A DNA stretch of 36,800 nucleotides from contig NZ_KI421418.1 of NCBI RefSeq assembly GCF_000472285.1, forward strand, positions 107,715 through 144,514. The letters run 5' to 3'. Origin of the DNA: Desulfuromonas sp. TF. GTDB lineage: Bacteria; Desulfobacterota; Desulfuromonadia; Desulfuromonadales; ATBO01. This document shows positions 1-36,800 of this stretch, piece after piece. The position numbers and the translations under genes are program-made. The notes under the pieces are model-generated. The model ran no database searches. It was not told the DNA's origin and saw only the letters and a list, made by a program, of their open reading frames with translations. The stretch's first letter is position 1. Every line of letters begins with the position of its first letter.

Positions 1-214
1 ACTGCTCCTCGCCGCAGCTTTCATTATCGAACGCCATCTCGACCGCCTCCCGCAGGGGCCGCAGTTCGTCCTTGTGCCGGGCGGTTTTCGTTCTGCCGGG
101 GCCGAATAGATTTTCTCCTAAAAAATCGACTCCCCGCTTCCACGCCGCCAGGAAACGCTCTTCTTTTTCTACCGACTGCTCCAGAACGTTCAGTACGTTG
201 TCCTTGTTCGTCAT
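1..214 (-). CDS. hypothetical protein, 3' end outside window
   Basis: An open reading frame starts at ATG 214 and runs leftward off the edge of the window, with 71 codons visible and no stop. The visible protein begins MTNKDNVLNVLEQ and is charged, with no signal peptide or membrane segment; an amphipathic helical N-terminus is followed by a stretch reading GVDFLGENLFGPGRTK. Purine-rich sequence precedes the ATG (AGAGAGAAGA, with AGGAGG about 20 bases upstream), so the ribosome site is only moderate. The same stretch is open in other frames on both strands, but those translations are Arg/Pro/Gly-rich and look like GC-bias shadows. I do not recognise the family and assign no function. Confidence 0.5.
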   Translation of the reverse strand, partial: MTNKDNVLNVLEQSVEKEERFLAAWKRGVDFLGENLFGPGRTKTARHKDELRPLREAVEMAFDNESCGEEQ

Positions 215-299
215 GACCGTTCTTCTCTCTTGCTCCTCCTGCTGGCTGACTTTTCCTCAGTCCGTGCTCCAAAATAATGTATATCGTCCGCTGATGTTG

Positions 300-917
300 T
301 CAAACATCGTCTGAAGGAGGAAAAATCCTCTTGAATACCAGATGCAGGGGAAGGTAAAGGAGCAGGGGGATGCCGATGAGGAGAAAGAGCAGGTGGCCGA
401 GAGGGTCGCCGCCGATCAGGACCCCGCCGAATCCGAAAACGAAGTTGATGTTGTGCTCCGGTTCGGAAAAGAAAAATAGAGAGAGGAGCACCGTCCAGGC
501 GAGAAGGGTCTGGGCCGAAAAGGCGCGATGATCATAGCCGAGGCGTCCGAGCAGCCAGAGGAGAAGCGGCGGCAGAAAAAGATGAAAAAGAGAGAACAGT
601 CGCAGGGGCAGGGGCTTGTCGGGGTCGAACATATAGGCGATCGCGGCTAATTCGGGACCGCCGAAGAGCCGCAGCACAAAAGCCGCGATCCAGGCAGTTC
701 CCGGAAGCAGTGCGGCGAGCGCCGCCATTCCCGCAAGGAGGCGGCTTTCCCTCCACAGGGCGCCGAGGACGAGGAACAGGGCCAGGTCGGAAAACCAGAA
801 AAAATGCCACCCGCCGTAGGCTTGACCGTAAACCGGTACCAGGAGGAGAAAGAAGATGGTGTAGGCCCCCTTCAGAAGCAGGGGGAGTCTTTCCGAAGAC
901 GAGAGGTCTGCTCTCAA
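300..917 (-). CDS. conserved polytopic inner-membrane protein, TTG start
   Basis: About 205 residues, very hydrophobic, with five or six predicted membrane helices (for example around AYTIFFLLLVPVYG, FFWFSDLALFLVLGAL and LFLLIGIPLLLYLPLHLVF). Conserved-looking features are the GGWHFFWFSD stretch, a YMFDPDKPLPLRLFSLFH loop, a GRLGYDHRAF segment and ENxN-like EHNINFVFG near the end, which together resemble an uncharacterised family usually just called membrane-associated protein. The hydrophobic part only becomes protein-like after the TTG at 917; upstream in this frame the translation is Gly/Pro/Arg-rich and lacks a sensible ATG. TTG 917 overlaps the stop of the preceding 35-residue ORF (TTGA), which argues for translational coupling. 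No enzymatic motif is visible and the function is unknown. Confidence 0.65.
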   Translation of the reverse strand: MRADLSSSERLPLLLKGAYTIFFLLLVPVYGQAYGGWHFFWFSDLALFLVLGALWRESRLLAGMAALAALLPGTAWIAAFVLRLFGGPELAAIAYMFDPDKPLPLRLFSLFHLFLPPLLLWLLGRLGYDHRAFSAQTLLAWTVLLSLFFFSEPEHNINFVFGFGGVLIGGDPLGHLLFLLIGIPLLLYLPLHLVFKRIFPPSDDV

Positions 918-1021
918 GCCTCGTCCCGGCCAGGGACCCGGACCTGAGGAGGGGCCGCCTCCACGGCGGCGAAGGGCTCGAGAAGCGCCGAATCGATTTT
1001 CTTGACGGTCGTATCTTTCAT
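914..1021 (-). CDS. possible 35-residue leader/small peptide
   Basis: A short ORF with ATG at 1021 preceded by a reasonable ribosome site (GGGAGAAAAC directly before ATG) encodes a 35-residue peptide starting MKDTTVKKIDSALLEPF and ending PGRDEA. It has no membrane segment or signal peptide: a basic start, a short amphipathic helix, then a Pro/Ala-rich tail. Its TGA overlaps the TTG start of the downstream membrane-protein gene, so it could be a translational leader that feeds ribosomes into a gene with a poor start codon, or a genuine small protein expressed with its membrane partner. The frame is open further upstream to about 1306, but that extension has no convincing ribosome site or protein-like composition. 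Confidence 0.4.
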   Translation of the reverse strand: MKDTTVKKIDSALLEPFAAVEAAPPQVRVPGRDEA

Positions 1022-1326
1022 GTTTTCTCCCGTGTTCAGAGGTTTGAGGCTGAAGATTGCAATGGGATCCGGAGCAGGCCATCGACGGTTCAATCCAAAA
1101 ATATCCCATGGGATTCTTCTGTCAAACGGTCCCAGGTTCTGGTGGAGAAGAAAAGCTTGGTGAAGAAATTCCGGTTTGTATTTATATAAATTCATCGCCA
1201 ATATGGCTTTATACCCTTCGGTGGCAAGCATCAACCGGTGCCGCCGCATCCTTTTTTTTCTTAAATAATTTCTCCTGGATCTCCTTTCTATAAACAAAAA
1301 TTTCATATCTCTCGCAGAATTAAATA

Positions 1327-1363
1327 TTATCTGCTTGAATAGATAACAAAATAGGTCATAATA
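1327..1363 (+). promoter_or_regulatory. candidate promoter and inverted repeat upstream of the epimerase operon
   Basis: The interval 1022-1421 carries no convincing gene apart from leader sequence of the minus-strand membrane gene, and is AT-rich from about 1250. Within it a sigma-70-like promoter can be read toward the epimerase: TTGAAT at 1335-1340, a 16-base spacer, and CATAAT at 1357-1362. The -35 lies in the loop of a 6-bp inverted repeat, TTATCT (1327-1332) and AGATAA (1341-1346), a possible operator. Both assignments are by eye only. Confidence 0.4.
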
Positions 1364-1421
1364 AGGTCAAGCACGTGATGCATCCTTGCGAAAGCTGGCA
1401 TGGAATTTATACGGAGGAAGT

Positions 1422-2405
1422 ATGCATGTTCTGATTACCGGAGGCGCAGGTTTTATTGGATCCCAGTTGGCTGAATATCATCTGGATCGTGGGGACAAGG
1501 TTCATGTCGTCGACGATCTGAGCACCGGATCCAAGGAGAATATTGAAGAATTTGCCGAAAAGCCCGGTTTTCACTTTGATGAGGCGGACATCCTCACCTG
1601 GCCGGGCCTCGAAAAAGCGGCGGCCTGGGCGGACAGGGTCTACCATATGGCGGCCGTGGTCGGAGTCTACCGGGTTCTGGCCGAACCGATCAAGGTGCTG
1701 TCGACCAATATCGCCGGAACGGAAAGGCTGCTCAGGGCCATCCATGCCGGCGGCTGGTCTCCCCAGGTGATTCTCGCCTCCACCTCGGAGGTGTATGGGC
1801 ACACCGAGGCGAGGGAGCTGAGGGAGGATGCCCCCCTGGTCATCCAGTCCGGCGCCCGCTCGCGGTGGAACTACGCCGTCAGCAAGCTTGCCGACGAGGC
1901 CTTGGGTCTCTCCTACGCCCGGAAGCACGGCCTCCAGATCACCATCGTACGTTTCTGCAACACCATCGGTCCCCGGCAGACCGGCCGGTACGGCATGGTG
2001 CTCCCCCGGTTTGTCGCGCAGGCGCTGCGGGGCGAGCCGCTGACGGTCTACGGAGACGGCAACCAGACCCGCTCTTTCTGCGACGTGCGGGATACGGTCG
2101 CCGCCCTCGACGCCCTGGCCTCCAATCCCGCCAGCGGCGGAGAAATCGTCAACGTCGGGAACAACAGGGAGATATCCATTCTCGACCTGGCGAAGCTGAT
2201 CATCCGCACGGCGGAAAGTACCTCCAAGATTAAAAAGATTCCCTATCTGGAGGCATACGGAGAGGATTTCGAGGACATTACCCACCGCCGTCCCGCGCTG
2301 GACAAGCTTTTTGGCCTGACAGATTTCAGCCACAACTGGACCCTTGAGGAGACGGTTCAGGACCTTCTCGATCGCTCACGCAACCGGGTCGCAAAGGTGG
2401 TGTGA
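1422..2405 (+). CDS. NAD-dependent sugar epimerase/dehydratase (extended SDR family)
   Basis: A 327-residue extended short-chain dehydrogenase, probably a cytoplasmic nucleotide-sugar epimerase, dehydratase or UDP-glucuronate decarboxylase-like enzyme. Visible motifs are the NAD-binding Rossmann glycine motif GGAGFIG at residues 7-13, an acidic dinucleotide-selecting VVDDLSTG at 29-36, the TSEVYG strand with T121/S122, and the catalytic Y151-x3-K155 (NYAVSKL). A later GxGxQTRxFxxVxD motif (GDGNQTRSFCDVRD) is typical of enzymes acting on UDP- or dTDP-sugars. The start at 1422 is chosen because GGAGGAAGT precedes it and the Rossmann strand begins immediately; an in-frame ATG at 1386 would add 12 unrelated residues. 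The glycosyltransferase begins one base after the stop, so the two are cotranscribed. The exact substrate cannot be read from sequence. Confidence 0.9.
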   Translation: MHVLITGGAGFIGSQLAEYHLDRGDKVHVVDDLSTGSKENIEEFAEKPGFHFDEADILTWPGLEKAAAWADRVYHMAAVVGVYRVLAEPIKVLSTNIAGTERLLRAIHAGGWSPQVILASTSEVYGHTEARELREDAPLVIQSGARSRWNYAVSKLADEALGLSYARKHGLQITIVRFCNTIGPRQTGRYGMVLPRFVAQALRGEPLTVYGDGNQTRSFCDVRDTVAALDALASNPASGGEIVNVGNNREISILDLAKLIIRTAESTSKIKKIPYLEAYGEDFEDITHRRPALDKLFGLTDFSHNWTLEETVQDLLDRSRNRVAKVV

Positions 2406-2406
2406 T

Positions 2407-3792
2407 ATGGCGACCCTCCCGTATTTCGTGCTGAGCCCCAATACCGTCGTCAGCCTGCTGGGGCTCATGCGCGGGCCTGATCGGACCGTTCCGACTCCCG
2501 CGGAGGACTGGCGCGAGGCGGTGGTGGACGTGGTCATCCCCGCTCTCAACGAAGAGAGGAATATTCCCCTCTGTCTGTCGTCCCTGGCCCGGCAGACCCT
2601 GAAGCCGCGGAACATCATCCTGGTGGACGACGGCAGCGGCGACCGTACCTGCGAATTCGCCCGGGACTTCGCCGCCTCCATCGGCATGGAGTTGACGGTC
2701 ATCCAGCGCCGCTCTCCCATCGGCAAGACCCCCACCATCAAGCGGCAGGCCCGGGAGTTCGATTCGGACGTGGAATTCATCCTCGACGGGGACACCGTGC
2801 TGGAATCGGAAAATTACCTGGCGCGGGTCGTGGAGGAGCTGTACAAGGGAGCGGGAATCGCCAGCGCCTGCGGGACCATTCTTCCCATCCGGGAGGTGGA
2901 CCGGAAGCAGGTCATGGCCGATCCGGCGATGGCCGGTTTCCTTGAAACCCATCCGCCGGAGGCCTTCCTGCACCAGGGGGGCCGGCTCTCGCTGCTCCGG
3001 AAAAAAATTACCAATGCCTACAGGGACGTTCTCTACAGGTTCCTGCAGCGCTTCATCTATCGCGGCCAGATGACCTTCTTCGGGACCATCACCAACCCCG
3101 TAGGCTGTGCCGTCGCTTATCGCCGCCGGTATATCAAGGAACTCTTCGATCATTATGAGCCGATCCTCGGCGACGACCTCACCAATTCGGAAGATATCTT
3201 TATCGGATTTGCCCTTCTCGACCAGGGATACCGTAACATCCAGCTCATGGACATCGTCGCCCGCAGCACAGAGCCGGAGGTGAACCGGCTGCCCCGTCAG
3301 GTCTACCTGTGGTCATCGTCCTTTCTGCAGAGCTGTTACTACTTCGACGATCTTCTCCGGAGCCCCTTCAAGGGACTCCGCCGACTGCGTCAGAGATGGC
3401 GGGAGAAAGGCGTAGAAGACGAGGGACGGAACCGCCGGCGCATCCAGGAGGCTTACCGGCAGCCCTTCGGAATCGATCACAGCCGCAAATACGGCCGGCC
3501 CATGGGGTGGATACTCCTTACCTCCGCGGCGGAGAAGATCTTTTTCCCCACGGCCGTGGTCATCATGGTTCTGCTGGGCCTCTGGGAGGCCCTCGTGGTA
3601 ACTCTCATCGCCGAAACGGCGGTGGCGGTGGCAACGCTGGCCATCATCTCCCCCGGACGGCGCATCCGCGCCTTCTTTCAGGGGCTGGCGACCACTCCCC
3701 TGCGGTATTCCCTGCTGATCTGGGATTTCGCCGTTATCGGCCGCTTCGCGAGCGACCTGTGGATCTCCAAGGACAGGCGGTGGCGCAAATGA
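2407..3792 (+). CDS. membrane-associated family 2 glycosyltransferase
   Basis: 461 residues with an N-terminal GT-A catalytic domain and C-terminal membrane helices. The nucleotide-binding start VVIPALNEERN lies at 42-52, VDDGSGD at 73-79, the metal-binding DGDT at 127-130, and an acidic SED at 261-263 that would be the catalytic base. A stretch RQVYLW at 297-302 sits where processive GT2 enzymes (cellulose, chitin and hyaluronan synthases) carry QxxRW; here the Arg is replaced by Leu. At least two hydrophobic helices follow near 395-435. The likely role is transfer of a sugar from a nucleotide donor to a growing surface glycan at the inner membrane. It starts one base after the epimerase stop and overlaps the next gene by ATGA, so all three should be made together. 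Confidence 0.88.
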   Translation: MATLPYFVLSPNTVVSLLGLMRGPDRTVPTPAEDWREAVVDVVIPALNEERNIPLCLSSLARQTLKPRNIILVDDGSGDRTCEFARDFAASIGMELTVIQRRSPIGKTPTIKRQAREFDSDVEFILDGDTVLESENYLARVVEELYKGAGIASACGTILPIREVDRKQVMADPAMAGFLETHPPEAFLHQGGRLSLLRKKITNAYRDVLYRFLQRFIYRGQMTFFGTITNPVGCAVAYRRRYIKELFDHYEPILGDDLTNSEDIFIGFALLDQGYRNIQLMDIVARSTEPEVNRLPRQVYLWSSSFLQSCYYFDDLLRSPFKGLRRLRQRWREKGVEDEGRNRRRIQEAYRQPFGIDHSRKYGRPMGWILLTSAAEKIFFPTAVVIMVLLGLWEALVVTLIAETAVAVATLAIISPGRRIRAFFQGLATTPLRYSLLIWDFAVIGRFASDLWISKDRRWRK

Positions 3793-5603
3793 ATCGAAAA
3801 ATCTGGTGCTTCCTGGCATTGCTGCTGATCATCTCCCTTCATCCGGCACAGGTCCGGGCCGAGGTTCCCGAGTCCGGACTGCGGGCCGAAATGGCCGGCG
3901 AATGGGAGGAAGCCCTGTCGATCTACCGTGGGATCCTCTCGCAGGATCCCGGGCGGATAGAGCTCCGGGTGCGCTCCGCTGACATCCTTTCCCGTCTCGG
4001 GCGTGCCCAGGAGGCTGCGCAGTCCCTGGAGGAGGTCGCCATCATCACGCCGGGTGATGCGGATATTCACTTCCGTCTCTCCCGTGCCCATGCGGCGGCC
4101 GGGAATCCCCGGAAGGCCCTGCAGTCCTGCCTCCGGGCTTCGGAGCTGGCTCCGGAAAACCCGGAATACGTTCGAACCTGTGCCGTTCAGGCCTCCTGGG
4201 CAGGCGAGACCGATCTGGCGAGGACGCTCTATGAGCGGCTTCTCTCTCTTGCTCCGGAGGATGCCGATGCCCTCCTGGGACGCGCCCGCACCCGGGCATG
4301 GACGGGGGAAGTCGACCTGTCGGTCCGGGATTACCGGGCTTACCTGGAGAAAAAACCCGAAGACCGGGAAGCCCGCATCGAATATGCCCGGGTCCAGGGG
4401 TGGCGGGGAGATTCCGCAGAGGGGTTGGAAATCCTGGAGGATTACCGGAAGCGTTTCGGCGCCGATCCCCAAGAGGAGGCTCTGCGCGTCCGACTTCTCG
4501 CTGCCGGTGGGCGCCCCCGGCAGGCCCTTTCCGACCTGAATCCCCTTCTGGAGGCGGATCCCGGAAACTTCGATCTCCGGTACACCCGGGTTCTGGCCCT
4601 GCACCGGGACAACAGCCCCGCGGATGCCCTGGAAGGCATGGCGTACCTGGAAAAGGTTCGCCCCGATGCACCGGAGGTGCGCGATCTGGGTCTCGTGGTG
4701 CGCACCCCTCTTCGCTCCCGGATCGAGCTGACGGGAAATTACTACAACGATTCCGACGATATCTCTAGTTATCGCGGCACCCTGGAGGGAACCTTGTTCC
4801 TTTCTCCGGAGACGGCGGTGGAGATCGGGGGCTTTCGCGAAGAGCTGTCCGCCGATCATGGCAGCGGCCTAGAGCGATCGGACGGAGGAGAGGATATCGG
4901 CCACGGCGGCTATTGGCTCGGAGCCTCCCGGCGCTTCAGCCCGGTCCTCGCTCTGGGAGGGCGTCTGGGAAGGGGTGTCGTCGAGGATGGCGATGATTAC
5001 TGGATCTATCGGGTCCGAGCCGACCTGCGGCCGGCCGATTACGTCGATCTGATTCTGGAGCGGGAAAGGGAACTCTATGCCCTCTCGCCCAGGGCCGTTT
5101 CCGAAGAAGTCCGCCGCACCGCCAACCGAGCGCGGATTCTCTGGAGACCCGGCCTGCGATACACGGTCGATCTGACCGCCGGCTACGATACCTTCTCCGA
5201 CGGCAATCGGCGCTGGGAGGCGATCCTGGCGCCTCGCCGGCAGGTGCTTCGCACCGGCTCCTTCAATCTCGACCTGGGAGTCGCCACCTGGTGGTTCGGC
5301 TTCGACGAGGACCTCGATCACGGCTATTACGATCCCGGCACCTACCAGCGCCATGCCCTGACCGCCTTCGGATACTGGAAAATCGGCGACGACCACGGCC
5401 TGGGACTGACCGCCGGACTGGGGGTGCAGAAGGATGAAGAGATGAGCGGCTACCGCTTCGGCGAGGACGTTGCCCTGGAAGGGATCTTCGGCATTTTCAG
5501 CGACTGGATGTTGAGGACGTCCCTGAGCTATGCCGACAGGGACCAGGAGAGCGGCAGTTTCGACGGATTCTCCGCGCAGGTGAAGCTTACCCGGCGCTTC
5601 TGA
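3789..5603 (+). CDS. TPR-repeat outer-membrane beta-barrel protein (glycan export type)
   Basis: 604 residues. A signal peptide covers about 1-24 (cleavage after QVRA), followed by tandem tetratricopeptide-type helical repeats to about 300 (GEWEEALSIYRGILSQDP, NPRKALQSCLRASELAPENP, ETDLARTLYERLLSLAPED and others), then about 300 residues of alternating aromatic/polar strands ending KLTRRF, with the terminal Phe typical of BAM-inserted outer-membrane barrels. This periplasmic-TPR plus barrel layout matches YaiO- and PgaA-like proteins that help export polysaccharide. ATG 3789 overlaps the glycosyltransferase stop (ATGA) and begins a normal signal peptide; the longer frame upstream is a shadow of the glycosyltransferase. 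Context suggests a secretion port or scaffold for the product of the two upstream enzymes. Confidence 0.85.
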   Translation: MNRKIWCFLALLLIISLHPAQVRAEVPESGLRAEMAGEWEEALSIYRGILSQDPGRIELRVRSADILSRLGRAQEAAQSLEEVAIITPGDADIHFRLSRAHAAAGNPRKALQSCLRASELAPENPEYVRTCAVQASWAGETDLARTLYERLLSLAPEDADALLGRARTRAWTGEVDLSVRDYRAYLEKKPEDREARIEYARVQGWRGDSAEGLEILEDYRKRFGADPQEEALRVRLLAAGGRPRQALSDLNPLLEADPGNFDLRYTRVLALHRDNSPADALEGMAYLEKVRPDAPEVRDLGLVVRTPLRSRIELTGNYYNDSDDISSYRGTLEGTLFLSPETAVEIGGFREELSADHGSGLERSDGGEDIGHGGYWLGASRRFSPVLALGGRLGRGVVEDGDDYWIYRVRADLRPADYVDLILERERELYALSPRAVSEEVRRTANRARILWRPGLRYTVDLTAGYDTFSDGNRRWEAILAPRRQVLRTGSFNLDLGVATWWFGFDEDLDHGYYDPGTYQRHALTAFGYWKIGDDHGLGLTAGLGVQKDEEMSGYRFGEDVALEGIFGIFSDWMLRTSLSYADRDQESGSFDGFSAQVKLTRRF

Positions 5604-5669
5604 GGGGGACACGCAACCTGAAGCGCAGGCCCCCGCACAGAACCGGAGGGGGAGGGCCGCTCTCGAAGT

Positions 5670-6221
5670 TCAGCGAGACATTCTACGGCCGCCCCGGCTG
5701 CCGCCCATGCCTCCCATCCCCCCGCCCGAATCCATGCCGCCGCGGCCACCGAAGAAGTCGCGGCGCATTTCCTCCCGACGCCGACTCTGTTCCTCCGGAG
5801 GGAGTCCCTTAAGTTTCTGCATTTCCTCTCGCAGGCGGCGTTGCCGTTCGGGGTCGAGCTGCCGGTATTGCTGGAACATCCGGCGAAGGTTCTCGCGGCG
5901 TTCGGGGGAAAACTGTTGCCAACGGCGGAATCGCTCCTGCAGTTGCGCCTGCTGCTGCGGATCCATCTCCTGGAAACGCGCCATGTTCTGCTGCATTTGT
6001 TGCTGCTGCTCCGGAGAGAGCTGCTGATACTGCCGGTAGCGCTCACGAAGAGCCTCCTTCTCCGCGGGAGACAGCCGCTGCCAACGCTGCTGGGCTTCCC
6101 GGTCGAGGGGGATTTCCGCCGTCAGGTCCGGCTTGGCCGTCGCTTCCCCGGTACCGGCAGCGAGTGCGCTCACCGGCGAGAGAAGCAGCAACAGTACGCA
6201 TGCAATGCGAATCGCGATCAT
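5670..6221 (-). CDS. secreted DUF3106-like repeat protein
   Basis: 183 residues. A signal peptide (about 1-22, ending ALAAG) precedes a highly charged, Gln/Arg-rich helical region made of about six tandem 18-residue units, each with an aromatic or hydrophobic anchor and a (L/M/F)(S/D/P)PE-type turn: LSPAEKEALRERY, LSPEQQQQMQQNM, MDPQQQAQLQERF, FSPERRENLRRMF, LDPERQRRLREEM, LPPEEQSRRREEM. The C-terminus is Gly/Met/Arg-rich. This matches the DUF3106 pattern and recalls the LTPEQ-type repeats of periplasmic stress proteins Spy, CpxP and ZraP, although homology is not claimed. It is the last gene of the sigma-factor operon, starting inside the previous stop (ATGA), so it is probably a periplasmic effector or sensor of the ECF response. 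Confidence 0.85.
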   Translation of the reverse strand: MIAIRIACVLLLLLSPVSALAAGTGEATAKPDLTAEIPLDREAQQRWQRLSPAEKEALRERYRQYQQLSPEQQQQMQQNMARFQEMDPQQQAQLQERFRRWQQFSPERRENLRRMFQQYRQLDPERQRRLREEMQKLKGLPPEEQSRRREEMRRDFFGGRGGMDSGGGMGGMGGSRGGRRMSR

Positions 6222-6451
6222 TTTTTGTCCTCCGAGTCAGCCTTGATTTCCCTCTCGAGGAGATCCATGTCCTTCAGCAGTTCCATCAGCTGCAGCAGCT
6301 CCATTTTTCGGATCACTTGCCGGTCCTCGTCGCTGATCTCGAGTTTCTCCGCCGAGATTTCCTCGGTCTCCCGGCTTTCTTCAGCTAGTCCTGAAGCCGG
6401 CAATAAGAGCGGCATTCCGGCGAGGAATAAGGCGCACAGTATCCGTCTCAT
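6218..6451 (-). CDS. small periplasmic leucine-rich helix protein of the ECF operon
   Basis: 77 residues: a signal peptide (about 1-23, MRRILCALFLAG to SGLA) followed by a short, strongly acidic helical protein. Its C-terminal half contains the repeating leucine pattern MELLQLMELLKDMDLLE. An almost identical spacing occurs at the C-terminus of the anti-sigma factor encoded just upstream (LLLNLELLENLDLLQELEE), so the two may pair through this helix in the periplasm. ATG 6451 overlaps the anti-sigma stop (ATGA) and its own stop overlaps the DUF3106 start (ATGA); this chain fixes the start and excludes the longer open frame upstream. I know no named family with certainty. Confidence 0.75.
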   Translation of the reverse strand: MRRILCALFLAGMPLLLPASGLAEESRETEEISAEKLEISDEDRQVIRKMELLQLMELLKDMDLLEREIKADSEDKK

Positions 6452-6927
6452 CCACTGATCCCCGTTTCTTCCAGCTCCTGGAGCAGATCCAGATTCTCCA
6501 GCAGTTCCAGGTTGAGCAAAAGTTCGGGCTCCGGCAGGCGTTCGATTTCGGCGTCGGTTTGCAGGGCCATTTCCTGGGACGGCTGCTGCGGAGCGGGAGC
6601 CGGCGAGTGCAGGGTGACCATCAGCAGCACCGCAGCGGTGGCGGCGAGGGACCATCCGAAGGCCGGTCTGAAGGATTGCCGCAGTCTTGGGCGAATGCGT
6701 CGGACCACCCGCTCGTTGAAGGCCCGGATTTCTCCCGGGGAAAATTCCGGCTCCCTTTTCGGCAGGATTTTCAGAGTCGACCGCAGCAGAGCCAGTTCGC
6801 GGCGGCAGGCGGAACATCCCTGCAGATGTTTTTCCATCCCGAGGCGATCGGCCCTCTCCAGTTCACCGTAATGAAAGAGAGTCATATTTTCACGCAGGCA
6901 GGGTGAGTCTTCGTGTGGATTGTTCAT
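6448..6927 (-). CDS. membrane anti-sigma factor with zinc-finger (ZAS) domain
   Basis: 159 residues. The N-terminal cytoplasmic anti-sigma domain has the HxxxCxxC motif (H34, C38, C41 in KHLQGCSACRRE), preceded by His/Cys residues that could complete the zinc site. A single membrane segment lies at about 88-106 (WSLAATAAVLLMVTL), followed by a short periplasmic Pro/Gln-rich tail and a leucine-rich acidic helix at the C-terminus. The expected role is to hold the adjacent ECF sigma factor at the membrane until a periplasmic signal releases it. The start overlaps the sigma-factor stop (ATGA), and the stop overlaps the next gene, so stoichiometry is translationally coupled. The periplasmic helix is matched in the next gene product, an unusual detail that may identify its partner. 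Confidence 0.88.
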   Translation of the reverse strand: MNNPHEDSPCLRENMTLFHYGELERADRLGMEKHLQGCSACRRELALLRSTLKILPKREPEFSPGEIRAFNERVVRRIRPRLRQSFRPAFGWSLAATAAVLLMVTLHSPAPAPQQPSQEMALQTDAEIERLPEPELLLNLELLENLDLLQELEETGISG

Positions 6928-7505
6928 GACGATTCCTCTTGCAGGTCTTTAAGTTCCCGGCGCAGCACTCGAACGGCCCGGTGCAGGTGGGCCTTGACGG
7001 TTCCCTCCTCCAATCCCAGTACCGTGGCAATCTCTCGCAGGGGCATCTCCTCGTGATGCCGCAAGGTAAACACCACCCGCTGCCGGGCTGAGAGCCGCTG
7101 CATGGCCAGATCGATGCGCTGCCGGATCTCGCCGTCGAAGCAGCTCTCCCCCGGAGAGGCGGCGGGATCCGGCACGAAATCCATGGGATCGGCTTCTTCG
7201 TTGCTGCGGCGGAAGAAGAAGATCCGCTCCCGCAGTTTCCGCCGCCGCAGATGGTCGATGGCCAAGCGGGTTACCGTTCGGTACAGCCAGGTCGCAACCG
7301 AACTGTCGCCGCGAAAATCGCCGATACTGCGATGCAGCCGCAAAAAAGCTTCCTGGGCTATCTCCTCGGCATCTTCCCGGACTCCCACAAGCCGCCAGGC
7401 CAAGGAGAGAAGACGTGGGGAGTGGGCGCCGACAAGGGTCTCGAAACCCGTGTCATCCCCTTCCCTGATCCGGGTCAGAAGCGCTTTCTCCAAACAGGTA
7501 TCCAT
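6924..7505 (-). CDS. ECF-type RNA polymerase sigma factor
   Basis: About 193 residues with both domains of group-4 sigma factors. Region 2 includes RLLSLAWRLVGVREDAEEIAQEAFLRLH, then FRGDSSVATWLYRTVTRLAIDHLRRRK for -10 recognition and melting. A linker of about 35 residues is followed by region 4, LSARQRVVFTLRHHEEMPLREIATVLGLEEGTVKAHLHRAVRVLRREL, a helix-turn-helix for -35 binding. It is transcribed from the minus-strand copy of the paired promoter at 7605-7633, which suggests autoregulation. The ATG at 7505 has AAAGG immediately before it with almost no spacing; a GTG about 39 bases upstream is an alternative start. The next gene is its ZAS anti-sigma factor, overlapping by 4 bases. Confidence 0.92.
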   Translation of the reverse strand: MDTCLEKALLTRIREGDDTGFETLVGAHSPRLLSLAWRLVGVREDAEEIAQEAFLRLHRSIGDFRGDSSVATWLYRTVTRLAIDHLRRRKLRERIFFFRRSNEEADPMDFVPDPAASPGESCFDGEIRQRIDLAMQRLSARQRVVFTLRHHEEMPLREIATVLGLEEGTVKAHLHRAVRVLRRELKDLQEESS

Positions 7506-7604
7506 CCTTTGAAAGTATCCGCGCCTTCTCTTCGTGTCAATCACCGATGACCTGTTCGGCCCATTCCGCACACCCGGGTCCCGCCGGGGTCCGCTTCTAT
7601 CTCT

Positions 7605-7633
7605 TTAGACGAAGTTCGCGGCAAAAGGTTTAC
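7605..7633 (-). promoter_or_regulatory. ECF-type promoter of the sigma-factor operon
   Basis: Read on the minus strand, GTAAACC (7633-7627) is followed by a 15-base spacer and CGTCTAA (7611-7605); as hexamers this is GTAAAC-N17-GTCTAA. It matches exactly, in both motifs and spacing, the plus-strand copy at 7668-7696. AAC-type -35 and CGTC-type -10 elements are typical of ECF sigma factors. Transcription would start near 7598, about 93 bases before the sigma-factor ATG. The match between two copies is seen directly; recognition by this particular sigma factor is inferred. Confidence 0.75.
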
Positions 7634-7667
7634 CGACGCCACTAAACATCCCTGAAGAACTTTTCTC

Positions 7668-7696
7668 GTAAACCTTTCGAGTGCGGCATCGTCTAA
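7668..7696 (+). promoter_or_regulatory. ECF-type promoter of the secreted Gly/Gln-rich protein gene
   Basis: GTAAACC at 7668-7674, 15-base spacer, CGTCTAA at 7690-7696, followed by AGAGAG. It is the mirror image of the promoter at 7605-7633; the two -35 elements face each other across 34 bases, so together they form a large imperfect inverted repeat (about 7601-7701). The predicted start near 7703 leaves a leader of about 68 bases before the ATG at 7771. Confidence 0.75.
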
Positions 7697-7770
7697 GAGA
7701 GCAAAGGCCATGAGTATCGAGGTTCTCACTGGTTTGAAACCGAGCTTATTAAAAAAGGAGAAAACGAGCC

Positions 7771-8280
7771 ATGAAAAACAGAACATTTCTGATCATGTTT
7801 CTTACAGCCGCTCTGAGTCTGGGAATAGCGGGAATATCTTTCGCCCGCGGCGGCGGCATGGGCGGCGGCAGTATGGGCGGTAGTATGGGCGGCAACGGTT
7901 CCGGCTTCGGCAGCCAGGGTTCCTTCCATTCTTCCCGCCAGGGGACGGGCGGCCCGTCGGGAAGAGGTTACCAGCAGGGGCAAGTTCGGAACGGGGACGA
8001 AATCCAGCACCGTAGCCAGGATCAGTACCAGAATCAGGACCGGCAGCACAATCAGGATCGCTATCAGGAAAACCGGCGGGGAGAAATCGGCAGCCCCGCT
8101 CCCGGCAATACCCAGGACAGGGACGGTCGCCAGGGCGGCAACAACGGCAACCATTACGGGCAGGACGGCGGCAACTACGGCCAGGGGGAGAATCATCGCG
8201 CCACTCCGGCAACTCCGGCGCAGCCCGGCAATCCCGGTGAGAGAGCGACGCCGGCCATTCCGGCATCCCCGGCTGGATAA
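7771..8280 (+). CDS. secreted Gly/Gln/Asn-rich low-complexity protein, probable ECF target
   Basis: 169 residues. A clear signal peptide (about 1-26, hydrophobic IMFLTAALSLGIAGISFA) is followed by GGGMGGGSMGGSMGG, a Ser/Gly stretch, a central Gln/Asp/Arg/Asn-rich segment (DQYQNQDRQHNQDRYQENRR), and a C-terminus with ATPATPA/ATPAIPA repeats. No folded domain is evident, so it is probably an intrinsically disordered envelope or extracellular protein. Start 7771 is preceded by AAAAAAGGAGAAAACGAGCC, a good ribosome site. Its promoter is a copy of that of the divergent sigma-factor operon, and its Gly/Met-rich block resembles the C-terminal tail of the DUF3106-like protein, so it is likely part of the same response. 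The function is unknown. Confidence 0.8.
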   Translation: MKNRTFLIMFLTAALSLGIAGISFARGGGMGGGSMGGSMGGNGSGFGSQGSFHSSRQGTGGPSGRGYQQGQVRNGDEIQHRSQDQYQNQDRQHNQDRYQENRRGEIGSPAPGNTQDRDGRQGGNNGNHYGQDGGNYGQGENHRATPATPAQPGNPGERATPAIPASPAG

Positions 8281-8305
8281 ATAAACTCTAAGGAGTTATA
8301 GTGCT

Positions 8306-8334
8306 GAGGCAGTCTCTGGAGCAGGGGCTGCCTC
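8306..8334 (+). terminator. hairpin between the secreted-protein and outer-membrane-protein genes
   Basis: GAGGCAG (8306-8312) pairs with CTGCCTC (8328-8334) across a 15-base loop. There is no uridine tract after it, so it may be a weak or Rho-assisted terminator, or a processing site, rather than a classical intrinsic terminator. A smaller hairpin, AACTC/GAGTT, lies just upstream at about 8284-8297. Confidence 0.35.
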
Positions 8335-8365
8335 GCCTATTCACTTTATTCAGGAGGTCATCCGT

Positions 8366-9187
8366 ATGGCAAGAGGTCGTTTGAGGAAAACAATCGTCGG
8401 GGTGATAGTCTTGGCTGTAGCGGCCCTTTTTGTCGCTGCTCCCTCCTTCGCCGCAGAGACCAAAAAGTTCAGCGTCGGACTGGGAATGAACTTCGCCACA
8501 GGCGATTACGGCACCGACAGCACCACCGATTCACTCCGTGTGCCGTTTACCATAGATTATTTTCCGACCGAGCGTCTCGATTTCGAACTGGTCATCCCCT
8601 ATCTTTACCAGGACAACAGCAATACAATCCTTTCTGGAGGGACGCGTTTTCCCTTCGAACGCCACGGGGGCATGCGACAAACCTCCTTCGATACCAGCGA
8701 TTCGCAAAGCGGCCTCGGCGACATTTCCCTTACTACCGGTTATCTCCTGCTGACCAGGAGCAAAACCCTCCCCAGCGTGCGAGCCCTGCTTTATCTGAAA
8801 TTCCCGACGGCTGACGAGGACGAAGGCCTGGGTACCGGCGAATTCGACATCGGAGCGGGTATCGGAGCGGCCAAATGGTTCGGCCTCTGGTATACCTTTG
8901 CGGAAGGCCGCTATATATTCCAGGGTTCCAACTCGGATCTTGGGCTGAAGGACTACGGTACACTGGAAGGGGAACTCGGATACCGGATGACGGAGAGATT
9001 TCTTCCCACTGTCTCGCTGTGGTGGTCCACCCCACCAGCGGATGATGCCTCCGACCTGGTGGAGGCAAGGATCAACGGGACCTACTGGATCACGGACGAC
9101 GTTTTCCTGGAGGGTTATCTGGGCAAAGGCCTCTCCGACGAAACTGCCGATTATGGCGCCGGTCTGACCGTCTTCTACCGCTTCTAG
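8366..9187 (+). CDS. outer-membrane beta-barrel protein (phenol-degradation MetA-like/transporter type)
   Basis: 273 residues. The N-terminal signal peptide (about 1-30, ending PSFAA) is followed by alternating amphipathic strands throughout (KFSVGLGMNFATGDYG, VPFTIDYFPTERLDFELVIPYLY, GLGDISLTTGYLLL, GTLEGELGYRMTERFLPTVSLWW), ending in FYRF, with the terminal Phe of outer-membrane barrels. The pattern GxGD...YxL followed by KFPTADEDEGLGTGEFD resembles the MetA-pathway phenol-degradation-like outer-membrane family (PF13557). The ribosome site AGGAGGTCATCCGT precedes ATG 8366. It probably acts as a channel or structural barrel; substrate unknown. It follows the secreted-protein gene in the same direction, with a hairpin between, so read-through from the ECF promoter is possible but not shown. 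Confidence 0.8.
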   Translation: MARGRLRKTIVGVIVLAVAALFVAAPSFAAETKKFSVGLGMNFATGDYGTDSTTDSLRVPFTIDYFPTERLDFELVIPYLYQDNSNTILSGGTRFPFERHGGMRQTSFDTSDSQSGLGDISLTTGYLLLTRSKTLPSVRALLYLKFPTADEDEGLGTGEFDIGAGIGAAKWFGLWYTFAEGRYIFQGSNSDLGLKDYGTLEGELGYRMTERFLPTVSLWWSTPPADDASDLVEARINGTYWITDDVFLEGYLGKGLSDETADYGAGLTVFYRF

Positions 9188-9311
9188 CAGGCTGATGAAA
9201 AACGCCCATCTGCGGCGTTGGCCTCATCCTTCGTCAACGACGTACCTTCCAGGTACGCCTTATTCCTCAGGATTTCAGCCGCCTTGCATCTGGACATTTT
9301 TGATCAGCCTG
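9188..9311. repeat. large palindromic intergenic element (MITE/REP-like)
   Basis: The element starts immediately after the preceding stop with CAGGCTGATGAAAAACGCCC and ends with the near-complement ACATTTTTGATCAGCCTG at 9294-9311. Its exact centre is a perfect small hairpin, GTACCT (9242-9247), loop TCC, AGGTAC (9251-9256). Intermediate arms also pair imperfectly (GGCGTTGGCCTCATCC against GGATTTCAGCCGCC and similar). The whole unit can fold into one long hairpin. Elements of this look recur between genes in Desulfuromonadales genomes as I remember them; they are non-autonomous and may terminate transcription. A short frame inside it (from 9195) is not a gene. The rest of the gap to 9437 holds nothing recognisable. 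Confidence 0.75.
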
Positions 9312-9437
9312 GAGAAAACCGCCTTTTCAACACCCCCAAGGCGGCAAGGACGGGATAAGGAGCATTCTGCTTGTAAAGAGCCGGCCGCCGGATAAGATTG
9401 GACCAGGTGCCAGTCATGGAACCGTCGGAGGCAACCG

Positions 9438-10505
9438 GTGCGTCAGGATTCTTTTCCTCCCTGGGTCCGGCAGTTTCTTTTGCCGGTCACGATTCTTCTC
9501 CTTCTTCTCGGGGTTCCCTACCTTCTGCGTCCCGTCGCCCGAGTCCTGCTGGCGGTCTTTGCCGGCGTTCTCCTGGCTGTCTTTCTGGACGGCTGTGCCG
9601 CCCTGTTGCGCCGGGCTGTTCCCATCCCGCGCGGCTTCGCCCTGGCAACGGTTATTCTCCTGATCTTTTTAGGCTTTGCCGGACTGATCTGGGCCGGAGG
9701 GGCGCAGGTTGCCGATCAGGCCACAAGCCTGGTGGAGCGCCTGCCGGAGGCGGTGGAAAAAGTTCGCTCCTATCTCAAAGAAAGCGAATGGCTCCGCCGC
9801 CTATTTTCCTGGATCTCGCAAGGGGGCGGAGGGACGGGGGGGATTCTCGGCAATCTCACCACGTTCTTTTCCTCTACCCTAGAGGCTTTCGCCCATACGT
9901 TCATCATCATCTTCACCGGGGTTTACGTGGCTGTCAATCCGGGGGTCTACAGCAATGCCCTTCTGAAACTGATGCCGCGGAAAAGGCGGCTCCGGGGTCG
10001 GGAGATTCTGGGGGAACTGGGCCAGGTGATGCGTTACTGGCTGCTGGGCCGTCTGGCGTCGATGACGGTCGTCGGTTTCCTGACGGCGACAGGTCTGCTG
10101 CTGATCGGCGCGCCTTTGGCCCTCATCCTCGGGGTCATTGCCGGACTCCTCTCCTTCATCCCTTTCCTCGGGCCTTTACTCTCGGCGGTCCCGGCCATTC
10201 TGGTCGGCCTGACCGAAAGTCCGAAAGTGGCGCTGGAGGTTGTTCTTGTTTTTGTCGTCGTCCAATTCATCGAAAGCAATCTGCTCACTCCCCTGATCGA
10301 ACGCCGAGCGGTGACGATGCCCCCCGCCTTCGTCGTCGCCGGCCAGTTTATGATGGCGGTTCTTCTCGGATTCTACGGCGTCCTTTTGGCCACGCCCCTG
10401 ATCGTCCTCTTTACGGTCCTCGTGCAGATGCTCTATATCCAGGATACCCTGGGTGAACCGGTAAGAATCCTGGGAGATCATAGGAACGATGACAATGAGG
10501 AATAA
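9438..10505 (+). CDS. AI-2E family transporter (PF01594-type permease)
   Basis: 355 residues of a polytopic inner-membrane protein. It shows the family layout: two or three N-terminal helices (LLPVTILLLLLGVPYLL, VLLAVFAGVLLAVFLDG, FALATVILLIFLGFAGLIW), a cytoplasmic or periplasmic helical insert at about 95-155, and five C-terminal helices. Conserved segments include GLLSFIPFLGPLLSAVPAILVGL and FVVVQFIESNLLTPLIERRAV, characteristic of AI-2E/YdiK/PerM-type proteins. The GTG start at 9438 is chosen because GGAGG sits six bases upstream and translation begins just before the first helix; ATG 9416 is in another frame. Family members are annotated as exporters or Na+/H+ antiporters, so the substrate is open. 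Confidence 0.9.
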   Translation: MRQDSFPPWVRQFLLPVTILLLLLGVPYLLRPVARVLLAVFAGVLLAVFLDGCAALLRRAVPIPRGFALATVILLIFLGFAGLIWAGGAQVADQATSLVERLPEAVEKVRSYLKESEWLRRLFSWISQGGGGTGGILGNLTTFFSSTLEAFAHTFIIIFTGVYVAVNPGVYSNALLKLMPRKRRLRGREILGELGQVMRYWLLGRLASMTVVGFLTATGLLLIGAPLALILGVIAGLLSFIPFLGPLLSAVPAILVGLTESPKVALEVVLVFVVVQFIESNLLTPLIERRAVTMPPAFVVAGQFMMAVLLGFYGVLLATPLIVLFTVLVQMLYIQDTLGEPVRILGDHRNDDNEE

Positions 10506-10574
10506 CGGTTTCGTGGATCGGCCGATCCTGCTGTGGAGAGACAAGATCTTTCCGTCGGCTTCGAAGGATGAGTC

Positions 10575-11423
10575 ATGTCCGACGCGAAGAAGGTGAATAC
10601 CGTCGTTCTGGCCGGGGGGATCAACCGCATCACCCTTTTTGACGGTGCTGCACCCTCCTATAAGGCCTTGCTCCCCTTTGCGGGAAGGCCGTGCATCCAG
10701 TATGTTCTCGATGCCCTGAAGACGGTCCCTGAAACGGCCAGGGTATGTCTTGTAGGTCCGGTGGAGGAACTGCGCCGGGCCGTCGAGGAACCCGACCGCT
10801 ACGAGTATGTGCCCGACGGGCGGACCTTTGGCGGAAGCGTCTTCAGGGGACTGGAGCATTTCCGGGATTCGGCGGAAATTCTTTTCGTTACCGCCGACCT
10901 TCCGCTGCTCACCTCCTCTCCGATAGCCGGTTTTCTCGATCTCTGCCATAGAAAGAAGAAAAACGGGCGGCAGCTCTTTTTCAGTGTGGTCGATCGGCTT
11001 CATTTTACCGGCCCTTACCGGGAAGCGCCCAAACGCTGCTCGCGCTTCCGTGACATGACCGTCTGCCACGGCAACCTGGCCCTGCTGCACCCGGGGATAT
11101 TTGAAGGGAAGGGGCCCATTTCCCGTGACAGGCTCGATTCCATTTACCGCAACCGGAAAAAAACACTTCAGACCTGCTGGGCCTTCGGCTGGCCCTTCGC
11201 TCTCGGCTATCTTCTCGGAGGCAGCATGCTGCGTCTTTTTACCCTGGATCAGGTTCTCCGCACCGCATCGAATCGATTCAAAGTGGAACTGGTTCCCGTT
11301 TTTCTCTATGATCCGGAGATCGCGGTGGACGTGGATGAGCCGGCCGATTACGAATTCGCAAGGCATCTGCTGGAGAGTCGGGCGGAGGCGAAGATGAACG
11401 GAAAACCTCGTGACTCACAATGA
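10575..11423 (+). CDS. MobA-like nucleotidyltransferase domain protein
   Basis: 282 residues, cytoplasmic. The N-terminus has the nucleotidyltransferase signature VVLAGG at 10-15, followed by a long Arg/Lys loop to KALLPFAGRPCIQYVLDAL, and the metal-binding strand FVTADLPLLT around residue 110. This is the MobA/GlmU/RfbA-type NTP transferase fold; the C-terminal ~120 residues are less typical and contain a hydrophobic GWPFALGYLLGGSMLRLFTLDQ segment and VDVDEPADYEFA, a motif common at the end of such proteins. It probably transfers a nucleotidyl group to a sugar phosphate, alcohol or cofactor; the actual acceptor is unknown. It begins 69 bases after the AI-2E-type gene and may be cotranscribed. 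The riboswitch promoter begins directly after its stop. Confidence 0.82.
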   Translation: MSDAKKVNTVVLAGGINRITLFDGAAPSYKALLPFAGRPCIQYVLDALKTVPETARVCLVGPVEELRRAVEEPDRYEYVPDGRTFGGSVFRGLEHFRDSAEILFVTADLPLLTSSPIAGFLDLCHRKKKNGRQLFFSVVDRLHFTGPYREAPKRCSRFRDMTVCHGNLALLHPGIFEGKGPISRDRLDSIYRNRKKTLQTCWAFGWPFALGYLLGGSMLRLFTLDQVLRTASNRFKVELVPVFLYDPEIAVDVDEPADYEFARHLLESRAEAKMNGKPRDSQ

Positions 11424-11431
11424 AATGTTTA

Positions 11432-11460
11432 TTGAAAACAATCAAATAATCAGCTATAAG
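11432..11460 (+). promoter_or_regulatory. sigma-70 promoter driving the riboswitch RNA
   Basis: TTGAAA at 11432-11437 and TATAAG at 11455-11460 are separated by exactly 17 bases, placed 8 bases after the nucleotidyltransferase stop. Predicted transcription would start near 11467, about 17 bases before the first strand of the aptamer. Confidence 0.65.
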
Positions 11461-11483
11461 TCGCTCATCACTAAAAAACCAAT

Positions 11484-11578
11484 CTCCTTTCTCCGATAAG
11501 AGCAACCCCGGAGTAATCCAGGGACGCAGAGTCGCGGGTCCGTTCTGAACGGATAGCCGGTCCGCCGAAGAGAAGGAT
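11484..11578 (+). promoter_or_regulatory. GEMM-I cyclic-dinucleotide riboswitch aptamer
   Basis: Sequence and structure match the GEMM-I class. P1 is formed by CTCCTTTCTC (11484-11493) with GAGAAGGA (about 11570-11577). The joining motif GCAACC lies at 11502-11507. P2 (CCCCGGA with TCCAGGG, one C-A mismatch) is capped by a GTAA tetraloop at 11513-11516, a GNRA loop as expected, and is followed by the hallmark GGGACGCAGAG at 11521-11531. P3 runs CGGGTCC...GGATAGCCG (11535-11559), with the usual tetraloop-receptor look. The base immediately before G11502-C11503 is A11501; in the reference Vc2 aptamer this position is G20, and A here marks the GEMM-Ib subclass that senses 3',3'-cGAMP in Geobacter. 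Ligand assignment is an inference from my alignment by eye. Confidence 0.75.
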
Positions 11579-11622
11579 GACTTTCCCGGCTTTCCCTCAG
11601 AAGGAGTCGGGGAGGTTGTGCT

Positions 11623-11652
11623 CCATCTTCGGCAGAAGATGGATTTTTTATT
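11623..11652 (+). terminator. intrinsic terminator of the riboswitch expression platform
   Basis: A perfect 8-bp stem, CCATCTTC (11623-11630) and GAAGATGG (11635-11642), with GGCA loop, is followed by ATTTTTTATT. It lies about 45 bases after the aptamer and before the next ORF, so it is well placed for ligand-controlled termination. The 3' strand of P1 (GAAGGATG, 11573-11580) could alternatively pair with CATCTTC of the terminator, a possible antiterminator. Confidence 0.8.
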
Positions 11653-11719
11653 GCAGCAATCTCGGCGCCGGTCATGGTTCCCTTCCTGCGTCGCTGGGGC
11701 CTCTTGTTTCTTACCCGGG

Positions 11720-11971
11720 ATGTCGAAAACCACCGCCGACATCCTGTTTTTCTGTCTGAGCATCCTTTTCGCATCGGCTTTTTCGGAAATGGGTCTGGTT
11801 TCCGCGCCCTCTATCATGGTGAAGGCTATTTTCCTTTACCTGGGGATAAAAACGCTGGTGACCGAAAGTAAGAAGATGTCTGAATTTGCCGTGGGGTCTG
11901 TATTGGCTGTCTTGCTGATTGTGGTGTCCGGAACGGAGTTGAGTAGAAGAAATAAGTACTTTTGTGATTAA
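11720..11971 (+). CDS. possible small membrane protein downstream of the riboswitch
   Basis: A candidate 83-residue ORF starting MSKTTADILFFCLSILFASAF with two or three hydrophobic segments (about 5-22, 29-44 and 55-69) separated by a short Lys/Ser-rich loop (TESKKMSE), ending RRNKYFCD. There is no good ribosome site (CCGGG precedes ATG). The frame is open further upstream to ATG 11618, but that extension overlaps the terminator hairpin and is not protein-like. If real, it is the first gene behind the riboswitch terminator and thus its most direct target. No family is recognised. The remaining part of 11424-11719 is occupied by promoter, aptamer and terminator. Confidence 0.4.
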   Translation: MSKTTADILFFCLSILFASAFSEMGLVSAPSIMVKAIFLYLGIKTLVTESKKMSEFAVGSVLAVLLIVVSGTELSRRNKYFCD

Positions 11972-12003
11972 AACCATGAAATTGGTTGCAATATGATTAT
12001 AAT
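11972..12003 (+). promoter_or_regulatory. candidate promoter region of the OmpA-type gene
   Basis: A perfect -10 hexamer TATAAT lies at 11998-12003, 64 bases before the ompA-type start, but there is no convincing -35 at the right distance. In its place, AACCA (11972-11976) and TGGTT (11983-11987) form an inverted repeat that could bind an activator. The region is strongly AT-rich compared with its surroundings. Confidence 0.4.
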
Positions 12004-12067
12004 CTGTATTGAATTACAATAATTGTCTGTGTTTTTACCTGTCGTTTACCGACCAAGGAGGCGTTTA

Positions 12068-13495
12068 ATGAAAAATTTGCCGTTGCTTGTTGTTTTCTTT
12101 GCAGTACTTGCAAGTACTCCATTTGCGAAAAAATGCGATGCTGCAATCCGTCCGGGGGCCATGACTCTGAGCCTTTCTGCCGGAGAATACCAATTCGAGG
12201 GAAATCAGATCATTGAAGATACCACTCTCGAAGACTCCCCTGTCTACGATTTCGCCATCGGCTACAACTTCAGTCGCCGATGGGCTCTGGAAGGTGTGTT
12301 CAGCTATATCGATTCGGAAGCTACTTCGGGACCGGTCGACAATGTCGATGTGTTTGCTGCGCACCTGGATCTTCTTTATCATTTCAGGCCCGAAAGAGAT
12401 TTTGTCCCCTACCTCGCCGCAGGTCTTGGAGGCTTCAGCATTCATCCGGGGGGGGACAGCGACGAGAACGCTCTTTTCAACCTCGGTGCCGGTTTCAAGT
12501 ATTTCTTCACGGACAATGTCGGTTTCAGGGCCGACGTCCGGGGCCTTCTCAACATCGACGATGACGATGAGCGGGAACGCGATGTTTACAAAAACATTTC
12601 CTATACGGGTGGCCTGATTTTCCAGTTCGGCGGCGGTCCCAAAGTACCCAAAGTATCTGCAGAGCCTCTTGCCAGGGACAAGGACCAGGATGGTGTGATC
12701 GACCAGTATGATCGGTGTCCCGATACAGCGGAAGGCGTTGTCGTTGATGCCTCCGGGTGTCCCCAGGACAGGGACGGCGATGGCGTCCCCAACTTCAGGG
12801 ATCTTTGTCCAGGAACACCTGCCGGAGCGGTGGTGGACAGCCAGGGTTGTACCGTCGACACCGACATGGACGGAGTCCCCGACGGTCTCGATCTCTGTCC
12901 CGATACCGCCCGGGGCGTCGCCGTTGACGAAAAAGGATGTTCCGAGACGCCAATGACGGATGCGGACGGTGATGGAGTGAAGGACGGCGACGACAAGTGT
13001 CCCAATACTCCGGAGGGGATGCCCGTGAACTCCTATGGCTGTCCCCGGGACGATGATGGCGACGGTGTCTTTGATTTCGAGGACCAATGCCCCGATACTC
13101 CCGAGGGTTCCGTCGTCGGCCCCGATGGGTGCCCCTTGCCTGTTGAGGCGGCGCCCTTGACACTGCGGCTCGAATTCGAATCAGGCGATGCGACGGTGCG
13201 TCCCGAGTTTGCCGGTGAACTCGAAAGAGCCTCCGACTTCATCAAGGCTCATCCCAACAGCCGCATCATCATCGAAGGGCACACGGACAGTGTCGGTTCG
13301 GCATCTTCAAATCTCGCCCTTTCCCAGGCACGTGCCGAAAGCGTGCGGGACTATCTGATAAGCCATTTCGGCGCCGATGCTCAAAGGATCGAGGCAAAGG
13401 GTTACGGTGAGGCGCGCCCCGTAGAAGACAACTCGACTCCGGAAGGCAGGATGCAGAATCGTCGGGTTGTGATTACCCTTATCCCGGGTTCGTAA
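12068..13495 (+). CDS. OmpA-family porin with thrombospondin type-3 calcium repeats
   Basis: 475 residues, signal peptide about 1-26. An N-terminal OprF/OmpA-like eight-stranded barrel (about 30-195; MTLSLSAGEYQFEG, FAIGYNFSRRWALEG, AHLDLLYHFRPERDFVPYLAAGLGG, YTGGLIFQFGGG) is followed by five TSP3-like repeats of about 30 residues, each with DxDxDGxxD and paired Cys (DKDQDGVIDQYDRCPDT, DRDGDGVPNFRDLCPGT, DTDMDGVPDGLDLCPDT, DADGDGVKDGDDKCPNT, DDDGDGVFDFEDQCPDT). A C-terminal OmpA domain binds peptidoglycan (EGHTDSVGS, NLALSQARAESVRDYL, QNRRVVITL). It should anchor the outer membrane to the wall through a calcium-stiffened spacer. ATG 12068 follows AAGGAGGCGTTTA. A strong terminator closes the unit. 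Confidence 0.93.
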   Translation: MKNLPLLVVFFAVLASTPFAKKCDAAIRPGAMTLSLSAGEYQFEGNQIIEDTTLEDSPVYDFAIGYNFSRRWALEGVFSYIDSEATSGPVDNVDVFAAHLDLLYHFRPERDFVPYLAAGLGGFSIHPGGDSDENALFNLGAGFKYFFTDNVGFRADVRGLLNIDDDDERERDVYKNISYTGGLIFQFGGGPKVPKVSAEPLARDKDQDGVIDQYDRCPDTAEGVVVDASGCPQDRDGDGVPNFRDLCPGTPAGAVVDSQGCTVDTDMDGVPDGLDLCPDTARGVAVDEKGCSETPMTDADGDGVKDGDDKCPNTPEGMPVNSYGCPRDDDGDGVFDFEDQCPDTPEGSVVGPDGCPLPVEAAPLTLRLEFESGDATVRPEFAGELERASDFIKAHPNSRIIIEGHTDSVGSASSNLALSQARAESVRDYLISHFGADAQRIEAKGYGEARPVEDNSTPEGRMQNRRVVITLIPGS

Positions 13496-13515
13496 CCGAA
13501 TATAGGCAATGCACC

Positions 13516-13542
13516 GGGGCCGGATTTTTCCGGCCCCTTTTT
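13516..13542 (+). terminator. intrinsic terminator after the OmpA-type gene
   Basis: GGGGCCGG (13516-13523) pairs perfectly with CCGGCCCC (13530-13537) around an ATTTTT loop, followed by five T residues. It lies 20 bases after the stop. The 13543-13706 stretch holds no recognised gene. Confidence 0.9.
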
Positions 13543-13706
13543 CGTGGTTCGTTCCCTTGATTTTGGTCTGGGCGTTTGCAACAATAGACCCGTCCCCTGA
13601 TATGCGGATCTTCTTCCCGTCTCCTTTCGGAAGACCGGCAGAAAAGATCACCCGTTAAGGGAATTCCATTCCGGCCACACGAGCGCCTGAAATGGGGTAA
13701 ATTTGA

Positions 13707-14609
13707 GTGACGGGCATGCCGCCCGTCGCGAATGCCGACAAGAGAAACGGTCCACATCTAGTTATGCGTCATTCAATTTTCAGAGATGTCTTCTGGGGGC
13801 GGCTTCGCCGCAATCGCCTGGCGGTGTTCGGTGCGGTTATCGTCGCCGGGATGTTTATCCTGGCCCTGATTGCCCCTCTGGTGGCCCGGGATCCGGGGGC
13901 TATCGATATCGCCCATCGATTGCAGTCTCCGAGTTGGGCCTACCCCATGGGGACGGACGATCTCGGCCGCGATGTGCTGGCCCGCATCCTTTACGGCGCA
14001 CGTATTTCCCTGCTGGTCGGGTTTGTTGCCGTCGGCATCGCCTCCTTTATCGGAGTGATTCTCGGGGCGCTGGCCGGTTATTACGGGCGCTGGGTCGATG
14101 GGGTGATCATGCGCTTCGTCGATCTCATGCTCTGTTTCCCCACCTTTTTCCTGATCCTCGCCGTAATCGCCTTTCTCGAGCCATCCATCTGGAATATCAT
14201 GATCATCATCGGACTCACCAGCTGGATGGGGGTGGCCAGGTTGGTGCGGGCTGAATTCCTGTCTCTGCGGGAGCGTGATTTCGTGCATGCGGCCAAGGCC
14301 CTGGGGGCCGCGGATACTCGGGTAATCTTCCGGCATGTCCTTCCGAACGCCCTCTCTCCTGTTCTCGTCTCCGCCACCCTCGGGGTGGCCGGAGCCATTC
14401 TCACCGAAAGTGCGCTTTCCTTTCTGGGCATCGGCGTGCAGCCGCCTACCCCCTCCTGGGGGAACATGCTGATTGCCGGCAAACAGACCCTCGGGACGGC
14501 CTGGTGGCTCTCCGCTTTCCCCGGCCTGGCGATTCTCATCACCGTTCTGGGATATAACCTTCTGGGCGAGGGGATCCGCGACGCGTTCGATCCCCGCCTG
14601 CAGGAATGA
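13707..14609 (+). CDS. DppC/OppC-type ABC transporter permease, apparently orphan
   Basis: Up to 300 residues. It has the DppC/OppC layout: an N-terminal RxxRNRLAVFG segment leading into helix 1 (AVFGAVIVAGMFILALIAPLVA), a periplasmic loop with HPLGTDxxGRD-like YPMGTDDLGRDVLARILYG, and five further helices. The cytoplasmic coupling (EAA) loop is RERDFVHAAKALGAADTRVIFRHVLPNALSP, and the C-terminus ends NLLGEGIRDAFDPRL. It would form half of a peptide, nickel or oligosaccharide import channel. The DppB partner, binding protein and ATPases are not adjacent. The start is uncertain: GTG 13707 overlaps a 7-bp hairpin (GACGGGC/GCCCGTC, 13709-13727), while ATG 13764 fits the family N-terminus but lacks a ribosome site. 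Confidence 0.88.
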   Translation: MTGMPPVANADKRNGPHLVMRHSIFRDVFWGRLRRNRLAVFGAVIVAGMFILALIAPLVARDPGAIDIAHRLQSPSWAYPMGTDDLGRDVLARILYGARISLLVGFVAVGIASFIGVILGALAGYYGRWVDGVIMRFVDLMLCFPTFFLILAVIAFLEPSIWNIMIIIGLTSWMGVARLVRAEFLSLRERDFVHAAKALGAADTRVIFRHVLPNALSPVLVSATLGVAGAILTESALSFLGIGVQPPTPSWGNMLIAGKQTLGTAWWLSAFPGLAILITVLGYNLLGEGIRDAFDPRLQE

Positions 14610-14634
14610 CGGGCGCGGAAAGAGAGATTTTCGA

Positions 14635-15069
14635 ATGGGAAATGCACAATTAAGTCATTCCATGTCCCCCTCGGAACTGGTTCTGGCCCGCTGCCGGGCG
14701 TTCGGCGGGGGGAATTTCGGTTTTATTTACGACAGTTATCATCCCGAATCTTATTTCCGTGCCCAGTTTCCCAGTCGGCGCGCCTATCTGCGTCACGGCG
14801 CCAGCTCTCTTGCCGCTGATTTCCGCATCAGGGAGTGCCGTATCCTGAAGGAACAGATTAACGGGGAGGAGGCGCGGGTGCTGTTCTATCTGGACGCTTT
14901 CTTTCGTGATGAACGGGCGGAGAGCTTCGAGCTCTCCTCCTTTCGCATGACGGCTGAAGGCTGGCGGTACCACTCCAGCCAGAAGCTGGCGCGCAGGGAA
15001 TTTGCCGGAGAGATCGAAGAAATTGGCTTTCGGGATTTCGAGAACGTGCAGGACAAAGTCTTTTTCTGA
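14635..15069 (+). CDS. YchJ-like NTF2-fold domain protein
   Basis: 144 residues, cytoplasmic. The core SPSELVLARCRAFGGGNFGFIYDSYHPESYFRAQFPSR, with later RECRILKEQINGEEARVLFYLDAFF and GWRYHSS, follows the pattern of the NTF2-like middle domain of YchJ proteins (RYxAF...yDS.HP...). The flanking cysteine SEC-C zinc motifs of full YchJ are absent, so this is a stand-alone domain. ATG 14635 follows AGAGAGATTTTCGA; ATG 14662 is an alternative. It begins 25 bases after the permease stop, and the cupin gene follows after 43 bases, suggesting cotranscription. A molecular role is not established for this family. Confidence 0.65.
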   Translation: MGNAQLSHSMSPSELVLARCRAFGGGNFGFIYDSYHPESYFRAQFPSRRAYLRHGASSLAADFRIRECRILKEQINGEEARVLFYLDAFFRDERAESFELSSFRMTAEGWRYHSSQKLARREFAGEIEEIGFRDFENVQDKVFF

Positions 15070-15112
15070 GACTCACCGTGCCGCTCTCAGGGAAAAAACA
15101 GCAGAGCTTTTA

Positions 15113-15649
15113 ATGCAGATCATTGATGAAAAACTTCTCGACCACGTGTCCACGGCCGCCCGGGGCAGCAGCCGCCTGCGAAAGAACCACAACCTCCATG
15201 CCGATTATGACGAACCATGCCAGCGCCTGCTCAATGCAGTCGAACCCGGCTCCTACATCCGTCCCCATCGTCACCTGACCCCGCCGAAACCCGAGACCTT
15301 TGTCGCCTTGCGCGGGAGCTTCGCCGCCCTGATCTTCGGGGATTCGGGGGAAGTTGAACAAGTGATTCCCTTCAGTGCCGGTGGCGGAACAAAAGGGGTG
15401 GACATCCAGGCCGGGGCTTGGCATGCCATCGTTTCCCTGGAGAGCGGATCGATTTTTTTTGAGACCAAACCAGGGCCCTATGTCCCACTTTCAGACAAGG
15501 ACTGGGCCCCCTGGGCCCCGGCCGAAGGAAGCCCCGAAGCGCCGGCCTATATGGCCGCGCTGGAAGAGATTATCAGGAAAGAAGCAAGACTTATTTTTAC
15601 AAGGGATGAAGGGGATGAAGGGGAAAATCCCTGTTCGCATGGTTTTTAA
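15113..15649 (+). CDS. WbuC-like cupin-fold metalloprotein
   Basis: 178 residues. The N-terminus has MQIIDEKLLDHVSTAARGSSRLRKNHNLH, followed by RLLNAVEPGSYIRPHRHLTPPKPETFVALRGSFAALIFG. The paired histidines in PHRH plus the later Glu (KPETF) and a histidine in GAWHAIVSLE are the cupin metal set. This arrangement matches the WbuC family, often found next to O-antigen gene clusters, although no such cluster is adjacent here. Catalytic activity is not known. The C-terminus ends in a short acidic GDEGDEGE tract encoded by a GGGGATGAA direct repeat. ATG 15113 has only a weak ribosome site (AGAG), but no better in-frame start is visible. Confidence 0.8.
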   Translation: MQIIDEKLLDHVSTAARGSSRLRKNHNLHADYDEPCQRLLNAVEPGSYIRPHRHLTPPKPETFVALRGSFAALIFGDSGEVEQVIPFSAGGGTKGVDIQAGAWHAIVSLESGSIFFETKPGPYVPLSDKDWAPWAPAEGSPEAPAYMAALEEIIRKEARLIFTRDEGDEGENPCSHGF

Positions 15650-15717
15650 GCTTAGATTTTCGATCTTGTGGTTTATCGTCTTCTTTCCGCTGATATGCCA
15701 TCCCTTAAGGAGGTGAT

Positions 15718-17076
15718 GTGAACAATCGCATCGAACGCGCCCACTGGGCCAGTCGCTTCGGTTTCGTACTGGCGGCGGCGGGAAGCGCCATCGGTCTGGG
15801 GAATATCTGGAAATTCCCTTACATCACCGGAAAGAACGGAGGCGGCGCTTTCGTTCTGGTCTATCTGCTATGCATCGTGCTGGTGGGGCTTCCCATCATG
15901 ATGGCCGAGTTTCTCATCGGCCGGCACGGCCAGCGCGATGCAGTGGGCTCCTTCGAGTCCCTGGAAGGGAAAGGGAGCCCGTGGCGGCTGGTCGGCTGGG
16001 GGGGCGTGGCGGCTTCCTTCATCCTGCTCTCCTTCTACGCGGTCGTGGCCGGCTGGAGCTTCGATTACATCTTCAAGTCGGCCTCCGGTAGTCTGGGAGG
16101 GAAGACGCCGGAGCAGATCAACGACCTGTTCGGCGCTCTCGTCGCCGATCCCGGCCGAGTCATCTTCTGGCAGTTTCTCTTCATGGCTGCCACGGTGGGA
16201 ATCGTTCTCGGAGGCGTGCGGGGAGGGATCGAGCGCTGGAGCAAGATCCTGATGCCCGTTCTCTTCCTGCTCCTGCTTCTTCTTTTCATTCGGGGCATGT
16301 CCTCACCCGGGGCCCAGGCGGGACTGGAATTCATGTTCCGCCCCGATTTCTCCCGGATTACCCCCGAGGCGCTTCTCGATGCCCTCGGGCACGCTTTCTT
16401 CACCCTCTCCCTTGGGGCGGCGACCATGATCACCTACGGTTCATACCTCCCCCCCGATTCGGACCTGTTCACCCTTTCCGTGAGGATAACCCTCCTCGAC
16501 ACCCTGGTCGCCCTGCTCGCCGGGCTGGCGATCTTTCCCGTTGTTTTCGCTGCCGGTCTTGAACCGGGAAGCGGGCCGGGGCTGGTCTTTCAGACGATTC
16601 CCATCGTCCTTGCCGGTCTTCCCTTCGGCTCGTTTCTTGCCCTGATTTTCTTCATCCTTCTGGCTTTCGCCGCTCTTTCCTCCTCCATTTCCATGCTGGA
16701 GGTTTCCGTGGCCTACCTGATCGACGAGAAAGGGTGGCGAAGGAACCGTGCGACCGTTCTGGTCGGCTCGCTGGCCTTCGTTCTGGGGATCCCTTCGGCC
16801 CTCTCCTTCAATCGATGGGCGGAGCTGAAACCTCTTTTCGATAGGACCTTCTTTGATCTTTTCGATCTGCTGGTTTCCTCGTACATGCTCCCCCTGGGAG
16901 GGATGTTCGTGGCCCTTTATGCCGGCTGGTTCTGGAAGGGAGAAGAGGAAAAGAACGAGCTGGCGGCCTCCGCCCCCCGCCCCTGGCTCTTTCCCGTCTG
17001 GCACTTTCTGCTGAGATACATTACCCCTGCGGCGGTCCTGATCATTCTGCTCAATCAGATGGGAATCTGGGGTTAA
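15718..17076 (+). CDS. sodium-dependent transporter, neurotransmitter:sodium symporter (SNF/NSS) family
   Basis: 452 residues, about 11-12 membrane helices, inner membrane. The N-terminus WASRFGFVLAAAGSAIGLGNIWKFPYITGKNGGGAFVLVYL is the diagnostic unwound helix 1 of NSS proteins (LeuT, MhsT, Tyt1), which binds substrate and Na+. Further family segments are GLPIMMAEFLIGRHGQR and HAFFTLSLGAATMITYGSYL, with ALSSSISMLEVSVAYLID in the helix-8 Na2 region. It imports an amino acid or related amine with sodium; substrate not readable. Start: GTG 15718 preceded by TTAAGGAGGTGAT, an almost complete complement to the 16S rRNA end, which compensates for the GTG. The thioesterase gene follows after 52 bases. 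Confidence 0.93.
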   Translation: MNNRIERAHWASRFGFVLAAAGSAIGLGNIWKFPYITGKNGGGAFVLVYLLCIVLVGLPIMMAEFLIGRHGQRDAVGSFESLEGKGSPWRLVGWGGVAASFILLSFYAVVAGWSFDYIFKSASGSLGGKTPEQINDLFGALVADPGRVIFWQFLFMAATVGIVLGGVRGGIERWSKILMPVLFLLLLLLFIRGMSSPGAQAGLEFMFRPDFSRITPEALLDALGHAFFTLSLGAATMITYGSYLPPDSDLFTLSVRITLLDTLVALLAGLAIFPVVFAAGLEPGSGPGLVFQTIPIVLAGLPFGSFLALIFFILLAFAALSSSISMLEVSVAYLIDEKGWRRNRATVLVGSLAFVLGIPSALSFNRWAELKPLFDRTFFDLFDLLVSSYMLPLGGMFVALYAGWFWKGEEEKNELAASAPRPWLFPVWHFLLRYITPAAVLIILLNQMGIWG

Positions 17077-17128
17077 ATCAAAACCTGAACTTTTCTAATA
17101 AAGGTGTGTTTGGAACAGGAGGAAACCC

Positions 17129-17554
17129 ATGGTAGGATACCGCTTCACCATCCCCTATACGGTCAGGGTGGCCGACGTGAACTACGGCGGTCATGTGGCC
17201 AATTCGGCCGTCCTGAATTTTTTTCAGGATGCCCGCATCTCCTACCTGGCCCACCTGGGTCCTTTCGGCGAGCTGGATATCGGCGAGGGATGCGGAATCA
17301 TCCTGCCCGAGGCCCGGGTGAGTTATCTTGCCGAAATGTTTCTCGGCGACCGTCTGGAGATCGGAGTGCGGGTGACGGAAGTGCGCAAATCCGCCTTCGT
17401 CATGGAATATCGCATCGAAAGGGAAGGGAAGCCAATGGCCGAGGGGACGACCGGCCTGGTGTCTTTCGATTATCAGTCGCGCAGAGCGAAACGTCTCCCC
17501 GGACTTTTTCGTCAGGCAATAACCGATTTCGAGGCCGGTCAGGATGGGACTTGA
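17129..17554 (+). CDS. hotdog-fold acyl-CoA thioesterase
   Basis: 141 residues, single 4HBT domain. The catalytic-helix region RVADVNYGGHVANSAVLNFFQDARISYL fits the DxNxxGHV signature of the acyl-CoA thioesterase family; the Asp (residue 15) is the presumed general base. The rest has the expected strands (GCGIILPEARVSYLAEMFLGDRLEIGVRVTEVRKSAFVMEYRIE, EGTTGLVSFDY). It should hydrolyse acyl-CoA in the cytoplasm; chain preference cannot be predicted. The ribosome site AGGAGGAAACCC precedes ATG 17129. It lies between a sodium symporter and a chemoreceptor in the same direction, with no clear functional link to either. Confidence 0.9.
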   Translation: MVGYRFTIPYTVRVADVNYGGHVANSAVLNFFQDARISYLAHLGPFGELDIGEGCGIILPEARVSYLAEMFLGDRLEIGVRVTEVRKSAFVMEYRIEREGKPMAEGTTGLVSFDYQSRRAKRLPGLFRQAITDFEAGQDGT

Positions 17555-17649
17555 AGGGGTTGCACTCTGCTCGAATTGTCGATGGAGTGAACAAGAAGGC
17601 GCGCAGGGTTGAACATGAAAAAGGGGCCGGCGCGAAAACGGAGTGATTT

Positions 17650-20004
17650 ATGGGAAACATCAAGAGCAGGCTGATTTCAGGTTTTTTAAGCGTAGTGGCC
17701 ATCTTCGCCATCGGTGCGGGTATTGCGGGAACAAGCGCGAGACAAGCGGCTATAGAGGCGCGACTTTTCCTGAATGAATACTGGCCGACATCCGCTCTTC
17801 TCTTGGAGACGAACATCGTGCTGGATGAAATCGCCGTTCGGGCCATTAATCCTCCGTCCGACTCTGAACCCTCGGAAATGATCGACAGCATCCGCACCGA
17901 TTTAGAAGAGATCCAACGGAAATTCGAAGCATCAGGACTGACCCGCACGGACATTGATCGGATAAACGGTCGTATTGGTCTCTTCATGGAATCGATTGCC
18001 CTTCCGATTATGCTGCATTCGGTCCCGGGGAAGCGGATGGAAGAGGCAGACGCCGCCGCCGACCCCCTTCTCGAAAAAATGGGGATAGAGCAGGATGCCT
18101 ATCTGCTGAGTATGACGTGGGAAACCATCATGAGCTTCAACGATTTCCTGATCACCGGTGACCCCGCCGAAAAAGAAAGTTTTCTCAGGTTGACGGACCA
18201 GATCGAAAATCATTCCGCTTTCGATGCGTTTCGTTCAGAGTACGAGCCCTTCAAGGAAATGGCGGAACAGGTTTTCGATTCCGCCCTTCAACTGGAAAAC
18301 GCCCATAAATTCTTCCGGTTGTCATTGGATCCTCTGACAGAAGACCTTCAAGAAACGGGCGCCCAGTACCGGGTATCCGTTGTGCAACCGGCTTCCGAAA
18401 AGATCCAGGCCAGCCTGCGCACGATCCTCTCGACGATGATGTGGGCTACCCTGATCAGCGCCCTGCTCTCCATAATGATCGGTTTTGTGCTCGCACGCGG
18501 CCTGGGGAACCCGATTCGCCGAGTGATGGAAGTTCTCGGAAAGCTGGAAAAAGGTCATCTGGACACGAGGGCCGGATTGAAGCGCCGCGACGAAATCGGG
18601 CAGATGTCCTCTGCTCTCGACCGGATGTCGGACAAACTGAGCGGAATGGTCCTGAGGATTCGCCGTTCTGCGGATGAGCTGATCGGCATTTCGGCAAATC
18701 TGGCCGAATCGGCCACTTCGGTTGAAACGGCGGCCGGGCGGCAGTCCGAACAGGTGGAAAAGGCGTCCGCCGCCATGATGAGCATCAGAAAACTCGGTGA
18801 GCAGGTCGGAGACGGTATGGAGCGACTGACCGAATCCGCCGCAGACAGCACCTCTTCGGTGCTCGAGATGAGCGCCAATATCGAGGAAGTTGCGCAGAAT
18901 GCGGAGAACCTGGCCCTCTCGGTCGAGGAGGTCAACTCCGCGATACAGGAAATGGCCGCTGCCTTCAAACAGATATCCGAAAATATCCTCACGCTCAGGG
19001 AATCCTCCGATTCGACGGCCTCCTCGGTGGCCCAGATGGACGCATCCATCGAACAGGTGGAGGAAAACGCCCGCAACATCCGCCTCATCACCGAAGAGGT
19101 GCGCACGGATGCGGAACGGGGGCAGCAATCGGTGGAGGCGACAATCGGCGGCATTGAGGAGATCCGGCGGGCTTCAAAAGCCGCCGGCGAGGTTGTTCTG
19201 TCTTTGGCTGATAAGGCGGTCGGCATCGGCAGGATTCTGTCGGTGATCGAGGACGTGACCGACCAGACGAGCCTGCTGGCCCTGAATGCGGCGATCATCG
19301 CCGCACAGGCGGGTGACCGGGGAAGATCCTTCGCCGTCGTGGCCGATGAAATCCGCGAACTTGCAGACCGGACCAGCCTCTCAACGCGGGAGATCGCCGA
19401 GGTGATCCAGGCTGTTCAGGATGATACCCGGCGCGCCGTCGAGACAATTCAGAAGGCGGACATCCGGATCACGGAAGGCGAAAACCTCTCCCGTCAGAGC
19501 GGAAAGGCCCTGAACAAGATCGTCTCGGGGGTTGCCGGAGCGGTGAGGCAAATGGACCAGATCGCCATGGCCACCCAAGAACAGGCCCAGGGCAGCCGGA
19601 TAATCCGTTCCGCCATGGAAAAAATGGCCACGATGGTCGATCAGACAGCGACGGCAATGGTCGAGCAGGAGAAGGGGAGTCAGGCGATCCGTTCGGCGGC
19701 CGAAAAAATGTGGGAAATGACCACTCATGTCAAAAATTCAACCCGCGAGCAGAGCAATGCGGCCAAGACGATCGCTCGCTCTACCGAAAACATCGATGAA
19801 CAGGTTCAAATGATCATGGCGGCGTGTGAGCAACAGGGCAGACAGGGAGAGGAGGTTGATCATGCCGTCGCCCAGATTCGCGATTCCGCAAAGGACAACC
19901 TTGAATTCGTCCAGCTGCTCAACCAGATTGTGCGGGGGATGTCCGGCCAGGTGAAAATCCTGCAGAGGGAAATGACCATGTTTAAAGGACTGAAGGAGGA
20001 TTAG
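17650..20004 (+). CDS. methyl-accepting chemotaxis protein
   Basis: 784 residues. Order: TM1 (about 8-28), periplasmic helical sensor region (about 29-257, with no recognisable Cache or PAS motif; helical, four-helix-bundle-like), TM2 (about 258-282, [19 protein letters not shown]), HAMP (about 283-335, [24 protein letters not shown]...[13 protein letters not shown]), then a long coiled-coil signalling domain. The hairpin tip [36 protein letters not shown] is at about 542-576 and contacts CheA/CheW. Many EExx-type methylation-like sites flank it. The C-terminus (MFKGLKED) has no NWETF pentapeptide. RBS GGAGTGATTT precedes ATG 17650. It stands alone, without che genes, and ends at a strong terminator. 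Confidence 0.95.
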
Positions 20005-20050
20005 TCCGCGGAAACAATCGGACTTCCAGTCCCATCAGAGTTCGGAATAT

Positions 20051-20103
20051 CGGTTCTGCAACGCATCTTAAAGTTAAGGTGCGTTGCAGAACCGTTTTTT
20101 TTT
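20051..20103 (+). terminator. very strong intrinsic terminator after the chemoreceptor
   Basis: A perfect 15-bp stem, CGGTTCTGCAACGCA (20051-20065) with its complement (20080-20094), extends by further pairs (CTT/AAG) toward a small AT loop and is followed by nine consecutive T residues. It stops chemoreceptor transcription before the convergent DUF3618 gene. Confidence 0.95.
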
Positions 20104-20140
20104 GCGAAAGGATAAAGCCGGGCCTCGGCTGCCGGAGCGG

Positions 20141-20449
20141 TTATCGGTTGCGACGATGGTTTCTGCGATAGTGGAAAATCATGCCCAGGGTCGCCGCCGC
20201 GGTCAAGAAAGGCCGGCGCCTGGCTATTGTGACGGCTGACAGGGCGAGAAGCATCTTTCCAGCCGGAGAGACGAGGAAGGTCTTCACCGGCGCGAATATG
20301 CGTTGCGGCGAGAGATTTTTCTGGATCTCGTCCAGGGTTCCGCGCATCTGCGAAAGAGTGACTTCGATGTCACGCTCGATCTCCAGGGAATCCGGCGGCT
20401 GCATCCGGGCCGCCGATCCTTCCCCCTCGATATGCCTGCCAGAACTCAT
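20141..20449 (-). CDS. DUF3618-like small membrane protein
   Basis: About 102 residues. The segment EIERDIEVTLSQMRGTLDEIQKNLSPQRI matches the DUF3618 signature (EIexdIexTRaelgeTLdaLeerLsP). A moderately hydrophobic C-terminal stretch (GKMLLALSAVTIARRRPFLTAAATLGMIFHY) probably anchors it in the inner membrane, followed by a very basic tail RRNHRRNR. ATG 20449 lies one base after the stop of the upstream holin-like gene, with AAGGGAT before it; a GTG at 20467 is an alternative start that overlaps that gene. DUF3618 proteins commonly sit with YqjD/YqjE-type membrane proteins; ribosome hibernation or envelope roles have been suggested for such sets, but nothing specific is shown here. Confidence 0.8.
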   Translation of the reverse strand: MSSGRHIEGEGSAARMQPPDSLEIERDIEVTLSQMRGTLDEIQKNLSPQRIFAPVKTFLVSPAGKMLLALSAVTIARRRPFLTAAATLGMIFHYRRNHRRNR

Positions 20450-20450
20450 T

Positions 20451-20852
20451 TCATCCCTTACGGTCACTATGCAGTTGCTCCTTTACCAGTTCCTTCTCCA
20501 TTTTGAAGGTGTGCGCGGTGCGCCTCAGAGCCATGTTCTTCGGCTTCAGGGCATTGCGGCCTGAAAGAAGAAAAGCGCACCCTGCCAAAGAGATAATGAG
20601 GCCGACGATCAAAGCCGCCAACCAGGGGGGCACCAGATGCGCCAGGGCCAGCACAGCCGAGGCCAGCAGAACGAGGAGCCCCGAAGAGGCCAGCAGGCCG
20701 CCTATCATCACCGAGGCCAGACCGAGCCCGAGATGGCTGAACTTCTCCGATATCTCAACCTTGATCAGATCGGCCTCCTGCCGTATGAGCAGGGTCATCT
20801 CGTCCGCGAATTCAATGAAGAGAGCGGATAATGGACGTTCGTCCTTTGCCAT
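20451..20852 (-). CDS. phage-holin superfamily / YqjE-like membrane protein
   Basis: 133 residues. The N-terminal helix RPLSALFIEFADEMTLLIRQEADLIKVEISEKFSHLG and two membrane helices (GLGLASVMIGGLLASSGLLVLLASAVLALAHLV and PWLAALIVGLIISLAGCAFLLSGR) are the PF07332 (holin-X, YqjE) arrangement. The name holin reflects fold similarity only; there are no phage genes nearby. RBS ACGGAGATACGGC precedes ATG 20852. It forms a two-gene unit with the DUF3618 protein, divergent from the lipoprotein cluster, an arrangement that suggests envelope maintenance. Confidence 0.85.
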   Translation of the reverse strand: MAKDERPLSALFIEFADEMTLLIRQEADLIKVEISEKFSHLGLGLASVMIGGLLASSGLLVLLASAVLALAHLVPPWLAALIVGLIISLAGCAFLLSGRNALKPKNMALRRTAHTFKMEKELVKEQLHSDRKG

Positions 20853-20969
20853 GCCGTATCTCCGTTTTGCCGCTTGCTCCTAATGGCAACAAAGCACAGA
20901 TTCGGCGCTTGTCAATTCCGACAGACCCAAATATCTCGTCTCGGTTATGAATTAAATTAAAGGTTTGAG

Positions 20970-20997
20970 TTGACACCCGGTTCGGAAAAGGTAAAGA
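20970..20997 (+). promoter_or_regulatory. candidate promoter of the DUF4398/OmpA lipoprotein operon
   Basis: A perfect -35 TTGACA (20970-20975) is followed after 16 bases by TAAAGA (20992-20997), a weak -10. A moderately long leader would precede ATG 21044. The AT-rich stretch at 20945-20962 could hold the divergent promoter of the holin-like gene, but no clear hexamers were seen there. Confidence 0.4.
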
Positions 20998-21043
20998 GGT
21001 GTAATAGAGAACTAATCCAGTATGGGTAAGAGGAGATTGAGCC

Positions 21044-21421
21044 ATGAAAACAAGGATGATCTCACAAGTAGTCATGCTGACGGCGAGTATCGCCGTCCTG
21101 GTTGGATGCGGGAAGGACATACCGCCTCCCGACGTGCAGATGACCCTGGCGGGAGCAGCCGTCGCCAAGGCGGAAGCCGCCGAGGCCTACCGGCACGCAC
21201 CGGTGGAATTCAGCACCGCCCGGGAGAAGTTTAGCGAAGCACAGAAGCTAGTGGAAAGAGAGGAGTATGTCGAAGCGCGACGCCTTGCCGAAGAGGCGGA
21301 AGTCGATGCCAATCTCGCCTTTGCCAAATCGAGATCGGCCGAGGCTCAGGAGGCAGTCGCAGAGCTTCAGAAAACGATCCGGACTCTGCAGGAGGAGATG
21401 CAGCGCATTCAGGCGCAGTAA
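21044..21421 (+). CDS. DUF4398 lipoprotein
   Basis: 125 residues. A type II signal peptide ends in LVGC, with Cys22 as the lipidation site. The mature part is a charged helical hairpin typical of DUF4398: VQMTLAGAAVAKAEAAEAYRHAPVEFSTAREKFSEAQKLVEREEYVEARRLAEEAEVDANLAFAKSRSAEAQEAV, then a Gln/Glu-rich coiled coil. It is anchored to the outer (or inner) membrane and probably binds a periplasmic partner. The next gene carries the same N-terminal domain fused to an OmpA domain and begins 23 bases downstream, so the two likely work together. ATG 21044 is preceded by GAGGAGATTGAGCC. Confidence 0.9.
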   Translation: MKTRMISQVVMLTASIAVLVGCGKDIPPPDVQMTLAGAAVAKAEAAEAYRHAPVEFSTAREKFSEAQKLVEREEYVEARRLAEEAEVDANLAFAKSRSAEAQEAVAELQKTIRTLQEEMQRIQAQ

Positions 21422-21444
21422 ACGTCGAAATTCAGGAGTCAGCC

Positions 21445-22401
21445 ATGAAAAATAATAATGGGATACGATATTGCATTCTTCTCGCGGCCTTGATTACGAT
21501 GGCCGGATGCGCAGCCGGACCGGAAGAAAATGCGATGCTGGAGCAGGCGCGCGCCGCCTACAATGAGGCCCGCAACGACCCTCTGGTCATGGAAAACGCC
21601 CCCCTGGAACTTGCCAAGGCCGAGGATAACCTGTTGAAGGCCCAAGAATTGTGGGAAGAGAAGAAGGAGACGGCCCGGGTAGAGCACCATGCCTATCTGT
21701 CCCGACAACAGTCCGCGATCGCAAGGGAAACAGCCCAACTCCAAAAGGCTCAGCAAACCATAACGGAGGGGGATGCCGAAAGGAACCGCGTTCTCCTGGA
21801 GATCAGGGCGAAGGAGGCCGAAGCAGCCAGGCGGCAGGCTCAGCTCAGTCAGGCGGAACTTAAAGAGGCCCGAGCACGTGCCGAGGAGCAGGCCCGGATG
21901 GCACAGATTCGGGAGCTTGAAGAATCCCGGAGGCAGGCAGAGGAGCAGGCCAAACGGGCGGAAGAAGCTGGCCAGAAGGTTGCCGGACTGGAAGCGGAGT
22001 TGGCTGAGCTCAAAGCGCGCCCGACCGAGCGGGGAATGGTTATTACCCTGGGCGATGTGCTCTTCGATTTGGACAAGGCCGATCTCAACCCCGGCGCCAA
22101 TCTGGTCATGGACCGTCTGGCCGCTTTTCTCAAGGACCACGAGGAAAGGCGGATTCTGGTGGAAGGGTTCACCGACAGCACCGGAGCAGAAGACTACAAC
22201 ATGCAGCTTTCCGAGAGAAGGGCTCGTTCCGTGCGCCAGGCCTTGATGGATCGCGGGATCGCGGGAGACCGCATCGAAGTGCGCGGTTACGGAGAGCAAT
22301 ACCCGATGGCGACCAACGAGACAGTTGCGGGGCGGCAGCAGAACAGGCGGGTGGAAATCCTCTTTTCCGACGAAGAAGGGAAGCTACCCGGCCGCAGGTA
22401 A
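21445..22401 (+). CDS. DUF4398-OmpA lipoprotein
   Basis: 318 residues. Lipobox MAGC with Cys22; residues about 25-110 are a DUF4398-type helical domain (MLEQARAAYNEARNDPLVMENAPLELAKAEDNLLKAQELWEE), then a long coiled coil (about 110-195, rich in EAEAARRQAQ and EEQARMAQ). A C-terminal OmpA peptidoglycan-binding domain (about 205-310) includes VLFDLDKADLNPGANLVMDRLAAFL, EGFTDSTG, NMQLSERRARSVRQAL and QNRRVEILF. It should connect the outer membrane to peptidoglycan over a long periplasmic helix. It follows the DUF4398 lipoprotein directly and precedes an M48 protease lipoprotein. Confidence 0.93.
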   Translation: MKNNNGIRYCILLAALITMAGCAAGPEENAMLEQARAAYNEARNDPLVMENAPLELAKAEDNLLKAQELWEEKKETARVEHHAYLSRQQSAIARETAQLQKAQQTITEGDAERNRVLLEIRAKEAEAARRQAQLSQAELKEARARAEEQARMAQIRELEESRRQAEEQAKRAEEAGQKVAGLEAELAELKARPTERGMVITLGDVLFDLDKADLNPGANLVMDRLAAFLKDHEERRILVEGFTDSTGAEDYNMQLSERRARSVRQALMDRGIAGDRIEVRGYGEQYPMATNETVAGRQQNRRVEILFSDEEGKLPGRR

Positions 22402-22509
22402 GATTCAAATTTACATCATGAAAGTTTGACTGTTGGCTGAAATCTGGAAAACTTGGATTGAAGCGGGTGGGGGCGCCCCGCCGCACCCTCCATCTGCCGG
22501 AGAAAGCCA

Positions 22510-23385
22510 ATGAATCTTACCGCATCGAGAACAATCGCTTTCCCTGATCGATCCGACGCCGTTCGGCAACTGGATTACCGCTTTCGATTGCCATGCCTCC
22601 TGGTCGCTCTGGTCCTGCTCCTGGCAGGCTGCTCGACCGTTCCCATCACCGATCGACGGCAATTGAATCTGGTGTCCGAGGGAACCCTGGTAGAGCTCGG
22701 AGCGCAGCAGTACCAGCAATTTCTCGCCGCCAATAAAATTGTGCGCAATACCCCCGAAAGCGAAATGGTCGAGAGGGTCGGCCATCGCATTCGGCAGGCT
22801 GTGGAGCAGTTCATGGTCAACCGCAACACGGCCGACCAGCTTTCAGGATATGAATGGGAATTCATTTTGGTGGGCAGCCCGGAAATGAACGCCTGGGCGC
22901 TGCCCGGGGGAAAGGTGGCGGTCTACACCGGGATTCTTCCGATTACGCGGGACGAGGCGGGATTGGCCACCGTCATGGGCCATGAGGTTGCCCATGTGAT
23001 CGCCCAGCACGGAAACGAGAGGATGAGTCAACAACTGGTCGCCCAGATGGGTGGGCAGGCTCTGTCGGCCGTGCTGGCCAACCAGCCCCAGGCCTCCCAG
23101 GCCCTCTGGATGCAGGTGTTCGGCGTGGGAGCCCAGGTCGGCCTGATGCTCCCCTACAGCCGACTGCAGGAAAAAGAAGCCGACCACCTTGGACTGATCT
23201 TCATGGCCATGGCGGGTTACGACCCGCATGCGGCAATCGGAGTCTGGGAGCGCATGGCCCAGGAGAAGGGGGGCAAGGGGCCTCCCGAATTTCTCAGTAC
23301 CCACCCCGCCGACGAGAGTAGAATCCGCGAAATCCGCGAGGACATCCCGGAAGCCATGCGCTACTATCAACCTCGACCTTCCTGA
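22510..23385 (+). CDS. M48-family metalloprotease lipoprotein
   Basis: 291 residues. A lipobox LAGC places the lipid at Cys41 if translation starts at 22510 (GGAGAAAGCC precedes it), giving a long signal peptide with a charged leader. The zinc-binding HEVAH is at 158-162 and the third ligand Glu is in EKEAD at 221-225, the M48 pattern shared with BepA/YcaL/LoiP-type periplasmic proteases. The region ALPGGKVAVYTGILPI before the active site and LSTHPADESRI near the end are characteristic. It probably degrades or quality-controls outer-membrane proteins in the periplasm. It ends at a strong terminator. The two upstream lipoproteins may be in the same transcript, after a gap of about 108 bases. 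Confidence 0.93.
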   Translation: MNLTASRTIAFPDRSDAVRQLDYRFRLPCLLVALVLLLAGCSTVPITDRRQLNLVSEGTLVELGAQQYQQFLAANKIVRNTPESEMVERVGHRIRQAVEQFMVNRNTADQLSGYEWEFILVGSPEMNAWALPGGKVAVYTGILPITRDEAGLATVMGHEVAHVIAQHGNERMSQQLVAQMGGQALSAVLANQPQASQALWMQVFGVGAQVGLMLPYSRLQEKEADHLGLIFMAMAGYDPHAAIGVWERMAQEKGGKGPPEFLSTHPADESRIREIREDIPEAMRYYQPRPS

Positions 23386-23402
23386 ATCCATGAAAAACGG
23401 CG

Positions 23403-23431
23403 AAAAAAGCCTGCTGTTCAGCAGGCTTTTT
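23403..23431. terminator. intrinsic terminator after the M48 protease gene
   Basis: AAGCCTGCTG (23407-23416) pairs with CAGCAGGCTT (23419-23428), extended by flanking A and T runs (AAAAAA before, TTTTT after). The symmetrical A/T flanks mean it could work in both directions. Confidence 0.9.
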
Positions 23432-23547
23432 CTTCGGGGTAAGGAGACGCATCTCCTCACCGGGTTTTCCGCCCTGATCGAAATTCAATTGGAGTGGTTG
23501 GGAGTATACTGGATTCGACTGAAACAGAATCCAATCGGGTGAGATCC

Positions 23548-25140
23548 ATGATAAAGATTCACCGACCGACCGGAGTGCCGAAATTTCTCATCTGGTTCGC
23601 CGTCATCTCGGCAGGGTTGCTCCTGGTTCTTTTCGCGGCTGCGTCCTTCCTCGAAGAGCCGTTGCGCCGGAAAATGGTGCAGGGAATGAACCAGGCCCTG
23701 GACGGGTACAGAGCAGAACTGGAGGAACTCGACCTTCATCCCATCGGTTTATCCGTGACCCTCAGGGGACTGACCATCACCCAGGAGGCCCACCCCGATC
23801 CTCCGGTGGCCGTCTTCCCGGAAATGGGCGCCAGTGTCCACTGGCGAAGTCTGTTTTCCGGACGCCTGGTGGCCGACTGGCAGCTGGAAGAGCCCCGCAT
23901 CCATGTCAATCTGGAGCAGTTGCGGGAGGAAAACAAGGACGAAGTGCCGGTGCAGAAACGGGGCTGGCAGGAGGCCATCAAGCAGATCTATCCGCTGAGA
24001 ATCAACCTTCTTCAGATCCGCAACGGTTCCTTCACGTATATCGAGGACGCGCAGGATCGCCCAATCGAGCTCAGTGCGGTCATGCTGGAAGCCCGCAACA
24101 TCCAGAACGTCCAGTCACCGCAGGACTCCTATCCCTCTTCGGTTTACATGACTGCCGATATTTTCAGCCGGGGGCGCGGCGAAATAGACGGCCGGGCCGA
24201 TTTTCTGGCCGACCCCTTTCCGGCCGTGGACGTCGTGTTTTCCCTGGCAGAGATTCCCCTCGAGGACTTGAAACCCGTCTCTTCCCATGTCAACCTGATC
24301 GTTACAGGAGGCAACCTGGCGGCCAAGGGACGAATCGAATACGCCCCGTCCGTCAAGGCGACCCGCATCGAACACCTGGATATCGACGGCATCCGCATCG
24401 ACTACGTCCATTCGGCCGTAACGGCCGAACGGGAAAAAAAGCGGGCGGAGAAAGTCAAGGAAGCGGCAGGGGAGGTCAGCAACAAACCGGGCCTTCTCTT
24501 CCTCATCGAGCGCCTGCGGTTGACCGGCGAAGCCGGTTTTGTGAACGAGGAGACCGACCCCGACTACCGGGTTTTCCTCAGCGATACTGAATTGAACATC
24601 TCCAACCTGTCCAACCAGTTTCGGCGAGGGCCGGCCACTGCCGATCTCAAGGGGAAATTCATGGGTTCCGGGGAAGCCGTCGCCGAGGCAACCTTCCGGC
24701 CTGAAGACAAGGGAGCTGATTTCGATCTTATCCTCCAAATCGAAAAAGCCAGGCTGCCATCGATGAATGATCTGCTGCGAGCCTATGGCAATGTCGATGT
24801 GGTCGCCGGGACTCTTTCCCTCTATTCAGAAGTTTCCGTGAAGGAAAATCGCATCGACGGTTATTTCAAGCCTTTACTGGAGGATGTGGACGTTTACGAT
24901 AAACGACAGGAAAAGGATGAAGGAATTTTCAAGAAGATGTACGAAGGTCTTGTGGGTGGCCTCAGCAGTCTTCTTGAAAACGAACCGCGCGAGGAAGTGG
25001 CGACACGCATAGACATCTCTGGTCCGCTGGATGATCCGGAAGCCAACACACTGGAAGTTATTCTCCTTCTGATCCGGAACGGCTTCTTTAATGCCATCCT
25101 TCCAGGCTTTGAGCGCGAAGTGAATAATCTCCGGGAATAG
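23548..25140 (+). CDS. DUF748/AsmA-like inner-membrane-anchored periplasmic protein
   Basis: 530 residues. One N-terminal membrane helix (about 15-34, FLIWFAVISAGLLLVLFAAA) is followed by a long periplasmic region rich in short beta-strands: LDLHPIGLSVTLRGLTI, WQLEEPRIHVNLEQL, INLLQIRNGSFTYIEDA, LRLTGEAGFVNEETDPDYRV. This is the AsmA/DUF748 style of repeated beta layers, thought to form lipid-carrying bridges between membranes. A second, larger family member starts at 35256. ATG 23548 is chosen because a short, charged start leads into the helix; 18 upstream residues from an ATG at 23494 are not protein-like. Function is inferred from family only. Confidence 0.82.
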   Translation: MIKIHRPTGVPKFLIWFAVISAGLLLVLFAAASFLEEPLRRKMVQGMNQALDGYRAELEELDLHPIGLSVTLRGLTITQEAHPDPPVAVFPEMGASVHWRSLFSGRLVADWQLEEPRIHVNLEQLREENKDEVPVQKRGWQEAIKQIYPLRINLLQIRNGSFTYIEDAQDRPIELSAVMLEARNIQNVQSPQDSYPSSVYMTADIFSRGRGEIDGRADFLADPFPAVDVVFSLAEIPLEDLKPVSSHVNLIVTGGNLAAKGRIEYAPSVKATRIEHLDIDGIRIDYVHSAVTAEREKKRAEKVKEAAGEVSNKPGLLFLIERLRLTGEAGFVNEETDPDYRVFLSDTELNISNLSNQFRRGPATADLKGKFMGSGEAVAEATFRPEDKGADFDLILQIEKARLPSMNDLLRAYGNVDVVAGTLSLYSEVSVKENRIDGYFKPLLEDVDVYDKRQEKDEGIFKKMYEGLVGGLSSLLENEPREEVATRIDISGPLDDPEANTLEVILLLIRNGFFNAILPGFEREVNNLRE

Positions 25141-25185
25141 ATTTCGGGTTGATCTCGGAATCACCTCCATTATCCAGGGCTTCCA

Positions 25186-26256
25186 ATGAATCTGCTCCTC
25201 CTCTATATCTCCCTGGCTCTCGTCTTTTCTTTCCTCTGTTCCATCGCGGAGGCGGTTCTCCTGAGCGTGACGCCTGCCTATATCGCCACCCTGGAAGGGG
25301 AGGGGCGGCGTTCGGGAACTCTTCTGCGACGCTTCAAGGAGAACATCGATCATCCTCTTGCCGCCATTCTGACCCTCAATACCGTCGCCCATACGATCGG
25401 AGCCGCGGGCGCCGGCGCCCAAGCCGCCGCGGTTTTCGGCAGTCAGTGGGTCGGACTGGCTTCGGTGGTGCTGACCCTGTTGATCCTTTTCCTGTCGGAG
25501 ATCATCCCCAAAACGCTCGGAGCCGTCCATTGGCGTTCTCTGGCACCCGTTCTGGCCGATCCTCTGCAATGGCTTATCCGCATTCTTTTTCCACTGGTGC
25601 TCCTTTCCGAATGGCTCACTCGGTTGATATCCAGGGAAAAGGGAGCAGCTGTCTTCGAGAGAGACGAACTGAGCGCCATGGCGGATTTGGGGGTCGAATC
25701 CGGCGAATTAGGGCAGGACGAATCGAAGATGCTGAAGAACCTCATGCAACTCAGGTTTCTGACCCTGGAGGATGTGATGACGCCGCGGACGGTCATTTTC
25801 GCCCTTCCGGAAACGATGTCGGTCGCCGAGGTGGTGAATCGCCATTCGGATATGGCATTTTCCCGTCTTCCCCTCTACGGACGAGGTTTGGATGACATCA
25901 CCGGATTCGTTCTCAAGAACGACGTGCTGCTGGCCCATGCCCAAGGAGAAAAAGACCGGCCGCTGAAGACTATGCAACGGGAAATCGCAGCTCTGTCCGA
26001 AGGCACCCGCTTGCCGGACGCCCTGGAAATACTTCTGAATCGGCGGCAGCATATTCTTCTGGTCCAGGACCCTTACGGCGGGACCGCCGGTCTCGCCACC
26101 CTGGAGGATATCCTTGAAACGCTGCTCGGGTTGGAAATCGTCGATGAGGCGGACAGAACCGTGGACATGCGGGCCCTGGCTCGGGAAAGCTGGCGGAAGA
26201 GGGCCCGGACACTTGGACTGGTTCCTGAAGAGGATGATCCATCAGCAAGAGATTGA
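25186..26256 (+). CDS. CNNM/CorC-like membrane protein with CBS domains
   Basis: 356 residues. An N-terminal CNNM (DUF21) domain of about four helices carries the family opening LLLLYISLALVFSFLCSIAEAVLLSVTPAYIATLE and LFLSEIIPKTLGAVHW. It is followed by a CBS pair at about 195-320 (VMTPRTVIFALPETMSVAEVVNRHSDMAFSRLPLYG; ILLVQDPYGGTAGLATLEDILETLLG, then EIVDE). The long acidic C-terminal CorC domain is absent, as in many small bacterial members. Such proteins are implicated in Mg2+/Co2+ or sodium-linked efflux; they are often misnamed hemolysins. The start has only a weak ribosome site, but the family N-terminus fits exactly. The antiporter gene follows 120 bases downstream. Confidence 0.9.
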   Translation: MNLLLLYISLALVFSFLCSIAEAVLLSVTPAYIATLEGEGRRSGTLLRRFKENIDHPLAAILTLNTVAHTIGAAGAGAQAAAVFGSQWVGLASVVLTLLILFLSEIIPKTLGAVHWRSLAPVLADPLQWLIRILFPLVLLSEWLTRLISREKGAAVFERDELSAMADLGVESGELGQDESKMLKNLMQLRFLTLEDVMTPRTVIFALPETMSVAEVVNRHSDMAFSRLPLYGRGLDDITGFVLKNDVLLAHAQGEKDRPLKTMQREIAALSEGTRLPDALEILLNRRQHILLVQDPYGGTAGLATLEDILETLLGLEIVDEADRTVDMRALARESWRKRARTLGLVPEEDDPSARD

Positions 26257-26376
26257 GATTTAATTCGTACACCGGTTTTCCTCTGGACTTTCGCCTCATC
26301 CTGTATTAAACAGTGCACACCGCCAGCCCGGACCTTTCGGGTTCCCTCTTTCGCCCAGTGGAAACGTTTTCCCTCC

Positions 26377-27972
26377 ATGGTTCTGCTGCAAAATCAAATA
26401 TTTCTTCTGATTCTGATCATCGCCCTCGGCGAACTGCTGGGTAAGGTGAACATCCGCAATCTCGCCCTCGGACCCTCGGCGATCATCTTCGTGGCACTCG
26501 CCTTCGGACATTTCGGTTTCATCCTTCCGGAGGGGATACAGGACATCGGTCTGGCCATGTTCATTTATGCCGTCGGCCTGCAGGCCGGGCCCGGCTTCAT
26601 CAGCTCCTTCCGCAGCCACGGTCTGCCCATGGGCGTAGGCGTGCTCGTGATGGCCGCGATAGGTACGGCGGCTACTTTTGCCTGCTGCCGCTTCTTCGGC
26701 TTCGATGCAGGAATCGGCGCCGGTCTTCTCTCCGGCGCCATGACCAGCACCCCCTCCCTGGCCGTGGCGGTGGAGACGGTCGGGCACGGCAGCGCTCCGG
26801 CGGCCTACGGCGTCACCTACGGTTTCGGCGTGATCGGAGTGGCTGTGTTCATCAAGGTCCTGCCGCGCCTTATGCGGGTCGATATCTCCGCTGAAGAAGA
26901 GAGCCTCGACCGGGAGTTGGCCGAGATCAATCCGCCGATCACCTACCACCATATCGAGATCACCAACCCCAACCTCTTCGGCAAGCGCGTGGCCGACATC
27001 TTCCTCAAGAGCATCGCCCCGGTTACCATCAGCCGCCTGTTGCGGATGGGGGCGAGCGAGCCGGTGCTGGTGGGAGCCGATACGGTCCTGCAGGAAGGAG
27101 ATCGTCTGCGGGTGGTCGGCCGTCCCTCCGATCTGGAGAAAGTCGAACTCTTCATCGGCAAACCGGTGGCGGGGGAGATCGCTTTCGACCGGGTGCTGAC
27201 CAAGAAAAGCATCACCGTCTCCAAACGAGAAATTTCCGGAACCACTCTTGGTTTCTTCAATTTTCGCGAGGCTTTCAACGTTCAGGTCGCGCGCATCACT
27301 CGCAACGGCATAGACCTGCCTGCCGACGCGAATACCCGGCTCCATCTCGGAGATGTGCTGCATGCCGTCGGCGACGAGCGCTCGCTGCGAAATATCACCC
27401 GCATACTGGGCAACGATCTCAAGGCGACTTACGAGGTCAGTCTTTTGCCGATCCTCCTCGGCCTCCTTTTCGGTTTCATGCTCGGCCAGGTGACTCTCCC
27501 CTTGCCGCTTGTCGGTCCTCTAACCCTGGGCACCACCGGCGGCACCCTGATCGCCGGCCTTCTGCTCGGAGCCCGTTATCAAACCGGCCCCCTCATCTGG
27601 GACGTCCCCATGGCCGGCAACCGCCTGATTCGCGATCTGGGGCTGGCTCTGTTCATGGCGGCCGTCGGCACTTCGGCCGGGGTTTCTTTTGTCGAAACCC
27701 TCCGGTCTCACGGCTTGCCGCTGCTCCTCTCGGGAGCCGTGGTTACCCTGGCGCCGGTTGCCGTCACGGCCGTCATCGGCCTGCGGTGGCTGCGCATCCG
27801 TTTTCTGCGGCTGCTGGGAATGCTGGTCGGTGGGATGACCAGCGCCTCCGGACTTGCGGCCGCCGGTTCCCTCTCCGCCACTTCCTACGCACCCGCGGCC
27901 TATGCGACGGTATATCCCCTGGCGCTGATCGGCAAGATCATCGCTGTCAAGGTGCTGCTGTTGATCTTGTGA
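26377..27972 (+). CDS. AspT/YidE-type antiporter with RCK-C (TrkA-C) domains
   Basis: 531 residues. Two homologous membrane halves of about five helices each (SGAMTSTPSLAVAVETVGHGSAPAAYGVTYGFGVIGV in the first; GGMTSASGLAAAGSLSATSYAPAAYATVYPLALIGKI in the second) flank a cytoplasmic pair of TrkA-C domains (about 195-360; VLVGADTVLQEGDRLRVVGRPSDLEKVELFIG and LPADANTRLHLGDVLHAVGDERSLRNITRILG). This is the aspartate:alanine exchanger family architecture. It probably exchanges small acids or amino acids across the inner membrane and is gated by the RCK-C domains. No Shine-Dalgarno is evident (CCCTCC precedes ATG), but the family start aligns. Confidence 0.92.
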   Translation: MVLLQNQIFLLILIIALGELLGKVNIRNLALGPSAIIFVALAFGHFGFILPEGIQDIGLAMFIYAVGLQAGPGFISSFRSHGLPMGVGVLVMAAIGTAATFACCRFFGFDAGIGAGLLSGAMTSTPSLAVAVETVGHGSAPAAYGVTYGFGVIGVAVFIKVLPRLMRVDISAEEESLDRELAEINPPITYHHIEITNPNLFGKRVADIFLKSIAPVTISRLLRMGASEPVLVGADTVLQEGDRLRVVGRPSDLEKVELFIGKPVAGEIAFDRVLTKKSITVSKREISGTTLGFFNFREAFNVQVARITRNGIDLPADANTRLHLGDVLHAVGDERSLRNITRILGNDLKATYEVSLLPILLGLLFGFMLGQVTLPLPLVGPLTLGTTGGTLIAGLLLGARYQTGPLIWDVPMAGNRLIRDLGLALFMAAVGTSAGVSFVETLRSHGLPLLLSGAVVTLAPVAVTAVIGLRWLRIRFLRLLGMLVGGMTSASGLAAAGSLSATSYAPAAYATVYPLALIGKIIAVKVLLLIL

Positions 27973-28044
27973 GGTCCTCGGAAAAATAAGTGCTAGAATT
28001 GGTTTAAAGGGTTTAAAGGACTCGAGCGGAAAGGAGGCAAGAGT

Positions 28045-28239
28045 ATGAATGCTGTGATGGTCAGGGGACAGATGAATCAGGTCCGGGGAGAATTCAGGAA
28101 ACAATGGTGTCGTCTGACGGGGAATCGAATGGGCAGGATCAACGGACATTTTCTCAAACTGTTTGGAAAAGCCCAGGTCGGGTATGGCCGGACCCGGGAT
28201 GCCGCCGGGAGAGGAATCAGAAAGATCACCCGTCATTGA
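28045..28239 (+). CDS. CsbD-like small protein, unusually basic
   Basis: 64 residues. The spacing of RGQMNQVRGEFRKQWCRLTGNRMGRINGHFLKLFGKAQVGYGRTRDAAGRGI matches CsbD/YjbJ proteins (xGxxxqxkGkxkeqwGkLTdddlxxinGkxdqLxGklQexYGxxkeeA), including the NG, GK and YG landmarks. In CsbD proteins most charged positions are acidic; here only two acidic residues remain against about fifteen Arg/Lys, so it should be strongly basic and might bind nucleic acid or phospholipid. Strong ribosome site AAAGGAGGCAAGAGT precedes ATG 28045. Family members are general-stress proteins of unknown mechanism. It is a monocistronic gene with its own terminator. Confidence 0.8.
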   Translation: MNAVMVRGQMNQVRGEFRKQWCRLTGNRMGRINGHFLKLFGKAQVGYGRTRDAAGRGIRKITRH

Positions 28240-28258
28240 AGAGGCTTCAGGTTCGATT

Positions 28259-28293
28259 CCGCCCCGCAGCTTTCCGCGGGGCGGTTTTGTTTT
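28259..28293 (+). terminator. intrinsic terminator after the CsbD-like gene
   Basis: CCGCCCCGC (28259-28267) pairs perfectly with GCGGGGCGG (28276-28284), followed by TTTTGTTTT. The tail overlaps the stop codon of the convergent MarR gene. Confidence 0.92.
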
Positions 28294-28706
28294 CATAGCT
28301 GTTTCACTACTTTCTCCAGCACCCGCCCGAACACCTCCAGCTCCTCGCTGCTCAAGACGGCGGCGATCTCGCCGGTCAGCTGAAGATGATACTCCTGGTG
28401 GCTGGCAAAATGCTTTCCACCCGCCTCGGTGAGGACCACCCGGTAGGAGCGTCGGTCACTTTCGTGCGGCCGCCTTTCGAGCAACCCCCTGCGTTCGAGC
28501 TTGTCTACCGTCACGGTCAGGGTGCCGGTGGTCACTCCAAGTTTTTCCGCCAGCTCCTTCATGCGGAGCGATTTCTCGTGGCCTATGATCTCGATGGCAT
28601 GCATCTGCCCCGGGGTCAGTTCGCTGTCCTTGACCACGGCATGTTCCCAGGAGGAAAGCTTCTCGTAGAATTCGATGATCTGCTGCGCCAGGATCTCCAC
28701 CGTCAT
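28293..28706 (-). CDS. MarR-family regulator, AdcR-like metal sensor candidate
   Basis: 137 residues. The winged helix-turn-helix is LRMKELAEKLGVTTGTLTVTVDKLERRGLLERRPHESDRRSYRVVLTEAG (about 47-96), flanked by dimerisation helices. Histidines H36 (in TPGQMHAIEI) and H103/H107 (HFASHQEYH, together with H99) fall where the zinc sensor AdcR has H42 and H108/H112 of its site 1, with E21 as a possible fourth ligand near AdcR E24. AdcR site-2 residues C30 and E41 appear replaced (Val24, Met35). It starts 13 bases after the His-rich transporter stop, with AGGAGCACGATC as ribosome site, so the two form an operon in which it probably represses the pair. Metal identity is not established. Confidence 0.85.
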   Translation of the reverse strand: MTVEILAQQIIEFYEKLSSWEHAVVKDSELTPGQMHAIEIIGHEKSLRMKELAEKLGVTTGTLTVTVDKLERRGLLERRPHESDRRSYRVVLTEAGGKHFASHQEYHLQLTGEIAAVLSSEELEVFGRVLEKVVKQL

Positions 28707-28719
28707 GATCGTGCTCCTG

Positions 28720-29412
28720 CTAAAGATGTGCGATGAAGGAATAGCCGGCGAAAATGATCGTAATCACTCCGGCGCCGCGCATGAGCGCATCCTCCACCCA
28801 ATCCTGGGTTAACGTCTTGAGCAGGCGGGCGACGTGGAAGATGGCGTAGATCACTACGGCCACCGCAGCTGCCGTACCCAAGGCATAGATTCCGAAGACC
28901 GTCGTTGCCTTCAATGCGCTCCCTGAGTCGAGGGCGTAGCCGTACATGATCGCCACGGTAGGGCAGGGAATGATCATGTTGACGAAGCCGACCCCGAAAA
29001 GGGCGGCTCCGGCCATCCTCTGCCTCTTGGCGGCCGGCTTGAGATGGTCCAGATCATGTTCGTGATCGTGCCCGTGCTCCTCGTCGTGATGGTGGTGCAG
29101 CAGGTGGGGATTGATGATCAGCACCGCTCCCAGCAGGAGGAGCAGGCCGGCGGTGCCGATATCGACCCAATATTCGAAGGTCTCGGGAATCACCGTCGAG
29201 ATCGCTCCCAGGGTCAATCCCAGCAGAAGGCACGCGGCGGCCGTACCGGCGAGGAACGATACCGTCAGAAAGGCCGCTTTGCGGCCTTTTTTCTGTCCGA
29301 CAATGAAGGGGGCGAGTACCAGCCAGCTGTGGCCGCAGGGATTGACGCCATGCACCAGCCCCAGGATCAGGCTGCTCTGGAAGGCGGCCCAGAAGAGATG
29401 ATCGAGCTCCAT
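28720..29412 (-). CDS. TauE/UreH/RcnA-like membrane transporter with His-rich loop
   Basis: 230 residues, six predicted helices. The N-terminus has LGLVHGVNPCGHSWLVLAPFIVG, the HxxNPCG motif resembling the HX4D-type segment of nickel/cobalt (RcnA, UreH) and TauE/DsbD-like permeases; a second NMIIPCPTVAIMYGYAL motif mirrors it in the other half. The central loop is extremely histidine/acid-rich (HLLHHHHDEEHGHDHEHDLDHL), typical of divalent-metal binding. It most likely moves or stores a transition metal such as Ni, Co or Zn across the inner membrane. RBS GGAAAGGAAC lies upstream of ATG 29412. It is cotranscribed with the metal-sensing MarR candidate, supporting a metal role. Confidence 0.82.
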   Translation of the reverse strand: MELDHLFWAAFQSSLILGLVHGVNPCGHSWLVLAPFIVGQKKGRKAAFLTVSFLAGTAAACLLLGLTLGAISTVIPETFEYWVDIGTAGLLLLLGAVLIINPHLLHHHHDEEHGHDHEHDLDHLKPAAKRQRMAGAALFGVGFVNMIIPCPTVAIMYGYALDSGSALKATTVFGIYALGTAAAVAVVIYAIFHVARLLKTLTQDWVEDALMRGAGVITIIFAGYSFIAHL

Positions 29413-29488
29413 GTGAATTTGTTCCTTTCCGAAGCTGAAAATTTAATGAGCCCAAGAGTGCCGGATATCCGTTTGTCTGTCAAGTAAT

Positions 29489-29499
29489 TTGATAATCAA
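29489..29499. promoter_or_regulatory. palindromic operator candidate for the MarR regulator
   Basis: TTGATAATCAA is a perfect 11-base palindrome about an unpaired central A, 77 bases upstream of the transporter ATG in the divergent intergenic region. MarR proteins usually bind short dyads of this type. Nearby CTTGACAG (minus strand) is a possible -35, but no good -10 was found. Confidence 0.45.
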
Positions 29500-29544
29500 G
29501 GAACTCGTTCGAATAAATACCGGGTTTTTGACAAATCGATGAAT

Positions 29545-29572
29545 TTGCGCTGACGGAAACCGAGACTATACT
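29545..29572 (+). promoter_or_regulatory. candidate promoter of the DUF4136-like lipoprotein gene
   Basis: TTGCGC (29545-29550) and TATACT (29567-29572) are separated by 16 bases, with start expected near 29579, about 49 bases before the ATG at 29628. A TTGACA at 29528-29533 also occurs but has no -10 at the right distance. Confidence 0.4.
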
Positions 29573-29627
29573 GGTGAAAAGGAAGAGAGAAAACGATAAA
29601 GAAATAGGTGCCTTCAGGGAGTCTCGG

Positions 29628-30284
29628 ATGAAAACGTATTCAAGGGCTTGCTTGCTGCCGCTGCTTATCCTGCTTCTATCCTCTTGTGTCTCATCAAAGT
29701 TGACCGCCTCCTGGGTCGATCCTGAATTCAAGCGGTCGCAAGTCCAATCGATACTGGTGCTGGGGGTTTCGGAGGAAGATCTGCTTCGACGCACCTTCGA
29801 GGATGAGATGGTCGCCCAGCTCCAGCAATACGGATTGAAAGTCGCCCCGAGCTATCGGTCGATTTCCGGGAAGGACATCCCCGAGAAGGCAGAGATGGAA
29901 CAATGGATCGGGGGCCAGGACGTGGATGGGATTATCGTTTCACGTCTTGTCGGAACCCGACAGGAGACGGTCGTGCAACCGGGATATACGACACGCCTGG
30001 GCGGCTACACAGGACCGTACTGGGGTGGGGGTCCACATCCCTGGGTCGATCCGTACGGTGGATGGTACGGATACTACTCCGGCAGCTACGATGTCCTCCA
30101 TTACCCCCCGGAGGTTTCCTACTACGAGGTCTATATCATCGAAACGACGCTTTATCTCGTTGCCACAGATCAGCCTGTCTGGTCGGCCCGTGCGGAAATC
30201 TCATCCGACAAGGATACGAACAGGGCGATTGAAGATCTGGTCACCGATCTGATCGACAACATGGCTGACAAGGGCGTGATCTGA
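29628..30284 (+). CDS. DUF4136-like lipoprotein
   Basis: 218 residues. The signal peptide MKTYSRACLLPLLILLLSSC gives a lipobox LSSC with Cys20. The mature start SSKLTASWVDPEFKRSQVQSILVLGVSEEDLLRRTFEDEMVAQLQQYG resembles the N-terminus of DUF4136-type and related lipoproteins (xxxxsW.dp.......kkilVlgvs.....R...Ed.l...L...G). The middle is rich in Gly, Tyr and Pro (GGYTGPYWGGGPHPWVDPYGGWYGYYSGSY), and the C-terminus has TTLYLVATDQPVWSARAEI. RBS AGGGAGTCTCGG precedes ATG 29628. It is convergent with the HAD gene, whose stop lies 14 bases away with no terminator between. Confidence 0.75.
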   Translation: MKTYSRACLLPLLILLLSSCVSSKLTASWVDPEFKRSQVQSILVLGVSEEDLLRRTFEDEMVAQLQQYGLKVAPSYRSISGKDIPEKAEMEQWIGGQDVDGIIVSRLVGTRQETVVQPGYTTRLGGYTGPYWGGGPHPWVDPYGGWYGYYSGSYDVLHYPPEVSYYEVYIIETTLYLVATDQPVWSARAEISSDKDTNRAIEDLVTDLIDNMADKGVI

Positions 30285-30298
30285 TGATTCAGGACGGA

Positions 30299-30730
30299 TC
30301 AGATGGGCTGCGTTGAATTGAGGAACTGAATTGCCAGATTGGCGTCCTGCTCCGTTAACCCTATCGTCTTGCTGGTTCTGACCAGAGCCCCATCCAATGG
30401 AGCGAGATCGTTTCGGTCGTCCAGAATGACGATCTTCTCAATCTGGTAACGGGGTGTCCAGGTTTCAAGCCATTCCTGGATTTCCCGTCCCCGTTGATCA
30501 TCGAGATAGGGAGTGACGCCGATAACCCGTCCCGGAAGAACCCCCTTAGAAGACAGGACTTCGTCCATTTCCTCCGGAGTGGCCCCCAGCCTCCATGTGC
30601 TGGTGACGACGAGATTGGCGTCGGTGGTCGTCAGGATTTTGTTGAGGATGCGTACCTTTTCGTCTTCGAAATAGATGCTTCCCTCCTCATGATTCAAGAC
30701 TCCGTCAATGTCCAGGAACAGGATCCTCAT
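30299..30730 (-). CDS. HAD-superfamily hydrolase (Swiss-army-knife RNA-repair-type HAD)
   Basis: 143 residues. Motif I FLDIDGVLN places the nucleophile at D7 and acid at D9; motif II is VVTSTWR, and a later VILDDRNDLAPL supplies the motif III/IV acids. The small cap-less size and the spacing DGVLNH...STWR...LDDRND match the HAD_SAK-type domain family, small phosphatases that also occur in RNA repair proteins. Substrate unknown. ATG 30730 is preceded by GGGGGGAAAGA. It lies 73 bases downstream of the response-regulator gene on the same strand and may be cotranscribed. Confidence 0.8.
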   Translation of the reverse strand: MRILFLDIDGVLNHEEGSIYFEDEKVRILNKILTTTDANLVVTSTWRLGATPEEMDEVLSSKGVLPGRVIGVTPYLDDQRGREIQEWLETWTPRYQIEKIVILDDRNDLAPLDGALVRTSKTIGLTEQDANLAIQFLNSTQPI

Positions 30731-30803
30731 TCTTTCCCCCCGGTTTCGATTCTCTCATGCCGTAATATTTCGCCGTGGCAAAGATCTCGGAACATCCCTC
30801 GAT

Positions 30804-31175
30804 TCATCTTGCGAGAATTTTTTGAATGGTTTCTATGAGCATGGCCGATTTGAAGGGCTTGGTGATGTAGGCATCGGCTCCGGCCTCCTTGCTTAGCTGG
30901 ACGTCCATGCGGCTCTTTCTTGCCGTCACCATGATGATGGGGATCTTCCGGGTCCGCTCCTTTTCCTTGATCATTCGACAGATCTCGAATCCGTCCAGAT
31001 CCGGGAGCATGATGTCCAGCAGCATCAGGTCCGGAATGTCTTCTTCAATGGCGGCGAGCGCGGCCTGGCCGTCGGAAACTCCTCGGACCTCGAATCCCCT
31101 GGAAGTCAGCAGTATGCTTTCAAGTTTGAGCAGGCTTTCCTGGTCTTCAACCAGAAGGATTTTTTTACCAGGCAT
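30804..31175 (-). CDS. single-domain response regulator
   Basis: 123 residues, one receiver domain with no output domain. The acidic pocket is E10/D11, the phospho-acceptor D54 (LLLDIMLPDLDG), T84 (IMVTARKS) and K106 (ITKPFKS), all present. It probably acts as a CheY-like or phosphorelay intermediate by protein-protein contacts. No histidine kinase is in the window, so its partner lies elsewhere. ATG 31175 is chosen because GAGAGGACCT precedes it and the receiver strand starts at once; the longer open frame upstream is AT-rich non-family sequence. Confidence 0.93.
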   Translation of the reverse strand: MPGKKILLVEDQESLLKLESILLTSRGFEVRGVSDGQAALAAIEEDIPDLMLLDIMLPDLDGFEICRMIKEKERTRKIPIIMVTARKSRMDVQLSKEAGADAYITKPFKSAMLIETIQKILAR

Positions 31176-31419
31176 AGGTCCTCTCCTCTTGAAAAAATAA
31201 AATGCACAAATTAGCTGAAATATGCTTTTTCCAGAACCACGGCGCAATTATCGCCATCGGCAGAATTGATTCAAGCGAAGGCGGCAATTCAAGAGGGCCG
31301 GTTTGAGTGTATGAATGCAACCTCCGCAGAATATGAGAGAAGATTAGCTGAGATAAACGGAATGTCAAAAGGATTGGCCTTCATACCGTCTTGGAGAGAC
31401 AAGCGCACCCTGATTATAT

Positions 31420-31860
31420 TCAGGAGTCGCAGGAGCGAGGGCCGGCAGGATCGAGGGTCGGCAGCAGCAAAAGATAAATTGTGACGGCGGCGGCTATGCC
31501 GATGAGCAGTGCCTTCAACCAGAACAGGGGGACGATGTAGAGAGCCGATGCCGGAATGGTGAGCCAGATCAGGATGATCGCCGTGGCTTTTGCTTTTCGG
31601 GGTATTCCGTCTCCTGCCAGGTAGGGACGAATCAGCGGACCTAAACGGCGGTGTTCAAGAAGATGACGGTGAAAACGTTCGGAGCTCCGGGCAAAGCATG
31701 CAGCAGCCAGAAGCAGCAAGGGGACAGTCGGAAGAAGTGGCAGGAAAATGCCGAGTACGGCCAGGCCGGTACTGAGCAGACCTGCCGCGGTGAGGCACCA
31801 GCGCACAGCCCTGTTTTTGGGGCGGCCGCTTCGGCCTGAATCCGTATTCAGGTCGGTCAT
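31420..31860 (-). CDS. YbaN/DUF454-family inner-membrane protein
   Basis: About 146 residues with three or four membrane helices. The signature is VRWCLTAAGLLSTGLAVLGIFLPLLPTVPLLLLAAACFARSSERFHRHLLEHRRLGPLIRPYLAGDGIPRKAKATAIILIWLTI, the GiFLPLLPTtPfLLLAafcFaRSSeRFhxwL..h..lGp.i..w...g.ip...K pattern of YbaN. Function of the family is unknown. The start is uncertain: ATG 31860 has GGAG directly adjacent (poor spacing); ATG 31896 would overlap the preceding gene by 17 bases and has GAGCGG seven bases upstream. The gene follows the START-like protein closely, suggesting one operon. Confidence 0.85.
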   Translation of the reverse strand: MTDLNTDSGRSGRPKNRAVRWCLTAAGLLSTGLAVLGIFLPLLPTVPLLLLAAACFARSSERFHRHLLEHRRLGPLIRPYLAGDGIPRKAKATAIILIWLTIPASALYIVPLFWLKALLIGIAAAVTIYLLLLPTLDPAGPRSCDS

Positions 31861-31879
31861 CTCCGGATCAACTCCACGA

Positions 31880-32788
31880 TCAGCCCTGGACGGCATGCGT
31901 TCGCCGCTCATTCCGATTGACCTCAAACGGGTTCGTGCTTCCCTGCAGCTCCAATTGATACCTGCGCTCCTTCCGCTTGATGCTCAGATATTCCCTTTTG
32001 CTCATTTCATAGAGCTGCCGAGGGTGCTCCTGGGTTAAATCGAACCAGGCGTTCAAGCGGGCATCCAGCCGGTTCTCTTCAGGGACATGCAGGGTATCGA
32101 GGTAGGCTTTCAGGGCCATATAGTAGCGCATTGCATTCCGCTCGACAATTCCCTTGGTACCCCCCACATAGAGAAGCTTACCCCCCTCTTTTCCCACCAC
32201 GGAAAACCCGATCTTGTCGCTGCCGGTGGTGGAGAGATAGAATCCGGTTGCAAATTTGCTGCGCAGGCTCGGCCGGAAAGAGGAATTGAGCCGGATGAAT
32301 GTGCGTCCATCCGCATCGGCATGAGCCTCGACCTCGATACGATAGTCGCGGGTGCCGTGCGGACCTTCCGAGGCGATGAGCAGGACCCGCAATTGATCTT
32401 CTTCCTGTTTGAGGATCCGAAAAACGTATTCAAGCTGAAGGGCGTCCTCGGGAGGTTCGAAAAACTTGCGTCCAATGAAGAGTGTCAGCAGGGTTCGATC
32501 TTTGCGGACGCTGTGGATGCACGATTTGACATTGAACACCAGGGGGATGAAATCGCACCAGGCGGCAGGAGCGGTCAGGGCCTCTTTCACCCTGCTGAAA
32601 GGATACTCGATCATGCCGTTGACTTCCGCGCCGAACAGGCCGTCCTCTTCGGTGGAGCGGACCTGCAGCGAAGATCCCGCCAGCAGGGTCGGAGATATAT
32701 CGGTGGCCCGGCAGAGGGAAGCGCAGGCCAGAAAAAGCAGTAAAAAGATGAGTCCGGAAAGCCCCTGGAAATGCGCTTGTTTATTCAT
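31880..32788 (-). CDS. START/SRPBCC-like periplasmic protein
   Basis: 302 residues. A signal peptide of about 28 residues (GLSGLIFLLLFLACASLCRA) is followed by a domain that opens GAEVNGMIEYPFSRVKEALTAPAAWCDFIPLVFNVKSC, the pattern of a START/polyketide-cyclase-like lipid-binding fold, with later HGTRDYRIEVEAHADADGRTFIRLNSSFR and GKLLYVGGTKGIVERNAMRYYMALKAYLDTL. No catalytic residues can be named; a hydrophobic-ligand carrier or sensor is plausible. The C-terminus is basic and helical. It lies between a sterol-desaturase-type enzyme and YbaN on the same strand, hinting at a lipid-related job. The ribosome site is weak (AAGG adjacent to ATG). Confidence 0.65.
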   Translation of the reverse strand: MNKQAHFQGLSGLIFLLLFLACASLCRATDISPTLLAGSSLQVRSTEEDGLFGAEVNGMIEYPFSRVKEALTAPAAWCDFIPLVFNVKSCIHSVRKDRTLLTLFIGRKFFEPPEDALQLEYVFRILKQEEDQLRVLLIASEGPHGTRDYRIEVEAHADADGRTFIRLNSSFRPSLRSKFATGFYLSTTGSDKIGFSVVGKEGGKLLYVGGTKGIVERNAMRYYMALKAYLDTLHVPEENRLDARLNAWFDLTQEHPRQLYEMSKREYLSIKRKERRYQLELQGSTNPFEVNRNERRTHAVQG

Positions 32789-32878
32789 CCTTATTTTAGA
32801 CTCCGAGCATGAGTATGAATGAGCTCAGACCGTATTGTACTCGAAGAGGGGATGAAAAATAAACCCGCCCCCGTGGAT

Positions 32879-33796
32879 TCAGCTCGCAAGAGTCGTTCTG
32901 GATAGGGGCAGAGGCTCTTCTCTTTCCGGTTTTCCGTCACCGACTAGTCGCCAGCTCGGCCGGTCCGCCGTAAATGGCATCTTCATGAGCTTGCCGAAAG
33001 TGAGTTCTTCCGGGTTCAGGTAGGCGGGCACGCCGATGGTGATCTCGTCCTGGGGAACGTTCAGCCGGAGGGTCCCGTGCACGTAGTCCGGCCAGGAGAA
33101 GATCGTCGACCAGTTGGAATCCGTCTCCTCCCGGACGATGGAGTGGTGGATGCCGTGCATGCGGGGGGTGACGATGAGACGGCAGAGCCGGCGCTCCAGT
33201 CCGTACGGCAGGCGTATGTTGGAGTGGTGGAAGAGGATCTCCATCAGCGTGAGGGTCTGCCAGAGGGCCAGCCCCTTGGTTGAAACCCCGAAGAGGAGAA
33301 CCTGGGCGGCGCGCCAGGGGACGGACAGGGCCATCTCCAAGGCATGGAAGCGCAGGGCGGTGGACGCGTCGAGATCGAGGTCGACGTGATGCACCTGGTG
33401 GAAGCGCCAGAGGAAGGGGACCTTATGGGTCAGGACATGCCAGATGTAGAGGGTGTAGTCGAGCAGGACGATGGAGAGAAGGAGGTCCACCCCGACGGGA
33501 AGCCGCTTCAGTTTGAGCAGCCCCCAGCGGTTTTGGAGGACCATTTTCGACAGGAGGGTGGTCAGCGGTTTCTCCGTGAGGGAGATGGTGGCCGCGGTCA
33601 TCAGGGACATGGCGGCGTTGCGCACATCCCTTTTTACCTTGTCCTGCGTCGTCTCCCGCAGGGGACGCTTCAGTTCACTGTAGACGACGGTGACAACGGT
33701 TCCGACGATCAGAAGGCCGCTGAGCCAGGAGGGAAGCTCCCGGGACATCGATTCGTCCCGCTGCTTCTCTTTTTTCCGTTTCGAACGGGTGCGCAT
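32879..33796 (-). CDS. sterol desaturase / fatty acid hydroxylase-type di-iron enzyme
   Basis: 305 residues, integral membrane. The histidine clusters of the family are present: HVLTH (120-124), HQVHH (133-137), FHH (189-191) and HGIHH (214-218), which bind the di-iron centre. Helices precede and separate them (GLLIVGTVVTVVYS, VGVDLLLSIVLLDYTLYIW). It hydroxylates or desaturates a lipid using oxygen; a polar-lipid or hopanoid-type substrate cannot be told apart by eye. Oxygen use is noteworthy if the host is an anaerobe. ATG 33796 follows a good GGGAGAATCATC; the longer frame upstream to 33871 lacks a ribosome site. Downstream on the same strand are the START-like and YbaN genes. Confidence 0.9.
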   Translation of the reverse strand: MRTRSKRKKEKQRDESMSRELPSWLSGLLIVGTVVTVVYSELKRPLRETTQDKVKRDVRNAAMSLMTAATISLTEKPLTTLLSKMVLQNRWGLLKLKRLPVGVDLLLSIVLLDYTLYIWHVLTHKVPFLWRFHQVHHVDLDLDASTALRFHALEMALSVPWRAAQVLLFGVSTKGLALWQTLTLMEILFHHSNIRLPYGLERRLCRLIVTPRMHGIHHSIVREETDSNWSTIFSWPDYVHGTLRLNVPQDEITIGVPAYLNPEELTFGKLMKMPFTADRPSWRLVGDGKPEREEPLPLSRTTLAS

Positions 33797-33965
33797 GATG
33801 ATTCTCCCACCTCGGTAAGGACTCACACGATTTCCGCCACCGCATTTCCGTATCACTTTAAAAGACGCCAACCGTCTGTCAAGAATCTACTCCGGATGAG
33901 CCGGAATCGAGAGCGAGGGTGGGTTCTCCCTGGCGAATCCGAAAAAGAAGGGTAATCTAATTTAC

Positions 33966-34238
33966 ATGACCGGTTCGCCGAAGATGCTTGTTCATTGGCT
34001 TCGGGAGCCGCTCGTCCTTTTCCTGGGGATCGGCGCCCTCTTTCGGAAAAGTCAGACGGTGACCACGGCGCTGAAGGCTCAGGCCGCCGGCCAATTGAGA
34101 GAACTGGCGGGTTACATCCTGAAGCAGGCGCAGGAGCCGGAGCTTCGACAAAGGGCGGAAGCGGTGATCGCCTTCGCGGGCCGGCTGGACGCGTTGGCAC
34201 GGGATGATTCAAAGGCTGTTTTTTTCGAAGACTTGTAA
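33966..34238 (+). CDS. small ORF resembling a parvulin-isomerase N-terminal anchor
   Basis: 90 residues: a short basic start, one hydrophobic segment in MLVHWLREPLVLFLGIGALFRKSQ, then an Ala/Gln/Arg-rich helix (GQLRELAGYILKQAQEPELRQRAEAVIAFAGRLDALARDD). LREPLxxFLxIGALxF is a common opening of membrane-anchored PpiC-type peptidyl-prolyl isomerases, but no isomerase domain follows. It may be a decayed remnant or an unrelated small protein. AGAAGGG lies about 12-13 bases before ATG, a weak site. Confidence 0.4.
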   Translation: MTGSPKMLVHWLREPLVLFLGIGALFRKSQTVTTALKAQAAGQLRELAGYILKQAQEPELRQRAEAVIAFAGRLDALARDDSKAVFFEDL

Positions 34239-34369
34239 ACGTCGTGAGGCAGGATATCGTAGGAGCGAAGTCGACACAGGGAAAGTTGACGAATGTCTCA
34301 CGAAAAGAGACAACTGATGAAAAGATCACCGTTTATTGAGTCGATGTGGCGCAGAAGAGGGTGAGGGGG

Positions 34370-34394
34370 CAGACCTCGACAGAAGAGAGGTCTG
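34370..34394 (+). promoter_or_regulatory. hairpin in the leader of the SYLF gene
   Basis: CAGACCTC (34370-34377) pairs perfectly with GAGGTCTG (34387-34394) across a 9-base loop, about 80 bases before the SYLF start. No U-tract follows, so it is probably not an intrinsic terminator; it may be a regulatory or stabilising stem. The rest of 34239-34473 holds nothing I recognise. Confidence 0.35.
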
Positions 34395-34473
34395 ACCACT
34401 CAGAGGTTCTGGCAATCTGTCGGAAACGTGGGTGAGTGTCCCTGATTTCCCCAGGAGAAAAGGAGATGCAGTC

Positions 34474-35049
34474 ATGATAAGAAAACTCTTGCTGAAAAAT
34501 GCCGCTTGCGTCTTTGCTTTAGGGTTCACGCTGGCTTGCGGATTTCTGATGGTCGAGCAAAGCCGCGCCGCCACGGCCAGGGAAATCGACGTCAGCGCCG
34601 ACGTGGCCCTGGAACGTTTTTACAAGGAAGTCAAGGGCGCCGAGGAATTCGCCAAGAACGCCAAGGGCCTGCTGATCCTGCCCGGTGTCATCAAGGGCGG
34701 TTTTGTCGTCGGTGGCGAGTACGGAGAAGGGGCGCTGCGGATCGGGGGCAAGACGGTGGATTATTACAACATCGTCGCCGGCTCCTTCGGCCTCCAGATA
34801 GGCGCCCAGAAGAAGGACATCGTCATCGCCTTCATGACCGATGAGGCGCTCAAGAAGTTCCGCGCCAGCCAGGGCTGGGAGACCGGCGTCGACGGCAACG
34901 TCGCACTGCTGGACATCGGTGCCGGAGAGCGCCTCGACACCACCACCCTCAAGGACCCCATCGTCGGCTTCGTGTTCGGGGTGAAGGGCCTGATGGCCGA
35001 TGTCTCCCTGAAAGGCTCGAAATTCACCAAGCTGGACAAGAGCAAATAA
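34474..35049 (+). CDS. SYLF-domain (YSC84-like) lipid-binding secreted protein
   Basis: 191 residues. The signal sequence of about 33 residues (ACVFALGFTLACGFLMVEQSRA) is followed by the SYLF/YSC84 pattern: LERFYKEVKGAEEFAKNAKGLLILPGVIKGGFVVGGEYGEGALRIGGKTVDYYNIVAGSFGLQIGAQKKDIVIAFMTDEALKKFRASQGWETGVDGNVALLDIGAGE...PIVGFVFGVKGLMADVSLKGSKFTKL. The domain binds phosphoinositides in eukaryotes; bacterial members are periplasmic and poorly studied. AAAAGGAGATGCAGTC precedes ATG 34474. The upstream open frame to 34432 is not needed. It is monocistronic or cotranscribed with the DUF748 gene 206 bases downstream. Confidence 0.92.
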   Translation: MIRKLLLKNAACVFALGFTLACGFLMVEQSRAATAREIDVSADVALERFYKEVKGAEEFAKNAKGLLILPGVIKGGFVVGGEYGEGALRIGGKTVDYYNIVAGSFGLQIGAQKKDIVIAFMTDEALKKFRASQGWETGVDGNVALLDIGAGERLDTTTLKDPIVGFVFGVKGLMADVSLKGSKFTKLDKSK

Positions 35050-35255
35050 GGGAGATCGGCGTTACGGGTTGGTCGGGATCAACCCGGAGACCGGCATTGC
35101 CGCCTGCACCCGCAAAGCCTGCGCTGTCTACTCCAAGCCCTATTGTATGGGGATGACCAGGCACGGTCGGGGACGACCGGCGGGCAGGCGGACCTTTGGC
35201 AGACCTTCGCGCTGCCGGTGACGGGCGGTTGACCCGCCGACATAAGGACGATGCG

Positions 35256-36800
35256 ATGACACCGAGCGAAAACCAACGCAGCGGGCGGGTGACCGGATTT
35301 CTGGCCAGCCGTCGCCGCCTCCTGATCGGTGGGGCGATCGCAGTCGCGCTCTATGCCCTGTTGGGCTTCTTCCTGGCGCCGTGGCTGCTGGAGAAGCAGG
35401 CCGTCAAGATCGTGAAGTCGCAGTTCGATTCGGAACTCCGCCTGAAGAAGGTGGCCATCAACCCCTTCGTTCTGAGCCTGACCATAGAGGGGCTGGAGCT
35501 CGATGATCCCCTCCGCGAGCCATTGTCGCGTATCGATCGGATCTTCGTAAATTTCCAGCTGAGTTCGCTCTTCCGCTGGGCGTGGACCTTCGACGAGTTC
35601 CGGCTGGATGCGCCAAAGCTCTACGTCTCCCGGGACAGAGAGGGCACCTTGAATCTGTCGCGCCTCGTTGCCGATCGTCCCGAGCCGCCCATCGAGGATG
35701 ATGCGGCGGAAGAGGAGACGGGCCTCCCGCGCCTCATGATTCATGATGTGGAGATCAATCGCTGCTCGGTCGACTGGCAAGATGAAGTCCCTGCCGAGCC
35801 GGTGGAGCACGAATTCGGCCCCATCACCGTCTCAATTCTGGATCTGAATACGCTGCCGCAGCGCCCGGGGCAGCAGTCGGTCGTCATCACCACCGAGACA
35901 GGAAGCACCCTCAGCTGGACGGGCAGCCTGCAATTCAACCCGCTGGAAACCGCCGGCCACGCGACGATCACCGGTACTTACTTCGAGCTCTTGTCCGAAT
36001 ATATCCGCAACGAAGCCGGCTTCGATATCGTCGAGGGCAATGTCGACATCGGCCTGGACTACTCCGTCTCCAAGTTGCCTGACGGCACCATTGCCGCGAC
36101 GGTTGAAGACTTCAATCTGCTGCTTGAGGACATGCTGATAAGGACATTCCCTCCGGGCCTGTCGCCGAAAGTTGCCCAGGAGCGTGAGCTGCTGACCCTC
36201 TCGGCGCTGAAGATCGCCGGCGGTCGTTTCGAGTGGCCGCGGCAGGTGGTCGCGGTGGAGTCTTTCGATATCGATGGAGCGAGAGTGAGCCTCTACCGCG
36301 ATGAGACCGGTGTGCTGGAAATCATGTATGCCGTGCCCGCGGAGGATGCGGCGGAGGCGCAGGCGCAGGAGTCGCAGGCAAAGCCGGATACGGCCGCGGC
36401 GGGCCCGGCGGAACCCTGGCGCATCACGCTGAATCGCTTCGGCATCAATGACCTCTCCATCCACCTCGAAGACCATGGCGTACAGCCGGTCGCCGAGGGG
36501 GGAGTCGATGCCGTCAACGTGGAGATCACAGGCATCACCAATGAACCCGGTGCGCAATTCCCGACCCGCATTTCGTTTCGGGCGGCCAGAGGGGGGGCCG
36601 TCACTCTGGACGGTTCCATGTCCGTGCTGCCGGAGCCGGTCCTCGATTTCAAACTCGACCTCGACGGGGTGGCGCTGGCCGGGGCCCAGCCCTATGTGAG
36701 GCCTCTGGCCGACCTGAGCATGGATTCCGGGGCGCTGAATCTTGACGGCCGCCTGCGCAGCTCCCCCGAGGACCCGTTGCGTCTGGAAGCGGACGTCGAA
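35256..36800 (+). CDS. large DUF748/AsmA-like protein, 3' end outside window
   Basis: The first 515 codons are present and open to the window edge. A membrane anchor (about 20-45, RRLLIGGAIAVALYALLGFFLAPWLL) is followed by the DUF748 opening EKQAVKIVKSQFDSELRLKKVAINPFVLSLTIEGLELDDP...SRIDRIFVNFQLSSLFRWAWTFDEFRLDAPKLYVSRD, then repeated beta segments (VVITTETGSTLSWTGSLQFNPLETAGHATITG; IRTFPPGLSPKVAQERELLTLSALKIAGGRFEWP). Family members are usually about 1,000 residues or longer, so roughly half is missing. They span the periplasm and may move lipids between membranes. ATG 35256 follows ATAAGGACGATGCG; ATG 35251 stops at once. Confidence 0.88.
   Translation, partial: MTPSENQRSGRVTGFLASRRRLLIGGAIAVALYALLGFFLAPWLLEKQAVKIVKSQFDSELRLKKVAINPFVLSLTIEGLELDDPLREPLSRIDRIFVNFQLSSLFRWAWTFDEFRLDAPKLYVSRDREGTLNLSRLVADRPEPPIEDDAAEEETGLPRLMIHDVEINRCSVDWQDEVPAEPVEHEFGPITVSILDLNTLPQRPGQQSVVITTETGSTLSWTGSLQFNPLETAGHATITGTYFELLSEYIRNEAGFDIVEGNVDIGLDYSVSKLPDGTIAATVEDFNLLLEDMLIRTFPPGLSPKVAQERELLTLSALKIAGGRFEWPRQVVAVESFDIDGARVSLYRDETGVLEIMYAVPAEDAAEAQAQESQAKPDTAAAGPAEPWRITLNRFGINDLSIHLEDHGVQPVAEGGVDAVNVEITGITNEPGAQFPTRISFRAARGGAVTLDGSMSVLPEPVLDFKLDLDGVALAGAQPYVRPLADLSMDSGALNLDGRLRSSPEDPLRLEADVE

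Follow-up and report, generated by a model that had tools for sequence, protein, structure and literature searches.

A GEMM-I riboswitch of Desulfuromonas sp. TF with adenine at the specificity position and a separate terminator, a candidate OFF switch for cGAMP on a c-di-GMP-I scaffold

Two terminator layouts are described for GEMM-I riboswitches. In the overlapping one, to which the ON switch pilM belongs, the terminator includes the 3' strand of the aptamer; in the separate one, exemplified by the OFF switch Cd1, this strand is available to an antiterminator (PMC9262584). In the accounts on which we draw, cGAMP riboswitches with a described or predicted direction are ON switches (PMC6456294, PMC9262584, PMC9481103). 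An A-to-G change at nucleotide 20 converts the GEMM-Ib aptamer of Gmet_0970 from cGAMP to c-di-GMP (PMC6456294), and A20 enables c-di-GMP-I-like aptamers to take cGAMP (PMC9481103, PMC7288161): the A variant of such an aptamer from Desulfobacca acetoxidans gained affinity for cGAMP and may have lost a little of its affinity for c-di-GMP (PMC9481103). On the other hand, cGAMP riboswitches are able to bind c-di-GMP by means of a protonated adenine, and c-di-GMP binding by the OFF-type Cd1 was not greatly altered when its G11 was replaced by A (PMC9262584), so that A20 need not change the ligand and dual binding is possible. The signature of Hypr-type cyclases is a serine replacing the base-reading aspartate, together with a GGDEF motif (PMC6456294). 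Here we analysed a window of 36,800 nucleotides (the whole stretch of DNA under study) from Desulfuromonas sp. TF. Judged by its sequence, one element of this window is a transcription-terminating GEMM-I riboswitch whose specificity base is changed to A (Table 1). We propose, with a probability of about 0.55, that it is an OFF-type switch on the c-di-GMP-I OFF scaffold of its own genome, with A20 and with cGAMP as the most likely ligand.

Table 1. Features of the riboswitch locus and of the genes behind it, in window coordinates.
Feature	Position	Strand	Basis or detail
Promoter candidate, TTGAAA-17 nt-TATAAG	11432-11460	+	10/12 matches; sequence
P1 5' strand, UCCU-U-UCUC with one bulged U	11485-11493	+	8 standard pairs with 11570-11577
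GEMM-I (c-di-GMP-I) aptamer	11491-11569	+	RF01051, 47.9 bits; model R1, 82.2 bits (the window sequence itself is in the R1 building set)
A at the ligand-specificity position (Vc2 G20; A14 in 4YAZ)	11501	+	alignment, model position 11
C at model position 16	11506	+	of 48 A20 aptamers on this scaffold, the remaining 47 have A
GCCGAAGA, aptamer 3' end and predicted antiterminator 5' strand	11564-11571	+	8-bp complement to 11626-11633
Ligand-pairing C (Vc2 C92; C75 in the Geobacter structure)	11565	+	alignment, model position 83; antiterminator partner G11632
Inner hairpin, prolonging the antiterminator into a single long helix	11579-11617	+	11578-11620 folds at -20.7 kcal/mol
Intrinsic terminator, 9 bp and T6	11622-11649	+	hairpin 11622-11643, loop GGCA, -12.9 kcal/mol
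UCUUCGGC, terminator 5' arm and predicted antiterminator 3' strand	11626-11633	+	complement of GCCGAAGA
N-terminal piece of WecA/MraY-like gene (core MVPFLRRWGL)	11644-11703	+	tblastn, residues 30-49 of own paralogue
C-terminal piece of the same WecA-like gene, another frame	11729-11932	+	tblastn E 6e-17 (in 3.2 kb of the window), residues 501-569 of intact own paralogue
Promoter candidate for the OmpA-family gene, ATGAAA-16-TATAAT	11976-12003	+	10/12 matches
Outer-membrane protein, 475 aa: beta-barrel, thrombospondin type 3 repeats, OmpA domain	12068-13495	+	Pfam PF13505, PF02412, PF00691

In a covariance-model search RF01051 was the sole Rfam family above cut-off in the whole window. The match spans the full model (positions 1-87 of 87) with an E-value of 1.7e-6, over the gathering score of 35 bits used as cut-off, and bears out the GEMM-I aptamer of the first-pass annotation, with its GNRA loop (GUAA, in P2) and its GGGACGCAGAG motif. 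Standard pairs are found at 19 of the 22 lettered model pairs, and P1, as drawn in Table 1, falls outside the model. The annotation had also placed A11501 at the equivalent of Vc2 G20, and the RF01051 alignment agrees. Ligand contacts in 4YAZ, the solved Geobacter cGAMP riboswitch, include A11, A12, U13, A14 and C15 (PMC7288161); laid on the AAUAC of Geobacter-class aptamers they bring A14 to model position 11, which shows that the placement of A11501, hereafter A20, is right. The core of the window aptamer is AAGAGC with G12-C37, i.e. a c-di-GMP-I scaffold carrying A20. P2 contains a C.A mismatch, and the C at model position 16 recurs in only three further switches among the 242 classed below, all of them G20; both departures may weaken the aptamer.

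The terminator is as perfect as had been claimed, begins 53 nt past the end of the aptamer and has no strand in common with it. The annotation had further suggested that the end of the aptamer can pair with the 5' arm of the terminator, and this pairing was recovered as a mutually exclusive helix, GCCGAAGA:UCUUCGGC, of 8 perfect pairs that consume C11565, the C that pairs with the ligand. When the letters of the terminator arm and loop were shuffled 200 times, no complement as long arose. The entire 11564-11633 segment folds at -39.0 kcal/mol. In a transcript ending before the 3' arm of the terminator, GCCGAAGA:UCUUCGGC is predicted to form and the predicted probability that C11565 is paired to the 5' arm of the terminator is 1.00, while in the full-length transcript the predicted probabilities are 0.60 for the terminator and 0.39 for the antiterminator; the minimum fold holds the terminator when the 5' end is set at 11480 and the antiterminator when it is set at 11467. 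Forcing the aptamer and P1 changed the energy from -71.7 to -63.4 kcal/mol for the full transcript and from -64.7 to -51.1 kcal/mol for the transcript to 11634, so that from 11620 onward the price is about 8 to 14 kcal/mol, in a calculation that excludes ligand and tertiary contacts. As the bound state has no energetic advantage in this calculation, switching is probably kinetic. Upstream, the annotation had reported a consensus promoter. The candidate is indeed near consensus, but when the AT-rich 67 bases that hold it were shuffled 2000 times by letter, 99 of the shuffles contained a site as good, which makes it weak evidence by itself, and an automated promoter scan, whose rule demands T as the last base of the -10 box, returned none at 11432-11460.

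We propose that in the absence of ligand GCCGAAGA would pair with UCUUCGGC over the preformed inner hairpin and RNA polymerase would read through, and that once ligand is bound C11565 and P1 would retain GCCGAAGA in the aptamer, freeing the terminator arm and stopping transcription. Because, as in Cd1, the terminator stands apart and the antiterminator draws on the ligand pocket, the ligand should turn transcription off, and OFF is the best reading that the layout of the window switch suggests. The pocket C was predicted to pair with the 5' arm of the terminator, at a probability above 0.5, in 5/8 A20 switches with separate terminators of the same genome and in 20/28 of order relatives, against 5/9 and 29/59, respectively, for the G20 switches of this layout; 3/8 own A20 switches on the window scaffold lack such a predicted antiterminator.

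The gene that adjoins the switch is, by sequence comparison, a rearranged WecA-like remnant. Its N-terminal piece gave weak E-values over the 3.2 kb searched (0.018 with the paralogue of the same genome, 0.001 with the homologue in genome G008), yet over 30 nt it is 83% identical to the intact own paralogue, and the order of the two pieces is right. The C-terminal piece is 49% identical to that paralogue, a Glycos_transf_4 protein, and is enclosed in an 83-codon ORF (11720-11971) that has no Pfam match and resembles the end of long WecA/MraY-like proteins from the own genome and five relatives (E from 3e-17 to 0.011). The pieces stand 25 nt apart, whereas about 450 codons separate them in the intact paralogue. 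By eye, no ribosome-binding site precedes the ATG at 11720. Within the remnant, at 11716-11746, there is another hairpin, with TTTTT behind it. We had considered the 83-codon ORF as a small membrane protein like those behind two other A20 switches of the genome, L020 and L023, each of which precedes a similar short hydrophobic ORF (53 and about 54 codons, ...LFYR.S.WDVIGLTFA...); this was rejected, the ORF being the C-terminal WecA-like part, and the L020 and L023 ORF proteins gave no convincing match to the window (best E 0.98, for L020, among the matches listed). Upstream of the intact WecA-like paralogue and of five homologues in relatives, no riboswitch passed the cut-off in the six stretches searched, two of them short (L281, 659 bases; L282, 1000 bases), and none did near OmpA homologues in 8 searched loci of the 80 fetched. 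The control of electron-transfer genes that had been evoked for this riboswitch type finds no support at this locus, where the only related context is the polysaccharide-type, WecA-like remnant, followed by the OmpA-family gene.

As a read-through transcript meets this remnant, the window switch may now control little; the copy may be decaying and, the gene behind it being broken, its effect at this locus may be small. Taken further, the aptamer and the terminator would merely persist in front of a broken gene with nothing left to regulate. This explanation, which is compatible with the others, is a serious possibility that we hold to be somewhat less probable than its contrary. It would account for two pieces in different frames, for an ATG lacking a visible ribosome-binding site, for an OmpA-family gene equipped with a promoter candidate of its own, and for the rare C at model position 16 next to the P2 mismatch. 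It fits less well with the retention of a promoter candidate, a full model match, a perfect terminator and a perfect 8-bp antiterminator all together; moreover the 83-codon ORF is still open, and read-through could yet reach the OmpA-family gene.

We compared GEMM-I switches of the genome, the order and the class. At E up to 10, RF01051 matched the own genome (G000, 4.40 Mb) 29 times, with 26 matches over cut-off (10/26 with A20); 28 were kept (10 A20, 18 G20), including L027 and L028, both G20, though they score below cut-off, while L029 (15.1 bits) was dropped. Altogether 242 switches were classed, 28 of them own, 138 from 24 order relatives and 76 from the rest of the class. The order sample consisted of 29 relatives of the same order as the host but of other families, and their switches were taken among the matches listed, best scores first, so that their A20 share is not representative; L156, the same-order loci L324-L329, L333 and L334, unlocated rows and most class loci of one listing are outside the counts. 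Of the 76 class switches 27 were hand-picked, mostly for a length of 75-77 nt (12 from genome G037), and fell into 24 A-CT, 2 A-GC and 1 T-GC by base 20 and positions 12-13. The AAUACU core with C12-G37 in lower P2 is present in 24/27 of the Geobacter-class aptamers taken with model R1, and in these 24 the terminator starts inside the aptamer in 17 cases and is separate in one, with none called by the rule used in 6.

Over all A20 switches with C12 (n=29: AAUACU, three with CC, own L019 and L026) 21 terminators overlap the aptamer, one is separate and 7 were not called. The A20 switches with G12-C13, the kind found in the window (n=48), have 42 separate terminators, none overlapping and 6 not called. 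The same holds for G20, with 27 overlapping, 0 separate and 12 not called for CC or CT, and 2 overlapping, 84 separate and 22 not called for GC. A simple rule on lower P2 (C12 overlapping, G12 separate) is thus obeyed by 175 of the 178 terminator-called GC, CC or CT switches, compared to a mean of 133 and a maximum of 149 in 2000 within-genome shuffles; exceptions numbered 6/196 with looser and 2/136 with stricter terminator rules, and the mixed GT types (n=16) were excluded from the 178. As read from these related sequences, the rule shows a sharp split of two lineages, not independent events. In the own genome, each of the two layouts occurs with G20 as well as with A20. All 8 own A20 aptamers that share the scaffold of the window aptamer have a separate terminator.

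TTCGG, the complement of the CCGAA at the aptamer end, occurs in the 5' half of 57/98 separate terminators and in the 3' half of 4/98. It accompanies 55/77 GCCGAA ends, with the matching C continued in 22/55, and 2/21 ACCGAA ends, with the matching T in 0/2. Aptamer ends differ in how often it is present (Fisher p 3e-7, which among related sequences is no true probability), and a compensatory-change test of the separate terminators gave no covariation at the last pair of the antiterminator. Two tandem pairs of G20 switches were also seen on contig C10 of the own genome (L002 with L009, L004 with L007), each switch having its own terminator; the best-scoring family of L002 and L009 is the Rfam variant RF03167, c-di-GMP-I-GGC.

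As a tentative proposal, to which we would give somewhat less than even odds, base 20 (ligand) and platform (direction) may combine freely in this order, so that the A20 set on the c-di-GMP-I scaffold would respond to cGAMP by switching OFF, GGDEF genes included, and the AAUACU A20 set by switching ON. Three A20-GC switches, L012, L017 and L021, lie shortly upstream of GGDEF genes, which encode a response regulator-GGDEF protein, a GGDEF protein with a hydrophobic N-terminus and, by eye, a receiver-like protein followed by a GGDEF-EAL protein. Such an arrangement would connect cGAMP to c-di-GMP synthesis.

Among the 22 GGDEF domains of the genome, in which the base-reading position was mapped via the GH..GD motif, L046 alone combines the Hypr serine with GGDEF rather than GGEEF. 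It is a response regulator-GGDEF protein by Pfam, and its best solved relative is the endolysin-cyclase fusion 6d9m (189 bits; next 106), which is presumably the GacA construct described in PMC6456294. When the whole protein (L293) served as query, relatives at E up to 1e-60 were found in 28/30 genomes, own included, and 28/28 carry Ser and GGDEF. The 26 GEMM-I matches, 10 of them A20, and one Hypr-type cyclase make a cGAMP pathway plausible in this genome. The cyclase does not prove the ligand of the riboswitch, since three genomes with a Hypr-type gene (G002, G004, G006) gave no match to GEMM-I at E up to 0.001. By analogy with the aptamers cited above, A20 supports cGAMP binding, not exclusive cGAMP binding; cGAMP sensing by the window aptamer is plausible, and both dinucleotides are possibly bound. 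The most likely ligand would be 3',3'-cGAMP, probably with residual affinity for c-di-GMP, supplied by the single Hypr-type cyclase, and the switch would derive from a c-di-GMP switch.

A20 might instead be tolerated drift in an OFF switch that answers mainly to c-di-GMP. The window switch shares scaffold and platform kind with the G20 separate-terminator switches of its own genome, and the lack of a large effect of the G11-to-A change in Cd1 as well as the protonated adenine (PMC9262584) would allow it. However, A20 is no single stray, as it is found in 8/18 own switches of the scaffold and 34/113 of those in the sampled order relatives, and in the own genome it comes with a G at model position 39 (7/8 A20 against 0/10 G20 among G12-C13 switches), an association that is rare in the relatives (1/34 A20, 0/78 G20). 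We regard drift as unlikely, although by no means far-fetched. Still less probable, and in our view improbable, is an ordinary Geobacter-like GEMM-Ib ON switch in which cGAMP would prevent termination and turn the downstream gene on: A20, a Hypr-type cyclase, the cGAMP switches of Geobacter pgcA and pilM described as ON (PMC6456294, PMC9262584) and the Desulfobacca A variant predicted to be ON (PMC9481103) speak in its favour, but the class aptamers with the AAUACU core overlap their terminator in 17/24 cases whereas that of the window is 53 nt away, and we saw no element by which a bound aptamer could block it.

We thus favour an A20 switch that cGAMP would turn OFF. Among the papers covered by a literature search on cGAMP riboswitches and on GEMM-I ON and OFF switches, none was seen to report a cGAMP OFF switch, which is no proof that such a switch is unreported. 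If the reading is right, a change of one base would make a functional OFF switch for c-di-GMP answer to a different messenger, leaving the expression platform untouched, and if an OFF set exists on this other scaffold, a rise in cGAMP would both induce and repress genes. Both claims are directly testable in this genome, where G20 switches have A20 counterparts that resemble them and are built on a platform of like kind.

The first-pass annotation had labelled the window switch GEMM-Ib, an equation with A20 that we rejected after comparison with the AAUACU aptamers of the Geobacter class. Like the Geobacter GEMM-Ib switches (pgcA/GSU1761, pilM, Gmet_0970; PMC6456294, PMC9262584), the window switch has A20 and a Hypr-type GGDEF in its genome, and this part of the label stands; the sampled Geobacter-class aptamers, however, have AAUACU, C12-G37 and mostly an overlapping terminator, the ON layout, whereas the aptamer in the window reads AAGAGC with G12-C37 and is followed by a separate terminator. 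AAUAC with C12-G37 as a GEMM-Ib feature comes from our class sample and may lie outside the original definition of GEMM-Ib. The 3' strand of the aptamer, used by the terminator in the GEMM-Ib ON layout, is taken by the predicted antiterminator in the window. The A variant of Desulfobacca acetoxidans, likened here at the specificity base, is also a G-to-A change on an otherwise c-di-GMP-I-like aptamer, but its authors predict an ON switch and it lies next to AdoCbl riboswitches (PMC9481103). Vc2 G20A (PDB 4YB1) offers A20 on a c-di-GMP-I scaffold that binds cGAMP (PMC6274999, PMC7288161); unlike the window switch it is a laboratory mutant, and its parent switch is translational (PMC9262584). 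By its description, Cd1 of Clostridioides difficile, an OFF switch of the same aptamer family, has the separate terminator and the pocket-consuming antiterminator (PMC9262584), from which the window switch differs by an A for G at the specificity position, in another host and with other genes.
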